A stretch of DNA of 64,000 nucleotides from Oscillospiraceae bacterium (GTDB lineage Bacteria > Bacillota > Clostridia > Oscillospirales > Acutalibacteraceae). The stretch lies in assembly GCA_902774035.1 (NCBI GenBank), contig CACYHA010000015.1, positions 36,230-100,229 of the forward strand. The letters are read 5' to 3'. The translations under genes and the position numbers were made by a program. Positions within the stretch are counted from its first letter, which is position 1. Each line of letters opens with the position of its first letter. Under the pieces are notes generated by a model that saw only the letters and a list, made by a program, of their open reading frames with translations, was not told the DNA's origin and did not search any database. Shown here one piece after another: positions 1 through 64,000 of the stretch.

Positions 1-1221
1 CGGGTCATGTTCCCGTTGCTCGCCTTTACTTTTCTGTCGCCGTTAAACTCCTTTTTGCGGCAGGCAGACAAGGAACCGCAGACCGTCCTCATGCTCACCG
101 GGAAGACCGGATTGAAGAAAAGCACGCTTGCCGCGCTCATGCTTTCTTTCTTCGGCAAGTTCTCAACGTCGCAGCTTCCGCTGTCGTTCCGTGACACAGC
201 GAACAGCGTTTTGAAGCAGAGCTTTCTGCTCAAAGATGTACTGACCTGCGTCGATGATTACCACCCGTCCGGCGGCAGAGACGCCTCCGATCTGAACGAC
301 AAAATGCAGAAGCTTCTGCGCGCTTACGGCAACCGCTGCGGCCGTGGACGGATGAACGCCCGCGCCGAATTGATGCCCGATTACTACCCGCAGGGGAATG
401 CGATCATGACCGCGGAATTCTCGCCCGACGTCAGCGAAAGCGGCACAGCGAGGTACTTATGTATGGAACTGAATCCGACGGACGTGATCAACGAAGAGCT
501 GACAAGATTTCAGGAATACGCCGCGAACGGCGTGCTGTCCTACGCGATGTTCCGCTACACCGAATGGCTCAAAAAAGAGTTCCTTTCCGACGAGGATGAG
601 TTTCAAAAGTACCTGCTGGAGCTGTATCGGAAAGCGAGCGTGCAGCTGCGCACACTGGCCGAAGAAGAGAAAGGAACGACTCTGCGTGACCGCCTCCTGA
701 ATGACATCGTTGTGCTCTCCATCGGCTTCAAATTCTTCACAGATTTCCTGTGGAGCGAGCGCGTCGTTACGCCGGAGAACCGCACGAATTTGCAGCTCGA
801 TTTCCGGGATATTTTGCTCGATCTTGCCGCAAAGCAGCAGCAGAAAACCGTCGCCGATCAGCCGACGCACATCTTCCTGCGAAAGCTCTTTTCGCTCATC
901 GAAAGCGGGCGCGTGACGCTGCTGCCGAAGCAGGACGCGACCGGCAGCATCTATGACCGGACTGTGATCGGATACGTCGATGACGAGTACTATTATCTCT
1001 TTTCCGACCAGGCGCACCGGGAGGTCAAGCGCCTGTGCGCCGAGCAGGGAGAAGCGTTTTCGATCTCCGAAAACGGTCTTTTGAAAGCGCTTGCGGATGA
1101 GATGCTTTCCATCCACGACAGCGACGGTCGGACGAAAAAGACGGTGCGCATCGGCTCCAAAACCCAACGCTTGCTGTGCCTGAACAAGCTGGATGTACAG
1201 GCCATTGCCGGGGAGGTATGA
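1..1221 (+). CDS. DUF927-like helicase/primase-associated protein of a mobile element (5' end outside window)
   Basis: The frame is already open at base 1, so the true start lies upstream; the first in-window ATG is at 7. A Walker-A-like TGKTGLKKST (about residues 31-40) is followed some 45 residues later by a Walker-B-like VLTCVDDYHP, the layout of the DUF927/SF3-like helicase half of replication proteins carried by integrative elements. No zinc-finger primase half is visible in the part present. It sits directly upstream of an oriT, a relaxase and an integrase, so it probably helps replicate the excised element. The family name is pattern recognition only; the ATPase fold is more certain than the role. 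Confidence 0.6.
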   Translation, partial: RVMFPLLAFTFLSPLNSFLRQADKEPQTVLMLTGKTGLKKSTLAALMLSFFGKFSTSQLPLSFRDTANSVLKQSFLLKDVLTCVDDYHPSGGRDASDLNDKMQKLLRAYGNRCGRGRMNARAELMPDYYPQGNAIMTAEFSPDVSESGTARYLCMELNPTDVINEELTRFQEYAANGVLSYAMFRYTEWLKKEFLSDEDEFQKYLLELYRKASVQLRTLAEEEKGTTLRDRLLNDIVVLSIGFKFFTDFLWSERVVTPENRTNLQLDFRDILLDLAAKQQQKTVADQPTHIFLRKLFSLIESGRVTLLPKQDATGSIYDRTVIGYVDDEYYYLFSDQAHREVKRLCAEQGEAFSISENGLLKALADEMLSIHDSDGRTKKTVRIGSKTQRLLCLNKLDVQAIAGEV

Positions 1222-1284
1222 AATATGATGCCGAAAGAAAAATATGCAGTGAAGCCGGGAAAAAGTGGTCGGCGCAAAGGGAAT

Positions 1285-1377
1285 CAAGAGGGAAGCCCTC
1301 TTGCCCACGGACATCTTTGCGGCATGGCCGAAAGTGTCATAGTGGGTTACACACATTCGGCAGAATGTTGTGTAACC
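1285..1377 (+). other. oriT: Probable oriT for the MobV relaxase
   Basis: The gap before the relaxase gene has a perfect 8-bp hairpin (1285-1292/1296-1303, AAG loop) and a longer imperfect inverted repeat, GGTTACACACATTC at 1345-1358 against GAATGTTGTGTAACC at 1363-1377. TAGTGGGTTA at 1340-1349 resembles the pMV158-type MobV nick region TAGTGTG/TTA, so nicking is predicted between 1346 and 1347. Position just upstream of mob is typical for this relaxase family. The nick site is inferred by analogy. Confidence 0.6.
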
Positions 1378-1414
1378 TGCTTCGCAGAAAAGCTGAAGGG
1401 AAGGAGGAAAGGCG

Positions 1415-2686
1415 ATGGCAACTGAAAAGAATATGAGCTGCGCCCGTGTGCAGACCTATTCGTCCACAAAAATCGGTGCGTGTGAGCGGCATGTGGAACG
1501 CAAAAACAAGGACTATGGCAACGTCAATGTGGAACCGTCGCGCATTCCGATGAACGTCCATTTTAAAGATCCGGGCGAGAAATCGTATATGGATATTCTG
1601 CGGGAAATGGAAGACGCCGGCGAGGTTTCACGCAAGGGTTTGCGTGCCGATGCAGTACTTTTTGACGAAGTGATTTTCGATGTCAACACGATGTACTTTG
1701 AAGAAAACGGCGGGTATGATTTCGCGAAAAGATTCTATGCAGAAGCGTACCGATATGCCTGTGAGAAGTTCGGAAAACGCAATATCATTTCCGCTGTGAT
1801 GCATGCGGACGAGATCAACATGGCGGCGAGCGACGATCTTGACAAGCCGGTGTATCACTATCATATGCACCTGGTTGCAATCCCCGTTGTTGAGAAAGAA
1901 GTGCGCTGGAGTAAACGCTGTAAAGACCCGGCGCTCGTCGGCACAGTCAAAGAAGTGATCCGTCAGATCAGTCATTCCAAAAAATGGGCGTCAAACGAAC
2001 CGATGTATGACGATCGCGGCAACCAAATCTTTCGGGCAAACGGCAAGCCGAAATACAGAGCCTCTTACAGCATTTTGCAGGATGAATTCTATCTGCACAT
2101 GATCGGACACGGCTTCACCGGCTTTGACCGCGGAATGAGAGGCAGCCCCGTCGAGCATCTCTCTTCGCTCCAGTATCAAATCAAAAAAGACACGCAGCGT
2201 CTGGCGGACATTGAGCAAAAAACAAAGGATGCTGAACTCGTATATGAGCCGGCGAAGGCGATCCACAAGACCTATCTTGAGATTGAAGAAGCCGGGAAAA
2301 AGAGTTCGATCACCGGCAAGTATTCTGTTTCAAAAGAGGACTATGAACAACTCACCGCGCTGGCCAAAGAGGGCATTTCCAGCCGCGGTGAGATCGACCG
2401 TCTGCAGGAGAGCGAACGCTATTATCGCGGTCTGTATTATGATGCGAAAAATGCTTTGGGCACGCTGCAGAAGAAGTATGAACAGCTCAAAGAAAAGTGC
2501 AAACCGTTTCTTGAAGCGCTGGAGCATTTTCCGACTGTGGTTCAGCAGTTTATCGATACGGTCAGAGATCTGCTTTTCAGAAAGGCTGCCGCTGAAAAAG
2601 CGGAACGGGAACGGGCACTGGCCGAAAAAAGAAATACCTATTACAACAGAAATTCAAGAACAAGAGGAGGAGATTACGAACGATGA
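1415..2686 (+). CDS. mobV: MobV (Mob/Pre family) relaxase
   Basis: A 423-residue plasmid recombination/mobilization protein that nicks oriT and pilots single-stranded DNA in conjugation. Visible: the N-terminal block with ERHVERKNKDYGN and later IPMNVHF (about residues 24-50) that matches family motif I, and the metal-binding HYHMH at 148-152 (HxHxH motif III). Residues about 245-400 are charged and heptad-like, a probable coiled coil. A strong AGGAGG lies just before the ATG. No type IV secretion genes are in view, so the element is probably mobilizable rather than self-transmissible. Confidence 0.9.
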   Translation: MATEKNMSCARVQTYSSTKIGACERHVERKNKDYGNVNVEPSRIPMNVHFKDPGEKSYMDILREMEDAGEVSRKGLRADAVLFDEVIFDVNTMYFEENGGYDFAKRFYAEAYRYACEKFGKRNIISAVMHADEINMAASDDLDKPVYHYHMHLVAIPVVEKEVRWSKRCKDPALVGTVKEVIRQISHSKKWASNEPMYDDRGNQIFRANGKPKYRASYSILQDEFYLHMIGHGFTGFDRGMRGSPVEHLSSLQYQIKKDTQRLADIEQKTKDAELVYEPAKAIHKTYLEIEEAGKKSSITGKYSVSKEDYEQLTALAKEGISSRGEIDRLQESERYYRGLYYDAKNALGTLQKKYEQLKEKCKPFLEALEHFPTVVQQFIDTVRDLLFRKAAAEKAERERALAEKRNTYYNRNSRTRGGDYER

Positions 2687-2718
2687 AAACAGAAATCCAT
2701 TATGAAAGGAACGATGCA

Positions 2719-2958
2719 ATGACAAATGTCGGCTTGCCGAGAATGAGAACGATTCCGCAAGCCATGAAAGAGATCAAAGCACTGGACCCGAACACCTCGA
2801 TCACGACGTCTGCTCTTCGCCGTATGGTGAAGGAAGGCGCTGTGGAAACGGTGCAGGTCGCAAACAAACGGCTGCTCAATTTGGACTTGCTTTTTGACCG
2901 ACTGGCGTGCTATAATGGCTCTGCTGTCACGCCTCGTTCTGTTCGAAATGAGGTGTAA
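2719..2958 (+). CDS. Small DNA-binding protein, excisionase-like
   Basis: A 79-residue basic protein starting MTNVGLPRMRT, with the pattern of short winged-helix proteins that accompany tyrosine integrases in Clostridia elements (TIPQAMKEIK, then SITTSALRRMVKEGAV, then RLLNLDLLFDRL). The ATG at 2719 has AAAGGA eight bases upstream; an in-frame ATG at 2683 with AGGAGGAG ten bases upstream would add 12 residues and overlap mobV by 4 nt, so either start is possible. It ends 3 nt before the integrase, which suggests co-expression and a role in directionality of excision. Function is inferred from context. Confidence 0.65.
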   Translation: MTNVGLPRMRTIPQAMKEIKALDPNTSITTSALRRMVKEGAVETVQVANKRLLNLDLLFDRLACYNGSAVTPRSVRNEV

Positions 2959-2961
2959 CCA

Positions 2962-4191
2962 ATGGCTCAAATCAATAAACGTGTCAACAAGAAAGGAGAA
3001 GTCAGTTACGGCATCCGCGTCTCTAATGGTTATGACGGCCTCGGGAAACAGATCATTCATCAAATGACGTGGCACCCCGACCCATCAATGTCCGCCCGAC
3101 AAGCCGAAAGAGAAGCGCTCAAACAAAGCATTCAGTTCGAAGAAAAAGTGAAATCCGGGCAGCTTTCGGATTCCAAAATCTGCTTTCGCGAACTCGCCGA
3201 GGAGTATCTGCACCTGGTGGAACAGACCAATACGATGCGCATTTCCAGTCTGCAGCGTCTGCTCTCCTGCAGAGAACGTACCTACCGCGCGCTCGGTCAT
3301 CTTCCGGTCGCGTCGATCCGTTACAGAGACGTGCAGTCATTCATCACTTCTCTGAGTGAGAACGGCATGAACCGGCGTACGGGCGGCGGACTCGGCACAA
3401 AGTCGCAGATCCATCATCTGACGCTTGTGTCAAACGTCATGCGTTATGCGATCCGCTGCGGCATCCGGGAGACCAATCCGTGCCAGGGCGTTGTTGTGAA
3501 GCAGCTTCCGACAAAGCCGCACAACATTTATTCACTGGCCGAAGAAAAGGCGTTGCTGGCAGCGCTCGCAAAAGACGCGCCGATGAAGTACTATGTGTTC
3601 TTCGTCCTCGTGATCTATACCGGCATGCGGATCGGCGAAGTCGCAGGACTGGAATGGTCCGACATCGACCTGACCACCGGGATTCTGAAGATTCAGCGAA
3701 CCAGCGAGTATTGCAACAAGGCCACCGGCACCTTTACCAACGACCCGAAGACCAAGTCCAGCAAACGGGTTTTGAAACTGCCGGAGGAGGTCGTAGCTCT
3801 TCTCAAGCAGTTCAAGTTTCAGCAAAACACGGACAAGGTCAATCTCGGCGACCAGTGGTTTGAATGTGACCGTCTGTTCACCAAGACGTTCGGCGAGCCG
3901 ATCAATCCGAACCAGCCGCGCAACTTTTTGCGGAAATTCTGCAAAGCGCACGATCTGCCCTACAAAGCCGTCCACAATATGCGGCACAGCTTTGCGACGG
4001 AACTGATCGTCGGCAAGCAGGTAGACCCGAAAACGATCAGCTCCGTGCTCGGACATTCCGATACGGCGACCACGCTGAAGATCTACACGCACGAGTTGCA
4101 GGCGGCCAATGTGATGGCGATCGACTATGTTGCGGAGCTCTTCGGACACATGTCGCTGACACCTGCGAAAACGGTGAGCAACGACCAATAA
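2962..4191 (+). CDS. int: Tyrosine recombinase/integrase
   Basis: A 409-residue phage/ICE-type integrase. The N-terminal arm-binding region (about 1-60) is followed by a SAM-like core-binding domain (about 70-180) and the catalytic domain. Catalytic residues can be read directly: R223 in TGMRIGE, H338 and R341 in HNMRHSF, H365 in LGHSDT, and nucleophile Y375 in KIYTHE. The gene lies about 100 bp from the 3' end of tRNA-Ser and points at it, the classic arrangement of an element integrated in a tRNA gene. Length is normal for the family, with no sign of decay. Confidence 0.95.
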   Translation: MAQINKRVNKKGEVSYGIRVSNGYDGLGKQIIHQMTWHPDPSMSARQAEREALKQSIQFEEKVKSGQLSDSKICFRELAEEYLHLVEQTNTMRISSLQRLLSCRERTYRALGHLPVASIRYRDVQSFITSLSENGMNRRTGGGLGTKSQIHHLTLVSNVMRYAIRCGIRETNPCQGVVVKQLPTKPHNIYSLAEEKALLAALAKDAPMKYYVFFVLVIYTGMRIGEVAGLEWSDIDLTTGILKIQRTSEYCNKATGTFTNDPKTKSSKRVLKLPEEVVALLKQFKFQQNTDKVNLGDQWFECDRLFTKTFGEPINPNQPRNFLRKFCKAHDLPYKAVHNMRHSFATELIVGKQVDPKTISSVLGHSDTATTLKIYTHELQAANVMAIDYVAELFGHMSLTPAKTVSNDQ

Positions 4192-4242
4192 AACGGCCAT
4201 AAGAACAAATAAGAATAATAATAAGAATAAAAAATGAAAAAA

Positions 4243-4279
4243 GCCCTGTTCACATGGGCTGAGACCGCATGAACAGGGC
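4243..4279. terminator. Bidirectional terminator between int and tRNA-Ser
   Basis: A perfect 10-bp inverted repeat, GCCCTGTTCA at 4243-4252 and TGAACAGGGC at 4270-4279. An A-rich tract lies on the left (U-rich for minus transcripts) and a T-rich tract at 4281-4288 on the right. It can end both the integrase and the tRNA-Ser transcripts. Confidence 0.75.
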
Positions 4280-4287
4280 ATTCTTTT

Positions 4288-4380
4288 TGGCGGAGAGCAA
4301 GGGATTCGAACCCTCGAAACCGCGTTGACGGTTTACACGATTTCCAGTCGTGCTCCTTCGACCAGCTCGGACAACTCTCC
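4288..4380 (-). tRNA. tRNA-Ser (anticodon GGA), CCA encoded
   Basis: On the minus strand the gene begins GGAGAGT at 4380 and ends with paired GCTCTCC, discriminator G and an encoded CCA at 4290-4288. The seven-base acceptor stem pairs with one G-U. The anticodon arm is CACGA/TCGTG with loop CTGGAAA, giving anticodon GGA. A long variable arm typical of serine tRNAs precedes the GGTTCGAATCC T-loop region. The adjacent integrase points to the 3' half as the attachment site of the element to the left. Confidence 0.95.
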
Positions 4381-4491
4381 GTGTCCGTTTCTTTGATTTT
4401 CTTTTCGGGCGCTTTTGGTTTTTCGGTTTTCTCTCCGCGTTTGCAAGGCGACGCCGAAGCCCGACGCTCCTTGCGCAAATGAAAAATGAAG

Positions 4492-4524
4492 AACGGCCGC
4501 CGCAAGCACGACAGCCGTTTTTTT
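4492..4524. terminator. Stem-loop with T tract
   Basis: AACGGCCG at 4492-4499 pairs with CAGCCGTT at 4512-4519 (8 bp, one G-U). A T run follows on the plus side (4518-4524) and a looser T-rich stretch on the minus side. It lies just beyond the stop of the 29-codon minus-strand gene and probably ends it. Confidence 0.55.
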
Positions 4525-4538
4525 CTTTGTTTGCCAAA

Positions 4539-4628
4539 TCAGAAGATCAGCGCAAGTTTCGCCATGAAGACGTCGAATTTGATTGCAAGAACCAGAAGAT
4601 TCACAAGTGCGGCAATCATGGTAATCAT
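4539..4628 (-). CDS. 29-residue hydrophobic peptide, possible type I toxin or membrane peptide
   Basis: Read from the minus strand: ATG at 4628, stop TGA at 4541-4539. The peptide starts MITMIAALVNLLVLAIKF and ends MAKLALIF; almost every residue is hydrophobic except two Lys, one Asp and one Asn, so a single membrane helix is expected. AAGGGAG sits 8 nt before the ATG, and an extended -10 (TGC-TATACT, near 4700) lies about 70 nt upstream. A stem-loop follows the stop. It belongs to no family I can name. Size, composition and its place beside an integration site recall type I toxins, but no antisense RNA can be shown from sequence alone. Confidence 0.5.
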   Translation of the reverse strand: MITMIAALVNLLVLAIKFDVFMAKLALIF

Positions 4629-4775
4629 GTTCGTGACTCCCTTCTTTCTGTTTTCTTTCGTGTTTTCGTGTGTGGGTTTGCTTTCATCGTTTTCAGTATA
4701 GCAGAGGAATTCCGCAAGAAAATGAACAATCTGTGAATTTCTTGTTCTTTTTCTCTGCGGCGAGGGGGGTCTTCC

Positions 4776-5792
4776 TCAGACGCGGGCGACCATTTCGCCG
4801 TAGAGCTCTTTTTCCTCTTTGATGAAGGCTTCGATCTGTTCCACAGACGGCATCGCGGCCGAGCAGCTATGGGCGGAGATCAGCATGGAAGCGCTGGCCG
4901 TGCCGAATTCCAGAGCGTCGATGACCTCATAGCCGTCGAGCAGGCAGCGGATGAACGCGGAAGCGTAGCCGTCGCCGCCGCCGAAGCCCTTGAGCTTCTT
5001 GACGGGGAAGGGCTTGATGGAATAGCTCTTGCCGTCGTTGGTATAGGCGGTGGAGCCTTCCTTGCCGTGCTTGATGATGACGATCTTATTGCCGTAGCCG
5101 TGCCAGAGAGCGGCGCTCTCCTCGTCGGTCTTGCAGACGCCGGTGATGGCTTCGGTCAGGTCATATTCCTCGCGGGAGCCGAGAACGATGTCGCTGTTCC
5201 GGGCGACCATGGAATAATAGATGGAGATTTCGTCCGGGTTCTTCCAGGTGTAGGCGCGGTAGTCGATGTCGAAGATCACGACCACGCCGTTCTTTTTGGC
5301 GAGCATCATCGCTTTGAGGGCGGCTTCGCGGGAGGGGGACTGGGCGAGGGCCGTGCCGGAGATGACGATGGCCTTGGCGCTTTTGATGTAGTCCTCGCTG
5401 ACTTCGCCGGGCTCGAGCATGAGGTCTGCCACACCGTCGCGGTACATGAGGATGCTGCTTTCCGTCGGGCTTTTGATCTCCGTGAAGGTCAGGCCGAGCT
5501 TTTCGCCGTTTTTGGCGCGGAAGATGTTCGACGTGTCGATGCCCTCGTTGTTAAAGTAGTTCACCACATAGTTGCCGTGCTGGTCGTCGCTCACCTTGCC
5601 GATGAAGCCGACCTTCTTGCCCAGACGGGCAAGGCCGACGGCGATGTTTGCCGGGGAGCCGCCGACATACTTGTTGAAGTTGCAGCTTTCCTCCAGCGGA
5701 CGGTTCATGTCGGTGGGGTTGAAATCGATGGCGACGCGGCCGATGGGGATCACGTCAAGGGGCTTGCTTTGGTCAAATTCAATGTACTTCAT
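4776..5792 (-). CDS. iolC: 5-dehydro-2-deoxygluconokinase, PfkB family
   Basis: A 338-residue ribokinase-fold sugar kinase that follows the IolC pattern closely: GGSPANIAVGLARLG near residue 44 (substrate and PfkB signature 1), SSILMYRDGVADL near 122, and the C-terminal ATP/anion-hole motif. That motif reads GGGDGYAS where IolC normally has GAGDSYAS; the catalytic Asp (about 274) is kept. In inositol catabolism it phosphorylates 5-dehydro-2-deoxy-gluconate. It is last in a three-gene minus-strand operon, overlapping the upstream gene by 4 nt. Other iol genes are absent from the window, so a different deoxy-keto sugar acid is possible. Confidence 0.8.
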   Translation of the reverse strand: MKYIEFDQSKPLDVIPIGRVAIDFNPTDMNRPLEESCNFNKYVGGSPANIAVGLARLGKKVGFIGKVSDDQHGNYVVNYFNNEGIDTSNIFRAKNGEKLGLTFTEIKSPTESSILMYRDGVADLMLEPGEVSEDYIKSAKAIVISGTALAQSPSREAALKAMMLAKKNGVVVIFDIDYRAYTWKNPDEISIYYSMVARNSDIVLGSREEYDLTEAITGVCKTDEESAALWHGYGNKIVIIKHGKEGSTAYTNDGKSYSIKPFPVKKLKGFGGGDGYASAFIRCLLDGYEVIDALEFGTASASMLISAHSCSAAMPSVEQIEAFIKEEKELYGEMVARV

Positions 5793-6991
5793 ACGGGCAA
5801 CACCTTTCTGATCAGAGTTTTCATGATATAGCGCAAGCTGTCAAAGAAGAGCTTGACTTTTTCCGTGGTTGATTTTTCCGGCGCGCGGAAGGGGTCGGGC
5901 GTGAACGTGCCGTCGCTGTAAGAATAGAGCTGATTCTCGTAGTGCGTGACGTCGTCCTCGCTGAGCGTGATCACCCGCATACCGTAGGGGCCGCTTTTGG
6001 CAAATTCGCAGCCGTAGGTCATGTTCAGCTCAATGCCCTCGTAGGCGCCGCTGTAGCCGTCCTGATGCATGTGGCCGAAGAAGGCGGCGATCACGTCGCC
6101 CTGTTCCTTCCAGGCGGTGAACTCATAGCTGTCGCCGTCTTCCCCGTAGTAGACGTTGTCAAAATAGCCGTGGGCGCCGTCAACGAGCTTGTAGTGCTTG
6201 ATGCCGTTGAAGCTCGCGACCAGCACGCCGTCCGGGTCGTTCTTGTCGCAGGTCGTGAAAAGATGGCTGAGCTCTTCCACCGGGATATGCTGGAAGGCGA
6301 AGGCCGGTACGGTTTTGCCGTTTTGCGTCTTTTGGGCGGCGCTGTCCGCGGCGTACCATTCCACAGATTCCGGCCGCGCCATTTCCTCGCCGCTGTCCAT
6401 GCAGTAGATGTTCAGCTTGACCTCTTTGCCGTCGGCGCCGTAGATCGGCAGACGGTAGTCGATGCCTTCGCTCGTTTCGCTCTGATCGGCGGTCAGGTTG
6501 TTTTGATAGTTCGCGTAAAACGCTTTCCAGTCCTCGTTGCTGATGCCGACCTTATAGTCGTTGTTGCCCTGCGTGAGCGCATAGGGAACGCCGCTTTCTT
6601 CAAAGATGTTCAGCACATAATCCGCCGCCATGAACGCGTTTTCGCGGGTCTTTTCCTTGTCCTTGCCCTTGATCCCGAAGGCGAGGACGCCTTCCATGAT
6701 GCCGAAATTATCCTTGAAATCGCCCAGACGGAAGTCTTCCACCAGATCGCCGGTGAAGATGATAAGATCCGGCTGCGCCTGTTCGATCGCTTTTTTCAGG
6801 AAGGGCTTGAGCTCGTGGGCGGGGTACTGGTCGTCCTGGGTGTCCGTCAGGTGAAGGATGGTGAATTTGCCGTCTTCGCCGAACTTCAGCGCGGGCGCGG
6901 CAGCCGGTTCGTCCGCGGCAAAGCAGAGCAGGGGACTGACTGTCAAAACCAGCACCAGGCAAAGGCACAGGCAGATGAGTTTGTTTTTCAT
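5789..6991 (-). CDS. Secreted calcineurin-like metallophosphoesterase
   Basis: A 400-residue protein with a signal peptide (MKNKLICLCLCLVLVL, cleavage near FAADE). The mature part carries the metallophosphoesterase motif series: LHLTDTQDD (about residue 45), FTGDLVED, GNNDY, QHIP and the final GHMHQDG. The ligands are therefore intact except that the usual first-motif DxH reads DTQ. It lies between the aldolase and kinase genes with 4-nt overlaps on both sides, so it is translationally coupled to them. It may dephosphorylate an extracellular sugar phosphate before uptake; the substrate is unknown. Confidence 0.75.
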   Translation of the reverse strand: MKNKLICLCLCLVLVLTVSPLLCFAADEPAAAPALKFGEDGKFTILHLTDTQDDQYPAHELKPFLKKAIEQAQPDLIIFTGDLVEDFRLGDFKDNFGIMEGVLAFGIKGKDKEKTRENAFMAADYVLNIFEESGVPYALTQGNNDYKVGISNEDWKAFYANYQNNLTADQSETSEGIDYRLPIYGADGKEVKLNIYCMDSGEEMARPESVEWYAADSAAQKTQNGKTVPAFAFQHIPVEELSHLFTTCDKNDPDGVLVASFNGIKHYKLVDGAHGYFDNVYYGEDGDSYEFTAWKEQGDVIAAFFGHMHQDGYSGAYEGIELNMTYGCEFAKSGPYGMRVITLSEDDVTHYENQLYSYSDGTFTPDPFRAPEKSTTEKVKLFFDSLRYIMKTLIRKVLPV

Positions 6992-7836
6992 TGGTTCGCG
7001 TGACCTCCCGTTTCAAAAATCTCGATATGTTGTTTTGCGTTTTGATAGGCGCCTTCGATCTCTGCGCAGTGGAGATCGTAATAGCCCTTGATCGTTCCGG
7101 CGGCGTAGGCGGCGCGGACGGTCTGCTCCACGCGGTCAAAGGTCGCCGTGGCGATGTTGATCTTCTTGATGCCGCTGTGGAAGCACTGCTTGAACTCCGT
7201 CGGCAAAATGCCCGTACCGCCGTGCAGCACAAGGGGAACGGCCACGCTTTCGCGCACTTTTTCGAGGATGTCAAAGCGCAGATGCGGCGTTTCCTTGTAG
7301 TTGCCGTGGGCGTTGCCGATCGCAACGGCAAGGGCGTCCACGCCGGTTTCTTCGGCAAAGCGTTTGGCCTGCGCGGGGTCGGTGCAGCGCATGGCGATGT
7401 CCTCGCTGCCGTCCTCGCTGCCGCCGACGCAGCCGATCTCGGCCTCCACCGCCGCGCCGTAGGGCTTCGCTATGGCGACGACCTCTTGGGTCAGGCGGAT
7501 GTTTTCCTCGAGCGGCAGATGGGAGCCGTCGAACATCACGGAGGTGAAACCCAGCTCCAGCGCCTGCCGGATGCAGCCCGGGGTCGTGCCGTGGTCCAGA
7601 TGGACCGCAACGGGAACCTTCGCCTCTTTTGCGGCGGCCAGCATGAGCGGGCCGATGAGGGCGAGGGGAGAGTGGTTCAGCCGCACCTCGGCGATCTGCA
7701 GGATGATGGGCGCGTTTGCTTCTTCGGCGGCTTTGACCACGCCGCGGACCATCTCCATGTTGGCGATGCTGAAGGAACCGACGGCGTAATCGCCCTTCTG
7801 CGCGTCGGCAAGTAAGGTCTTCATGTTCACAAGCAT
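6988..7836 (-). CDS. Class II aldolase, IolJ/FbaA type
   Basis: A 282-residue zinc aldolase. Family motifs are visible: VHLDHGTTPG (about residue 80, zinc ligand His), SVMFDGSHLPLEEN, EAEIGCVGG, AIGNAHGNY and LHGGTGI (zinc ligand His). Coupling to an IolC-like kinase suggests cleavage of 2-deoxy-5-keto-gluconate 6-phosphate to dihydroxyacetone phosphate and malonate semialdehyde; a fructose or tagatose bisphosphate substrate cannot be excluded. The start at 7836 has AAGGAG eight bases upstream. It may be read through from the ABC exporter genes 40 nt upstream. Confidence 0.85.
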   Translation of the reverse strand: MLVNMKTLLADAQKGDYAVGSFSIANMEMVRGVVKAAEEANAPIILQIAEVRLNHSPLALIGPLMLAAAKEAKVPVAVHLDHGTTPGCIRQALELGFTSVMFDGSHLPLEENIRLTQEVVAIAKPYGAAVEAEIGCVGGSEDGSEDIAMRCTDPAQAKRFAEETGVDALAVAIGNAHGNYKETPHLRFDILEKVRESVAVPLVLHGGTGILPTEFKQCFHSGIKKINIATATFDRVEQTVRAAYAAGTIKGYYDLHCAEIEGAYQNAKQHIEIFETGGHANQ

Positions 7837-7875
7837 AAGCAGTTCTCCTTTTTGCCGATCCTTCGGCTTTTCGGA

Positions 7876-10800
7876 TTATTCAATGGATTTGAGCGATTCG
7901 ACCATGTCGATCTTGCGCAGGTTCCGCATGAGCACGAGATTCACCAGCATTGTGAAGCCCATCGACAGCAGTGCGGCATAAACAAAGGACATGATGCCCG
8001 GGCTGCGGCCGAACATGATGATATCCACCTCGCCGACCAGCAGCACCAGCCGGTGCAGGCCGATGCCGAGCAGCAGACCGATGACGGTACCAATGACGCT
8101 CAGCAGCATGTTTTCGCGGAAGATATACGACGCGACCTCCCTCGGCGTAAAGCCGAGCACCTTGATCGTGGCGATCTCCTTCATGCGTTCGTGGATATTG
8201 ATACTCGACAGGTTGTACATAACGATCAGCGACAGCAACGCGGCGGAAAGCACAAGCACAAGCACAATATAACCCAGTGCATTGAACAAGTTTTCAAAGC
8301 CGGACTGAATGTCCTCCTGATAGGCGACCGCAGTGATGGTATAGTCGTTGATCAAATTCTGCGACAGCGTCGATTTCTGGTCGCCGTCCAGTGCGTAGGC
8401 AAGATTTGCAGTCACGTAATTGAACTGCGGGTTTACACCGAAGACCGCGGCGTAGACTTCCTTCGTCATATAGATATAATGGAAGATATAGTTTTCCGCG
8501 ATGGCGGCAATCGGCACACTGACGGCGTTGTCAGAATCGATCAAAACCGTAATGGAATCGCCGACGCCGATCTTCAGCGTCTTCGCCAGCTTGCGGGTGA
8601 TCACAGCGCCGTTCTGCGGCAGGTCGATCGGCTCGTCGGTATAATAATCATGCAGGAAGAAATAGTTCGGCAGCGCCGCACTGTCGTCCGGCACGACCAG
8701 ATAGGTCTCCATCGTCTTCGGATCGTCGGGGTCGGTCCTATCGCTGGTGGTGTTGTAAATCTTCATATACGTCAGATTCGCCGTCGCGATCTCAGGCTGC
8801 GAACGCACATAGTTCAGCGCGTCGGATTCGCCGAGACTCAGGTCGTAACTGCCGTTGGTGACGATTTGCATATCATAGCGGAAGATACTGTCCTCGTTGG
8901 TGAACTGCTCTTCAAGACTGGTGTTGATGGACTTATCCAGACCGAAGGCGGCAACCAGCAGGGCGGCGCAGCCAAACACGCCGATGACCGCCATGATGAA
9001 CCGCTTCTTGTTGCGGAACACATTGCGGAACGTGACCTTCCACTTGAAGGACAGTGAAGACCACAGCGTTGGGAAACGTTCGAGGAACACGCGTTTGCCG
9101 CCCTTCGGCGCCTTCGGGCGCATGAGCATGGATGCTGCACTCGTCAGGCTGCGATAGCTTGCGCCGTAAGCGGCAAGCACCGTCGTACCCACTGAGATGA
9201 GGATGCCGGGGACGGCGTATATCAGGCGGTACTTGATGATCAGCGGCGGCATCTCGAACATGATGCCGTAAGCGATGTTGATCGCCATCGGGAAGAGCAC
9301 GAAACCGAGCAGGCTGCCCGCAACACCGCCGATCACACTGGCCGCGAGCGCATAGATGAGATACTTGCGCACGATCTCGCGGTTGCGGAAGCCGAGGGCC
9401 TTGAGGGTACCGAGCTGGGTGCGTTCGTCCTCCACCATACGGGTCATGGTGTTCAGGCTGACCAGCGTGGAAACAATGAAGAAGAACCACGGGAAGATGA
9501 TCGCAATGGCAGCAGTACGGTCCGCAGTGCCTTTGTAATCGGCATAGCCGCGCAGGCCGTCGTCGCGGTCGTTGACATACCATCTTGCGGAATCAAGGTC
9601 CAGCAAAAAGGCTTTGGCGTGGTCAAGCTGATTTTTTGCGTCCTCCAGCTTTTTATAGGCTTCGTCGCGCTGGGTCTCAAACTCCTGCTGCGCGGTGCCG
9701 GCCTTGGATTTAGCAAGCTGAAGATTCGTTTCGTAGTTGGTGATCTGGTTTTTATAGTCGGAAAGCTGGGAAAGGACCTCCAGTTCGCCGAAACGGATGT
9801 CGTCGTTCGCGTTGGTCAGTTCCTTTTCCGCCGCATCAAGCTGCGCCTGTGCGTTTTCCAGCGAGGTATTGACGCCGTCGAGCTGGGAAACGAGCTGCTT
9901 GGCGCTGTCAAGTTCGACCTTCTTTTGGGCAAGGACGGTCTTGGTTTGATAAAGCTGCTGCTTTGTGCCGGCAAGCTGGATCTCGAGACTCTGGATCTGC
10001 GGTTCCAGATACGCAGCCATTTCCTCCGCCGTACCGACGGCAGTCAGAGAGTTGATGCCGGCCATGATCTGATCGACCTCTGCGCCGACAAGACCGCTTT
10101 GCTCAAAGCGGCTGATGATGCCGCTCACATCGTTGCCCTGCCGCTGGTCGAGAGAAGTCATTGCGCCGCGGGTGGTGGCGATGAGCTGCTCAAGATAGTC
10201 GATCGTGGTCAGCAGGGAAGTGACCTGCAGGTTCGCGACGTTGTATTCCGTCTGGGCGTTTTTGAGGTCGGTCTCCGCGTTGGCGTATTGATCGACCTGG
10301 GCTTTTGCGGCCAGATATTCGGCGCGCTTCTGCTCCCATGCGGCATATTGGGTGGAATGCTCCAGCTTGGAAGCGTCGATCTTCCGGCTGGCTTCCTGCG
10401 CTTTTTCATTATACTGGCGCTTGTATTCCGCGAGCTTGGCGTCGCCGTTTTCCGCCATGTCGAGAATGGTCGCGACCTTTTCCTCGGCGGCCTTGACGGT
10501 GGCGTCGGTCTTTTCCTTGGCGCGGGCGTAATCGAGTTCGCCCTTTTCCACCATGGAGGTGTACTGTTCCTTCAGCTTCGCCACGCGGGAGACCAGACAT
10601 TGCTGGGAGATGGACTGGATATAGTCCACATAGGGACGTACAAAGGTCTGATAGGAATCGGAGTAGGGATCCATGTTTTCCGTTCCGGCAAGTTTGACGG
10701 AAAGGCTGCTGTAATAATCGACCTTGAAGTTTTCCTGCGGCACAAAGATGAAGGTGCCGAGCTTGCCGGTGCCGATGCTCGTGGTGCCGCGGTCATAGGA

Positions 10801-11403
10801 GATGTACAGCGGCGTGCGGATGATGCCGACGATGTTGTATTCCGTGTTCTGCAGCGAACCGGCAATGTCGGTGCCCGAACCCTCGATGGAAACGGTTGCG
10901 CCGATCTTGAACTCGTCCGGCGCGGAAAGGTTGTCCGCTTCGACCACGCATTGGTTCATCTGGGTGGGCCAGGTGCCCTCCACAAGCTTCGGTCGGTTGA
11001 GGAAGGTCGGGTCGTTCAGCCCGGCGGAATCGTTGATCGCTCGCTGAATATCCAGCCCGAAGGCGCGCACGGTCAGCTCCGAGCCGTCAAGCTCGCTGAT
11101 CTTTTCGCCGTTCACGCGCAAAACGCCATCGATGAATTTGACGCCCTCTACGGTTTCCACGCCCTGAATGCTGGAAATGACCGCCACGTCGTCGTCTGTC
11201 AGTCCGGCGGTGGAAAGCACCTGGATATCCATGATGTTGGTATCCTTGTAATATTGTCTGGCGGTGTCAAGCATATCAGGCGCGGCAGCGTTCACGCCGG
11301 CAAAAAAGCTCACGCCCAGCGCCACGATGGCGATGAGCGAAATAAAGCGCGAGCGCGTGCGTTCAATGGTGCGCCAGGTATCCTTTAAGAGTACATTGTT
11401 CAT
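7876..11403 (-). CDS. ABC transporter permease, FtsX-like, with large coiled-coil extracellular domain
   Basis: An 1175-residue permease. An N-terminal transmembrane helix (about residues 18-40) precedes a large outside region that includes a long Ala/Gln/Glu/Lys coiled coil (about 285-610). Three helices of the first FtsX domain follow (about 630-770), then a second outside domain and a second FtsX domain at the C terminus, with ERMKEIATIKVLGF near 1075 mirroring DERTQLGTLKALGF near 655. Such fused double-FtsX exporters work with a LolD/MacB-type ATPase, here the gene 45 nt upstream. The cargo is unknown; lipid, peptide or cell-wall signalling roles are all possible. Confidence 0.85.
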   Translation of the reverse strand: MNNVLLKDTWRTIERTRSRFISLIAIVALGVSFFAGVNAAAPDMLDTARQYYKDTNIMDIQVLSTAGLTDDDVAVISSIQGVETVEGVKFIDGVLRVNGEKISELDGSELTVRAFGLDIQRAINDSAGLNDPTFLNRPKLVEGTWPTQMNQCVVEADNLSAPDEFKIGATVSIEGSGTDIAGSLQNTEYNIVGIIRTPLYISYDRGTTSIGTGKLGTFIFVPQENFKVDYYSSLSVKLAGTENMDPYSDSYQTFVRPYVDYIQSISQQCLVSRVAKLKEQYTSMVEKGELDYARAKEKTDATVKAAEEKVATILDMAENGDAKLAEYKRQYNEKAQEASRKIDASKLEHSTQYAAWEQKRAEYLAAKAQVDQYANAETDLKNAQTEYNVANLQVTSLLTTIDYLEQLIATTRGAMTSLDQRQGNDVSGIISRFEQSGLVGAEVDQIMAGINSLTAVGTAEEMAAYLEPQIQSLEIQLAGTKQQLYQTKTVLAQKKVELDSAKQLVSQLDGVNTSLENAQAQLDAAEKELTNANDDIRFGELEVLSQLSDYKNQITNYETNLQLAKSKAGTAQQEFETQRDEAYKKLEDAKNQLDHAKAFLLDLDSARWYVNDRDDGLRGYADYKGTADRTAAIAIIFPWFFFIVSTLVSLNTMTRMVEDERTQLGTLKALGFRNREIVRKYLIYALAASVIGGVAGSLLGFVLFPMAINIAYGIMFEMPPLIIKYRLIYAVPGILISVGTTVLAAYGASYRSLTSAASMLMRPKAPKGGKRVFLERFPTLWSSLSFKWKVTFRNVFRNKKRFIMAVIGVFGCAALLVAAFGLDKSINTSLEEQFTNEDSIFRYDMQIVTNGSYDLSLGESDALNYVRSQPEIATANLTYMKIYNTTSDRTDPDDPKTMETYLVVPDDSAALPNYFFLHDYYTDEPIDLPQNGAVITRKLAKTLKIGVGDSITVLIDSDNAVSVPIAAIAENYIFHYIYMTKEVYAAVFGVNPQFNYVTANLAYALDGDQKSTLSQNLINDYTITAVAYQEDIQSGFENLFNALGYIVLVLVLSAALLSLIVMYNLSSINIHERMKEIATIKVLGFTPREVASYIFRENMLLSVIGTVIGLLLGIGLHRLVLLVGEVDIIMFGRSPGIMSFVYAALLSMGFTMLVNLVLMRNLRKIDMVESLKSIE

Positions 11404-11448
11404 GGAAAAGCTCCCGAAAAACGAAGAATTGATTTCGCTGCGGCAAAA

Positions 11449-12150
11449 TTACCATTCAAGCAGATCGACCGAGACCGGGTGGTCGTTGACGGCAATCTGC
11501 ACCACGCGGCCGGAGCGCATGGTGATGATGCGGTCGGCCATGCCGGCAAGGGCGTGGTTGTGGGTGATGACGATCACGGTCGTGCCGGTTTCGCGGCAGG
11601 TGCGCTGCAGCAGACGCAAAATCTGCTTGCCGGTTTTGTAGTCCAGCGCGCCGGTCGGTTCGTCGCACAGCAGCAGCTTCGGGTTTTTCGCCAGTGCGCG
11701 GGCGATGGAAACGCGCTGCTGCTCGCCGCCGGAAAGCTGGGAGGGGAAGTTGTCGAGCCGGTCGCGCAGGCCGACTTTTTCCAGAATCTTGCGCGGGTTC
11801 TGCGCCTTTTTGCAAAGCTGGGTCGCCAGCTCCACGTTTTCCAGCGCGGTCAGGTTCGGCACAAGGTTATAGAACTGGAAGACGAAGCCGATGTCGTTGC
11901 GGCGGTAATCCACCAGCTCCTCCTTAGAAAGCCCGTTGATCAGGCGGCCCGCCACGCGGATCTTGCCGTCGTCGCAGGTGTCCATGCCGCCGAGCATGTT
12001 CAAAACGGTGGATTTGCCGGCGCCGCTGGTGCCGACGATCAGGCAGAATTCGCCTTTTTCCACGCTGAAAGTCACGCCGTCCACGGCGGGGATGATGACC
12101 TCGCCGGCGGTGTAACGCTTATAGACGGAATCAAATTCGATAAAGCTCAC
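11449..12150 (-). CDS. ABC transporter ATPase, MacB/LolD family
   Basis: A 233-residue ATPase starting at GTG (AAGGAG seven bases upstream). Walker [11 protein letters not shown]-loop in [10 protein letters not shown], signature LSGGEQQR, Walker [13 protein letters not shown] and the H-loop in VITHN are all intact. It heads the cluster and must energise the FtsX-type permease just downstream. The last residues overlap nothing; a repeat-like spacer lies upstream between it and uxuA. Confidence 0.93.
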
Positions 12151-12173
12151 AAAAAAACTCCTTCGTCGTTTTT

Positions 12174-12375
12174 TAGATATTAGATGGTAGATTTTAGATG
12201 TTAGAAGAGGGGCGCCACGCTGCGCGTGATGCGCCGAAGGATATGCGGGAAGAACCCGCCTTTAGAAAACCGACGGATGCTCTGTGTTTTCCGGCCTTCT
12301 TTCGCGGAGGAAGCGTTCGGATGCAAAACTCCGCACACCCGCGACCTATATCTAACGTCTAACGTCTAATATCTA
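12174..12375. repeat. Intergenic element with TAGATATTAGA inverted ends
   Basis: TAGATATTAGA at 12174-12184 is matched by TCTAATATCTA at 12365-12375, and both ends carry further degenerate copies of TAGAyrTTAGA. The roughly 200-bp interior is GC-rich with local hairpins and no ORF. The right end touches the uxuA stop codon. It has the look of a non-autonomous palindromic repeat, although no second copy exists in this window. Confidence 0.5.
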
Positions 12376-13443
12376 CTATCTGGCTTTCGCCTTCGCGCAA
12401 GCCTCCCAGACGCCGTTGATGTAGGCAGCGCCGAGGGCACGGTCGAACAGGCCGTAGCCCGGACGGGCGACCTCGCCCCAGATCATACGGCCGTGGTCGG
12501 GCCGGATGTAGCCGTCGAAGCCCACGTCCTGCAGGGCCTTGACGATCTCGTAGATATCGAGGGAGCCGGCGGCGGAAAGATGTGCCGTTTCGTGGAAATG
12601 GCGGCCTTCCACCTTGACGTTGCGGATGTGGGCAAAATAGATGCGGTCGCCCACTTCGCGGATCATGGCCGGCAGGTCGTTTTCGGCCGAAGCGCCCAGC
12701 GAGCCGGTGCAGAAGGTCAGACCGTTGCAGGGACTGTCCACCAGCTTGAGGAAGCGCTTGAGGGAGGGCAGGTCGCGGATGATGCGCGGCAGGCCGAAGA
12801 TGTCCCATGGGGGATCGTCCGGATGGATGGCCATCTTCACGCCGACTTCCTCGCAGACCGGAATGATTTTTTCCAGAAAATACTGCAGATTTGTCCACAG
12901 ATCCTCCGCGGTGATGTTCTTGTATTTTTCGAACAGCTCCCGGATCTCGCCCATGCGCTCGGTTTCCCAGCCCGGCATGGCATAGCCGTTGGAGTTGTCG
13001 TCGATCTCGCGGAACATCTCGTCGGGGCTTTTGCCTTCGATCTGCAGGCCGTTGTAGGAAAGGCAGGTCGCGCCGTCGCCCATCTCCATGGCGAGGTCGG
13101 TGCGCGTCCAGTCGAACACCGGCATGAAATTATAGCAGATCACCTTCACGCCGGCTTTTGCCAGATTGCGGATGGAGGTGATGTAGTTTTCGATATAGCG
13201 CTCGCGGGAGGGGAGTCCCAGTTTGATATCCTCGTGGACATTGACGGATTCGATGCACTCCATCGTGAGCCCCGCGCGTTCGATCTGCGCTTTCATCTCC
13301 AGAATCTGATCGAGCGGCCAGGGCTCTCCGCACGGAAGCTTGTGCAGCGCCGGAACCACGCCGACCACGCCGGGGATCTGCCGGATCTGTTCCAGCGAAA
13401 CGGTGTCCTTGCCGTCGCCGAACCAGCGGAATGTCATTTGCAT
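12376..13443 (-). CDS. uxuA: Mannonate dehydratase
   Basis: A 355-residue TIM-barrel enzyme that dehydrates D-mannonate to 2-keto-3-deoxygluconate in glucuronate catabolism. Recognisable blocks are MTFRWFGDGKDTVSLEQIRQ at the N terminus, GVKVICYNFMPVFDWTRTDL, MAIHPDDPPWDIFGLPRI, LTFCTGSLGA, FAHIRNV and IRPDHGRMIWGE, which hold the metal and substrate residues. GAAAGGAG precedes the ATG. It stands alone between an intergenic repeat and the divergent ppdK, with no other uronate genes beside it. Confidence 0.95.
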   Translation of the reverse strand: MQMTFRWFGDGKDTVSLEQIRQIPGVVGVVPALHKLPCGEPWPLDQILEMKAQIERAGLTMECIESVNVHEDIKLGLPSRERYIENYITSIRNLAKAGVKVICYNFMPVFDWTRTDLAMEMGDGATCLSYNGLQIEGKSPDEMFREIDDNSNGYAMPGWETERMGEIRELFEKYKNITAEDLWTNLQYFLEKIIPVCEEVGVKMAIHPDDPPWDIFGLPRIIRDLPSLKRFLKLVDSPCNGLTFCTGSLGASAENDLPAMIREVGDRIYFAHIRNVKVEGRHFHETAHLSAAGSLDIYEIVKALQDVGFDGYIRPDHGRMIWGEVARPGYGLFDRALGAAYINGVWEACAKAKAR

Positions 13444-13680
13444 ATTGCGCTCCTTTCCTGCTTTTCAGCATATAAAAAGAAATAAAGTTAAACCTAAAAA
13501 ACACAGTTGCCATAATTAAGCAATTTATCATACCATAAAATTATGAAGATTTCCACTAAAACAGGAAATTTTTTCAACTTTCAACCGCCTTTTTTTCGCG
13601 CCGCGGGGGAAGGATTCCTGAAATCGTAAAATTTTACAATTTTTTAATGTTTTTCCCGGAATCTATATGGAAAAAATCAA

Positions 13681-13709
13681 TAGACAAGCTTCGGATTATT
13701 TGGTAGAAT
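13681..13709 (+). promoter_or_regulatory. Probable ppdK promoter
   Basis: TAGACA at 13681-13686 and TAGAAT at 13704-13709 are separated by exactly 17 bp. An inverted repeat TAGACAA/TTGTCTA spans the promoter (13681-13687 and 13710-13716) and could be an operator. The rest of the 335-bp uxuA-ppdK gap is AT-rich and holds nothing else I can name. Confidence 0.55.
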
Positions 13710-13778
13710 TGTCTAAATGTGCAAAGTATATCTGTGCGCTTTTAAATCAGTAAATTTTTATCAGGAGGAATGATTCCG

Positions 13779-16403
13779 ATGAGCAAAAAATTCGTTTACT
13801 TGTTCAAAGAGGGCAACGCGAACATGAGGGAACTCCTTGGCGGCAAAGGCGCGAACCTTGCCGAAATGACGAACCTCGGTCTGCCCGTGCCCCAGGGCTT
13901 CACCATCACCACCGAAGCCTGCACCCAGTACTATGAAGACGGCCGCCGCATCAACGACGACATCCAGGCCGAAATCATGGCGACGATCCCGAAGCTGGAA
14001 GAGATCACCGGCAAAAAGTTCGGCGACGAGGAGAACCCGCTGCTCGTTTCCGTGCGTTCCGGCGCCCGCGCTTCCATGCCCGGTATGATGGACACGATCC
14101 TCAACCTCGGTCTCAACGAGCGCGTGGTCAATGTCATCGCCGAAAAATCGAACAATCCCCGCTGGGCGTGGGACTGCTACCGCCGTTTCATCCAGATGTT
14201 CTCCGACGTCGTGATGGAAGTCGGCAAGAAGTACTTTGAACAGCTCATCGACAAGATGAAGGAAGAAAAGGGCGTGAAGCAGGACGTTGAGCTCACCGCC
14301 GACGACCTCAAGACCCTTGCCGGCCAGTTCAAGGCCGAATATAAAAACCAGCTCGGCAAAGATTTCCCGGACGATCCGAAAGAGCAGCTCTTCGAGGCCA
14401 TCAAGGCCGTGTTCCGTTCCTGGGACAACCCGCGTGCAAACGTCTATCGCCGCGACAACGACATCCCCTATTCCTGGGGCACCGCCGTCAACGTCCAGGC
14501 CATGGCGTTCGGCAACATGGGCGACGACTGCGGCACCGGCGTTGCCTTCACCCGTGACCCGGCCACCGGCGCAAAGGGCCTGTTCGGCGAATTCCTGACC
14601 AACGCTCAGGGCGAAGACGTGGTCGCCGGCGTGCGCACCCCGATGCACATCTCCGAGATGGAAGACAAGTTCCCCGAAGCCTTCGCGCAGTTCAAGGATG
14701 TCTGCCAGAAGCTCGAAAACCACTACAGAGACATGCAGGACATGGAGTTCACCGTGGAGCACGGCAAGCTTTATATGCTGCAGACCCGTAACGGCAAGCG
14801 CACCGCGCAGGCCGCGCTGAAGATCGCCTGCGACCTTGTGGACGAAGGTATGCGCACCGAGCAGGAAGCCGTTCTCATGATCGACCCGCGTAACCTTGAC
14901 ACCCTGCTGCACCCGCAGTTCGACGCGAAAGCCCTCAAGGCCGCCACGCCGATGGGCAAGGGCCTCGGCGCTTCTCCGGGCGCTGCCTGCGGCCAGATCG
15001 TCTTCACCGCCGACGACGCCGAAAAATGGAACAACGACGGCAAGAAAGTCATCCTCGTCCGTCTGGAGACCTCTCCGGAAGACATCACCGGCATGAAAGC
15101 CGCGCAGGGCATCCTGACCGTCCGCGGCGGCATGACCTCCCACGCGGCCGTTGTGGCCCGCGGCATGGGCACCTGCTGCGTCTCCGGCTGCTCCGACATC
15201 GTGATGGATGAAGAAAACAAGAAGTTCACCCTCGCCGGCAAGGAATTCCATGAGGGCGACGTGATCTCCATCGACGGCTCCACCGGCAACATCTATGACG
15301 GCGCGATCCCGACTGTGGACGCTTCCATCGCCGGCGAATTCGGCCGCGTCATGGCTTGGGCCGACAAATACCGCACCCTGAAGGTCCGCACGAACGCCGA
15401 CACGCCGGCCGACGCGAAGAAAGCCCGCGAGCTTGGCGCCGAAGGCATCGGCCTTTGCCGCACCGAGCACATGTTCTTCGATCCCGAGCGCATCGCCGCG
15501 TTCCGCGAAATGATCTGCTCCGACACCGTGGAAGAGCGCGAAGCCGCCCTTGCCAAGATCCTGCCGATGCAGCAGTCCGACTTTGAAAAGCTCTATGAAG
15601 CGCTTGAAGGCTGCCCGGTCACCATCCGCTTCCTGGATCCCCCGCTGCATGAGTTCGTGCCCACCGAAGAGGCCGACATCGAAGCCCTCGCCGCCGCGCA
15701 GGGAAAGAGCGTTGAGACCATCAAGGGCATCATCCAGGGTCTCCACGAGTTCAACCCGATGATGGGTCACCGCGGCTGCCGTCTGGCTGTCACCTATCCC
15801 GAGATCGCGAAGATGCAGACCGCTGCCGTCATTCGCGCCGCCATCAACGTCAAGAAGGCGCATCCCGACTGGAACATCGTTCCCGAGATCATGATCCCGC
15901 TGGTCGGCGACACCAAGGAACTCAAGTATGTCAAGAAGTTTGTGGTGGAGACCGCTGACGCCGAGATCGCCGCTGCCGAAAGCGACCTTAAGTACGAAGT
16001 CGGCACGATGATCGAGATCCCGCGTGCGGCGCTCACCGCTGACGAGATCGCAAAGGACGCCGAGTTCTTCTGCTTCGGCACCAACGACCTCACCCAGATG
16101 ACCTACGGCTTCAGCCGTGACGACGCGAGCAAGTTCCTTGACGCTTATTACAACGCCAAGATCTTCGAAAACGATCCGTTCGCGAAGCTCGACCAGATCG
16201 GCGTCGGCCGTCTGATGGAAATGGCTGTCGAAATGGGCAAGAAGGTTCGCCCGGACTTGCATTGCGGCATCTGCGGCGAGCACGGCGGCGACCCGACCTC
16301 TGTGGAGTTCTGCCACAAGATCGGCCTCGACTACGTCTCCTGCTCCCCGTTCCGCGTGCCCATCGCCCGTCTGGCCGCTGCCCAGGCTGCGATCAAGGAC
16401 TGA
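13779..16403 (+). CDS. ppdK: Pyruvate, phosphate dikinase
   Basis: An 874-residue enzyme interconverting pyruvate, ATP and phosphate with PEP, AMP and pyrophosphate, a usual glycolytic step in anaerobic Clostridia. Visible: N-terminal ATP-grasp part (FKEGNANMRELLGGKGANLAEM, then RSGARASMPGMMDTILNLG), the phosphohistidine loop GGMTSHAAVVARGMG in mid-protein, and the C-terminal PEP-binding barrel ending CGICGEHGGDP and SCSPFRVPIARLAAAQAA. The ATG at 13779 is preferred because AGGAGG lies 10 nt before it; an in-frame ATG at 13770 is too close. Codon use is strongly GC-biased, suggesting high expression. Confidence 0.97.
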   Translation: MSKKFVYLFKEGNANMRELLGGKGANLAEMTNLGLPVPQGFTITTEACTQYYEDGRRINDDIQAEIMATIPKLEEITGKKFGDEENPLLVSVRSGARASMPGMMDTILNLGLNERVVNVIAEKSNNPRWAWDCYRRFIQMFSDVVMEVGKKYFEQLIDKMKEEKGVKQDVELTADDLKTLAGQFKAEYKNQLGKDFPDDPKEQLFEAIKAVFRSWDNPRANVYRRDNDIPYSWGTAVNVQAMAFGNMGDDCGTGVAFTRDPATGAKGLFGEFLTNAQGEDVVAGVRTPMHISEMEDKFPEAFAQFKDVCQKLENHYRDMQDMEFTVEHGKLYMLQTRNGKRTAQAALKIACDLVDEGMRTEQEAVLMIDPRNLDTLLHPQFDAKALKAATPMGKGLGASPGAACGQIVFTADDAEKWNNDGKKVILVRLETSPEDITGMKAAQGILTVRGGMTSHAAVVARGMGTCCVSGCSDIVMDEENKKFTLAGKEFHEGDVISIDGSTGNIYDGAIPTVDASIAGEFGRVMAWADKYRTLKVRTNADTPADAKKARELGAEGIGLCRTEHMFFDPERIAAFREMICSDTVEEREAALAKILPMQQSDFEKLYEALEGCPVTIRFLDPPLHEFVPTEEADIEALAAAQGKSVETIKGIIQGLHEFNPMMGHRGCRLAVTYPEIAKMQTAAVIRAAINVKKAHPDWNIVPEIMIPLVGDTKELKYVKKFVVETADAEIAAAESDLKYEVGTMIEIPRAALTADEIAKDAEFFCFGTNDLTQMTYGFSRDDASKFLDAYYNAKIFENDPFAKLDQIGVGRLMEMAVEMGKKVRPDLHCGICGEHGGDPTSVEFCHKIGLDYVSCSPFRVPIARLAAAQAAIKD

Positions 16404-16606
16404 GGGACAACGCGTTAAGCGACACCCGAAGATATGTCCGTTTTGCCGGATTTACCCTCACAAAATTGGATGCGGAAGCGTATTTTCGCGCCCGCGACCC
16501 GAAGCGAAGGGTGAAAAACTGGCAGGACATCACAGTCAATTTGTTCATTTAAAAAGACTCCGTCGGAGAAATCCGGCGGAGTTTTTGTGTGTGAAGGATA
16601 TTCACG
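16386..16606 (+). repeat. ppdK-tail repeat, copy A
   Basis: This 221-bp stretch starts in the last codons of ppdK (the AAIKD end) and runs through the downstream region to just past the terminator. It recurs at 27417-27637 in the same orientation with the same length, no gaps and about 90% identity counted by eye. The part after the ppdK stop can be read as a short frame ending NWQDITVNLFI in both copies, but substitutions do not look strongly constrained. Confidence 0.8.
16557..16586 (+). terminator. ppdK terminator
   Basis: An 11-bp stem (ACTCCGTCGGA with TCCGGCGGAGT, one G-U) closed by a GAAA tetraloop and followed by TTTT. It lies about 150 nt past the ppdK stop. Confidence 0.85.
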
Positions 16607-16657
16607 TACCAAAATGCTTTTTCGATCTTCCTTTTCTGAAACGAATCCTTTTTGAAG

Positions 16658-17464
16658 CTATTTGATAATGCTTTTGACCCAGTCTAAAAGACCTTCTGAT
16701 TCGTTAATTACTAATTCTTGCCAAATTCCATTGTAATACAATCCTCTTTCCTTGGCAGCATTTTTCCTTTTTCCATAAATGTGTTCAGGCAAAAGAAAGG
16801 GCAACTCGTTCCATGTTGCACGATTCTGTCCCTTCATGGTTAACACGCGGTCTGTGCGATAATTAAGAGTGCCATAACCGGGAAAGCCGGGAAGGATGGA
16901 CAATGTTTCCGAGGGTAGGTACAAAGTATTGGAGTTGTTTTCTAAACGGGTATTTCCAGAATGCGGATGCCATGTAAATTTTGCAATTTGATCTTTGTCA
17001 GTGATAATTTCACCTATCTGCATATATCCATATATGATGTGCAAATCAGAATGCTCATAAAAGTCTCCATTGCTTTTGCGTATAAAACGAAACTGTCCGT
17101 TGTAAAACTCTGTTTTTCGAAACCAGCCGAAGAAAAGAAAAATATCACCGATTTCGACATTTGCATGATTCAAAACACCTTGTGCAGATCCTATTTGTCC
17201 AAAAGCTGGGATCCATTGTTGTATTCTTTCTTTTCTACAGTTTTCTCTTATATCAGGGTCAACATGACATTGACTGAACCTTTTGCGAGGAGCAAGCTGG
17301 CCTAATATTTCAGAATAAGTCATTTCATCATAAAGCAAGTCGTCATAGCACACATTGTCATCGGATGGAATTGGCATTGACAAAAGGGTTCCGTTGGGCA
17401 TGATCGGACTGGGTATACCGCCGTTTGCTGAATCAAAGCCTTTTCTGGAAAGAATGATTTTCAT
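16658..17464 (-). CDS. Nmad3-like protein (nucleotide modification associated domain 3)
   Basis: A 268-residue cytosolic protein from AT-richer DNA than its surroundings, which suggests transfer. The start MKIILSRKGFDSANGGIPSP, followed by a LLSMPIP stretch, fits my memory of the Nmad3 family, predicted from gene neighbourhoods to act around DNA base modification. Other blocks are GDIFLFFGWFRK, IYGYMQIGEI and LTMKGQNRATWNELP. AGGAG lies nine bases before the ATG and a promoter (TTGATT at 17633-17628, 17 bp, TAGAAT at 17610-17605) leaves a leader of about 130 nt. No methyltransferase or glycosyltransferase is adjacent. The family call is from memory; biochemical function is unknown. Confidence 0.6.
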   Translation of the reverse strand: MKIILSRKGFDSANGGIPSPIMPNGTLLSMPIPSDDNVCYDDLLYDEMTYSEILGQLAPRKRFSQCHVDPDIRENCRKERIQQWIPAFGQIGSAQGVLNHANVEIGDIFLFFGWFRKTEFYNGQFRFIRKSNGDFYEHSDLHIIYGYMQIGEIITDKDQIAKFTWHPHSGNTRLENNSNTLYLPSETLSILPGFPGYGTLNYRTDRVLTMKGQNRATWNELPFLLPEHIYGKRKNAAKERGLYYNGIWQELVINESEGLLDWVKSIIK

Positions 17465-17689
17465 GTTTGATTGCTCCTAACGAAGCTTGGGCTTCTTATG
17501 ATTTCGTTTGCTTCTTTCTGTTTGTTTTTTCTGACAGGATAACTATACATCGAAACAAGAATAAAAGCAAGCGAATCTTTTTTCGCACATTTGCCTCCTT
17601 TTTGATTCTATGCTACACTTTGCGTGAAATCAAACAAGGCTGAAAAATCGACAATCCCAGTATAAGAAGGATTGTCGGCCATCGCGCTA

Positions 17690-17762
17690 TGGCACACCCA
17701 GCGGGAATCGAACCAGCAACACTCACTTAGGAGGGATGTGTTCTATCCGTCATCCTATGGAA
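17690..17762 (-). pseudogene. Degenerate tRNA-Arg-like remnant
   Basis: On the minus strand the 3' half of a tRNA can be read: anticodon-loop-like CTCCTAA, then GCTGG-TTCGATT-CCCGC (T arm with one mismatch), then TGGGTGTG and CCA at 17692-17690. The 5' acceptor strand that should pair with TGGGTGT is missing, and the anticodon stem does not pair. The upstream side overlaps an IS200 transposase fragment. A similar remnant is at 34025-34090. Confidence 0.55.
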
Positions 17763-17899
17763 ACCGACATTTTTGGTGCAGAGGATATTATGTAGATACG
17801 GTTGGGAAAAACAAGCGAATCATAGCAGAGTATATCCGAAACCAGTTGGAAGAAGACTACGCAATAACAGCCGCTCGTGAGCGGCTGCTGGGAATGTAA
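17751..17899 (+). pseudogene. IS200/IS605-family transposase fragment (C-terminal part)
   Basis: A stretch of about 48 codons reads YGNRHFWCRGYYVDTVGKN then IIAEYIRNQLEED, which matches the C-terminal part of TnpA Y1 transposases (the segment after the catalytic Tyr region commonly reads FWAKGYYVSTVG). The N-terminal half with the HUH motif is absent; upstream lies the tRNA remnant. It ends at TAA 17897-17899. This is an insertion-sequence relic, not an active element. Confidence 0.7.
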
Positions 17900-17966
17900 T
17901 GCGATGCTAATCCTTCAAAGCCCCTAACAGGAGTTTAGCCAGCAATAGCCCCTTATAGGGACAGAA

Positions 17967-17993
17967 AAAACCACCGAATTGACCGGTGGTTTT
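17967..17993 (-). terminator. Terminator of the secreted-protein gene
   Basis: AAAACCACCG at 17967-17976 pairs with CGGTGGTTTT at 17984-17993. On the minus strand the stem is followed by a T run, 35 nt beyond the stop of the gene ending at 18027. Confidence 0.75.
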
Positions 17994-18026
17994 GATTCTG
18001 CCCCAAAGAGGGGGGTGTATTTCAGC

Positions 18027-19874
18027 TTACTTTCTCAGGCCGAACAGAGCCAGAATCATGTGGATGATTTTGACGAAGAAGCCGCCGAATCCAGTGTGAT
18101 CCTCACCGCAGTATTTGCAGGAGCCGGTCTTGGCGGGTTTCTGGTCTTCGCCGCCCTGGGGATTTTCCGGGTTGGTCGGATTTTCCGGGGTCAGCTTGTC
18201 GATGGTGACCTTGTCAAGCTGCTGGGTGCCGGCGGCGTCGGAGAAGTTCTTGCCGCAGGCGCCGCAGTGGAAGTAATGCACGTTGCCTTCCTGTTCGGTG
18301 GTGGCAGTGACCGCGGGAACCTCGGTCAGGTCATGGGCAGCCGTTTTTTCGCCGAGCAGCACCTGCGCAAACAAGCCATCGCCGACCAGGGTCACGTCCG
18401 TAGCTTTTACGCCGTTGACATAGAAAACGGCATTTTCATTGAATGCATAGGTTGTGCTATTAAGCGAAATGATCGCATAGTACTTATAGGTCTTGCCGAG
18501 TTCATAGTTGCCCGCGCTGTACTCGCCTCTGTTGCCGAGTTCGCCGGTCGGGTCGGAACCGTTTGCAGGAGCCTTCTGCGGTGCAAAGTTCCAATTTCTC
18601 CACGTATAGCCCGGATAGAGCAGATTGTCGGATTCATAGATCGCAACAAAGGAGGAATTATAATCATGAGTACCATAGCTGCCGGCCGGTGCTTCCGGAA
18701 GGTTGATCAGCGGCCTGCCCATTCCCAGCGTGACGTCCAAATCCGGGGTGATCGTGACATCATAATCGCTGCCGACGGGTTTTCCTTCCTTCGGATCGGC
18801 GGAGAAGTCGATGTTGACGGTGTTCACTTTTGTTGTTGCATACTTATTATCAACATTGACCACAAGAAGTCGCTCTTCTTTATACTCTGCACGGAAACCG
18901 GTCGTTAAAAATTTACCGTTCAGATAGATCGCTGTATCGTCCGTAAACTTATAGCCTGGACGCAGGCCAACGGTTGCATAATAGCAATAATATGTGCCGA
19001 CTTCATAAGTTTCGCTGATGCCGTTCGCATTTTCATCGTGCAGTACGGGAGAAGAAACCTTCTTCGGCGGCGCAAAGTTCAACTGATATGGTTTCGGATA
19101 TACAATTGTCCATCCGTCTGTGATTGCCACACCGGAAAACCGAAATACCCAACCCTCGTTGGACGCGTAATCCGGGGCAACGCCCATCGCTTCTACCACA
19201 TCGGATCTCGCATTATATGCAGCATTGTAAAGCTCCAAGTCGGCAAATTTTGCCTGAGTGGCAGCGGTCGCTTTCATATCGATGGAATAATCGGAGCCGA
19301 TGTTGGCGCCGGGAACCGGATTGGCGGAGAAGGTGATGTCAAGTCTGTCGACAGGTTTCACGTCGAAATCCGCCGATACGATCCTGGGATAGTTGACCCA
19401 GTAGCCCCTGGCGTTTTTCGTCAAGGGAACATAAGTTTGCGTACCGAAGTTTAAGCTTGAGATTACAAGCTCAACGGAGGAATAACTGCTTGCATTCTTA
19501 ATAACAAAGATGAAACCAGTCGCGTTTTCGGGGAGATAATAGAAATCATCATATTCTGCAAAACTGCTCAACGGTACAGAATTAAAATTGCCACTGTCTC
19601 CATAATAATATTCAACCGAAATATCATCGGAGAACCAATATGTATCATTGGTGTCTTTAAACTGATCTGTAACATTCGTTTCGCCGGAAGTGCCGCGATT
19701 TTTGATGAAGTAAGCGTCGTATGGGTCGCAAAGGAAGCCCATTTTTCCGTTATACTTTTGCACATAGAAACCGTAAATGGTCAGTGTGTCACCTGCCGCA
19801 CTGGCAGAGAAGCAGACACTCATGCAGCCAACGAGCATGAGGACCGCAAGGAGAATTGAAAGTGTTTTCTTCAT
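18027..19874 (-). CDS. Large secreted protein with Cys-rich membrane tail, likely target of the adjacent regulatory system
   Basis: A 615-residue exported protein. The ATG at 19874 is chosen because it gives a clear signal peptide (MKKTLSILLAVLMLVGCMS) and has AAAGGA upstream. The body holds two related repeats containing VDRLDITFSANPVPGANIGS and VNIDFSADPKEGKPVGS. Near the end comes a module common in gut Firmicutes surface proteins (HDLTEVPAVTAT, then HCGACGKNFSDA), a Pro/Asn/Glu-rich spacer, and the tail CKYCGEDHTGFGGFF plus a hydrophobic helix ending in LRK. The tail resembles a sorting or anchoring signal. No enzymatic domain is seen. Its promoter carries the same palindrome as the sensor operon upstream. 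Confidence 0.7.
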   Translation of the reverse strand: MKKTLSILLAVLMLVGCMSVCFSASAAGDTLTIYGFYVQKYNGKMGFLCDPYDAYFIKNRGTSGETNVTDQFKDTNDTYWFSDDISVEYYYGDSGNFNSVPLSSFAEYDDFYYLPENATGFIFVIKNASSYSSVELVISSLNFGTQTYVPLTKNARGYWVNYPRIVSADFDVKPVDRLDITFSANPVPGANIGSDYSIDMKATAATQAKFADLELYNAAYNARSDVVEAMGVAPDYASNEGWVFRFSGVAITDGWTIVYPKPYQLNFAPPKKVSSPVLHDENANGISETYEVGTYYCYYATVGLRPGYKFTDDTAIYLNGKFLTTGFRAEYKEERLLVVNVDNKYATTKVNTVNIDFSADPKEGKPVGSDYDVTITPDLDVTLGMGRPLINLPEAPAGSYGTHDYNSSFVAIYESDNLLYPGYTWRNWNFAPQKAPANGSDPTGELGNRGEYSAGNYELGKTYKYYAIISLNSTTYAFNENAVFYVNGVKATDVTLVGDGLFAQVLLGEKTAAHDLTEVPAVTATTEQEGNVHYFHCGACGKNFSDAAGTQQLDKVTIDKLTPENPTNPENPQGGEDQKPAKTGSCKYCGEDHTGFGGFFVKIIHMILALFGLRK

Positions 19875-20027
19875 AGTAGTTTTTCCTTTCTTGAGAAATG
19901 TAGTGTTGTTCATTGTCTGTGGAAGCAAGGACTTCTGCCTTGCCGGTTCGGGGTCGGTTCGTGTTTTTTTCCTGTCGCCTCCTTTTGGTCAAGATGGTGT
20001 TTTTTCGGTTATTATTTCACCACCATT

Positions 20028-20056
20028 ATTATACAAATTGCACGCATAAAAGTAAA
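20028..20056 (-). promoter_or_regulatory. Promoter of the secreted-protein gene
   Basis: On the minus strand a weak -35 TTTACT (20056-20051), a 17-bp spacer and a perfect -10 TATAAT (20033-20028). The weak -35 is immediately preceded by the palindrome at 20059-20098, the layout of an activator-dependent promoter. The leader is about 150 nt. Confidence 0.75.
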
Positions 20057-20058
20057 TT

Positions 20059-20098
20059 CCCACAAGTGATTAACCATTTATGAGTAATCACTTGTGGG
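20059..20098. promoter_or_regulatory. Palindromic operator next to the secreted-protein promoter
   Basis: CCCACAAGTGATTA at 20059-20072 and TAATCACTTGTGGG at 20085-20098 form a perfect 14-bp inverted repeat with a 12-nt spacer. The 12-mer TAATCACTTGTG recurs at 23851-23862 beside the sensor-operon promoter. It could double as a terminator for the response-regulator gene ending at 20124, but the match to the second site favours a protein-binding role. Confidence 0.7.
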
Positions 20099-20123
20099 TA
20101 GTGTTCTTCGCGGCAGGCGCGGC

Positions 20124-20792
20124 TCAGTGTTTGGCTTCTCCATTCGACGCGCCCATGACCTCGCTGACGGCAGCAACGCCCAGCGCCCGGGCTTTGATGG
20201 CAAGCTCCGTGCGGCTGGAAAGCTGGGTCTTGCGCAGCATGTTGCGCACGTGCACCTTGACCGTGTTTTCGCTGATGCCGAGCCGCGCGGCCACCTCCGC
20301 GTTGGAAGCGCCGGTGGTCATCTCGCGCAGAACGGAAAGCTCGCGCTCGGAAAACGAATCGTTATCGACCCGGCCGATGTTGAAGTGCGGCACAAAGGAG
20401 GGATATACCGATTCGCCCGCCATCGTGCGGTCCATGACGTCTAAAAGCTCCATTTCACCCGCTTCCTTGAACCAAAAGGAATCCACCCCGGCGGCACGGG
20501 CGCGTTCCAAAAAGCTGCGATCCACCAGGCTGGTGACGGTAATGATTTTGATTTCGGGGTGCTTTTTCTTCACTTCGGCCGCAGCGGTCAGGCCGTCGGA
20601 GCCGTCGTTCATCAGAATGTCGAGCAAAATCAGGTCCACCTTGTATTGCAGCAGATAGATGTCCAGCGCATAGGCCGACGGCACCGACACCGCCAGCTCA
20701 TAGTGGTCGGAATGCTTCACATACTGTTCAAACAGTTCGCGCGGGATCGACTGATCGTCCACGATCATGACCCGGGTTTTCGTTTTTTTCAT
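20124..20792 (-). CDS. NarL/LuxR-family response regulator
   Basis: A 222-residue regulator. The receiver domain (about 1-120) has the acidic pair in VMIVDDQS, the phosphoacceptor Asp in LILLDILMNDG, Thr in ITVTSL and Lys in FWFKEAG. The C-terminal LuxR helix-turn-helix reads SERELSVLREMTTGASNAEV then ISENTVKVHVRNML. The ATG at 20792 is chosen since GAGAGGTG lies before it. It is last in a three-gene operon, 12 nt after the kinase, and probably binds the palindromes at 20059-20098 and 23851-23866. Confidence 0.9.
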   Translation of the reverse strand: MKKTKTRVMIVDDQSIPRELFEQYVKHSDHYELAVSVPSAYALDIYLLQYKVDLILLDILMNDGSDGLTAAAEVKKKHPEIKIITVTSLVDRSFLERARAAGVDSFWFKEAGEMELLDVMDRTMAGESVYPSFVPHFNIGRVDNDSFSERELSVLREMTTGASNAEVAARLGISENTVKVHVRNMLRKTQLSSRTELAIKARALGVAAVSEVMGASNGEAKH

Positions 20793-20804
20793 GGCTGTCA
20801 CCTC

Positions 20805-22091
20805 TCAGAATTCAAACTTCAACTGCAGCCGGAACGCCGGTGCGCTTTCAATCGTCAGCGCCACGCCGTTCTGTTCGGCCAGCTTGCGCAAATCGGCAAG
20901 TCCGCCGGTTTCTTTGACCGGCCCCGCGGGCGGGTCGCCGTCGTTGGTCAGCGAAACGGTGGTCTGGCCGTTTTCTTGCGTGACGCGGACAAACAGGTTC
21001 TTGCCGCCGGCGTGCTTCACCGTGTTGGTCAGGCATTCATGGATCGCAATGGTCACCACGTCGCGGTGGAGCTTCGGCAGGGCTCCTTCATAATGGATGG
21101 ACGCGCCGATCATAGCCGCCGCCTGTTCCACCGCAAACAGCGGGTCGTCGCTGCGGTCGGGCGTGTTCTGCGTTTGCAGAATTTTCGTTTCCGTCCGAAT
21201 CAGGTCGATTAGCGCTTTCCGGTCGCTGCCGGGGTGCGAAAGATAGTTGCGGATGGCCAGCAGGGTGTTGCCCAGCTCGTCGTGCAGCCGGATCTTCGCG
21301 CGCAGGATCTCGCGTTCGCGCATAATGCGATCCATCTGCTGCATATAGTCGCGCAGCTTCCGGTTCACCTTTTCCAAACGGGCATTGCGCTTGCGCAGCT
21401 CAACAAGCGCGCGGTAACGCTCGGTCGTGTCAAAGGCGACGGTTTCGGTCATCTGTTTCCCGTCGATCGTGACGGTTTGCTGTTTCAGCCGCCAGACGGT
21501 TGCATCGGGCAGCAGCAGGAAGGTGTTGTTTTCATCTTTGTCCACGCTGCAGCCAGGTTGCAGATCGCCCGTCTCCAGCCGACGGTTCATTCGGTGGGCG
21601 TCTGAGACGTTTTCGCCGAAGGCCGCGTGGCTGATGCCCTGCATCCGGTCGTTCACCAGCCGCGGGAATCCGTCGGTCAGGCTGAAGCAGATACCGTCCG
21701 GCAACTGGTCGAATCCTTCGCAAACCGACCGGGCAGAAAGCGTGCGGCGCGACAGCCGCATCAGATGGACGGCAAGCGCTGTTTCCGCCGCCAACAACAG
21801 CAGCGCCAGCAGGACGAACACCCATATCGGGAGCTCCAGCGTCGGCTCCGCCCAGGACGGAACCGGAGCGGCATAGTCGGCAAGATCGTGCATATACACG
21901 GAATAGATCTCGATCATCCATTCCGGCCAGAATGCAAGCAGCGCAAAAACGGCGCAGATGATTTTATGGGGCAGCGTCTTCGGCTTACCCACGGCATACA
22001 GCGCGCAGAGCACGGCGCCGAGGCAAAGCAGCAAAAACGCAAAGCCCAAGCCGCGCATGGCGCTGAGCGGGAGGTCAATCAATCGCATCAT
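20805..22091 (-). CDS. Sensor histidine kinase (NarL-type partner)
   Basis: A 428-residue kinase with about three to four transmembrane segments in the first 125 residues, a linker with a short PAS-like stretch (GFDQLPDGICFSLTDGFPRL), and the dimerisation/phosphoacceptor helix REREILRAKIRLHDELGNTL, where the His before DELGN is the likely phosphosite. The ATPase part has AIHECLTNTVKHAGG (N box) and DGDPPAGPVKETGGL (G box). AGGAGG lies six bases before the start, which overlaps the end of the upstream membrane sensor gene by 17 nt. Confidence 0.88.
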   Translation of the reverse strand: MMRLIDLPLSAMRGLGFAFLLLCLGAVLCALYAVGKPKTLPHKIICAVFALLAFWPEWMIEIYSVYMHDLADYAAPVPSWAEPTLELPIWVFVLLALLLLAAETALAVHLMRLSRRTLSARSVCEGFDQLPDGICFSLTDGFPRLVNDRMQGISHAAFGENVSDAHRMNRRLETGDLQPGCSVDKDENNTFLLLPDATVWRLKQQTVTIDGKQMTETVAFDTTERYRALVELRKRNARLEKVNRKLRDYMQQMDRIMREREILRAKIRLHDELGNTLLAIRNYLSHPGSDRKALIDLIRTETKILQTQNTPDRSDDPLFAVEQAAAMIGASIHYEGALPKLHRDVVTIAIHECLTNTVKHAGGKNLFVRVTQENGQTTVSLTNDGDPPAGPVKETGGLADLRKLAEQNGVALTIESAPAFRLQLKFEF

Positions 22092-23763
22092 GCTGTACCT
22101 CCTCCCCGCTGTTTTTCGATGTTAGAACAAAACGGACAGAAATTTTTTCCAGGTTGCGCCTTGCTTCTTTTTCCGCGCACCGCAGCCGCTGCAGGATCTG
22201 CTGCGAGGGCTCCTGCAAAAGATCCGCCGTCATATGAAAGACGCTGCCGCCCTCGGCCTCGGGTGCAAGTTCAACCGTGACCCGCCGCAGCACGGGCAGC
22301 ACAGATTCCAGCACCGATTCAAACGCTTCATACAGCAGGACCGTGTCCTGCACCGGGGCCTGCCAGGCCGGAGCCACGGAAATCTCGCAAAAAACGCCGC
22401 CCAACGACAGGGCCTTTGCCGATTCCGTCAGGCAAAGCTGCATATCGGCGCCGGTCAGCACCGGGTGGGTATCCGCCTGCAGCAGCAAACTGCTGCGGCG
22501 CTTGCAATAGGCCAGCAAGACGCTCACACGGTACAGCACTGCGCAAAACGCTTTCTCCTCTTCGGGCAGCGTGTGCAGCCATTTGCTCAGCGTTTCCAGT
22601 TGGGGATGAAGAGAATCGATCACGCTGTCATACAACTGGATCTGCGCGGCGGTTTGTTTGCGGCTTTCTTCCATTTCGGCAATCGCACGCAGCATATTGT
22701 TTTCTTCGGCCAGCTCTTCGGCGGCGTTGTCGAGCGCTTCGTTCAGCCGCCGCAGCTCGGCAACATCCTCTGTCCAATAGAACCATCCGCCCTGCACGGG
22801 GCGCACCTTGAGCAGCGTGCTGCCGTTGGGCAGCAGCAGCTCGCCGTTGCCGGCCCGGCGCAATTGTTCCGGCGTCGGGCGGACCCCTTCGGCAGAGGTT
22901 TGCTGCACCTGGTATTGCAGATCGGAAAGACCGACGCGCAGCGAAGACGCGGCAAACGCCGCCGGATAGCCCTTGTTGCTTGCCACAATTCGCGAAACAA
23001 CAAGGCTTTCCCAAAACGCAATGGTACAAAGACAGATGTATTCGGGCAGATTGACGATTCTGTCTAACCACGAGATGACGCCGAAATCAAAGACGTAACC
23101 GAGTCCGAACAGGCCGGTGACCGCCAGCACAAGCAGCGGCAGCCATGCCGTTTTGAACAGACGACGGTTGACGGCGGACTGAACCGCCAGCGCGAGCACA
23201 CTGCTCACCAGCAGGGCGACCCAGACGACAACGGCAATATAGAGCGGACCGCGAGTGTAACTGCTTTGCCAGTTTGCAAAGTCCGGCGCGAAGCGGAACG
23301 CAGCCTGATGAAAATCGTTGGTCAAAACGCCGGCAACAAGCAGCATGGCGGGCAGATACAGCCAGTTCCAATACCAGGAAGCACAATAAGCGTTCGGCTT
23401 GCCGATATTCAGCGCGGCGCGGAACATCATCAGCGCGCCAAAGATGATGGGAACGTAATAGCCGTACCACAGATAGCGCTGCAGGGGACTGTCCCACATC
23501 ACGAAGGTGTATTTTGCTGTACGCAGAAGATTCAGCAGCACGAAAGCCGCCACCAGAAGGGACATATAGGCACGCATCTGCTTTTGCGGAAACCGGCGGT
23601 AAACGCTGTAGCCCCAGACAACATAGATGGAGTTGAAAATGAGGCAGTTGAAAAGCACGCCCGGAAAATGCAAACCGAGCTTGATATTGTTGAACAGGCC
23701 GGCCCCGACCACCAGCGCAAAGCTGACCAAAAGAGCGCGCAGGCCTTTTTTGCTGAAATCCAC
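22075..23763 (-). CDS. Multi-span membrane sensor without kinase domain
   Basis: A 562-residue protein starting at GTG. Seven or eight hydrophobic helices fill the first 250 residues, in the manner of the 7TM sensor modules found at the N terminus of histidine kinases. A PAS-like region (LQYQVQQTS to GWFYWTEDVAELRRLNEALD) and a helical region (about 340-420) follow, and the C-terminal part has no readable H, N or G boxes. It overlaps the kinase gene, so the two are co-translated. I infer a co-sensor that passes a signal to the separate kinase, making a three-component system. Confidence 0.65.
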   Translation of the reverse strand: MDFSKKGLRALLVSFALVVGAGLFNNIKLGLHFPGVLFNCLIFNSIYVVWGYSVYRRFPQKQMRAYMSLLVAAFVLLNLLRTAKYTFVMWDSPLQRYLWYGYYVPIIFGALMMFRAALNIGKPNAYCASWYWNWLYLPAMLLVAGVLTNDFHQAAFRFAPDFANWQSSYTRGPLYIAVVVWVALLVSSVLALAVQSAVNRRLFKTAWLPLLVLAVTGLFGLGYVFDFGVISWLDRIVNLPEYICLCTIAFWESLVVSRIVASNKGYPAAFAASSLRVGLSDLQYQVQQTSAEGVRPTPEQLRRAGNGELLLPNGSTLLKVRPVQGGWFYWTEDVAELRRLNEALDNAAEELAEENNMLRAIAEMEESRKQTAAQIQLYDSVIDSLHPQLETLSKWLHTLPEEEKAFCAVLYRVSVLLAYCKRRSSLLLQADTHPVLTGADMQLCLTESAKALSLGGVFCEISVAPAWQAPVQDTVLLYEAFESVLESVLPVLRRVTVELAPEAEGGSVFHMTADLLQEPSQQILQRLRCAEKEARRNLEKISVRFVLTSKNSGEEVQHDAID

Positions 23764-23820
23764 GGTTCCGCCCCCTTCCTCGCAAGCGCGTGTTCCGGAA
23801 AATACACTTTTCCATTTACA

Positions 23821-23866
23821 ATTATATCACAAACAATAACTAAAAGTATATAATCACTTGTGATTA
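23821..23866 (-). promoter_or_regulatory. Sensor-operon promoter with palindromic operator
   Basis: On the minus strand the palindrome TAATCACAAGTGATTA (23866-23851; 7-bp arms) is followed after one base by a poor -35 ATACTT (23849-23844), a 17-bp spacer and a perfect -10 TATAAT (23826-23821). Geometry and 12-mer sequence match the promoter at 20028-20098, pointing to autoregulation by the operon's own response regulator. Confidence 0.75.
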
Positions 23867-24180
23867 GTTGGAACGGAGGCATTTTGTCGATTTCTGCTCG
23901 CAAGGAATGATGTTTGATCGAGTGGATACCGCAGTCGAATTCTTCCATCATCGTTACAGCCGAAAGCAATCGTTCCGTATGCACCGGCGCAACAGATGGT
24001 ACGGTCGTTTTTCAGAACCATGACGCGGCCGCATGCACGCTCTGTCGGTTTTACGCCGTCTTCAAAGCGGAATCCGGCGCTTTCCGCTTCCGCAAGGAAC
24101 TGCTTGCCGGACGCCTCGTCTGTCAGTTCAACGTAAATGGGTTTGTTTGGGTTTTCGAGTTGTTTCAGGATGTTTTTCAT
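23854..24180 (-). CDS. Unknown 108-residue protein under a SAM riboswitch
   Basis: Starts MKNILKQLENPNKPIYVEL; the ATG at 24180 has AGAGAGG about nine bases upstream. The first two thirds look like a small globular alpha/beta protein (TDEASGKQFLAEAESAGFRF), then YGTIAFGCNDDGRIRLR near residue 70-87. The last 20 residues overlap the sensor-operon operator and look unconstrained. The NDDGRIRLR block recurs in a minus-strand fragment near 34390-34462, so this is a repeated local family. I do not recognise a function. The SAM riboswitch and strong promoter directly upstream leave it as the only candidate target. Confidence 0.65.
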   Translation of the reverse strand: MKNILKQLENPNKPIYVELTDEASGKQFLAEAESAGFRFEDGVKPTERACGRVMVLKNDRTICCAGAYGTIAFGCNDDGRIRLRYPLDQTSFLASRNRQNASVPTNHK

Positions 24181-24224
24181 GGGTAATACCTCTCTTAATA
24201 ATATATTTTCCAAAAGAGTGACAC

Positions 24225-24352
24225 GAAAAAACACCCCATCGTCCCGATGAGGTGTCTGCTGCAGTCAGTTGCCCATCGGTCAAGCTTTAGCACCTTACCC
24301 TGCGGCAGGTTGCTGTGCGGTCAATGGGCTTGTCCCTCGCGCACTCTTTATA
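24225..24352 (-). ncRNA. SAM riboswitch (SAM-I clan, probably SAM-I/IV variant) with terminator
   Basis: On the minus strand: GAGTGCGCGAGGGACAAGCCC, later CAGCAACCTGCC, then AAGGTGCTAAAGC, TTGACC and GATGGGC. GAGGGA, GCAACC and AAGGTGCTAA are the conserved core of S-box aptamers, and CAAGC/GCTTG plus GCCCAT/ATGGGC can pair. It is followed by a terminator, ACACCTCATC/GATGGGGTGT with a GGGAC loop and six T (24255-24226). The upstream promoter is at 24363-24390. It should switch off the gene starting at 24180 when SAM is high. The exact subclass is uncertain. Confidence 0.75.
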
Positions 24353-24362
24353 GGCTGGCTAT

Positions 24363-24390
24363 ATTATAGTTGTTTTTCGGAATTTGTCAA
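24363..24390 (-). promoter_or_regulatory. Promoter of the SAM riboswitch
   Basis: Minus strand TTGACA (24390-24385), 16-bp spacer, TATAAT (24368-24363): both boxes are perfect consensus. Confidence 0.85.
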
Positions 24391-24434
24391 GTACTGCTTT
24401 TGCTCAATTATTTCTTTTCGGCGCGGGCAATAGT

Positions 24435-24812
24435 TTATGGCAAGTCGTCATGAAACACACATTGTTTGCAGACCTGACGCATGTCCTCATCCCACGCAAC
24501 ACTAAATTCTTCAAATAGAAGAATTGGTTTAATCATTTCATCGGCAATATCGCAAATAATGAAACAATCACCACCGTCAATTTGCCGTTTGATCACCGGA
24601 CAAAAAACTGTTCCATCATCACTGATAATCCCCCATCTTCCGCCCGTGCTGCTTTCGTCCAGCGGCGCAGGGTTAATTTTTGAATACAGATAATCTTCCA
24701 CACTGTCATCTACGACACGATAGTAGTCTTCATCTTCGATTTCTGCTTCGTAAATCTTTCCGTTTGTCAGGGAATCAACGCCAAAGCTCTCGCCTCTATA
24801 TAGCAGTTTCAT
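24435..24812 (-). CDS. Unknown 125-residue protein (SFGVDSLTNGKIYE type)
   Basis: Starts MKLLYRGESFGVDSLTNGKI and continues RVVDDSVEDYLYS and GGRWGIISDDG, a pattern I have seen in short uncharacterised Clostridia proteins, some sitting near toxin or mobile genes. The C-terminal third ends CKQCVFHDDLP. No signal peptide or membrane segment. It is the second gene after a shared promoter at 25068-25096, 45 nt downstream of the EF-hand-like small gene. Function unknown. Confidence 0.6.
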   Translation of the reverse strand: MKLLYRGESFGVDSLTNGKIYEAEIEDEDYYRVVDDSVEDYLYSKINPAPLDESSTGGRWGIISDDGTVFCPVIKRQIDGGDCFIICDIADEMIKPILLFEEFSVAWDEDMRQVCKQCVFHDDLP

Positions 24813-24857
24813 TTATATCATTCCTGTTGATTTTACTGCGCAAGCATCAACAGACGC

Positions 24858-25028
24858 TTACCATTGGTTTTGCTTCTTCTTGCGTTCTTCCTCTTCTTTC
24901 TGCTGTTTTGTCAGAAGATCAGCATCACGCACGATGGTCTCCAACCCGGTCAGTTTGTTGTCTCCGTCAGCATCATACCAGAAGTCGTCCAGTCTCGGAA
25001 GCGGAAAAAGGGTGCTATCATTTTTCAT
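24858..25028 (-). CDS. 56-residue protein with a canonical EF-hand loop
   Basis: Starts MKNDSTLFPLPRLDDFWYDA. The 12-residue loop DADGDNKLTGLE fits the calcium-binding EF-hand consensus (Asp at 1, 3, 5; Leu at 8; Glu at 12), followed by a charged Lys/Glu/Gln tail. AAGGAGA lies seven to eight bases before the ATG. It is first gene of a short operon with the 125-residue protein. Similar small proteins are common beside Clostridia accessory genes; function is unknown. Confidence 0.65.
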   Translation of the reverse strand: MKNDSTLFPLPRLDDFWYDADGDNKLTGLETIVRDADLLTKQQKEEEERKKKQNQW

Positions 25029-25067
25029 GATGATTTCTCCTTGTTTCAATCTTTTTTGATCGAGCTC

Positions 25068-25096
25068 AATATATCACATTTTTCAGTGCTTTGCAA
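25068..25096 (-). promoter_or_regulatory. Promoter of the EF-hand small-gene operon
   Basis: Minus strand TTGCAA (25096-25091), 17-bp spacer, TATATT (25073-25068). It lies back to back with the plus-strand promoter at 25177-25205. Confidence 0.75.
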
Positions 25097-25176
25097 TGGG
25101 CTTGCCACAAGAAGAACAAACGTCCAAAGCAAACTACGAAATGTGGGACTTTGAAAGAAGGCGCTTCAAATAATTG

Positions 25177-25205
25177 TTGCAAACACAAGGGTGGCGTGGT
25201 ATGAT
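25177..25205 (+). promoter_or_regulatory. Promoter of the ATP-grasp operon
   Basis: TTGCAA at 25177-25182, 17-bp spacer and TATGAT at 25200-25205, about 90 nt upstream of the ATP-grasp start. Confidence 0.7.
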
Positions 25206-25292
25206 GAAGAAAAGAATTAATGGAGCAGCAAAGCAAATAATAACAGCCGCCTACTATACAAGCGTTGAGAGGGCGTGGCAAAGGAGTAGAAG

Positions 25293-26021
25293 ATGAGAGC
25301 ATTTATTCATGGATTTCGGGGCAAGCCATATAACACTGATTGCAGAATTGCGGCAGATGGTTTTCAAAAGCTTGGCGTAGAAACAGTTTTATTCACAACA
25401 AACGAAGAGTTCGATATGAGAAATCCTGAAGATGTTGTCGTTGGAGGTACAATTATCACCTGGCATGCCTTAAATCAAAGAGGAATCACAGCGGAGTCTT
25501 TTGATTATCCAGAAGAGCTGATGGAGTTTTGTGGCAGAAAAATATGGGATACAAAATTGAAGGACATCAAAAAAGAAACGATCCCGTTTTTCATGAAGCC
25601 TGTTGAGGACAAGCTTGCTCCGGCAATCGTAGTTCATTCTTGGGAGGATCTTAAGCCGTATGCACTTTTGGATCCTAAAACAGAGATTCATTGCAGTGAT
25701 GTTGTTGAGTTTATTTCCGAATGGAGATGTTTCCTGCTCTATGGCAGAATTATTGGGCTGGAGTTTTATTATGGAGATCAAAATGAACCATGTGATCGCA
25801 GCGTCATTGAAAACGCAGCCCAAGCGTTTCCTAATATGCCTGCAGGGTTTGCGCTGGATTTCGGTGTGACAAAAGATGGACGGACACTGCTTGTTGAAGC
25901 AAATGATGGATATTCATTGGGAGCATATGGGTTGGAAGCCACACTATATGTGAGATTGCTGACAGCTCGATGGGCAGAGTTGAATGGTACAGAGGATATA
26001 TTCAAGTCATTTAAGGAGTGA
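25293..26021 (+). CDS. ATP-grasp family protein, R2K-clade-like
   Basis: A 242-residue cytosolic protein. The fold is suggested by FFMKPVEDK (phosphate-binding Lys), SDVVEFISEWRCFLLYGRI and the terminal metal-binding stretch LLVEANDGYSLGAYG, as in compact R2K ATP-grasp enzymes that occur in phage and peptide-modification contexts. Such enzymes ligate a carboxylate to an amine. AAAGGAG lies seven bases upstream. The DNA is AT-rich compared with core genes. It is first in an operon and ends 5 nt before a repeat-bearing CFI-box-like protein, which may be its substrate or partner. Confidence 0.65.
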   Translation: MRAFIHGFRGKPYNTDCRIAADGFQKLGVETVLFTTNEEFDMRNPEDVVVGGTIITWHALNQRGITAESFDYPEELMEFCGRKIWDTKLKDIKKETIPFFMKPVEDKLAPAIVVHSWEDLKPYALLDPKTEIHCSDVVEFISEWRCFLLYGRIIGLEFYYGDQNEPCDRSVIENAAQAFPNMPAGFALDFGVTKDGRTLLVEANDGYSLGAYGLEATLYVRLLTARWAELNGTEDIFKSFKE

Positions 26022-26026
26022 ATCTT

Positions 26027-26620
26027 ATGGCCAACAAGGGACACACTGAGCCGGATCTGTTCGGCGGCGGCTACACACACTACGACGAAAAAGGGAATAA
26101 GATCGGCCGCAGCGAACCGAACTTCTTCGGCGGCGGGTATACGAATTACGATTCCAAAGGCAACAAAATCGGCACCAGCGAGCCGAACCTCTTCGGCACC
26201 GGGTACGCGAATTACGACACGAAGCACAACAAGGTTGGCCGCTCCGATGAAAACCTGTTCGGCGGCGGGTACACACACTATGACAGCAAGGGCAACAAAA
26301 TCGGCTCAAGCGACCCCCAGCTCTTTGGAAGCGGATACACCAATTCCGACAGTTCGGGCGGCTGCTACATCGCCACCTGCGTCTGCGGTTCCTATGACTG
26401 TCCGCAAGTGTGGACACTGCGCCGTTTCCGCGACGATACCCTGAAACAGTCCGCGCCCGGTCGTGCCTTTGTGCGCATCTATTACGCCCTCAGTCCGACG
26501 CTTGTCCGCCGCTTCGGCAGCACGAAGGTGTTCCGGCGCTTCTGGCGAGGATGGCTGGACCGGATGGTGAAGCGGCTGAACGAGAAAGGCGTGGCCGATA
26601 CGAAGTATGAGGATCGGTGA
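26027..26620 (+). CDS. Tandem-repeat protein with CFI-box-like C-terminal domain
   Basis: A 197-residue protein. The first 110 residues are about five copies of a 22-residue unit of the form SEPNLFGGGYTNYDSKGNKIG, giving a 66-nt period in the DNA. The rest, GGCYIATCVCGSYDCPQVW through LVRRFGSTKVFRRFWRG, matches the C-terminal domain called CFI-box in gut Firmicutes, with four Cys near its start. The ATG at 26027 has AAGGAG eight bases upstream inside the end of the ATP-grasp gene. No signal peptide. Role unknown; clustered Cys suggest metal binding or modification. Confidence 0.7.
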   Translation: MANKGHTEPDLFGGGYTHYDEKGNKIGRSEPNFFGGGYTNYDSKGNKIGTSEPNLFGTGYANYDTKHNKVGRSDENLFGGGYTHYDSKGNKIGSSDPQLFGSGYTNSDSSGGCYIATCVCGSYDCPQVWTLRRFRDDTLKQSAPGRAFVRIYYALSPTLVRRFGSTKVFRRFWRGWLDRMVKRLNEKGVADTKYEDR

Positions 26621-26659
26621 ATCCAAAACGACGTTACGTTATGAGAAAGGAGCTTCAAC

Positions 26660-27175
26660 ATGAACATGACAAAACAAGTTCTTGCGTTGCTGATCGTGAT
26701 TATCATCGCCGCTTGTGCAGTAGCTTGTATGAATTCGTCGAAGGAACCGACCGACGAAACCACCACAGCGTCTTCAGTATCAACAACTGCAAAGCTGACA
26801 GCCAAAACCACTACTACGACACGGCCTACAACCACCAAACATCCTACGACGACTGCTCGTCCGACTACAACAAAGCCGACTACTACCAAACGCCCCACAA
26901 CCACAGCTCGGCCCACAACTACACAGCATACGACCCGCAGAGATTATGGCATCTCCGGTTCATGGAACCCGAACGGCACTACGACTGAAAAGGCTACAAC
27001 CAAAGCACCGACGACAGCAAGGCTGACAACAACAAAGCCGACAACGACTACGACACATCCTTACGATCCCTACGACGTCTATGATTATTGGGACCCCGAG
27101 GATTTCTATGAGGATCACTGGGACGATTTCTTTGACTACTATGACGCGGAGGAGTATTTTTATGATCATCAGTAG
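26660..27175 (+). CDS. Thr-rich lipoprotein with acidic tail
   Basis: A 171-residue lipoprotein: MTKQVLALLIVIIIAACAVAC gives a signal helix with a lipobox-like end. It is followed by a long low-complexity TTTRPTTTK region of the sort used as a cell-wall spacer, an RDYGISGSWNPNG patch, a second Thr-rich run and a strongly acidic, aromatic tail rich in Asp and Tyr. AAAGGAG lies seven bases upstream. It lies 39 nt after the repeat protein and is probably in its operon. Confidence 0.7.
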   Translation: MNMTKQVLALLIVIIIAACAVACMNSSKEPTDETTTASSVSTTAKLTAKTTTTTRPTTTKHPTTTARPTTTKPTTTKRPTTTARPTTTQHTTRRDYGISGSWNPNGTTTEKATTKAPTTARLTTTKPTTTTTHPYDPYDVYDYWDPEDFYEDHWDDFFDYYDAEEYFYDHQ

Positions 27176-27264
27176 AGTTGAAAGTCAACTCATGTAATTC
27201 AGCATAGATATACATAAACACTTCACTTTCATAAAACAGCCAGCAATAAGATGTACAACTTGGA

Positions 27265-27410
27265 TTATGAACAAGCTGTCAGCTTTGCCCGTTCGGCAAA
27301 TTCTTCCGTGATGTTGCCGCGGTTCACATCCTGTCGGATGCCGCCTCTGCGGGTCTTATAGATCTTCGTCACCGGACTGTCTCTTTCGGCGCGAGTTTTG
27401 TATTTCAGCG
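27265..27410 (-). pseudogene. C-terminal gene fragment of unknown origin
   Basis: Minus-strand frame without its start, ending TAA at 27267-27265. It reads YKTRAERDSPVTKIYKTRRG, then IRQDVNRGNITEEFAERAKL, with natural codon choice. It breaks off where the duplicated ppdK tail begins at 27417, so it looks like the tail of a gene cut by that rearrangement. I do not recognise the family. The rest of 27176-27416 shows nothing else. Confidence 0.4.
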
Positions 27411-27416
27411 CGGCAA

Positions 27417-27637
27417 GCTGCGATCAAGAGCTGAGGGACTGCGGCTTAAGCGACACCCGAGGATATGTCCGTTTTGCGGTAGTTACCCTGACAAAATCGG
27501 ACGCCAAGGCGTATTTTCGCGCCAAAGACCCGAACCGAAGGGTGAAAAACTGGCAGGACATCACAGTCAATTTGTTCATTTAAAAAGACTCCGTCGGAGA
27601 AATCCGGCGGAGTTTTTGTGTGTGAAGGATGTTCACG
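27417..27637 (+). repeat. ppdK-tail repeat, copy B, with terminator
   Basis: Second copy of the 221-bp repeat at 16386-16606: same length, same orientation, about 90% identity. Its first codons read AAIKS then stop, against AAIKD in the real ppdK, so it carries the extreme end of a ppdK-like gene without the gene. The GAAA-tetraloop terminator is fully conserved at 27588-27617. Confidence 0.8.
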
Positions 27638-27685
27638 CTCATAGATTCTGAATAGAAATTAGATAAAATCATAAAAATTAACCTA

Positions 27686-27720
27686 AAAAGGTTGACAAAC
27701 ATAACCTTTTGTGATATACT
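27686..27720 (+). promoter_or_regulatory. XRE promoter with overlapping operator
   Basis: TTGACA at 27692-27697, 17-bp spacer and TATACT at 27715-27720. A perfect inverted repeat AAAAGGTT (27686-27693) and AACCTTTT (27703-27710) straddles the -35, as expected for autorepression by the XRE protein encoded next. Confidence 0.75.
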
Positions 27721-27753
27721 TAATCGTGCCGAATAAGAAAAGGAGGAATATCT

Positions 27754-28116
27754 ATGCTTACTAGCGTAGGGAAATTTTTGAGAAAGCTACGTATAGACAA
27801 AGGTGAAATACTTCGAGATATGGCAAGAAAGCTCGATGTATCCCCGGCATTTCTTTCTGCTGTAGAAAACGGAAAAAAGAATATGCCTGAAGCGTGGCTA
27901 TCAAAAATTGAAAAGCTGTATTCTTTGACATTGGCACAGGTTGCGGAATTAAAAGAGGCGATGATCGATTCTCGAGAAACGATTGAATTGAATATTCGAG
28001 ATGCTTCTTCGAGAAACCGTCAATTGGCAATTACTTTTGCACGGCAATTTAATGCGTTAGATGATGATACGGCGCAAAAAATTTTTAGTATTCTGAAAAA
28101 GCAAAAGGAGGACTGA
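27754..28116 (+). CDS. XRE-family transcriptional regulator
   Basis: A 120-residue protein. The N-terminal helix-turn-helix is clear: VGKFLRKLRIDKGEILRDMA, then VSPAFLSAVENGKKNMPE. The C-terminal half is helical and may dimerise. It is preceded by a consensus promoter with an overlapping inverted repeat and followed after 3 nt by an ImmA/IrrE protease gene. In mobile elements such pairs act as repressor and the protease that removes it after DNA damage. Confidence 0.9.
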   Translation: MLTSVGKFLRKLRIDKGEILRDMARKLDVSPAFLSAVENGKKNMPEAWLSKIEKLYSLTLAQVAELKEAMIDSRETIELNIRDASSRNRQLAITFARQFNALDDDTAQKIFSILKKQKED

Positions 28117-28119
28117 TCC

Positions 28120-28638
28120 TTGGCAGATTATATCGTTGAATCAAAGTCTCGAAAGGATTTACGAAATCTGGCAGAAACGTTGCGGCGATTTCTTAAACTG
28201 GAAAACGAACCAAGGGTTCCCATTGTGGAATTATTGGACGTGTTCACGCAAGTGTTTGAAGATTTCAACTATGAAATCGTTCCAGATTATGCACTTCCTT
28301 CCGGCGTTCACGCTGAAACAGACATCCGAACTGGACACATAACCATCAAGGAAAGCGTTTATGAAGGGGCCTGTGATGGAGAAGGACGTGATCGGATGAC
28401 CATCGCCCATGAAATCGGTCATTATTTTACATTGTCCTTTTGTGGCTTTAGTTTGCAACGCAACTATAGTCACCAAAAAGTTAAACCGTACAATGATCCT
28501 GAATGGCAGGCAAAATGCTTTGCCGGGGAGTTTATGGTTCCACACCATTTAACAAATGATATGTCCCCGGATGAGATAGTTGAAGCATGCGGTGTTTCAT
28601 ATGATGCCGCTTCTTATCAATACAATCACAGAAACTGA
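28120..28638 (+). CDS. ImmA/IrrE-family metallopeptidase
   Basis: A 172-residue protein. The zinc motif HEIGH (in MTIAHEIGHYFTLSF, about residue 102) and the downstream Glu in CFAGEFMVP are both present. The start is TTG at 28120 with AAAGGAG nine bases upstream. It is paired with the XRE gene 3 nt upstream, so it probably cleaves or inactivates that repressor. After its stop lies an imperfect hairpin (28680-28713) without a T run. Confidence 0.88.
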   Translation: MADYIVESKSRKDLRNLAETLRRFLKLENEPRVPIVELLDVFTQVFEDFNYEIVPDYALPSGVHAETDIRTGHITIKESVYEGACDGEGRDRMTIAHEIGHYFTLSFCGFSLQRNYSHQKVKPYNDPEWQAKCFAGEFMVPHHLTNDMSPDEIVEACGVSYDAASYQYNHRN

Positions 28639-28879
28639 GAGGAGTGGATGTCCTATGATTGTCTTAAACAAAAGAAAAACACTGCATTGATTGTTGCCGC
28701 AATCAAGACAGTGCTTGCCTTCGAATTATGCATTCGTTAAAGGGTAACTATATTGTACAGAATTCGGAGGCAAAAGTCAATGAGTTTCATGAAAAAATCT
28801 GCAAGTTTTTGCAGACAAAAACTCTGTGCCTCCTACTGTTTCAGTTAGAAATTCTATAACATTTCTGAGACATCCGGCC

Positions 28880-28939
28880 GGCACAGCTACAGGGTAAATA
28901 ATTCTACACAGGCACAACTATGCCCTGTAGAAATGTGCC
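28880..28939 (+). promoter_or_regulatory. Structured 5' leader before DUF4417 operon
   Basis: GGCACA-G-CTACAGGG (28880-28894) can pair with CCCTGTAG-aaa-TGTGCC (28923-28939), leaving the ribosome site (AAAGGAG, 28942-28948) just outside. Within the loop AGGCA can instead pair with TGCCCT, so two exclusive folds are possible. The leader may control the toxin cassette that follows. Confidence 0.4.
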
Positions 28940-28957
28940 GAAAAGGAGACAAGAAAT

Positions 28958-29680
28958 ATGTCTCAGATTTGTTATACCCGAAAAGGCTGCAAAGACGTCT
29001 GGAATGCCTATATGTGCGAAGGTGCCGATTTCAGCCGCAGCAACAACGATATCCCGTTCTGCCCCACTACGGCGACGGTGCTACCCGCGGCGATTATCCC
29101 ATGGGACGAAGCCAAGCGGCTTTACAGAAACGCACTCGCCCGAGGCGACAAGCTCTTTTTCTGCGACGCGTTTGTCTGTTGGTTCATCGACGATTACAAG
29201 TTCGACGGGCCGCGCGGCATCTGGCACGACAGCGCGTTCGTATTAAAAGTTCTCCGTCATTTCGCGGGGGCGATCACGCCGGATTTTTCTACCTATCAGG
29301 ATTTTCCTGAACCGCTGAAGCTATATAATACATACCGGATGCGCGCATTCGGTTACTGGCTCGGCAAAAACGGGATCGCCGTCGTCAACAACGCCCGCTG
29401 GGGAACACCCGAAACGTGGAAATACTGCTGGGACGGAATTCCAAAAGACAGCGTCGTCTGCATCGGCACCGCCGGCGGCAGCCCGCGCAAGCTCATCGAC
29501 AGGGAACGCTTTGAAAAGGGGTTGGTAGAGCTCGTCCGCGTCCTGCAGCCGCATACGATCCTCGTTTACGGTTCTGCCAATTACCCATGCTTTGACAAAC
29601 TCATCGATCAGGGGATCAAGGTGATCGCCTACCCCGGCAGCACCGCGTCGGCCTTCGATAAAAGGAGGCGGGCGAGATGA
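28958..29680 (+). CDS. DUF4417-family protein
   Basis: A 240-residue cytosolic protein of the DUF4417 type found in phages and integrative elements. Typical blocks are IPWDEAKRLYRNALARGDKL, FVCWFIDDYKFDGPRGIW, FPEPLKLYNTYRMRAFGYWL and SVVCIGTAGGSPR. AAGGAGA lies eight bases before the ATG. Its last codons overlap the next gene by 4 nt. The 3' end of this gene (29554-29674) is duplicated at 30625-30745, downstream of the two following genes. Biochemical role unknown. Confidence 0.75.
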   Translation: MSQICYTRKGCKDVWNAYMCEGADFSRSNNDIPFCPTTATVLPAAIIPWDEAKRLYRNALARGDKLFFCDAFVCWFIDDYKFDGPRGIWHDSAFVLKVLRHFAGAITPDFSTYQDFPEPLKLYNTYRMRAFGYWLGKNGIAVVNNARWGTPETWKYCWDGIPKDSVVCIGTAGGSPRKLIDRERFEKGLVELVRVLQPHTILVYGSANYPCFDKLIDQGIKVIAYPGSTASAFDKRRRAR

Positions 29681-30075
29681 GCAAGAGCAGCAGTGGCTAT
29701 TTTTCCGGCACTAAAGGCAGTTCGGCGGGAGTATGGAGCGACATTACACCAACTCAACCTAACTATCCCGGAACAGCACTTCCACGTTCGTTTGTTATAA
29801 AAACTGATGACGAAACACTGTGGGTTCACGGAAACGCGACAGAACACATGGCTGAATACCTCATCAAACAGACAAACGCAGGGCATTCGCAAGAAAGCAC
29901 AAAACTGGCTGCGCAAATTATGCTTTATGACATGCAGCAATCGCTAGGAACGGTAACGAAGAATGGCGTATCATACGGAAGAATTCTTCACCACGGTAAC
30001 TGGGATTTTATCATCAATAAAGCAAGAAATGGCGAGTCTTACGATGCAGTTATTCATGCACTTTTGAAAAAATAG
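29677..30075 (+). CDS. Putative polymorphic-toxin-like effector
   Basis: A 132-residue protein starting MSKSSSGYFSGTKGSSAG. The start resembles the SKSSSGxFxGTxG entry sequence of small Firmicutes proteins that carry exchangeable C-terminal toxin domains. The core reads PGTALPRSFVIKTDDETLWV, then HGNATEHMAEYL, which I associate with C-terminal domains of contact-type toxins, with two His suited to catalysis. It overlaps DUF4417 by 4 nt and its stop overlaps the ribosome site of the next gene. The DNA is AT-richer than its flanks. Family assignment is from memory only; toxicity is an inference. Confidence 0.5.
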   Translation: MSKSSSGYFSGTKGSSAGVWSDITPTQPNYPGTALPRSFVIKTDDETLWVHGNATEHMAEYLIKQTNAGHSQESTKLAAQIMLYDMQQSLGTVTKNGVSYGRILHHGNWDFIINKARNGESYDAVIHALLKK

Positions 30076-30086
30076 GAGGATTGATT

Positions 30087-30563
30087 ATGAAGTATTACAA
30101 TAAAAGTGTCAAACGGGTAATAAAAAACGTTGACTATATTCCAGTACAACTCAGAACCGAAAAAGAGTGTCAAGCAACAGCGTATTACAATATTCGCAAA
30201 GGTGATCGCTCTTTGCTTGAACTCGCCATAGACGATAAGGACGCGATTGCTTGCCGAATTACTCTTCTGATTTGCGAAGAATATCACAGGATATCGGAAC
30301 TGTATCGTATTACAAACGAGCACAAAGACGGCGATGTGTTAGTCGAAAAACATGGAGAAATAGATTCTTCGGTTTTTCGTTGCGAGATTTTTGAAAACGC
30401 TGTAAAGGTTGTTGTGTCTGATATTGTTCCGCGCAACTGTATCGCTTCAGAAAATGTCGTATGGGAATTGTCCGATCAAGGCGATTTAGTGTCTTTATGT
30501 ATCTTAGATTCAACAGGCGAATTGTCTGAGCACTGTTTCAAAGAACTTGAAGCAAATAAATAA
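30087..30563 (+). CDS. Putative immunity protein
   Basis: A 158-residue, acidic, soluble protein starting MKYYNKSVKRVIKNVDYIPV. The ATG at 30087 has AGGAGG seven bases upstream, overlapping the stop of the effector gene. No known domain is seen. Position directly after a putative toxin, small size, acidity and similar AT-rich composition suggest the cognate immunity protein. Confidence 0.45.
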   Translation: MKYYNKSVKRVIKNVDYIPVQLRTEKECQATAYYNIRKGDRSLLELAIDDKDAIACRITLLICEEYHRISELYRITNEHKDGDVLVEKHGEIDSSVFRCEIFENAVKVVVSDIVPRNCIASENVVWELSDQGDLVSLCILDSTGELSEHCFKELEANK

Positions 30564-30624
30564 TGACCGAGAATGATTTAGCCGCAGGCTGATAAGTCTG
30601 CGGCCAAATAATCAGCAATTCCCG

Positions 30625-30745
30625 TACGATTCTCGTTTACGGTTCCGCCAATTACCCGTGCTTTGACAAGCTCATCGATCAGCGGATCAAGGTGATCGCC
30701 TACCCCGGCAGCACTGCGTCGGCCTTTGATAAAAGGCGGCGGCGC
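30625..30745 (+). repeat. Duplicated 3' end of the DUF4417 gene
   Basis: This 121-bp segment matches 29554-29674 without gaps at about 92-93% identity (offset 1071 bp) and encodes the same ILVYGSANYPCFDKL and VIAYPGSTASAFDKR. Upstream of it the DUF4417 gene is absent. It marks the far edge of a cassette holding the effector and immunity genes. Confidence 0.85.
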
Positions 30746-31256
30746 ACTGCGGATCTGTTCTCAAAAACCGTTCTTCACCCTTTCGCCGAACATCAGCGCA
30801 AGGGACGGTCTGAAAACCGTCGTCTTCGACAATGTTGACCCAAACTGGAGCGATTACGGCGAGCTGCGTCTGCAGGTCAAAAACTGCGGCAAAGCGCCCG
30901 TCCGGCTGAACGAGATTCGTCTTTATACGGGCGAGCTTCGCTTCTTCACGCCGGTCTGCAGTGAAACCGGACTTTCCGGCGTGACGGTTCCGGCCGACGG
31001 GGCATGGCATCTGATCCGCTTTGACCTGAACCGTCTGCAGAAAATGGGCGTTGCCGCCGTGCAGAAAACGAACGGCGAACTGAAGAAAGTCACGAACGTT
31101 CAGTTCCGGTGGGAGGGTGCGAACAGCACGCTGCTGCTGGATGACATCCGCGTGCTTGCAGAAGAAAACGGACAGAGCGGAACCGCTTTGCGTCTGATCG
31201 ACTGGATCAAAGCGGTGTTTGCCGCGCTGCGCGATATGCTGCAGTGTTTGATTTGA
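30746..31256 (+). pseudogene. C-terminal fragment of a jelly-roll/CBM-like secreted protein
   Basis: An open frame of about 165 codons without its natural start reads ISARDGLKTVVFDNVDPNWS, then YGELRLQVKNCGKAPVRL, GAWHLIRFDLNRLQKMGV and TLLLDDIRVLAEE, the beta-sandwich pattern of carbohydrate-binding domains in large surface proteins. The C terminus has an amphipathic helix ending LQCLI. The 5' part is missing and the junction is the duplicated DUF4417 tail, so this is the stump of a larger gene. Confidence 0.55.
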
Positions 31257-31363
31257 GGGGAACGGAACGATGAATACAGATCGTGCGCAGAAGGAAGACC
31301 GATGGGAACCGGACCGGGAAACAGACTTACAGGACGCAGCGATGATCTGACGAGGTGATGATG

Positions 31364-31765
31364 ATGCATTTCAAACACACAAACAGATGCGGCTTTTTGC
31401 TTGGCTTTATTGACTTCTTTTCGGCGGGGCTGTTCTTTCTGCTCTATATGCCGTTCGGCGGCCTGCAGGCAGAGTTGGAGGCTGTGCTGGAACATCCGGT
31501 GCGGCCCTATTGGCAGGCCTATCTGCTCGGCGTTCCGACACTGTTTATCTATACGCTTGTTTGGATGGCAAGAATTGCAGAAGAGCTGAAAGCCAAAGCG
31601 ATTGACCTCGGCGTGGAAGGACCGTACACATCCTGGCGCCACATGTTCTGCTGGAATATCTTCGGTATGCTGCTTTGCGGCCCGATGGTCGCCACCCACC
31701 GGTTTTTCAAAACGCTGAACGCCGTTGAAACAAAACTGAACGAGCGTCCGTCCGCAAAAGTGTGA
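31364..31765 (+). CDS. Small membrane protein, DUF4234-like
   Basis: A 133-residue protein with three hydrophobic segments (GFIDFFSAGLFFLLYMPFG, LLGVPTLFIYTLVWM and MFCWNIFGMLLCGPMVATHR), the order seen in DUF4234-type membrane proteins. GAGGTG lies six bases before the ATG at 31364; two ATG codons just upstream are too close to it. It lies between a gene stump and the beta-glucosidase gene. Role unknown. Confidence 0.6.
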   Translation: MHFKHTNRCGFLLGFIDFFSAGLFFLLYMPFGGLQAELEAVLEHPVRPYWQAYLLGVPTLFIYTLVWMARIAEELKAKAIDLGVEGPYTSWRHMFCWNIFGMLLCGPMVATHRFFKTLNAVETKLNERPSAKV

Positions 31766-31838
31766 TCCCGGCCGCTACCGGATCAATTGAAACGGTTGGA
31801 TATTATTCCGAAACCACCAACAGAAAGGATTCCTTGCA

Positions 31839-33926
31839 ATGAGTAACTACCGTGTCCGTCATTTTGACGAAGCTTTGAAGATCATGAAAGACGCCGGAGT
31901 GGAACCGCCGGATTCCCCGGGCGCAAACCATCCGGCGCTGGCGCACGAACTGGCAAAAGACCTGATTGAACAGATGACCCTGCGCGAAAAGGCGCATATG
32001 CTCAGCGGACACTGGGCCATGCTGAACGGCCTGCTGCACGGCCGCGTGTATAACTATGACCCCATCGCGGGCGGCGGCTGCAAGCGGCTGGGCATTCCGC
32101 CGCTGCTGTTTTCCGACGGGCCGCGCGGCGTTGTGATGAAAAGCGCCACCTGTTTTCCGACGTCGAACCTGCGTGCGGCGGCGTTCGACATGTCGCTGGA
32201 AGCGCAGATCGGCGAGGCGATCGCCAAAGAGTGCATCGCCCTCGGCGCGAACTACTTTGCCGGCGTCTGCGTCAATCTGCTGCGTCACCCCGCCTGGGGC
32301 AGGGCGCAGGAGGCCTACGGCGAAGACCAGTTTTTGACCGGCAAATACGGCGCGGCGCTGACGAAGGGATTGCAGAAATACGGCGTGATCTCCTGCCCGA
32401 AGCATTTTTACATGAACTCCATCGAGAACCTGCGCTTTTCCGTTTCCGCCGACGCGGACGAGGAGACCCTGCGCGACGTTTACCTCTATCATTTTGAGGA
32501 ATGCTTCAAAGCGGGCGCGGGCTCCGTGATGTCGGCCTACAACAAGGTCAACGGCGTCTACTGCGGCGAGAGCAGGGACGTGTTTGACCACCTGAAAACG
32601 CTCGGCTTCGAGGGCTTTTCCATCTCCGACTTCGTCTGGGGCGTCCACGACGGGCCCCAGAGCGTGCGCGCCGGGCTGGACGTGGAGATGCCGATGACGC
32701 TCAAGCGCGGCCTGCGCCTGATCGCCGCCGTCAAGCGCGGTAAGCTGGACGAAGCGCTGCTCGACGCGCGCTGCGAAAGCATCATCGCCACCATGCTGCG
32801 GTTCCAGAACATCTACCGCGCACAGCGTTTCTCCAAAGACGTCGTCTGCTGCAAAGCGCACACCGACCTTGCGAGAAAGACCATGGAAAAGGGCGCGGTG
32901 CTGCTCAAAAACAACGGCGTGCTCCCGCTGTCGGACACGCAAAGCAAGATCGTGCTGACCGGCCGGTTCGCGAACGAAAAAGTGATCGGCGACCACGGCT
33001 CGTCCTCCGTGCATCCGCCCTATGTCACAACGCCCTATGAAGGCTTCTCAAAGGTGTATCCGAACACTGTCCTTGTGACCGGCGACAAGTTGACCGGCGG
33101 CATAGCAAATCACGCCGATGTGATCGTGGCGGTCGTGGGCAACGATTACCGCGACGAGGGCGAATTCGTGACGAACTCCAATCCGAAGCTGGTGACCGGC
33201 GGCGACCGCAAGTCGCTGCGGCTGCACAAGGAGGACGCGGAACTGATCCACGCGCTGAAAAAGCTGGGCAAGCCGCTGGTCGTGATCTTCTATTCCGGCT
33301 CGGCGGTGATTACCAACGACTGGGCGAACGACGCGGACGCCATCCTCTACGCCGGTTACCCGGGCATGGAGGGCGCGAACGCGCTGGCGGACATCGTTTG
33401 CGGCAGGGTCAACCCCTCGGGCAAGCTGCCCTTCACCGTGGCGCAGACGGAGACGGATTATCCGCCGTTCCCGTATTCCGACGAAAAGAACCAGCACGTC
33501 ACCTACGGCTATTACCACGGCTACGCCCTGTTCGACAAGGAGGGCAAACAAGCGGAGTATCCCTTCGGCTTCGGCCTGTCCTATACCGCCTTTGCATACA
33601 GCGACGCGGGCGCGAAAGACCTCGGCGGCGAGATCGCCGTGAACTGCAAAATCAAAAACACCGGCGAACGTGCCGGTGAAGAAGTGATGCTGGTCTTTGT
33701 CGGATCGAACCTTCCCGGCAAGCCGCACAAACTCCTGAAGGGCTTCGGCAGGGTCGCGCTGCAGCCAGGCGAAGAGAAGGTTTGCACGGTCACGATCTCC
33801 AAGGAAGACCTGCGCCTGTATGACAAAGCTGCGGGTTCGATGGTAATCCCCGCCAACGTCACCATTTATGTGGGCAGAAACGCCGAAGACGCGGAAGAGA
33901 TCGTTTTGAAAGCGGAAAAAGCATAG
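31839..33926 (+). CDS. Glycoside hydrolase family 3 beta-glucosidase
   Basis: A 695-residue intracellular enzyme (no signal peptide) releasing terminal beta-linked sugars. The N-terminal barrel has FSDGPRGV, CPKHFYMNSIEN and SAYNKVNGVYCGES; the nucleophile Asp lies in SISDFVWG. The alpha/beta sandwich follows (TMEKGAVLLKNNGVLPL, LTGRFANE), with PFGFGLSYTAF and a C-terminal fibronectin-III-like domain. Length and order are standard. Its ribosome site is AGAAAGGA. It stands alone, with core-like codon use, at the edge of the accessory island. Confidence 0.93.
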   Translation: MSNYRVRHFDEALKIMKDAGVEPPDSPGANHPALAHELAKDLIEQMTLREKAHMLSGHWAMLNGLLHGRVYNYDPIAGGGCKRLGIPPLLFSDGPRGVVMKSATCFPTSNLRAAAFDMSLEAQIGEAIAKECIALGANYFAGVCVNLLRHPAWGRAQEAYGEDQFLTGKYGAALTKGLQKYGVISCPKHFYMNSIENLRFSVSADADEETLRDVYLYHFEECFKAGAGSVMSAYNKVNGVYCGESRDVFDHLKTLGFEGFSISDFVWGVHDGPQSVRAGLDVEMPMTLKRGLRLIAAVKRGKLDEALLDARCESIIATMLRFQNIYRAQRFSKDVVCCKAHTDLARKTMEKGAVLLKNNGVLPLSDTQSKIVLTGRFANEKVIGDHGSSSVHPPYVTTPYEGFSKVYPNTVLVTGDKLTGGIANHADVIVAVVGNDYRDEGEFVTNSNPKLVTGGDRKSLRLHKEDAELIHALKKLGKPLVVIFYSGSAVITNDWANDADAILYAGYPGMEGANALADIVCGRVNPSGKLPFTVAQTETDYPPFPYSDEKNQHVTYGYYHGYALFDKEGKQAEYPFGFGLSYTAFAYSDAGAKDLGGEIAVNCKIKNTGERAGEEVMLVFVGSNLPGKPHKLLKGFGRVALQPGEEKVCTVTISKEDLRLYDKAAGSMVIPANVTIYVGRNAEDAEEIVLKAEKA

Positions 33927-34024
33927 GGGGGAAGATTGCTTTTCGGAATAGGTGCAATGAATTGTTAAAAGTATTCGATTCAAAATCAGCACAGAGATCC
34001 AACCAAATCGCGGCTGTCGCACTA

Positions 34025-34090
34025 TGGCACCCCCGGCGGGAATCGAACCTGCAAAATGAACTCAGAAGAGAACGGTTCCGTCCATTGGCT
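34025..34090 (-). pseudogene. Second tRNA-Arg-like 3' remnant
   Basis: On the minus strand: a CTTCTGA anticodon-like loop, GCAGG-TTCGATT-CCCGC T arm with one mismatch, CGGGGGTG and CCA at 34027-34025. The matching 5' acceptor strand is missing. The trailer ATAGTGCGACAGCC resembles ATAGCGCGATGGCC after the remnant at 17690, so the two belong to one repeat family. Confidence 0.5.
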
Positions 34091-34096
34091 TGATGA

Positions 34097-34125
34097 TTGA
34101 CAGGCCGCCCGGACGGTGATATAAT
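34097..34125 (+). promoter_or_regulatory. Perfect consensus promoter of the 50-codon gene
   Basis: TTGACA at 34097-34102, exactly 17 bp, TATAAT at 34120-34125. Both boxes are perfect, the only case in this window with ideal spacing as well. Confidence 0.9.
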
Positions 34126-34156
34126 CCTCATAGAAGTTGAAACGAGGTGATACGCT

Positions 34157-34309
34157 ATGGCATCCATTTTTGCTTTGTTGAAATCGCTGTTCCAAAAGCT
34201 GGTTGCCCTGCTTTCCAAAACGAAGGGCGAAGAAGCGGTGGACTATTACGGCTGCCCGAACAGCAAAAAGGCACAAAAGCTTCAGTTGAAAAAGAACATA
34301 CTGAAATAA
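34157..34309 (+). CDS. 50-residue basic amphipathic peptide
   Basis: Starts MASIFALLKSLFQKLVALLS, a textbook amphipathic helix, continues KTKGEEAVDYYGCPNSKKAQ and ends KKNILK. GAGGTGA lies seven bases before the ATG, a perfect promoter is 32 nt upstream and a GAAA-tetraloop terminator follows, so the single-gene transcript is complete. No signal peptide or partner gene. Possibilities include a leaderless bacteriocin or phenol-soluble-modulin-like peptide, a toxin, or a membrane-curvature protein; I cannot choose among them. Confidence 0.6.
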   Translation: MASIFALLKSLFQKLVALLSKTKGEEAVDYYGCPNSKKAQKLQLKKNILK

Positions 34310-34332
34310 TGCTTTGACTCAACACAGAAATA

Positions 34333-34360
34333 CAGCCGCGATCCGAAAGGGTCGCGGCTG
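34333..34360 (+). terminator. Terminator of the 50-codon gene
   Basis: A 12-bp stem (CAGCCGCGATCC with GGGTCGCGGCTG, one G-U) closed by a GAAA tetraloop; the T tract is weak (CTGCATTATA). Confidence 0.75.
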
Positions 34361-34389
34361 CTGCATTATACGATTGTGTCTGGCTTTGA

Positions 34390-34462
34390 TCCCGCAGCCG
34401 GATTCTTCCATCGTCGTTACGGCCGAAAGCCATCGTTCCGTATGTCCCGGCGTGTTGAACCA
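34390..34462 (-). pseudogene. Fragment related to the SAM-riboswitch gene
   Basis: The minus strand reads VQHAGTYGTMAFGRNDDGRI followed by RLRD, close to CCAGAYGTIAFGCNDDGRI plus RLR in the 108-residue protein at 23854-24180. Only this block is conserved; no start, riboswitch or full frame accompanies it. Confidence 0.6.
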
Positions 34463-34482
34463 TCCGAAAGCCCCTGTGCGCC

Positions 34483-35625
34483 TCAAAATCCCGAACGGCT
34501 GATGAGATACCCCGGGATCACCACAAAGGCAAAAAACGCGAGGCTCACCAGTGTGAAGGTTTTGACGAATTTACCGCCGTTCCCGGGATATTCCCGCACG
34601 TAGATGCGGTAGTTGATCACCGAGGCCAGCGAGCCGATCAGGGAGACCAGTCCCGCGCTGTCAAGGCCGTAGAGCAATGCGCCGATGTTTTTGCTGAAGG
34701 GGTAGAGGACGATTGCCGCCGGGACGTTGGAGATCACCTGGCTGAGCAGGATGCTGCCGACATATTCGCGGCCGTCCATGGCCTTTTCCAAAAAGGCCGC
34801 AACGGTTTCATTGGCCGCGACCGAGGAGGAAAACACAAAAAAGCAAAAGAAGGTCACCAGCAGCACATAGTCCGTTTTCAAAAGCAGCTTCCGGTCGGTC
34901 AGCAGCACTGCCGCGGCGACGATTGCCACGGCGACGTACCAGAACCGGGTGCGGCTGACGATCACGCCCAGCACCAGCATGAACAGACAGAGGTAGACGA
35001 TCCGCTGCCGCCTGCGTTCCGGCGCCCAGGTTCCGGCGATCTCTGTTTGCCGAAGGTCGGTTTTCATGCGCAGTCTGCCGCGGTAAAGAAACAGCACAAA
35101 GCAGACCAGAAGCCCGCCGGACAGGAGCCAGAGCGGGAACATATAGCGCACAAAATGCAGGGCGGAAACGCCGGACTGCCCATAGATGAACAGGTTTTGC
35201 GGGCTGCCGAAGGGCGTCAGAAGCGAACCGCGCACAGCGGCGATGTTCTCCATGGAGATCACCGGCAGAAGAAAGCGTTCCCGGTTCGCCGCGCGGAACA
35301 GCAAAATCGTGATGGGCACGAAAACGATCAGGGAAACGTCGTTCGTGACGAACATGGAGGAAAAGAACACGCCGAACACCAAAAAGAGCGACAGCCCCGC
35401 CATGGTGGAGATGCGCCCGGTGAGCCGCAGCAGCGGCCGAAAGACGTTTTCCTGCTTGAAGCCTTCCAGCACCGTGAGCATCATGAACAGTGTGCCCAGC
35501 GTGCGCCAGTCGATGGCGGAGAGCAACGCTTTCGTGGGCGGCGTGATCACCAGCGAAACCGCTGCCGCAAGCACCGCCACCGGGAGCATCGGCTCTTTTT
35601 TCAGATACGGAAACAGCTTTTTCAT
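34483..35625 (-). CDS. Anion transporter, CitMHS/ArsB-like
   Basis: A 380-residue membrane protein with about eleven hydrophobic helices. VTPPTKALLSAIDWRTLGTL, FVTNDVSLIVFVPITILLF and GSLLTPFGSPQNLFIYGQSG are typical of the ion-transporter superfamily that includes citrate-metal, dicarboxylate and arsenite carriers. The ATG at 35625 is preferred because MKKLFPYLKKEPML is the usual family start; an ATG at 35661 that overlaps the upstream stop (ATGA) is possible. It is last gene of the GH30 operon. Substrate unknown, perhaps an organic acid. Confidence 0.75.
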   Translation of the reverse strand: MKKLFPYLKKEPMLPVAVLAAAVSLVITPPTKALLSAIDWRTLGTLFMMLTVLEGFKQENVFRPLLRLTGRISTMAGLSLFLVFGVFFSSMFVTNDVSLIVFVPITILLFRAANRERFLLPVISMENIAAVRGSLLTPFGSPQNLFIYGQSGVSALHFVRYMFPLWLLSGGLLVCFVLFLYRGRLRMKTDLRQTEIAGTWAPERRRQRIVYLCLFMLVLGVIVSRTRFWYVAVAIVAAAVLLTDRKLLLKTDYVLLVTFFCFFVFSSSVAANETVAAFLEKAMDGREYVGSILLSQVISNVPAAIVLYPFSKNIGALLYGLDSAGLVSLIGSLASVINYRIYVREYPGNGGKFVKTFTLVSLAFFAFVVIPGYLISRSGF

Positions 35626-35657
35626 TGCGCTTTGCGTGCCTTTCAAGGCGGCGGGGA

Positions 35658-37037
35658 TCATTCGGCTTCGGCGCCGTGCTTTTCGGCAAGAGCGGCCTTT
35701 TCCTCGTCCCATTGTTTGCCGTGCAGCGGGTAGAACCTCATGCCGACGGCGGAGGCGAGCAGCAGCAACGCGGGGATCGCCATCCACGCCACAAGCACGC
35801 CGTGCTTGGCAAGGGGACTCTGCAGCCCGGCCGTCAGGGTCGTGTCGTAGCCGAACCATTTGGCGATCATCAGAAACGCCGCGTTGGCAAGGCTGATCGC
35901 CGGCTTCGTGATCAGGGAATTGACCCCGGCGTAGATGCCTTCTCTGCGCGCACCGGTGCGGATCTCATCGTAGTCGATCACGTCGCCGTTCATGATGGGC
36001 ACCAGATACATGCCGCCTGCAAAGCCGCTGCCGGCCAGCACAAAGACCACCAGCGCCACCGGCGTGAGCTGGCCGCAGACGCACATGGCCGCCGCGCCGG
36101 CCGCAAAGGCGAGGCACATGACCGTGACGCACTTGCGCACGCCCCAGGGACGCAGCATTTTGATCCACAGCAGGATGCCGCCCACCGCACCGAGGCCGAG
36201 GGCGCCGTAGGCGAAGGGCATCGGCGTGTCGAATTCGTCGAAGTAGTAGATCACGCCCTGCATCAGGATCGTCTGGATGAAGATCACCGTGAAGGAGAGG
36301 ATCTCGAACACAACGAAGGAGCGGTTTTTGAAGCAGGTGACGACCGAACGGAAGATGTTCATTTCCTCGGTGGATTCGTTCTGCACCTTTTCCCGATAAA
36401 AGAAGGTGGAGGCAAAAATCACGGCGAAGGCCAGCGCACCGATGGCGGTCATAATGATCTGGAACTGCGTCGGGTCAGAACCGACCTCCGGCTTGATCAG
36501 CGGAAAGACCACCAGCGGCACGGCGAGCGTGATCACGCTGAAGGCGATCTTCCACAGAAAGATGCCGCTTCTCGCCTTGTTCGTCACGGCCATGGTGTAG
36601 GGCATGACGTAAAGGGACGTGGCGATCGCGGTATAGAACGTGTCAAACAGGAACAGCGAGACGAGCATCTGCGCGAACATCACGCCCTGACTGCCGCCGA
36701 AGGGCCAGCGAAACCATGTGGCGATGAAGATCAGCGCATAGAACAGCGAGCCGTAGCGGATATAGGGGATGCGGCGGCCGAGCTTTGATTTCGTGCGGTC
36801 GGAGATGTAGCCGAAAAGCGGGTCGTTGACAGCGTTCCAGACGCCGAAAATGATCCAGACGATGCTGGCGAGCCGTTCGTCGAGTCCCATGAATTTTGTG
36901 AAAAAATAAGTCATGCCGCCGCCGGTGAGCAGCGAGTTGAGCGTGCCGCACATACAGTCGGCAAAGCTGAGCCAGAATTTGCCCGCGACGGGGACTTTTT
37001 CTTCAGCGGCCGGGGCGGCGGTCTGTGTGGTGTTCAT
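35658..37037 (-). CDS. GPH-family sugar:cation symporter
   Basis: A 459-residue, 12-helix transporter of the MelB type. The signature between helices 2 and 3 is clear: VWNAVNDPLFGYISDRTKSK followed by LGRRIPYI. A cytoplasmic C-terminal tail is rich in Glu/Lys. It overlaps the upstream alpha/beta hydrolase gene by 4 nt. It probably imports an oligosaccharide or glycoside released by the GH30 enzyme of the operon. Confidence 0.88.
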   Translation of the reverse strand: MNTTQTAAPAAEEKVPVAGKFWLSFADCMCGTLNSLLTGGGMTYFFTKFMGLDERLASIVWIIFGVWNAVNDPLFGYISDRTKSKLGRRIPYIRYGSLFYALIFIATWFRWPFGGSQGVMFAQMLVSLFLFDTFYTAIATSLYVMPYTMAVTNKARSGIFLWKIAFSVITLAVPLVVFPLIKPEVGSDPTQFQIIMTAIGALAFAVIFASTFFYREKVQNESTEEMNIFRSVVTCFKNRSFVVFEILSFTVIFIQTILMQGVIYYFDEFDTPMPFAYGALGLGAVGGILLWIKMLRPWGVRKCVTVMCLAFAAGAAAMCVCGQLTPVALVVFVLAGSGFAGGMYLVPIMNGDVIDYDEIRTGARREGIYAGVNSLITKPAISLANAAFLMIAKWFGYDTTLTAGLQSPLAKHGVLVAWMAIPALLLLASAVGMRFYPLHGKQWDEEKAALAEKHGAEAE

Positions 37038-37954
37038 ATCGTGTTACCTCCCGAAAAATCAATGGTGGAAAGAAAGGCCTGCAAAATCCGAAAATACCGT
37101 GCCTCGTCCCGCAAAAAGCATTGGGCGTGGTCTGCGCCGGGAAAGATGTGGAGCTCGCTTTTCCCTGCGGCCGCCTGTTGCAGCCGCCGCGCGTGGGAGA
37201 TCGGGATCAGCGTGTCCGCTTCGCCGTGGATCAGACACAGGGGTACCGTGCTGCGCCTGAGCGCGTCCTCCGGCCGGGCGTCCGAAATGCTGACATGATA
37301 CAGCAGGCGGCACATCCGCTCGATGGGACGGATCAAAACGCGGGGCAGATGAAAGGAGCGCAGTTTGCCCTCGATCACGCTTTGAAAATCCGCGTAGCCG
37401 CAGTCCAGCACGGCGAAGCGCACCGGAGGCTGTTCGCCCAGACACAGCGCGCTGAGGGCGCTGCCCATGGATTCCCCGTGCAGGCCGAGCTGAATGTCCG
37501 GTCCGAAGCGGGAAAAGCAATCGTCGATGATCGCGCGCAGATCGCGGCTTTCCGTGACGCCGAAGGCGCAGGGCGCCTTCTTGTTCAGCCCGTGGCCCCG
37601 GCTGTCGTAGATGATGCAGTGAAAACCCAGCGCGCGGAACAGGTGGGTGTATTTGATGCTGCCGTGGCGGTCGTAGCTGTAGCCGTGGGAAAGGATGCAA
37701 TAGCGGTTGGAGGGCTGCGGCGCCCGGATCAGCTCCGCGTGCAGCTCATAGCCGTCAAAGGACGAAACGGTGTATTGCTCGTTTTTCTCCGCGTCGTAAT
37801 CCCGCAGATAATCCATGGACGCTTCCATCAGCAGCGTGTTGCGGAAGGGCAGCCGCGGCGGAAAGACCAGATACCGCGTCAGCGCCGCGCAAAGGATCGC
37901 CAAAGCGAGCAGCAGCCCTGCGGCAGCGAGCGCAAGTATGACAGGGATCGGCAC
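37034..37954 (-). CDS. Membrane-anchored alpha/beta hydrolase
   Basis: A 306-residue protein with one N-terminal hydrophobic helix (residues 4-28). The catalytic set is intact: LSHGYSYDRHG oxyanion region, nucleophile Ser in LGLHGESMGSA, Asp in IHGEADTLIP and His in PGADHAQ. Such enzymes remove acyl groups, which would suit deacetylation of a polysaccharide handled by its operon partners, but the substrate is unknown. Confidence 0.8.
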   Translation of the reverse strand: MPIPVILALAAAGLLLALAILCAALTRYLVFPPRLPFRNTLLMEASMDYLRDYDAEKNEQYTVSSFDGYELHAELIRAPQPSNRYCILSHGYSYDRHGSIKYTHLFRALGFHCIIYDSRGHGLNKKAPCAFGVTESRDLRAIIDDCFSRFGPDIQLGLHGESMGSALSALCLGEQPPVRFAVLDCGYADFQSVIEGKLRSFHLPRVLIRPIERMCRLLYHVSISDARPEDALRRSTVPLCLIHGEADTLIPISHARRLQQAAAGKSELHIFPGADHAQCFLRDEARYFRILQAFLSTIDFSGGNTI

Positions 37955-37981
37955 AGACGTCCCTCCTTTCGACGGTTTTGT

Positions 37982-40003
37982 TTATGTATTCGTATGCGCC
38001 GGCAGCGTTTCCGGCTGCGGGGCTTCTTTCGGTGAATCGGCTTCAAAGGCGTCGATCGCGGCATAGGTTTCGCAGAGCAGCAGATGACGTTTGGCCCAGC
38101 GGATGGGCTTTTCCGGCGCTTTTTCCGCTTTTTCCGGGTGCTTTGCGGCCGTCTTTGCGGCGCGTTTCAGGGTGCGCGCCATGTGGAGCGCGTCGGAGCG
38201 CAGCACACGGTCCTCCCCGGTGGTTCCGGCGGGCAGGGCGCGGGCAAGCGCTTGCGCTTCGCCGGTTTGCGGCTGCGTTGTGTCTGCCATTTTGCGGCAA
38301 AGGGCAATGAACGCTTCGCCGAAGGGCGTTTCATAGCGGTGCAGCTCCCGGTGCAAAAAGGCGGCGATGTCGATCTCTTCGTTCCGGCGGCGGATCTCTT
38401 TGTTCGCTGCGCGGCGTTCTTTTCCGTCGGGCAGCTCGCGCTTTTTGCGCTTTTCCTGCTTTTCCAGCGACAGATGTTCCCGCATGGCATTCAGCGACGC
38501 GCAGACCTCCTCGAAGGACGCCCTGTCCAGATTGCCGGCAGCTCTGTCTTCCGCTGCGGAGCGCAGGCGCAGCACCCGGACGATGGCCTTCTGGTCGGTG
38601 TCGGTCAGATCATAGAAGAACCAGGGCAGCACGTCGATCGCCGCGCCGATGAGGGAGATGACCAGAAGTTTGTCGAGCAAAGGGTAGAGCACGTTGCCGC
38701 TGTTGAAGCTGCCGTCTTCGCGATAGACGTTCAGCACGGAGTAGTCGGTGCCGTCAAAGCCGTTGCGCTTATAGACCCAGGGAACGAACAGGTTTGTTGC
38801 TGCGCCGATGGCGCCGCCGACATAGGTGTCCACCACGCCGAAGGAGCCGTCGATGCGTTCGCCGCTGATGTACTGCTGATAGTCGCGGATGTCGGATTCC
38901 ATCGCGCGGTCGATGACCTCGATCGTTTCCCAGAAGCGGTTGAGAAAATAGAACAAGAAGATGAGCCAAAGGCTTTTTTTATAGGTCAGGGCAAGCCCGA
39001 GGGTGATGAAGATCTGCGTGATGTTTTTTGTCAGCTTGAACCCTTTTTTGCCGAGCTTGTCGATCAGCCAGGGCGAAGCGAGCATGGCCCACATGGAAGA
39101 GTTGTAGGACAGGGTGTCCATGATGCCGTAGGTTGTCATGGAGCCGACCTTGCCGTAATAGAACAGCCATTGCATCAGCACATTTTTGCTGTCCTCCATG
39201 AAATTGTTCCAGTTGTCGGAAGCTTTGATCCAGAACAGCTTGTTTTTGGAGACTGCCCGCAGCGCGTCCCGCAGGCCGACCTTCTCCGGTCGGGCGCGGG
39301 GTACGATAATGCGCTCGCGCACGCCGTAATAGGCCGCAAGGCTCATCGCAACGCCCACAACGATGAACACGGGATAGATCATGCGGTAGGTCTTGATGTT
39401 GTAAAGGTCGCCGTCGGCAAGCACGTCGCTGAGCACGGGGATCAGCAGCCCTGTCAGGCTCGGGGCAAAGTTGTGTACCAGAGAGGAGACCGTCATGATA
39501 CGCACGCGCTCCTGCGAGTTCGGCGAGATCACGAAAACGAGATTGCTCACGCCCGTGGTGTACCAGGCCTGGACATAGCCCTGGATCTGGCCGATCAAGA
39601 ACAGCGAGACGACCATGGGCATATAGCCCATTTTTTCATAGGGAAAGAACAGGGCAAAGAGCGAGAGGATGCCCGAGGGCACGGCGAGCTTGACGAACAC
39701 ACGGTATTTTCCGGCGGGGGAGCGCAGGTTGTCGATGATATAGGCGTTGAGCGGCGCCAGCGCGTAGCCGATGGCCGTGCAGATGTAGCCGAAGATCAAG
39801 AGATCCCGGTGGGTCATGTGCAGCGTCATGGCGGTGAAGGGGTTGTTCACGGCAAAGGTGATGCCGAAGACCGTGGCCAGCCGCATACCGAGCCAGCCGA
39901 CGGAAAGCATCAGGTATTCCCGGTAGGCGACGCTGTTGCCCTCGCCGGGAACGCGCCAGTGGGAGCGGATCTCGCGCAGCCAGGTTTTGACCGTTTCTGT
40001 CAT
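37982..40003 (-). CDS. MFS/GPH-like transporter with long charged C-terminal extension
   Basis: A 673-residue protein. The first 490 residues form about 12 helices in a GPH/MFS-like arrangement (YLMLSVGWLGMRLATVFGIT; ALAPLNAYIIDNLRSPAGKY). About 180 charged, helical cytoplasmic residues follow, rich in Arg, Glu and Ala, longer than in ordinary sugar porters. Its start overlaps the stop of the GH30 gene. The extension could be regulatory or bind a partner. Confidence 0.75.
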   Translation of the reverse strand: MTETVKTWLREIRSHWRVPGEGNSVAYREYLMLSVGWLGMRLATVFGITFAVNNPFTAMTLHMTHRDLLIFGYICTAIGYALAPLNAYIIDNLRSPAGKYRVFVKLAVPSGILSLFALFFPYEKMGYMPMVVSLFLIGQIQGYVQAWYTTGVSNLVFVISPNSQERVRIMTVSSLVHNFAPSLTGLLIPVLSDVLADGDLYNIKTYRMIYPVFIVVGVAMSLAAYYGVRERIIVPRARPEKVGLRDALRAVSKNKLFWIKASDNWNNFMEDSKNVLMQWLFYYGKVGSMTTYGIMDTLSYNSSMWAMLASPWLIDKLGKKGFKLTKNITQIFITLGLALTYKKSLWLIFLFYFLNRFWETIEVIDRAMESDIRDYQQYISGERIDGSFGVVDTYVGGAIGAATNLFVPWVYKRNGFDGTDYSVLNVYREDGSFNSGNVLYPLLDKLLVISLIGAAIDVLPWFFYDLTDTDQKAIVRVLRLRSAAEDRAAGNLDRASFEEVCASLNAMREHLSLEKQEKRKKRELPDGKERRAANKEIRRRNEEIDIAAFLHRELHRYETPFGEAFIALCRKMADTTQPQTGEAQALARALPAGTTGEDRVLRSDALHMARTLKRAAKTAAKHPEKAEKAPEKPIRWAKRHLLLCETYAAIDAFEADSPKEAPQPETLPAHTNT

Positions 40004-41376
40004 GCGCTTTCACCCTTTTTCTGCAGGATGAGCGTCGCGATGCTTTTTGGCGGGAAGGTGAAAACCGGGGCGGGGGAGAGCGGCGAGAGCGAGCGGGTTT
40101 CGTCTGTCAAAAAGATCTCGCTGATCCCTGCCGGGAGCCGCAGCTCGACGCCCTTTTCGCCGTGATTGGCGACCACAAGGACCTGCCGTCCGTCCTTTTC
40201 GAAGCCTGCGGCCTGCAGAAGCGAACCCGCGTCCACACAAAAGCGGACGCTGCCGGGTTCGATGAACTTTGAAAAATGGCCGAAGGCGTAATAGCGTTTG
40301 GTCAGCGCGAAGGTGCGCGTGTCGTCGAATTCATAGAGCAGGCCGTCGCAGTAATCCACATTGGAAACGGCGATCCAGAGCTGCCAGGAGGTCACGTTGA
40401 GGATCGTCAGATCCTCCAGCATGATCTTTGTCTGCTCCAGCGCGGAATCCATGCCGTAGTCCCGGCCGCCCTTCATGTGGGTCCATTCGCTGGTTTTGGC
40501 GTTTGCATCGGGAAAATGCCGGTCCAGATAGCGGCGGTAGCGCCGCAGATAGGGCAGGCGGTCGCGAATGAAGGGCGCAAGCAGCCCCTTGTCCGGCCCG
40601 ACGCAGTAGGAGTGCGTGTCGATGGCGTCCACACGGGCGCGGATCTTTTTGTCGCCGAGGATGATGCGGCAATAGGTCTTGTTGAACCAGCGGATGTCGC
40701 CGTTTTCCGCGCCGGAAAGCCTGAGGTCGGAGAGCGCCGGCCGCTTGTCCATTTCATCGGCGAAGACGCGCAGCAGCTTTCGCACCTGATGGGGGCGGTA
40801 GTGGCAGCCCTCCTGGCCGCCCGTCCATTTCCACACCGGCTCGTTCACCGGCGACAGATAGCGCACCGGGATCCCCTCGGCGCGAAAATGCTCCACGCAG
40901 TCCAGACAGTAGTCGGCAAAACGGACATAGTTCTTTTTTGCAAGGTTGGTGCGAAACTGCTTGCTGCAGTGCGCCATGCCGTTTTTTGTGAATCGCTCGG
41001 GCGGCGAATTGACAAAGAACACGATGTCCGTCACGCCGTAGCTCACCGCCTGACGCAGCACCCACAGGGCGTTTTTGTCGCGGCTCCAGTCGTAGCCGTC
41101 GTCGCAGTCAAAGCTCTCGGCGCGGCGGCATTCGGGGTGGAATCGCCCCTTGCCGCTCTGCATGGAGCCGCCGCCGAGGTTGTAGCGGTAGCAGTTGACG
41201 CCGATGCCGTTTTCCTTGTCAAAGAGAAGCTGGGCGATGCGTTCGCGCTTCGGCAGGCCGCTTTGTTCGTCCGTTTCCGTCCAGCCGCCGATCTCCTGGG
41301 CCCACCATGCGCCGGAAACGCCGAAGGTCTCAACGGTCTGGTAGGTTTTGGCGCTGTCAAGGGTAAGCTGTTCCAT
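40000..41376 (-). CDS. Glycoside hydrolase family 30-like enzyme
   Basis: A 458-residue protein without signal peptide. The (beta/alpha)8 barrel has the acid/base Glu in LSPVNEPVWKW and the probable nucleophile Glu in TSEWTHMKGG; WQLWIAVSNVDYCDGLLYE is typical of the last strands, and a beta-sandwich side domain ends the protein (SVRFCVDAGSLLQAAGF). Relatives cleave beta-1,6-galactan, xylan or glucosylceramide. It heads a five-gene minus-strand operon with two sugar porters and an alpha/beta hydrolase. Confidence 0.85.
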   Translation of the reverse strand: MEQLTLDSAKTYQTVETFGVSGAWWAQEIGGWTETDEQSGLPKRERIAQLLFDKENGIGVNCYRYNLGGGSMQSGKGRFHPECRRAESFDCDDGYDWSRDKNALWVLRQAVSYGVTDIVFFVNSPPERFTKNGMAHCSKQFRTNLAKKNYVRFADYCLDCVEHFRAEGIPVRYLSPVNEPVWKWTGGQEGCHYRPHQVRKLLRVFADEMDKRPALSDLRLSGAENGDIRWFNKTYCRIILGDKKIRARVDAIDTHSYCVGPDKGLLAPFIRDRLPYLRRYRRYLDRHFPDANAKTSEWTHMKGGRDYGMDSALEQTKIMLEDLTILNVTSWQLWIAVSNVDYCDGLLYEFDDTRTFALTKRYYAFGHFSKFIEPGSVRFCVDAGSLLQAAGFEKDGRQVLVVANHGEKGVELRLPAGISEIFLTDETRSLSPLSPAPVFTFPPKSIATLILQKKGESA

Positions 41377-41417
41377 GTCGGTCCTCCTGAGTGAAAGATG
41401 AAGGATCTGCTATCTTA

Positions 41418-41446
41418 GTTATAAACAACTCCGGGAAAAAAGTCAA
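41418..41446 (-). promoter_or_regulatory. Promoter of the GH30 operon
   Basis: Minus strand TTGACT (41446-41441), 17-bp spacer, TATAAC (41423-41418), about 40 nt before the GH30 start. Confidence 0.75.
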
Positions 41447-41550
41447 GATGCTTTGGCGGGAAAGTGGTTCTTTTCTCCCTTTTTTCAAAAAGAAAACTAC
41501 GGGGCACGGAGAACTTCCATGTCCCGTCAAATTTGAATTTCGTGTTCGCT

Positions 41551-42624
41551 TTACTTTTTGGTGACGCCGTCGCCGTAGATGGTCGTCCAGTCGTTTTTCA
41601 TGGAAACGGGCACCCAGTCGAATTCCTTGCAGAGATCGAACATCTTTTGGGCCTTTTCCTCGTTGCCGTTTTCGCGCTCGGTGTCGTCGCAGCAGAGCAT
41701 GAAGGCAAGGCTCTTGTATTTGTTGCCGCTGGTGACATATTCCGCCATACTGCTGTCGCCTGTGCTGTTGCCGAAGGAGAGCACCGGCTGTTGGCCGATC
41801 TCCTGCATGATCACGGAAACCTTGTTCATCTTCAGGTTTTTGATGAGAAAATCGCCGCCGAGAACAAGCTCGTCATTGTCGTCATAAACATAGTTCAGAC
41901 CGTCCGTATCGCCCTGGTCGTTGGCGACCACAGTCTCGTCGGAGCCGATGATCTGGCGGTTCGGCACATCCAGCGGAGAGTTGTCCGCAATGCCGCGCAC
42001 AATGAAGCGGTCGGTGCCGCTGACCACGTAAACCGTGAAGTCGTTCGCCTGCAGGTAATTTACGACCTGCAGCATCGGACGGTACCAGCCCTCGCCGCGG
42101 GTCATGCCTTCATAGCTCGGCATGGGCTGCTTTTTGAACGCCTGGATATAGGCGTTGAACTCGTCGATCGTCATGCCTTCAAACGCGCTGGCCACAGCCT
42201 TGCCGTGGTCGATCTCCAGTCCTTCAAAGGATGCGCCGGTCTCGTTTTGTTCTTTGATTTTGTTTGCGACCTCGCGCTCAAAATCGGAAGCTTTGTCCTT
42301 GTAGTCCGGATCCTCCAGCACGCGGTAGGCCAGCAGGGTGTAATCGAAATAGTTCGGGTCGGTCTCGCAGAACAGGGTTCCGTCGAGGTCGAACACGGCG
42401 ATGCGATCCTCCGCCGGGATGAAGTCTGCGCTGCCCTCTGTCGTGATCGCGTCCATGTATTCGGTCAGCGCCTGTCTGGCCGGGGCGTCTTCTGTCCAAA
42501 GGGAGAAGGCCTCCTCCGGTTTTGCCGTTGGCTCGGCGGAATTGCCGCAGGCGCTCAGGACGCCGCAGAGACAAAGCGCCGCCAGGAAAAGGGCGAGCAG
42601 TTGTTTGGATCTTGTGTGTTTCAC
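41551..42624 (-). CDS. HAD-family phosphatase lipoprotein
   Basis: A 357-residue surface lipoprotein: signal helix with lipobox LSAC near residue 26. HAD motifs are visible: nucleophile in AVFDLDGTLF (motif I), VVSGTDRF (motif II) and SFGNSTGDSSM (motif IV region), with a large helical cap between I and II, so it is of the phosphoserine-phosphatase-like group. It is the last gene of the HD/STAS/HATPase operon, 38 nt after the anti-sigma-like gene. Substrate outside the cell is unknown. Confidence 0.8.
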   Translation of the reverse strand: MKHTRSKQLLALFLAALCLCGVLSACGNSAEPTAKPEEAFSLWTEDAPARQALTEYMDAITTEGSADFIPAEDRIAVFDLDGTLFCETDPNYFDYTLLAYRVLEDPDYKDKASDFEREVANKIKEQNETGASFEGLEIDHGKAVASAFEGMTIDEFNAYIQAFKKQPMPSYEGMTRGEGWYRPMLQVVNYLQANDFTVYVVSGTDRFIVRGIADNSPLDVPNRQIIGSDETVVANDQGDTDGLNYVYDDNDELVLGGDFLIKNLKMNKVSVIMQEIGQQPVLSFGNSTGDSSMAEYVTSGNKYKSLAFMLCCDDTERENGNEEKAQKMFDLCKEFDWVPVSMKNDWTTIYGDGVTKK

Positions 42625-42662
42625 AGCGGGATACTCCTTTCAGGGTTGCAGCTTGCGCCGCT

Positions 42663-43100
42663 TTAATTGAGCTTTTTGGTCATGCGCAGAATGTTCCGGC
42701 CGTTTTCATAGCGGTATTCCACGGTGTCCATGCTTTTTTTGATGAGAAAGATGCCGAGACCGCCGATTTGCCTGTCTTCGGCGGAAAGCGAAATGTCCGG
42801 GTCGTCCCTGGCCAGGGGATCATAAGGGGTGCCGCTGTCGATCAGAGTCAGGGCGACCGTGCCGTCCGTTTCTTCCAGCCGGATCGTCGCGTCGCCCTTG
42901 TCGCCGCCGTAGGCGTAGGAGGCGATGTTGACAAAGGCTTCTTCCACACACAGGTCGATCTGCATCTGCGCTTTCATCGGGCAGTCGTGCTCCTCGAGAA
43001 AGCTGTCAACAAAATCGTTCACCAGAGCCAGGCTTTCTTTTTCTGCAGGCACATGCAGTTCTTTTGCGCCGCCGGACGCGGTAGGCTCAAAACAGATCAT
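42663..43100 (-). CDS. Anti-sigma-factor-like ATPase (RsbW/HATPase_c_2)
   Basis: A 145-residue protein of the GHKL kinase fold. The N box is DLCVEEAFVNIASYAYG, the G1 box IDSGTPYDPLARDDPD and the G2 region RQIGGLGIFLIKKSMD. These proteins phosphorylate a STAS antagonist on Ser and release or hold a partner. It overlaps the upstream STAS gene by 4 nt, the arrangement of partner-switching pairs. No cognate alternative sigma factor is next to it. Confidence 0.88.
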   Translation of the reverse strand: MICFEPTASGGAKELHVPAEKESLALVNDFVDSFLEEHDCPMKAQMQIDLCVEEAFVNIASYAYGGDKGDATIRLEETDGTVALTLIDSGTPYDPLARDDPDISLSAEDRQIGGLGIFLIKKSMDTVEYRYENGRNILRMTKKLN

Positions 43101-43402
43101 GATTCGACCTCGATGGTAAGAATGTCGCAGAATCCGGTCATTTCAAAAATCTCCATGATTTGCGGCTGCGTGTGGATCAGCTTCATGCTGCCCTGCTTCT
43201 GCATCAGCTTCTGCGCTTTCAAAAAGACGCGCAGTCCCGCCGAGGAGGTGTAGACCAGCTCTTTCAGATCAAAAACGAGCGTCGTAACGCCGGGGCTTTG
43301 TTCCAAAAGCGTTTTTTCCAGTTCCGGAGCGGTTTTGGTGTCCAGCCGACCGGTGAGGCGGATGGTCAGCAGGCCGTTTTCTTTTTTTGTCAAAATCTCC
43401 AT
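43097..43402 (-). CDS. STAS-domain anti-sigma factor antagonist
   Basis: A 101-residue single-domain STAS protein. RLTGRLDTKTAPELE starts the fold and the phosphoacceptor loop reads LVYTSSAGLRVFL, with Ser in the usual DSSG-like position (here TSSAG). It overlaps the HATPase gene, so the two form a switch pair. Its loop is nearly identical to that of the STAS domain in the next upstream gene, which may compete for the same kinase. Confidence 0.9.
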   Translation of the reverse strand: MEILTKKENGLLTIRLTGRLDTKTAPELEKTLLEQSPGVTTLVFDLKELVYTSSAGLRVFLKAQKLMQKQGSMKLIHTQPQIMEIFEMTGFCDILTIEVES

Positions 43403-43416
43403 CTTGTGTCACCCTT

Positions 43417-44592
43417 TCAGAAAGAGAGCGTGTCGATCTTCGGTACAAGCGTACACAGCGCCGATTTGCAGTAGTCGACCAGCTTTTCCTTGTAAGCGTC
43501 GTTTTCCTTCGCCTTGCGGAAGGTGCGGCGCAGGATGCGCGCGTAGCAGATCACGGCCGCCTTGTCCTCAACTGCCTGCAGGAAGGCCGGGTCGTCGGTG
43601 CCGAAATAGGAGCGCAGCGTTTCGTTCCAGAAGCGCAGGCTTTGTTCATAGGGGATGCCGAGGAAATGATGGACATTTTCGCGGTCGATGCAGGAAAAGC
43701 CGAGGTAGGCGGCGTAGATGGCGGCGAATTCAAAGATCGGGTGTCCCATGGCGAGGGTGTCCATGTCGATCAGCAGGTTTTCGCCGTCCTGCCGCATGAT
43801 GTTTTTGATGTGGTAGTCGCCGTGGAGCATGTTCAGCGTGTCGGGAACGGCTTTGAACAGCGCGATCAGCTTTTCGCCGATCTCGGCGGGCAGGTGATCT
43901 CTGCAGAACGCGGCCCAGACCAGAGCTTCCGCCTTTTTGTCGGGCAGCTCGCCGGGCTTGAGCATGGTGGCATGGATCTTTTTGAGGATCTCGACGCTTT
44001 CCCTTGCGAGTTCTTCCGTTTGCGAGGGATCCTCGATCATCAGCTTGGCGAAGGATTTGGCGTTCAGCAGCTCAAACACGGAGCCGTAAAGGTCGCCGAC
44101 CTTGACAACGTCGTAGGGAATGGCGGTGGGCACGCCCATCACAAAGGCCTTGCGCGCCAGCTCGCGCTCGTTATGGATCTCCTCCAGCGCGTCGTGGTTT
44201 TTATAGACCTTGACGATGGTGTCGGCGTCGATGCGGTAAACCTTGCCGTTCGCGCCTTCGCCGATCACCTCGCAGCCCTCCACGGAAAGTTCGCGGTAGG
44301 CCTTGGAGATGTCCATCATCTCGGTGAAGCCGGTCATGTCGAAGATCTCATAGACCTCGGAGGAGGCGTTGATGATCTTGGTTGCGGGGTTTGCTTTTTT
44401 CAGCCGCAAAATGATCCGCAGTCCGGCGCTGGAGATGTACTCCAGATTTTGGGCGTCCAGCACAAGCGCGCCGGAAAAGCCGCCGAGCTGCGCATTGATC
44501 TCACTTTCGGTCACGGCGGCGTTGGTGGAATCGATCCGTCCTTTCAAAAACACGGTCAGGATGTTTTCGCTTTGTTTCGCAGAAATTGTCAT
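43417..44592 (-). CDS. Fusion of STAS domain with aminoglycoside/choline-kinase-like domain
   Basis: A 391-residue protein. Residues 1-100 are a STAS domain (FLKGRIDSTNAAVTESEI; LEYISSAGLRIIL). Residues about 105-360 are a kinase-like fold of the APH family: GEGANGKVYRI glycine loop, TIVKVYK with the ATP-binding Lys, catalytic LHGDYHIKNIM and metal-binding LLIDMDTLAMG. The fold resembles the TIGR02172 group. It lies between an HD-hydrolase gene and the switch pair. The kinase half may act on a small molecule or protein; no substrate can be read. Confidence 0.85.
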   Translation of the reverse strand: MTISAKQSENILTVFLKGRIDSTNAAVTESEINAQLGGFSGALVLDAQNLEYISSAGLRIILRLKKANPATKIINASSEVYEIFDMTGFTEMMDISKAYRELSVEGCEVIGEGANGKVYRIDADTIVKVYKNHDALEEIHNERELARKAFVMGVPTAIPYDVVKVGDLYGSVFELLNAKSFAKLMIEDPSQTEELARESVEILKKIHATMLKPGELPDKKAEALVWAAFCRDHLPAEIGEKLIALFKAVPDTLNMLHGDYHIKNIMRQDGENLLIDMDTLAMGHPIFEFAAIYAAYLGFSCIDRENVHHFLGIPYEQSLRFWNETLRSYFGTDDPAFLQAVEDKAAVICYARILRRTFRKAKENDAYKEKLVDYCKSALCTLVPKIDTLSF

Positions 44593-44597
44593 GGCGT

Positions 44598-45170
44598 TCA
44601 GTCTCCTTTATATTGATCGAATACGGCGTGCACATGCAGGCTGTATTCCTGATAGGCGGCGGTGTCTTTCAGATCCTCCAGCAGTTCCAGAATGCGGAAA
44701 AAATACCATTTGTGCGCCCTTGGGTCGCGGTTGTTGAACCGGTCGAACACTGCCGTGCCGAGCGCATCGTGGCCCCGCCGCAGCGCCCGGATGTTGGCCA
44801 GCTTGTCGCCCAGCCAAAGCATTTTCACGGCGATGTCGTCTGTTTGGGCCAGCGCCTGCAGCGATTCCTCCTTGCGCACCTGCCAGGTCATCTCCGGCGG
44901 AACGGCGGGCCGTTTGTCTTCGGTCTCGTGCATCACAAGATCGTAAACGCGCTGCCCGAAGGTTTCCAGGATCTGCTGCGGCGTCACGGCGGTATCCTCC
45001 ACGGTGTCGTGCAAAACGGCGGCCGCCAGGATCTCCTCGTCGTCGGTCAGCGTCGTCACGATCGCGGCGTCCTCCAGCGGATGCAGAATAAACGGAGAGC
45101 CGTCTTTTCGTTTTTGCCCGGCATGAGCGTCAACGGCAAAATGAATGGCTTTTTCAAGAATGCTTTGCAT
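44598..45170 (-). CDS. HD-domain hydrolase (SpoT/MESH1-like)
   Basis: A 190-residue enzyme of the small (p)ppGpp-hydrolase type. Motifs: FAVDAHAGQKRKDGSPFILH (His of the HD set), AVLHDTVEDTAVT (HD pair) and LWLGDKLANIRAL (later Asp). No synthetase domain. The ATG at 45170 has GGAGG nine bases upstream; a longer frame to 45461 runs through the palindromic repeat and is not used. It is the first gene of the partner-switching operon and lies 5 nt before the STAS-kinase fusion. Confidence 0.85.
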   Translation of the reverse strand: MQSILEKAIHFAVDAHAGQKRKDGSPFILHPLEDAAIVTTLTDDEEILAAAVLHDTVEDTAVTPQQILETFGQRVYDLVMHETEDKRPAVPPEMTWQVRKEESLQALAQTDDIAVKMLWLGDKLANIRALRRGHDALGTAVFDRFNNRDPRAHKWYFFRILELLEDLKDTAAYQEYSLHVHAVFDQYKGD

Positions 45171-45201
45171 CGACAGAGCCTCCTTCGTCAACAGTTGATT
45201 T

Positions 45202-45231
45202 ATTATATCATATTCCTGCAGGAAATCGCAA
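45202..45231 (-). promoter_or_regulatory. Promoter of the HD/STAS operon
   Basis: Minus strand TTGCGA (45231-45226), 18-bp spacer, TATAAT (45207-45202), about 30 nt before the HD-hydrolase start. Confidence 0.7.
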
Positions 45232-45276
45232 CCTTTTTCTTTCGGATTTCGGCAGTTTTTGGAAAAAAGGTTTTTT

Positions 45277-45412
45277 GCGCACGGCTTTGCCGTGCGCAGG
45301 CGGCGGCGGAACCGCGCGGCCCGGGCCGCGCGAAAACGAAGCAGGGCTTCGTTTTGAACCGTGCCGGGGCACGGTTCGTTCCGCCGCCGCCTGCCGCGCA
45401 GCGAAGCTGCGC
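45277..45412. repeat. Cloverleaf-like palindromic element
   Basis: A 15-bp outer inverted repeat (45298-45312 with 45378-45392) encloses three hairpins: a 20-bp palindrome at 45313-45332, AAAACGAAGC/GCTTCGTTTT at 45333-45355, and GAACCGTGC/GCACGGTTC at 45356-45377. Two more hairpins flank it (45277-45297 with a TTT loop; 45396-45412 with a GAA loop). No ORF is supported. The pairing is so complete that a structured RNA or mobile palindromic DNA is likely. Confidence 0.75.
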
Positions 45413-45542
45413 GAAAAGGGGGGCTGTTTTTTAAAAGAGCAAAAGAAAGCGCTTTCTTCACAGAACAAGTCTGCGAAACGCGCTTTCTTTGTTTTTACTT
45501 TGATTTTTTTGTTGCCCCCGCTTTGAAAAACGGAGAAGCGGT

Positions 45543-47786
45543 TTATTCTTCGGGCGCTGCGGTCGTCGTTTCGTCGATCGGAACCGGCGCGACGGCGCTT
45601 TCCGTGTCGAAGGGCAGGGTCTGCGCCGCATCCGGCGCGGCGGTGGTTTCCGCAAGCTCCTCCTGAATCTCCGCGACCGTGTCCTCTTCAAGTGGCTCTG
45701 TGTCGGCTTGCTGTGCGTCCCTGTCATAGATCAGGGTGCGCGTTCTTTCGCAGGAATCCATGTCGAATTCCAGCACATCGGAATCCGTCAGGGTGTAGAC
45801 CTTGTCGCCGATGTAGGTGCCGCGGAAAAAGGCGCTGCCGTTGTAATACCGGTCGAGTTTGTCGAGTGCGCCGCGGTGATAGGCTTTTTCGTCGGTGAAC
45901 TTGCCGTTTTTGACCGTGTAGGTCTTATAGACGGATTTCGTGCCGCGCCACTCGTCGCCGCTGTAGACGCTGTAGCTCGCCGGCAGGCCGAAGATGCCGC
46001 GTTCGGAATCGAACACAAAGGCTTTCGGGTCATAGTTGACGTCGGTCTGCGCCTCCTTGAGCACGCGCTCGTCGAGCACCTTCGGCGCCGTCGGGTCGCT
46101 GATGTCGAACAGGGAGAGCTTGACGCAGCTTCGGTTGACGTTTTCTTCGTCGCCGGCATAGCCCACGCCCAGCAGCAGCGTATCCGACAGGGGGTGCAGA
46201 TATTCCGAAAAGCCGGGAAGCTTGACCTTGCCGAGGATCTTCGGCTGCTTCGGGTCAGAAAGGTCGATGGCAAAGAGGGGATCGGTGTTGCGGAAGGTGA
46301 CCACATAGACCAGATCGCCGAGGAAGCGGGCGGATTTGACCTGCTCGTCGGGAGCGAAGTCCGTCAGCTTGCCGACAGTCTCCAGCTTGCCGTTCAGCAC
46401 ATACAGGGAGCTGATATCAACGTCCTTCTTGTAGTCGTAATCTGTGGTTGTCACACACAGAAAGCCTTTGTACTGGTCAACGGCGTAATGGTCATCCGTG
46501 ACGCCGGGCACGGTTCCGCTCGCCTTGAGCACGGGCTTGCCGCCGTTCAGCGCAAAGGCGCAGATCTCTGTGGCCTGGGTGCTGTTGTCCCAGTCATAAG
46601 CATTGTTCAGCACATAGAGCGTGTCGGTGGTGCAGTAAAGAAGGCTGCTGTTTCCCAGCAGGCTGACTTTTTCAATGTCGCGCTGCGGGTTTGCCGTGTC
46701 CAGGGCGGTCAAAACGATATACGTTGTGCAGTCGCCCTTCGGATCCCGGACATAGATGCTGTCGCAGGGGAGCTCCTTTCCGTTGACGGAGGGCACACAG
46801 ACGGTCTTTTTGTCGGCGTTGGGGTAGACCGTGTGCCGCGTCACGGTGTATAGAATGTCACCGACCATGCGGGAGCTTTCGGCGGCGCCGTCCTGAATGG
46901 CGGCGCGCAGAAGCGCGGGCTTTGCCCGGTCCGCAATGTCATAGACAAGGGTCACGGTGCTGGATTCGACATAGCCGTAATAATACGGATAACCGCCTCT
47001 GCTCGTTTTGACGCTCGCGCCGAAATAGACGTCGTCCGCCGGGGTGTCGCCGGTGTACAGCGTGCCGCCCACGACCAGACGGTCGCCCAGCACATAGAGC
47101 GAGGAGAACTGATACCACTGGTTGTCCTTTTCCGGCTCCGGCTCGCCCTGAAAAACGCATTCCATGCTCTGCGTGTCGATGATCGAAAACTTGCCGCGCG
47201 AGGCGGTGTAGAGCCAGCGCCCGTCGTTTTTCACAACGTCGCCCTCGTCCACATCTTCCGTGCGGGTGTTGGTTCTGCCGTAGCTGCCGGAGGCCTGCGC
47301 CGCGGCGGCGTTGGGAACGGCGGTCGTGTCGAAGCTTCCGGCATACTCATAATCAACGACGGCTTCGTCCGCGGTTTTCATCCGCACGCCGCCGAAGATG
47401 GCGTCGATGCGGCCCTCCGCCTTGCGCTTTTCGGCAATGTTTTTGAAGTAGGCCTTCAGGTCGGCGTCGGAATCAAACTGCGACAGGGGAACGGCGCTTT
47501 CTTCGGCGGAAAGGGGCGTGGTGTTGACCTCGGCGATCTCCGGATCCACCGGTGTGGTGTGGACCGTTTTCTGCCAGGGGATCATCTGCACGCAGGTGAT
47601 CGCGACGGCTGCCGCGGCGGCGACCGCCACAATGCGCGGAAGCACCTTGATCTTTTTCTTGTCCTGCTTCGGCTGCGCCTGTTCCAGCTTTTCCACAACG
47701 GCGCTTTCGCTAAGGCGCTCCGGCAGGGGCGTCTGCTCGCTTTCGAGCAGAGCTTTATATTCGTCAAACGACGGGTCTTTTTTCAT
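45543..47786 (-). CDS. Membrane-anchored beta-propeller protein, likely anti-sigma partner
   Basis: A 747-residue protein. A cytoplasmic N-terminal part (about 1-55) precedes one membrane helix (VLPRIVAVAAAAAVAIT) and a large outside domain with repeated blades (RWLYTASRGKFSIIDTQS; SVTLVYDIADRAKPAL-like strands; VSLLGNSSLLYCTTDTLYVL; GLPASYSVYSGDEWRG), matching the secreted beta-propeller family PF09826. A Glu/Thr/Ala-rich tail ends it. The ATG at 47786 has AAGGAG nine bases upstream. It begins 5 nt after the ECF sigma gene, so it is probably the sensor/anti-sigma, although no ZAS motif is seen. Confidence 0.75.
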   Translation of the reverse strand: MKKDPSFDEYKALLESEQTPLPERLSESAVVEKLEQAQPKQDKKKIKVLPRIVAVAAAAAVAITCVQMIPWQKTVHTTPVDPEIAEVNTTPLSAEESAVPLSQFDSDADLKAYFKNIAEKRKAEGRIDAIFGGVRMKTADEAVVDYEYAGSFDTTAVPNAAAAQASGSYGRTNTRTEDVDEGDVVKNDGRWLYTASRGKFSIIDTQSMECVFQGEPEPEKDNQWYQFSSLYVLGDRLVVGGTLYTGDTPADDVYFGASVKTSRGGYPYYYGYVESSTVTLVYDIADRAKPALLRAAIQDGAAESSRMVGDILYTVTRHTVYPNADKKTVCVPSVNGKELPCDSIYVRDPKGDCTTYIVLTALDTANPQRDIEKVSLLGNSSLLYCTTDTLYVLNNAYDWDNSTQATEICAFALNGGKPVLKASGTVPGVTDDHYAVDQYKGFLCVTTTDYDYKKDVDISSLYVLNGKLETVGKLTDFAPDEQVKSARFLGDLVYVVTFRNTDPLFAIDLSDPKQPKILGKVKLPGFSEYLHPLSDTLLLGVGYAGDEENVNRSCVKLSLFDISDPTAPKVLDERVLKEAQTDVNYDPKAFVFDSERGIFGLPASYSVYSGDEWRGTKSVYKTYTVKNGKFTDEKAYHRGALDKLDRYYNGSAFFRGTYIGDKVYTLTDSDVLEFDMDSCERTRTLIYDRDAQQADTEPLEEDTVAEIQEELAETTAAPDAAQTLPFDTESAVAPVPIDETTTAAPEE

Positions 47787-47791
47787 GGAAA

Positions 47792-48310
47792 TCACTCCTT
47801 CAAAAGGGCTTGCAGTTTTTCCTTTGTGCGGAACAGTCTGGATCGCACCGTGCCGGGCTTGCTGTTTGTCATCTCGGCCAGCTCTTTGCTGGTGTAGCCG
47901 AAGAGCACCGAGAGTAAAAACAGTTCGCGTTCCTCGGCTTCAAGCTGCGCCATGGCCTGCTTGAGCGCGGCGTTCTCGCTGAGATCGACAGCATCTTGCG
48001 GCGCATTGGCATCCTCCGGGGACACGGTGTGAAGCTGCGCCTGCTTTTCGCGCAGTTGTTCCCGGCAGCAGTTCAGCAGGATCGAGAACATCCACGAGCG
48101 GAACGCCTGCGCCTTTTCCAGATTCCGGATCTTTTGAAAGGCGCGCAGGACTGCCTCGCTGACCGCGTCCTCCGCGCGGGTCGGGGAACCGGTCTGGAAG
48201 ACGGCAAAACGGTAAAGGTCTGCGGCGACGGTGATGTACAGCTTGCCGAAGGCAGCCGTGTCGCCGTTTTTTGCTTGTTTGACCAGATCTTTGATCACAT
48301 TCGAGCTCAT
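47792..48310 (-). CDS. ECF-type RNA polymerase sigma factor
   Basis: A 172-residue sigma-70 factor. Region 2 is LYRFAVFQTGSPTRAEDAVS and FRSWMFSILLNCCRE; region 4 is ERELFLLSVLFGYTSKELAE and KPGTVRSRLFRTKEKLQ. A Glu/Asp/Ala-rich linker joins them. The ATG at 48310 is chosen; an in-frame GTG lies three codons earlier. Upstream is a probable ECF promoter, which suggests it activates its own gene and the linked beta-propeller gene. Confidence 0.93.
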   Translation of the reverse strand: MSSNVIKDLVKQAKNGDTAAFGKLYITVAADLYRFAVFQTGSPTRAEDAVSEAVLRAFQKIRNLEKAQAFRSWMFSILLNCCREQLREKQAQLHTVSPEDANAPQDAVDLSENAALKQAMAQLEAEERELFLLSVLFGYTSKELAEMTNSKPGTVRSRLFRTKEKLQALLKE

Positions 48311-48336
48311 ATGTATCACATCCGTTCACTGTATTA

Positions 48337-48363
48337 GACGAAAAAACCGGGCAAAGTGTTGCA
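48337..48363 (-). promoter_or_regulatory. Probable autoregulated ECF promoter
   Basis: Minus strand TGCAAC (48363-48358), a 17-nt spacer containing a T run, and CGTC (48340-48337). The AAC -35 and CGTC -10 are hallmarks of ECF-dependent promoters. It lies about 27 nt before the sigma gene. Confidence 0.65.
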
Positions 48364-48433
48364 TGAAAAAGAAAAATATTTCCGCGCATAGCGAAAAAGG
48401 GAAAAGCAAAAGCTACCTGCGGAGGTGTTTGAA

Positions 48434-48592
48434 ATGAAGGAGAAAAAGAAGAAAGAACCGAATCCCATCGAGATCACGGCCGCCCAGCCGGATCGCGTCC
48501 CCAGCGAGATGGGCAGCAACTTTGAGGTTCTGCCCCCGGTGCGGCCGAGCGAAAATCCCCAGCAGCGGATCCTCCCGCGGGACATGGAATGA
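48434..48592 (+). CDS. 52-residue Pro/Glu/Lys-rich small protein
   Basis: Starts MKEKKKKEPNPIEITAAQ, continues MGSNFEVLPPVRPSENPQ and ends LPRDME. GGAGGTG lies about seven bases before the ATG and a terminator follows. Soluble, probably disordered, no recognisable domain. It is transcribed away from the ECF sigma gene, whose promoter lies 70 bp upstream. Confidence 0.6.
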   Translation: MKEKKKKEPNPIEITAAQPDRVPSEMGSNFEVLPPVRPSENPQQRILPRDME

Positions 48593-48618
48593 AAAACAGG
48601 GCGGGCGCCCTGTTTTTT
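48592..48618. terminator. Bidirectional terminator
   Basis: AAAAACAGGGC at 48592-48602 and GCCCTGTTTTTT at 48607-48618 with a GGGC loop. It separates the 52-codon plus gene from the minus-strand hydrolase gene that ends at 48635. Confidence 0.85.
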
Positions 48619-48634
48619 ATTCGCAAATTGCGGA

Positions 48635-49312
48635 TCACAGCAAAAACGCCAACACCGCCTTGTTGAACGCTTCGGGCTCTTTCGCCGCGATGAAGTGGTC
48701 GCCGTCGAGCAAAACGAGCTTCGCGTTCGGCAGGCTGTTTGCGATCAGCTTTGTGTGGGCGTCGCGGATCATGTCGTGGGTTCCGGCAATGACCAGCGTT
48801 TCTGCGGCGACCGCCTGCAGAGCTTCGGGCGCAATGTGCGGCTCGTTGACCATCAGACCCAGCAGCTCCGCCTTTGCCTTCGCCTTCGGGCTGAAGGCTC
48901 TCATCGCTTTTGCGGCGACATAGCCCAGCTCGATCGGGATCTGCACCGAGCGTTTGACGCCTGCCGGAAAGAGGTTCGCCCCGTTGAGTACGAGCTTGTC
49001 CACCATCTCCGGACAGCGCAGCGCAAACAGCAGCGCGATGTTGCCGCCGTCGGAAAAGCCGAGGATGTGCGCTTTTCGGATGCCGTGCTGCTGCAAAAAA
49101 TCATGTAGATCGTCGGCAAACCGGCGCAGCGTGAACGCCCCTTCGCCCCGGGGAGACTGCCCGTGGCCGCGGGTGTCCACGGCAAACACGTGAAAGTGCG
49201 CCGCAAACGGCTCCATCTGCGCTTTGAAATAGGCGCCGCTTTCGCCGTTGCCGTGCAGCAGGATCAGCGGCGTGCCGCTGCCGCGCGCTTCGTAGTGCAG
49301 TTGAATATCCAT
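48635..49312 (-). CDS. Alpha/beta-fold hydrolase
   Basis: A 225-residue cytosolic hydrolase. ILLHGNGESGAYF forms the oxyanion hole, the nucleophile Ser is in LGFSDGGNIAL, Asp in IAGTHDMIRD and His in LDGDHFIAAKEP. The closest pattern is the esterase/peroxidase-like group with small caps. It lies 4 nt after typA and is probably co-transcribed, though no functional link is evident. Confidence 0.85.
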   Translation of the reverse strand: MDIQLHYEARGSGTPLILLHGNGESGAYFKAQMEPFAAHFHVFAVDTRGHGQSPRGEGAFTLRRFADDLHDFLQQHGIRKAHILGFSDGGNIALLFALRCPEMVDKLVLNGANLFPAGVKRSVQIPIELGYVAAKAMRAFSPKAKAKAELLGLMVNEPHIAPEALQAVAAETLVIAGTHDMIRDAHTKLIANSLPNAKLVLLDGDHFIAAKEPEAFNKAVLAFLL

Positions 49313-49316
49313 ACGT

Positions 49317-51134
<1,818 letters not shown>

Positions 51135-51207
51135 AGAGTAATCACCTTGATTTACGCTAAGTACCCGCTGATAAAAACCAGCGGATACCTGAAGTTTTTA
51201 TTCGTTT

Positions 51208-52962
51208 TTATTCTTCGCTCTTCGCGCCTTCCAGCACACGGCCGACCACTTCCGCGTCGGTATGCACATGGGAGAAGAAGAACTGCTCGCGCTCCGCGGA
51301 GTTGATCACGGTGACGGGCTTGATCTGGTTAAGAACGACGCCTTTGGCACGCAGAGATTCGCGGTAATCCCAATAGGTCTTGTCCTTGAGAATCAGGATC
51401 TCCGGCCGGTTGAGCATACCCCAGCGGCGGTATTTGAAATATTTTTCGTTGACGCCCTTGAGTTCTTCGTCCAGAATGTCGATGAACTTCTGGCGGTCTT
51501 CCTCGCTCATGGCTTCGCCGTCCTTGATCTCCGTGAGCATCACATAGCGCGGCGGCTTTGTGCCGAGATCGGGCCAGAAGCTGTGGCCGACCATCTCAAC
51601 GCCCATTTTGGCGGCGGTCTCTTTGGCCGCGTAGTCGATCATCTGGGTGGTCGTTTTTTCGTTGGCCACGTTCATGCTCAGATTCTGACGGTACAGCAGC
51701 ACCACCTTCGGCGTGTTGTTGTACATGCCGGTGACCTCATAGATGTCGAAGGTGCGGTAACGGTACAGACCGGAGTAGTTCGTCACGATCATCTCGTATT
51801 TTTTGCCGACCTCAAGCTGGTGAGCCAGCAGGGGCGTCACATCCTCGCGCGGCTTTTCCTCGCCGTCTTCGCATTCTTCCACGGGCAGGAACTCGAAGAA
51901 GATGCAGTGCGGCAGCAGCACGCAGTCGTCCACATTCAGCTCCATCGGCGCGGCGAAAAAGCCTTCCGCGGCGGCGTAACCCATGTTGTGCAGCGGCGTG
52001 TCGCCGATGTACTTGCGCAGCTTGTCGATATACAGCGACAGGTTGGAACCCATCATGCCGTAGCCCCAGGTCAGCTTCGGCCAGATGCGCGGCGCGATCG
52101 GGGTGTCAAAGCCCTTTTCGAATTCCCTGCGCAGGAAAGCGGCGCGGGCCGGGTTGGGCTTGAATTTCTTTTCGTATTCTTCGCGCAGCTCCGGCGTGAT
52201 GCGCACGTTTTGGTTGAGCGTGCCCTTTTCAATGTCGTCGCAAAGCTCCGGCCAGTGCTCTTGCAGGTAGTCGAACATCTGGGTCAGCAGAGTCACGACG
52301 ATGGAGCCGAGGTAGCTGACGTTTTCGTTGTCCAGCGCGAAGCGAAGCTGCAGATAAGAGGTGTCCAGTAGTTCTTCGTGCTCGGGGATCAGCAGCGACA
52401 CGGGAGAGGTGCTGAAAAACGGGGTGATCTCCTTGAGGTAATCCAGCGGGATCTGGCCGGCGCCGTTGCACTTTTTGCCGTCTTCCAGCGGATGGCCGGT
52501 GAGCACCATGACCAGCGGGCCCATCTGCGGCGGCAGCTTCTTGCCCCGGTGCTCTCTGACCCACTTGGAGGCCACGGAAACGGACATGGAAAAGCCGATG
52601 CACTGCATTTTCCAGAGGTCGTTTGCGGATTTCGGCAGGATCTTCGGTTTGCCGACGGAGCCCGAGGAGGAGCAGTAGCGGATGTTCGGACCGGTGAACA
52701 TCAGGTTCTTTTCTTTTTTGTGGATCATGCGCTCCACCATCGGCTCGTAGTCCTCATAGGTGGACAGGGGAACGAGGCGCTGAAAATCTTCAATGCTGTG
52801 CACGTCGGCAAAGTGATGCTTTTTGCCGTATTCGCAGTTCTTGTTCAAAAGCATGATCTTGCGCAGCACGCTCTTTTGCGCTTTCAGGGGGTCTTTGGTG
52901 TAGTGTTCAACCTCCAGACGCGAAACGTCGCCGAGGTAGATGCCGAGATCGGAAAATGACAT
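51208..52962 (-). CDS. GH3 auxin-responsive-type acyl-acid amidosynthetase
   Basis: A 584-residue member of the acyl-adenylating GH3 family, named for plant enzymes that join hormones to amino acids. P-loop-like CSSSGSVGKPKILP (about residue 97), mid motif WGYGMMGSNLSLYIDKLRKY, YAAAEGFFAAP (acyl-adenylate motif) and YSGLYRYRTFDIYEVTG are all present, so ATP-dependent adenylation is likely. The natural acid and amine are unknown in bacteria. It has its own promoter and does not share an operon with metabolic partners. Confidence 0.85.
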   Translation of the reverse strand: MSFSDLGIYLGDVSRLEVEHYTKDPLKAQKSVLRKIMLLNKNCEYGKKHHFADVHSIEDFQRLVPLSTYEDYEPMVERMIHKKEKNLMFTGPNIRYCSSSGSVGKPKILPKSANDLWKMQCIGFSMSVSVASKWVREHRGKKLPPQMGPLVMVLTGHPLEDGKKCNGAGQIPLDYLKEITPFFSTSPVSLLIPEHEELLDTSYLQLRFALDNENVSYLGSIVVTLLTQMFDYLQEHWPELCDDIEKGTLNQNVRITPELREEYEKKFKPNPARAAFLRREFEKGFDTPIAPRIWPKLTWGYGMMGSNLSLYIDKLRKYIGDTPLHNMGYAAAEGFFAAPMELNVDDCVLLPHCIFFEFLPVEECEDGEEKPREDVTPLLAHQLEVGKKYEMIVTNYSGLYRYRTFDIYEVTGMYNNTPKVVLLYRQNLSMNVANEKTTTQMIDYAAKETAAKMGVEMVGHSFWPDLGTKPPRYVMLTEIKDGEAMSEEDRQKFIDILDEELKGVNEKYFKYRRWGMLNRPEILILKDKTYWDYRESLRAKGVVLNQIKPVTVINSAEREQFFFSHVHTDAEVVGRVLEGAKSEE

Positions 52963-53002
52963 GAGAGACTTCCTTTCCTATTGGTTTTTGTATATCCGAA
53001 AT

Positions 53003-53031
53003 ATTCTATCATATTTTTTGATTGATTGCAA
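53003..53031 (-). promoter_or_regulatory. Promoter of the GH3 amidosynthetase gene
   Basis: Minus strand TTGCAA (53031-53026), 17-bp spacer, TAGAAT (53008-53003), about 40 nt before the start codon. Confidence 0.75.
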
Positions 53032-53106
53032 GAGCGCGCGCAGATATTGTTTTCAAAGCGTCGGCTTTTTCGACATTTGTTGCGTTTTGTTGAAAAACGG
53101 GGGCGA

Positions 53107-53271
53107 GATGCGGCGAAACGCATCGCGCTTTGCGCGATGCAAAAAGGGCGCTGCCGGCGCCGGAAGCGAACGGCGGCGCGGCGGTTTTCGGGCGGCGCAT
53201 CCTTACGGAAGGAGCTCCTTCGCGCCCTTTTTCGCGCAGCGCGCAGCGCTGCGCGGTTTCGCCGCCGGCAG
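53107..53271. repeat. Second GC-rich palindromic element
   Basis: Hairpins GATGCG/CGCATC (53107-53124), GCATCGCGC/GCGCGATGC with a TTT loop (53120-53140) and GCGCAGCGCTGCGC (53242-53255). AAAAAGGGCGC at 53141-53151 is complemented by GCGCCCTTTTT at 53222-53232, while CTGCCGGC at 53151-53158 is complemented by GCCGGCAG at 53264-53271, so alternative or crossing folds exist. No gene is seen in this 349-bp gap. Confidence 0.65.
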
Positions 53272-53311
53272 CATTTGCGCAGAAACCCGGGGATCCCCTC
53301 GGATGTGCGGC

Positions 53312-53914
53312 TCAGGAATTATGCCTGCTCATCGCCTCGTCGATCTTGCCGCCGACGATCAGTTCAATGGCGTCGCAGCATTCTTCGGCCACGTCGCGCA
53401 GCGCTGAAAGCTGCTCTTTGGAAAACGGGGTCAGCACCCAGTCGGCAAGGTCGTAGTCCGGGTGGGGCTTTGCGCCGATGCCGATCTTGATGCGCGGAAA
53501 CGTGTCGGCGGAAAGCTGAAAGATGAGGCTCTTGATCCCGTTGTGGCCGCCGTCGGTGCCTTTGCGGCGGATGCGCAGCTTGCCCACGTCGAGGCTGATA
53601 TCGTCGAAAAGCACAAGAATGTTTTCCGGCGGGATCTTATAGAAGGCCGCCGCCTCACGCACGGCTTCGCCGCTGAGATTCATGAAGGTTTGCGGCTTCA
53701 TCAAAAGGCAGCGTTTGCCGCCGATGCGCGCTTCACCGATGAGCGCCTTAAACTTCAGCCGGTCGATCTTCACATTTTGCTGCTGCGCAAAATAATCGAG
53801 ACACAAAAAGCCCGCGTTGTGCCGCGTAAACTCATATTTTCTGCCCGGATTTCCCAGACCTACGATCATAAAATCATAGGCCGAAGACATCGTGGGCGAT
53901 TTTTTGAAAAACAT
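53312..53914 (-). CDS. pth: Peptidyl-tRNA hydrolase
   Basis: A 200-residue enzyme recycling peptidyl-tRNAs. MIVGLGNPGRKYEFTRHNAG carries the substrate Asn and catalytic His; KPQTFMNLSGEAV, LFDDISLDVGKLRIR (catalytic Asp) and GGHNGIKSL are intact. The N terminus has about 16 residues more than usual. AGGGAG lies eight bases before the ATG at 53914; the ATG at 53917 is the alternative. It follows the beta-helix acetyltransferase gene by 25 nt. Confidence 0.95.
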   Translation of the reverse strand: MFFKKSPTMSSAYDFMIVGLGNPGRKYEFTRHNAGFLCLDYFAQQQNVKIDRLKFKALIGEARIGGKRCLLMKPQTFMNLSGEAVREAAAFYKIPPENILVLFDDISLDVGKLRIRRKGTDGGHNGIKSLIFQLSADTFPRIKIGIGAKPHPDYDLADWVLTPFSKEQLSALRDVAEECCDAIELIVGGKIDEAMSRHNS

Positions 53915-53939
53915 CATCACTACTCCCTGATTTCTCGCG

Positions 53940-54647
53940 TCAGCGATCTTTATACGGCTTTTTGCGCAGCACCCAGCCCTCTTTGTTGACCTGGCGGGCG
54001 CGGGCGACGGCGAGGGCGTCGGCCGGCACATCGTCGGTGATGGTGGAGCCCGCGGCGGTGTAGGAAAAATCGCCGAGGGTGACGGGGGCGATCAGGTTCG
54101 TGTTGCAGCCGAGGAAACAGTGCTCGCCGATGGTGCAGCGCGCCTTGGTCTTGCCGTTGTAGTTGACGGTGACGGTGCCGCAGCCGAAGTTGCAGTTTTT
54201 GCCGACGTCGCTGTCGCCCACATAGGTCAGGTGGGAGACCTTGGTGCCGCGGTCGATCGTGGAGTTCTTGACCTCCACAAAGTTGCCCAGATGCACTTCG
54301 TCGCCAAGCTTGCTGCCCGGCCGGATGTGCACGAAGGGGCCGATGTCGCATTTTTTGCCGATTTCGGCCTGTTCCGCTTCCACATTGTTCAGCACGGTGC
54401 CGCTGCCGACGGCGGTGTCGAACAGCATCGTGTTCGGGCCGATCACGCAGCCTTCGTCCACACGGGTGCTGCCGAACAGCATGGAGTTTGCGAGGATGAC
54501 CGCGCCCGGCGCAACGGCAACGTCTTTGCCGATGAAGACCGTGTCGGGGAAGGGAACGGCAACGCCGGCGGCGATGTGCGCGTCGATGATCGCGCGGCGT
54601 TCGTCGGCGGAAAGGGTGAAGAGGGCTGCGAGCTGTTCTTTTTTCAT
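53940..54647 (-). CDS. Stand-alone GlmU-type left-handed beta-helix acyltransferase
   Basis: A 235-residue protein made of hexapeptide repeats. Its C-terminal part tracks the acetyltransferase half of GlmU: RPGSKLGDEVHLGNFVEVKN, SHLTYVGDSDVG (the catalytic His), VTVNYNGKTKARCTIGEHCF and IAPVTLGDFSYTAAGSTIT. The N-terminal uridyltransferase half is absent; residues 1-35 are a short helical region. It may acetylate glucosamine-1-phosphate or act on another sugar nucleotide. It probably shares its transcript with pth. Confidence 0.8.
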   Translation of the reverse strand: MKKEQLAALFTLSADERRAIIDAHIAAGVAVPFPDTVFIGKDVAVAPGAVILANSMLFGSTRVDEGCVIGPNTMLFDTAVGSGTVLNNVEAEQAEIGKKCDIGPFVHIRPGSKLGDEVHLGNFVEVKNSTIDRGTKVSHLTYVGDSDVGKNCNFGCGTVTVNYNGKTKARCTIGEHCFLGCNTNLIAPVTLGDFSYTAAGSTITDDVPADALAVARARQVNKEGWVLRKKPYKDR

Positions 54648-54682
54648 GGAAGGTTCCTCTTTTCTTCAGTATGCTACCTTTC

Positions 54683-54711
54683 ATTATGCCAAGAAAACGA
54701 AAAAGTTGCAA
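54683..54711 (-). promoter_or_regulatory. Promoter of the beta-helix acyltransferase/pth operon
   Basis: Minus strand TTGCAA (54711-54706), 17-bp spacer, CATAAT (54688-54683). Confidence 0.7.
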
Positions 54712-54788
54712 GTGTATTTTGAAAATTCTCAAAAAATCGGTAAATATGCCTAAATATTCTAAAAAAGAAAAATAAAGCAACAGGACTA

Positions 54789-54797
54789 TGCTATACT
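54789..54797 (+). promoter_or_regulatory. Extended -10 promoter of rlmB
   Basis: TGC-TATACT at 54789-54797 is an extended -10; no good -35 is seen 17 bp upstream. The start codon is 60 nt downstream. Confidence 0.45.
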
Positions 54798-54856
54798 AAT
54801 TCTAATTATATGAAGGAACCAACCAACTTCCGCCGCAGTGCGGAGAGGGAGCGAAT

Positions 54857-55594
54857 ATGCAGGAAAACGAAGAACTGATCGTTGGCAGAAACGCGGTGCT
54901 GGAAGCGCTCAAAAGCGGGCGCGAGATCAACAGCCTGCTTGTCGCCAAAGGCGAACGCAGCGGCTCCGTCGGCAGGATCCTTGCCGACTGCCGCGAAAGA
55001 AAGATCGTGGTCAAGGAAGTGGACAAACGCAAGCTCGACTTCCTTTGCGGCCAGGGGAACCATCAGGGCGTCGCGGCCTATGCCGCCGCCCACGCCTACG
55101 CGGAGCTGGACGATCTGTTTGCCCTTGCCGAAGCGCGGGGCGAGCCGCCGTTCTTCATCCTGTGCGACGATCTGGAAGACCCCCACAACCTCGGCGCGAT
55201 CATCCGCACGGCGGAGGCGGCCGGCGCCCACGGGGTCATCATTCCGAAGCGGCACGGGGCGGCTCTGACCTGGGCGGTGGCGAAGGCGGCGGCCGGCGCG
55301 CTGGAGTATCTGCCCGTGGTGCGGGTGACGAACCTTGCCGCAACGGCCGAAACGCTCAAGGAGCGCGGCGTCTGGCTCTACAGCGCGGATATGGACGGCA
55401 AGCCCTGGTGCGAAACCGATTTTTCCGGCGCGGTGGGTCTGATCATCGGCGCGGAGGGGCGCGGCGTGAGCCGCCTCATGCGCGAAAAAAGCGACTTTGT
55501 CGTTTCGCTGCCGATGAAGGGGAAGATCAATTCCCTCAACGCCTCTGTTGCGGCGGGAATTCTGATGTATGAGATCGCGCGTCAGCGCGGATGA
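54857..55594 (+). CDS. rlmB: 23S rRNA 2'-O-methyltransferase RlmB/TrmH family
   Basis: A 245-residue SPOUT methyltransferase. The N-terminal substrate-binding part (ELIVGRNAVLEALKSGREIN) precedes the knotted SPOUT domain with HNLGAIIRTAEAAGAHGVII, GLIIGAEGRGVS and LPMKGKINSLNASVAAGI, the cofactor loops. Full length. It is followed 27 nt downstream by the P-type-ATPase-like gene. Confidence 0.93.
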   Translation: MQENEELIVGRNAVLEALKSGREINSLLVAKGERSGSVGRILADCRERKIVVKEVDKRKLDFLCGQGNHQGVAAYAAAHAYAELDDLFALAEARGEPPFFILCDDLEDPHNLGAIIRTAEAAGAHGVIIPKRHGAALTWAVAKAAAGALEYLPVVRVTNLAATAETLKERGVWLYSADMDGKPWCETDFSGAVGLIIGAEGRGVSRLMREKSDFVVSLPMKGKINSLNASVAAGILMYEIARQRG

Positions 55595-55621
55595 CTATTG
55601 AAAAGTGAGGACGAAAAGAGT

Positions 55622-57940
55622 ATGGACGACATGAATCTGGATCTGGAACGCGACGCGCAGCAGACGGCGCCGAGCATGGACGACATCAACGCGCTGCTTG
55701 CGAAAGCAGGACTTTCGCCCATCGGCGAAGAGCCGGCGGAGCCTGCGGCTCCGGCTGTGCCTGCGGGCGGGGAAAAGACAAAGCATTTCAGCTTGCCGAA
55801 GCGGCCGCAGCCCCCGGCGGCGGATAAAACGCAGTTGATCCCGTCGCCGCAGCCGTCGCCGCAGCCCTCTGCGCCGCAGACGAAACCAACAGAAGAAAGC
55901 CAGATCCTGCTGGACGGCTTTGACGAAACGGAAAAGCCGGGGCAGGTGAGCGAGGCGGAGGTTGAAAAACGCCTCAAAAGCCGCCGCAAAAACCTTGTGG
56001 AAAACTTCCGCGTGCTTTCCGCGGACGAGGACGACCAGACCCTGTTGGAAAAGGATCCGGCAGGGGACGGCGCAAACAGCGTCTTCGACTCTCTGGATGT
56101 CAGACAGGGCGAACCGCTGTTCGACGCCGTGGCGCAGGCGCAGCAAAAGGAAAAAGCGACCCGGCGCGTCTATTTTGACCGCTCCAAGCTGACGGCCCGT
56201 CTGACGCCGCAGCCGCAGGAGCAGGAGATCGTCGATCTGAAGACCCGCCGCGCTGCGCTCGCAAAGTTCAAGAAAAAAGCGAAGGTCACCGCCATTGTGC
56301 AGGCCGCGCTGTTCGGCCTTTCGCTGCTGCTGATGATCTTTTCCTCCTTCTATCTGCCCGGCGGCGCGCTGGAATTTCTTTTCGGCCACGGTGCGCGTCC
56401 GTTCACCTTCCTCAATCTGCTGCTGCTTCTGGCGGCCGCAGCCTTCTCCCATGAAACGATCCTTTTCGCCGTGCGCGACATCAAGCAGCGCCGCGTGACC
56501 TCCGGCGTCTGTGTGAGCGCGCTGGCTGCGCTGACCGTCGTTCATTCGCTCTGGATGCTCATCGGCAAGATGGACGAGAACACCGGCTACATCAGCTTTG
56601 CCGTCTGCGGTATCTTCGCCTTCTTTGTCCAGACCGCCGTGCGCATCATCAGCGCCCATTCCGAAGACAACGACCTCGCCGTGCTGCAGAACAGCGAAAC
56701 GCTGCAGCAGCTTCAGCCCGTGGAGAGCGCGGCGGACGCCACTGCCCTCGGTCACGGCATCAGCACCAAAAAAACGCCCAATATCTTCTTCTCCGCGCCG
56801 GTGCGCGGCGGAGAACGCGCCATGCCGGTGCCGAAGAATTCGCTGCATGAAAGCGTTTATCTTTACGGAATGCTGGCCGCCGCCGGGCTGAGTTTTCTCT
56901 TTGCCCTCGTGCGCGCCATCGGCGAGCGCAGCGCCGCGGTGTTTATCAACGCCTTTGTCTCCTGCGCGTTTTTGTGCGTGCCCTTCCTGCGGATGCTTCT
57001 GACGGCTGTCCTCAAGACCCGGAACGACGCCGCGCTTTCCACCACCGGCGTTGTGGTCGGCTCTCTGGAAGCGGCGGGCGAACTCGCCGGGGCGGACGCC
57101 GTGATTGCCGATGCGGCGGATCTCTTTGAAGCGAAGGTCGCAAACTTCCGCGCGGTGCCCGCCGGACGGATGAGCAAAGAGGACGCGGCCGTCTACGCCG
57201 CTGCGGCGCTGCAAAACAGCGGAAGCCTGCTTGCGCCCTCCTTCGGGAACCTTGCGCAGGAGCTGGATCGCCGCATCCCGACGGCGGAGGACCTGCAATA
57301 TGAAGAAAAGCTCGGCTACGGCTGCTGGGTGGCCGGCCGCCGTGTGCTGGTGGGCAACCGAGATATGCTGGTGCAGCACAGCGTGACCGCCCCCACTGCG
57401 GAAGAAGAAAAAGCCTACGCCGGAAACCGCGAGGTGCTCTACGTTGCCGTGGAGGGCATTGTGGCCGCCACCTTCACCGTCAGCTACCGCGCCCGGGGCG
57501 AGGCAAAGCGCGCCGCCCGCGTCTTTGACAAGGCCGGTCTTGTGCTGATGCTGTCCTCCGGCGATCCCAGCCTGAGCGAGGAGTTCGTTGCCGCAAAGCT
57601 CGCCCTCAATGTTGCGGCGGTCAAGCTGATGAGCAGCCAGAACACCCAGCTCATCTCCGAACTGCGCCAGACCAACGACGACGCGCCTGCCCGCGCCCTT
57701 GTCAGCAGCGGCGCCCACCGCCATCTGCTGCTTCTGGTGAGCGCGGCGCACCGCCTGTTTGAAGGAGACAAGATCGGTGGCATCGTGCAGCTCGCCGGAC
57801 AGGGCTTCAGCTTTTTGCTTCTGGTGCTGTGCGTGATCTTCAAGATCTCTTCCTTCTTCATGCCGCTGACCGTGATCTTCATGCAGCTTGTGTGGAGCTT
57901 CGGCGCCTATTATGTCGCAACGACACGTATGAAAAAATAA
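55622..57940 (+). CDS. P-type-ATPase-like membrane protein with degenerate catalytic motifs
   Basis: A 772-residue protein. The first 210 residues are Pro/Ala/Glu-rich and cytoplasmic; then two pairs of membrane helices, a soluble loop and a last pair near the C terminus. The soluble part aligns by eye with heavy-metal ATPase N and P domains: GADAVIADAADLF where VxFDKTGTL is expected, GCWVAGRRVLVGNRDML, VLYVAVEGIVAATFTVS, MLSSGDPSLSEEFVAAKLAL for TGDNxxTA, and TNDDAPARA for GINDAPAL. The Asp remains but KTGT is lost, so transport activity is unlikely. ATG 55622 is chosen (GAGG 11 nt upstream). Confidence 0.65.
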   Translation: MDDMNLDLERDAQQTAPSMDDINALLAKAGLSPIGEEPAEPAAPAVPAGGEKTKHFSLPKRPQPPAADKTQLIPSPQPSPQPSAPQTKPTEESQILLDGFDETEKPGQVSEAEVEKRLKSRRKNLVENFRVLSADEDDQTLLEKDPAGDGANSVFDSLDVRQGEPLFDAVAQAQQKEKATRRVYFDRSKLTARLTPQPQEQEIVDLKTRRAALAKFKKKAKVTAIVQAALFGLSLLLMIFSSFYLPGGALEFLFGHGARPFTFLNLLLLLAAAAFSHETILFAVRDIKQRRVTSGVCVSALAALTVVHSLWMLIGKMDENTGYISFAVCGIFAFFVQTAVRIISAHSEDNDLAVLQNSETLQQLQPVESAADATALGHGISTKKTPNIFFSAPVRGGERAMPVPKNSLHESVYLYGMLAAAGLSFLFALVRAIGERSAAVFINAFVSCAFLCVPFLRMLLTAVLKTRNDAALSTTGVVVGSLEAAGELAGADAVIADAADLFEAKVANFRAVPAGRMSKEDAAVYAAAALQNSGSLLAPSFGNLAQELDRRIPTAEDLQYEEKLGYGCWVAGRRVLVGNRDMLVQHSVTAPTAEEEKAYAGNREVLYVAVEGIVAATFTVSYRARGEAKRAARVFDKAGLVLMLSSGDPSLSEEFVAAKLALNVAAVKLMSSQNTQLISELRQTNDDAPARALVSSGAHRHLLLLVSAAHRLFEGDKIGGIVQLAGQGFSFLLLVLCVIFKISSFFMPLTVIFMQLVWSFGAYYVATTRMKK

Positions 57941-57972
57941 TCCCATTCCGCAAATTCAAAGGAGCTTCATCT

Positions 57973-58674
57973 ATGGAAAACATCATTACCGTGGAGAATC
58001 TGAAAAAGTCCTACGGCCGCCATGTCGTGCTGGACGGCGTTTCCTTCTCCGCCGAACAGGGACAGATCATCGGTCTGCTCGGCCCCAACGGCTGCGGCAA
58101 GACCACGCTGATCAAAATTCTGACCGGCCTGATCAAGGATCAGACCGGCGTCGTGCGCATCGACAACGAGGAACCGGGCGCCTACACCAAGAGCCTGATC
58201 GCCTATCTGCCGGAAAAAACCTATCTTCCCGGCTGGATGCGCCCGATCGACGCGATCAACTATTTTGCCGATTTTTACAAGGATTTTGACAGGGAAAAAG
58301 CCCTGTCCATGGTCTCCCGCTTTGGGCTGGACGCCAGACAGCGCACCAAGACCATGTCCAAGGGCCAGCAGGAAAAGCTGCGTTTGGCGCTGGTGCTTTG
58401 CCGCAACGCCCGGCTGTATATTCTGGACGAACCTCTCGGCGGCGTGGATCCGGCGGCGCGGGCAAAGATTCTTGAGCTCATCATGGAAAACCACGCCGAG
58501 AATGCCACTGTGCTGATTTCGACCCATCTGATTTCCGATGTGGAATATATCTTTGACCGCGTGCTGATGATCAAGGATGGCCATGTGATCGTGGATTCCC
58601 ACGTCAACGCCCTGCGGGAAAACGGAAAAACCGTGGAAGAAGTGTTCAAGGAGGTCTTCAGCTATGCTTGGTAA
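57973..58674 (+). CDS. ABC transporter ATP-binding protein
   Basis: A 233-residue ATPase. Walker A LLGPNGCGKTTLI, Q-loop IAYLPEKTYLPGW, signature in MSKGQQEKLRLALVL (non-canonical, as in some GntR-linked and bacteriocin-type exporters), Walker B LYILDEPLGGVD and H-loop ISTHL are visible. The ATG at 57973 follows AAAGGAG. It overlaps the permease gene by 11 nt. Confidence 0.92.
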   Translation: MENIITVENLKKSYGRHVVLDGVSFSAEQGQIIGLLGPNGCGKTTLIKILTGLIKDQTGVVRIDNEEPGAYTKSLIAYLPEKTYLPGWMRPIDAINYFADFYKDFDREKALSMVSRFGLDARQRTKTMSKGQQEKLRLALVLCRNARLYILDEPLGGVDPAARAKILELIMENHAENATVLISTHLISDVEYIFDRVLMIKDGHVIVDSHVNALRENGKTVEEVFKEVFSYAW

Positions 58675-59488
58675 GCTGCTCAAAAACGAACTGAAACATT
58701 CCGGCCGCTATGTGATCACGATCTACTCCGTCACTGCGGCTGTGGTCGCTTTCATGGCCATCGGCATTCTGACAAAGGTCACCTGGATCGGCGTGCTGTG
58801 TTCGGTGCTGCTGAACTTTGTGGCTGTCGCCATTCTGCTTGTCACCCTGATCGCCGTTGTCAAGAACTTCTATGAATCCCTTTACACCAACCTCGGTTAT
58901 CTGTCCTTTACCCTGCCGGTCAAATGCTCCTCGCTGCTGCTGAGCAAGGTCATCATCTCCTTTTTCTGGATCATTCTGAGCTATGTGATCGCCGGTCTTT
59001 GCGTCGCCATGGTCGGCCTCAATGCCAAGGCGCAGGCGGGCGAACAGTTCTCGGGGCTTTTTGATCTGCTGGATATGTCCGGCCTGCGGGAAATGATCCC
59101 CTCCGGCGCGACCATGGCCGCGATCATCGCGTTCGCCGTGGTGATGATCCTGATGCACATCCTCACCCTCGTGGGCTTCATCTATTTTTCCGTCACCATC
59201 GCCAATACCCGGCCGCTGCAGGGCCATTCGCTGCTGTTCGGTCTGCTGACCTTCCTGGGTTCCTACGGCGTCGGCTACGCCATCTCCACCAAGCTGACCT
59301 ATTCGCTGCCCCTCTCGGTCTATGTGACCACGGAAAAGATCGGTCTCGCCTTTGAAAAGATGAGCTTCGGCGGCGAAAACCAGCTCTTCTCCTTCGGCCT
59401 CGGCGGAACCCTTTTCATCGCGCTGGCCGCTCTGGGTCTGCTGTTTTTCACCGGCTGGATCATGGAGCACAAAGTCAACATCAAATAA
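58664..59488 (+). CDS. ABC transporter permease, ABC-2-like
   Basis: A 274-residue permease with six hydrophobic segments (for example SVTAAVVAFMAIGILT, VLLNFVAVAILLVTLIAVV, VIISFFWIILSYVIAGLCVA and TLFIALAALGLLFFTGWIM). It must pair with the overlapping ATPase gene. No substrate-binding protein accompanies it, so it is probably an exporter; cargo unknown. The beta-galactosidase gene starts 15 nt later. Confidence 0.85.
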   Translation: MLGKLLKNELKHSGRYVITIYSVTAAVVAFMAIGILTKVTWIGVLCSVLLNFVAVAILLVTLIAVVKNFYESLYTNLGYLSFTLPVKCSSLLLSKVIISFFWIILSYVIAGLCVAMVGLNAKAQAGEQFSGLFDLLDMSGLREMIPSGATMAAIIAFAVVMILMHILTLVGFIYFSVTIANTRPLQGHSLLFGLLTFLGSYGVGYAISTKLTYSLPLSVYVTTEKIGLAFEKMSFGGENQLFSFGLGGTLFIALAALGLLFFTGWIMEHKVNIK

Positions 59489-62536
<3,048 letters not shown>

Positions 62537-62552
62537 AAGGAGAGAACGACCC

Positions 62553-62657
62553 ATGAAAGATTCCAAACGCAACCCGGTCGCCGCCTTCGGCGCGGCGCTG
62601 ACTCTCGTCATCCTGCAGTTCGCCGTGCGGCGCTGCATGAAGAAGTACGGAAGATAA
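62553..62657 (+). CDS. 34-residue single-span membrane peptide
   Basis: Starts MKDSKRNPVAAFGAALTL, with hydrophobic AAFGAALTLVILQFAV and a basic end RRCMKKYGR, so one membrane helix with charged ends. AAAGGAGAG lies just before the ATG. It fills the gap between lacZ and rlmD and is probably co-transcribed. Function unknown. Confidence 0.55.
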   Translation: MKDSKRNPVAAFGAALTLVILQFAVRRCMKKYGR

Positions 62658-62658
62658 C

Positions 62659-63828
62659 ATGCAAACGCAACCGAAGAAAGCGGGCAGGGGAAACGGCTGT
62701 CCGCTTTATAAAAAATGCGGCGGCTGCCAGCTCCAGAACATGACCTACGCCGAACAGCTCTCGTTCAAGCAGGCTAAATGCATCCGCCATCTCAAACGCT
62801 TCGGCCACGTGGAAGAGATCCTCGGCATGGCCGAGCCTTTCCGTTACCGCAACAAGGTGCAGGCGGCCTTCGGCACGACCCGGGGCGGCAAGATCATCTC
62901 CGGCGTCTACCAGTCCTCCAGCCACAACATCGTCTGTGTGGACAACTGTATGCTGGAAGACGAGACCGCCGACCGCATCATCGTCACGATCCGCGCCCTC
63001 CTGCAAAAGCACAGGCTGCGTCCCTTCGACGAGGACAGGGGCACAGGCTTTTTGCGCCATGTGCTGGTCAGGCGCGGCTTTCAGACGAACGAGGTCATGG
63101 TCGTCCTCGTGACGCCGACGGCGCTCTTTCCCGGAAAGAAAGAATTCCTCAAAGATCTGCTGACGCTGCATCCGGAGATCACGACGGTGATCCAGAGTGT
63201 CAACGGCGCAAAAACGAGTCTTGTGCTCGGCAGGCAGGAGTTGGTCCTTTTCGGCAAGGGCTATATCGAAGACATCCTCTGCGGCAGGCGCTTTCGCATC
63301 TCCGCCCGCTCGTTCTATCAGATCAACCCCGTGCAGACCGAGGTGCTCTACGGCAAGGCGATGGAGTTCGCCGCCCTGACTGGAAAGGAGACCGTGCTGG
63401 ACGCCTACTGCGGCATCGGCACGATCGGCCTGGTCGCCGCCGAAAGGGCGGGGCAGGTGGTCGGTGTGGAGCTGAACGCCGACGCGGTGCGCGACGCAAA
63501 GATCAACGCGAAGCTGAACAATGCCGGGAACGCGCGCTTTTATTGCGCGGACGCAGGCAGATTCATGACCGAAGCGGCGCAGGCGGGCGAGCGCGCGGAC
63601 GTGGTCTTCATGGACCCGCCCCGGGCCGGGAGCGATCTGCCGTTTTTGCGCGCCCTTGTGACCCTTGCGCCGAAAAAGATCGTCTACATTTCCTGCAATG
63701 TGGAGACCCAGGCCCGCGACCTCGGCTTCCTTTGCAAACACGGCTACCGGGTGGGCAGGATCCAGCCCGTGGACATGTTCCCCCACACGGGGCACGTCGA
63801 GACCGTCTGTCTACTAACACATTCTTGA
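62659..63828 (+). CDS. rlmD: 23S rRNA (uracil-5)-methyltransferase, RlmD/TrmA family
   Basis: A 389-residue methyltransferase acting on U1939-type positions. The N-terminal iron-sulfur ligands are CPLYKKCGGCQLQ and a later Cys (CVDNCM). The Rossmann part has LDAYCGIGTIGLVAAERA, DVVFMDPPRAGSD and catalytic Cys in VYISCNVETQARDL. The C terminus VDMFPHTGHVETVCLL is the conserved end of the family; this gene end is a known integration target for conjugative elements in Firmicutes. It starts one base after the small gene's stop. Confidence 0.93.
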   Translation: MQTQPKKAGRGNGCPLYKKCGGCQLQNMTYAEQLSFKQAKCIRHLKRFGHVEEILGMAEPFRYRNKVQAAFGTTRGGKIISGVYQSSSHNIVCVDNCMLEDETADRIIVTIRALLQKHRLRPFDEDRGTGFLRHVLVRRGFQTNEVMVVLVTPTALFPGKKEFLKDLLTLHPEITTVIQSVNGAKTSLVLGRQELVLFGKGYIEDILCGRRFRISARSFYQINPVQTEVLYGKAMEFAALTGKETVLDAYCGIGTIGLVAAERAGQVVGVELNADAVRDAKINAKLNNAGNARFYCADAGRFMTEAAQAGERADVVFMDPPRAGSDLPFLRALVTLAPKKIVYISCNVETQARDLGFLCKHGYRVGRIQPVDMFPHTGHVETVCLLTHS

Positions 63829-64000
63829 AGAAAAAGGGCTGAAAAAGCCTGAAATACTGGGGTTTCCGTCTCCGGGAGCAAATCGTGCTCGGCGTGATGG
63901 GAACCCTCTTTTTATGTCTGTGGGAACCTGTCCATAGAGGGGGTCGAGACTACGAGTTTACTATTTCAGAAAACGAGTCAACGATTTTACTATTTTGGGC
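63829..64000. other. Region without a recognised gene
   Basis: No open frame, RNA or clear terminator is supported. The last 60 bases are markedly AT-rich (TTTACTATTTC and ATTTTACTATTTTGG), which differs from the GC-rich flank and may be the edge of another element. Confidence 0.3.

Follow-up and report, generated by a model that had tools for sequence, protein, structure and literature searches.

The sensor, kinase and regulator operon and its secreted-protein neighbour

In the window (the whole 64-kb stretch of DNA analysed here) four genes lie on the minus strand in the order SEN, HK, RR and then SEC:

22075-23763, minus strand: SEN, membrane sensor of 562 aa, with a 7TM-like N-terminal region, a PAS-like region and a degenerate histidine-kinase core
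20805-22091, minus strand: HK, histidine kinase of 428 aa with a predicted DesK-like fold; all 20 rows have H270 and N356
20124-20792, minus strand: RR, response regulator of 222 aa, with a receiver and a LuxR/NarL-type HTH
18027-19871, minus strand: SEC, secreted protein of 614 aa, ending in the C-terminal tail CKYCGEDHTGFGGFFVKIIHMILALFGLRK

These gene calls agree with an earlier note on this DNA, which had described a sensor/kinase/LuxR-type regulator operon together with a secreted protein. RR belongs to the LuxR/NarL type by its matches to PF00072 (3e-15) and PF00196 (4e-19), each over the Pfam cut-off. The signal peptide of SEC was called by eye; against family models SEC gave one Pfam match, below cut-off, and none in NCBIfam.

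The earlier note had taken the sensor to be one without a kinase domain, and this has to be revised: the C-terminal half of SEN aligns along its partner kinase (SEN 231-534 with HK 79-408; hhalign probability 92, E 5.8e-7), but the histidine is lost. In the SEN column opposite HK H270 there is Y in 17 rows, V, F and L in one each, and H in none of the 20, and the phospho-acceptor expected of an active histidine kinase is thus absent from SEN across these rows. HK has the residues expected of an active kinase, with G396-G397-L398 as invariant as H270 and N356 in all 20 rows; the Pfam ATPase models match it below cut-off only. AlphaFold models (SEN pLDDT 84, pTM 0.52; HK pLDDT 83, pTM 0.40) predict the N-terminal helices of SEN, and give the C-terminal halves of the two proteins a similar order of helices and strands. 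Foldseek matches of HK include DesK and VraS; for SEN the single match below 1e-3 is 4gcz, named as a blue-light photoreceptor, followed by weak matches to 7TM receptors. We take 4gcz to be a chimeric histidine kinase. Together the alignment, the loss of the histidine and the similar fold order mean that SEN is best read as a membrane pseudokinase working beside HK, and we infer that the two proteins are partners. The HisKA_7TM model (PF16927) scored 17.8 bits on SEN against a cut-off of 28.6 (E 0.003), so that SEN falls short of the threshold for that family; the accessible parts of the HisKA_7TM literature that we found concern archaeal or eukaryotic kinases.

Putative operator sites and promoters

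The 12-mer TAATCACTTGTG occurs exactly three times in the window (20061-20072, minus; 20085-20096, plus; 23851-23862, plus), twice as the arms of a 14-bp inverted repeat and once within a palindrome, precisely as the earlier note had it. A first-order Markov estimate gives a chance expectation of 0.003 copies on both strands, and the repeat at 20059-20098 is the only one in the window with perfect 14-bp inverted arms and a spacer of at most 20; on these two counts we reject a chance origin of the repeats. The signal lies in the exact matches: at two mismatches the 12-mer gives four matches against a shuffle mean of 2.9, which is not significant. The sites and their promoters are:

23851-23866, minus strand: operator 1, TAATCAC-AA-GTGATTA, a perfect 7-2-7 palindrome at the promoter of the SEN operon
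23821-23826, minus strand: -10 box TATAAT of the SEN operon, 24 bp past operator 1
20085-20100, minus strand: operator 2 (distal), TACCCAC-AA-GTGATTA; one base differs in locus L026
20057-20072, minus strand: operator 3 (proximal), TAATCAC-TT-GTGGGAA, abutting the -35; identical in L026
20028-20056, minus strand: SEC promoter, TTTACT, 17 bp, TATAAT; the hexamers are the same in L026

The inverted repeat at 20059-20098 is therefore two sites back to back, operators 2 and 3, with their centres 28 bp apart; the distal SEC site (operator 2) has no equivalent beside operator 1. Operator 1 also overlaps the final codons and stop of an ORF at 24183-23854.

Between the 16-bp site and a perfect TATAAT there are 24 bp at the operon and 23 bp at SEC, so that the centre of the site lies 32 bp (operon) or 31 bp (SEC) upstream of the -10. 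Both promoters combine a poor -35 hexamer with a perfect -10 box, as had been claimed; the claimed gap of 1-2 bp between palindrome and -35 is absent, since the hexamers abut the site directly, and the claimed 17-bp spacing is right for TTTACT of SEC and wrong for the -35-like TATACT of the operon, which stands at 18 bp. A simple promoter scan listed the SEC promoter, and at the operon a plus-strand match instead, the operon promoter being missed because its -35 is too poor. With the site adjoining the -35, this geometry is activator-like and would suit a class II promoter.

RR as the predicted binder

The best PDB match of the RR HTH is NarL (TVKVHVRNMLRK in RR versus TVKVHVKHMLKK in NarL). 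The base contacts of NarL fall within this recognition helix, and the NarL heptamer is TACYYMT. On layout and helix the system thus appears to be of the NarL recognition type, having a 7-2-7 inverted repeat and a NarL-like recognition helix; against the NCBIfam equivalogs RR scored 80 bits for a cut-off of 250 (NarL) and 83 for 343 (NarP), and so falls outside both. A NarL dimer binds 7-2-7 sites, and at ogt1052 activation needs no more than a single NarL site, centred at -44.5 and 32 bp ahead of the -10, according to the accessible portions of two papers (PMC4549865, PMC9314961). RR is very probably, as far as its sequence and that of the sites can tell, the binder of the 7-2-7 sites ahead of its own genes and of the exported-protein genes.

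Conservation across homologous operons

Of 34 genus genomes 18 have SEN homologues, and of 300 family genomes 35 do. At the fetched loci HK and RR follow SEN except at L035 (contig end) and L032 (a decayed copy); searching for related loci with HK as the query gained little (2 loci). On a contig of a goat rumen Clostridia MAG (G011; loci L026/L030), HK is 87%, RR 86% and SEC 61% identical to those of the window, and the gap between RR and SEC has diverged except for the two operators, the -35 and the -10, which have hardly changed.

We read 35 SEN promoter regions, the window included (L026/L030 and L031 begin inside SEN and were left out). Where SEN identity is at least about 43%, the palindrome lies just upstream in 6 of 7 (the window, L029, L032, L076, L077 and L165), across three genera; the seventh, L028, whose SEN is 64% identical, has no palindrome upstream, and its genome (G004) has no match at up to one mismatch. 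At SEN identities of 33% or less, the site was found in none of 28 promoters (up to 2 mismatches within 400 bases upstream; shorter for L043, L087 and L088). Homologous operons without the palindrome, which the earlier note had held would count against its proposal, therefore do exist, namely all 28 of the distant ones read and that of G004, and the close ones, this single case apart, keep it. An operator common to all homologous operons is ruled out by the distant promoters; judged by these sequences, the operator is that of a sub-clade of the module.

Secreted proteins are frequent neighbours of the module more generally. We surveyed 31 loci with RR, omitting L031, L087-L089 and L165, and called signal-peptide-like starts by a home-made rule that misses some (e.g. 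at L029). Of same-strand ORFs within 2.5 kb, the one that comes next has such a start at 16 loci, at least one of the following two at 24, and any at 28; the background was 7 of 53 for ORFs of the window and 112 of 359 for those of the surveyed loci. The module is thus often beside secreted proteins, and this includes loci that have no operator.

The proposed regulon in close-module genomes

With a search pattern, TARTCACNNGTGAYKA, built from five SEN promoters, we scanned eight genomes that carry the close module (G000, G004, G011, G028, G030, G092, G193 and G330). At up to one mismatch there are 26 places, 16 of them A/T-centred, a condition that was introduced after sites had been seen. All 16 A/T-centred places stand where the proposed regulon would have them: six before SEN (one of these in a decayed copy), three directly after RR (G011:C52, G030:C47 and G092:C146, each preceding a protein with a signal-peptide-like start) and seven before unlinked genes (G000:C20, G030:C6, G030:C45, G092:C273 and, in G330, C35, C60 and C127) that we judged from their N-termini to be secreted. 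The site at G092:C146 overlaps the end of RR. Eleven of the 16 played no part in building the motif. The other ten are near-matches with other centres, one of which (G011:C58) lies within coding sequence; G004 and G028 have no A/T-centred place, and G028 has three of the near-matches.

A -10 box (up to one mismatch) lies 20-24 bp past the site in 14 of the 16 places (10 of 12 plus 4 of 4), being absent from the expected distance at G030:C45 and G092:C146; when the 60 downstream bases were shuffled, for 14 sites with the two SEC sites among them, such a box arose about 0.11 times per site. G330, a second species of the genus of G193, serves as a held-out test, since the motif had already been fixed when its SEN brought it to light. 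All four of its places fit: one is the SEN promoter, the other three belong to genes for secreted proteins that contain BspA-type LRR_5 domains (E-values of 2.2e-105 or below), and each has TATAAT 22-23 bp past the site; its RR is present and open, at 53% identity. By eye, G330 also has a weaker site after RR, TCATCATTTGTGACGA, 22 bp before a TATAAT. LRR_5 domains are abundant in these genomes (30-117 matches each), so that the regulon would take in a subset of them and its link with LRR proteins is weaker than that with secreted proteins. The SEC-type tail ends 3 of 10 secreted targets (G000:C20, G011:C52 and G030:C6), several targets running off their contigs.

Of the 34 genus genomes 3 have perfect sites, against 0 with the reversed control, and these 3 belong to the five whose SEN identity is at least 46%; of the 300 family genomes 12 have them (reversed control 4). 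Perfect A/T-centred sites occur in 3 of the 300 (G000, G092 and G193), which are exactly those with a SEN E-value below 1e-100; with the A/T condition dropped, a perfect site is found in 3 of 3 close-module genomes of the family versus 9 of 297 others. The five other genomes of the G193/G330 genus, which have no SEN at 1e-80, have no perfect site; three near-matches at one mismatch, one of them A/T-centred, occur in G075, where a close sensor is lacking. In the window's own genome there are six A/T-centred places at up to two mismatches: at SEN, at SEC, at an LRR protein on C20, two in a decayed second copy of the module on C4 (one at the SEN promoter and one after the RR remnant, 22 bp before a TATAAT), and, between convergent genes, C6:189418, which is probably a chance match. 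The reversed control is similar there (4 and 8, versus 5 and 6), so the count alone proves nothing at two mismatches.

Comparison between genomes has thus lent support to much of what the earlier note proposed from the window: a shared operator in both promoters, an activator-like geometry whose -10 spacing is kept, the operon's own LuxR/NarL-type regulator as the predicted binder, and the secreted protein as a candidate target.

Proposed mechanism and alternatives

From the genes, the sites, their spacing, their conservation and their co-occurrence, all of them seen directly in the genomes, we consider it likely that the NarL-like RR activates its own operon and the secreted-protein genes from a class II position via 7-2-7 sites. 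In this scheme SEN, taken as a 7TM-like receptor joined to an inactive histidine-kinase core, would read a membrane signal and would pair with, or steer, the active kinase HK; HK would autophosphorylate on His270 and presumably pass the phosphate to RR; and phospho-RR dimers would bind 7-2-7 sites that approximate TARTCAC-WW-GTGAYTA, with their centres 28-32 bp (in most cases 30-32 bp) ahead of the -10 box, for class II activation. The targets would be the operon itself (a positive feedback), the SEC gene after RR, and a few unlinked secreted-protein genes.

Three other explanations have to be weighed. RR might bind the same sites and repress, its dimer covering the -35, with phosphorylation or the loss of it as the switch; the site does abut the -35 in the window, and NarL represses at frdA (PMC4549865, in its accessible part). 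However, a poor -35 with a perfect -10 is what activator-dependent promoters usually have, and the spacing from site to -10 is that of NarL-activated ogt1052 and is kept within the 20-24 bp range in nearly all the close-module places, so we regard repression as unlikely and infer activation by RR instead. A regulator other than RR might bind the palindrome and control both the operon and the secreted genes. The sequence alone cannot name the binder, and G004 carries the operon without the site, but perfect A/T-centred sites track the close module across genera, many adjoin it, and their 7-2-7 layout is that used by the family to which RR belongs; another binder is accordingly very unlikely. 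That 20059-20098 is an operon terminator or mRNA hairpin, its likeness to the promoter palindrome being secondary, is the most improbable of the three: its minus-strand RNA does fold (-23 kcal/mol, z -5.8) about 25 bases past the RR stop codon, and at L029 and L111 the post-RR site is part of a hairpin that runs into five or six U, but no terminator-like U tract was found for it in the window, in the G011 copy a single base change breaks one pair of the stem and leaves both sites recognisable, and operator 1 folds poorly (-3.7 kcal/mol). The missing U tract, the G011 stem change and the folding data lead us to reject a plain terminator at 20059-20098; the hairpins with U tracts at L029 and L111 mean that terminator and operator can overlap at those loci.

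Significance and comparison with known systems

If RR activates as proposed above, the question of how uncultured Clostridia of gut and rumen choose which large surface proteins to make gains an operator, a regulator and a set of targets that can be tested, and SEN and HK would be a compact case of an operon that keeps an inactive kinase as receptor subunit alongside an active kinase. The work also illustrates that draft genomes, read comparatively, can define a regulon without culture. It is possible, and we put it forward tentatively, that we are looking at a widespread and undescribed surface-display switch of gut and rumen Clostridia, in which a 7TM-like dead kinase and an active kinase form a standing heteromer that works through a NarL-type regulator to induce exported proteins, BspA-like ones among them, and in which a C-terminal tail common to some of these proteins may serve as a novel sorting signal. 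Our literature search, which was thin on subscription papers, returned no description of the regulon or of the tail and no work pairing a 7TM-pseudokinase with LuxR-type regulation; for BspA and response regulators in Clostridia, no title was related.

The closest likeness is to NarX/NarQ-NarL-NarP of E. coli, which shares the NarL-type HTH, the 7-2-7 inverted heptamers and a site placed some 31-32 bp ahead of the -10; the half-site TACCCAC of operator 2 also resembles the NarL heptamer TACYYMT. Our system differs in its kinase input, its extra pseudokinase sensor, its secreted-protein targets and its occurrence in Clostridia. Among Firmicutes, the HK core is predicted to fold like DesK and VraS of the DesK-DesR and VraS-VraR systems, and VraR is the best full-length PDB match of RR; in contrast to both systems, the kinase here has a PAS-like region and adjoins a second, inactive, 7TM-like kinase. 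The role proposed for SEN, that of a non-catalytic kinase-like protein, is reminiscent of DivL and ChrS(CA-fs), which steer a true kinase without catalysis (PMC9491836, in the part accessible to us; the accessible part of PMC9430884 likewise treats DivL as a pseudo-histidine kinase). Those proteins come from other phyla, and ChrS(CA-fs) is a laboratory mutant, whereas SEN, the putative 7TM-like pseudokinase, has a permanent place in a three-gene operon that many genomes carry.

Operator-associated features

The palindromic operator 1, which precedes the sensor gene in the window, overlaps the end of a small upstream reading frame, and at two other loci with module homologues an operator lies after the response regulator gene:

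window 23854-24183, minus strand: small ORF upstream of the sensor operon, its 3′ end within operator 1
L029 10135-10205: operator after the response regulator gene, within a hairpin followed by a U run
L111 6715-6795: the same arrangement

Inside operator 1 the small ORF ends in AATCACAAGTGA, read as N-H-K-stop; its product had no match at E 0.1 in Pfam or NCBIfam. Because the operator in L029 and L111 sits in the hairpin and the U run comes next, a single sequence there may be terminator and operator together.

The window's own genome carries a second, seemingly decayed copy of the module:

L032 (G000:C4), about 6450-9210: second module copy

Its sensor is interrupted by an internal TAA, and its histidine kinase ends abruptly near residue 280, adjoining the last 20 residues of the response regulator; both operators are retained. 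These breaks may alternatively represent an assembly fault rather than decay.

Proteins encoded after the response regulator

In some distant modules a short related protein follows the response regulator:

L044 3838-4221: short protein, 127 aa
L046 6411-6794: short protein, 127 aa
L081 2575-3321: related protein, longer frame

The predicted secreted protein SEC, encoded next after the response regulator in the window, matched nothing above cut-off in Pfam or NCBIfam. Its C-terminus is distinctive:

window 18027-18130: C-terminal tail of SEC, motif CxYCGxxHTGFxGFFVxxxHSILALFGLRK

Tails of this type recur in its own genome (G000) and in the close-module genomes G011 and G030, with 25, 31 and 34 matches in the three genomes (E 0.1 or better; a few very short frames included). 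The motif, a hydrophobic stretch and a basic end together make the tail resemble a signal for protein sorting or anchoring.
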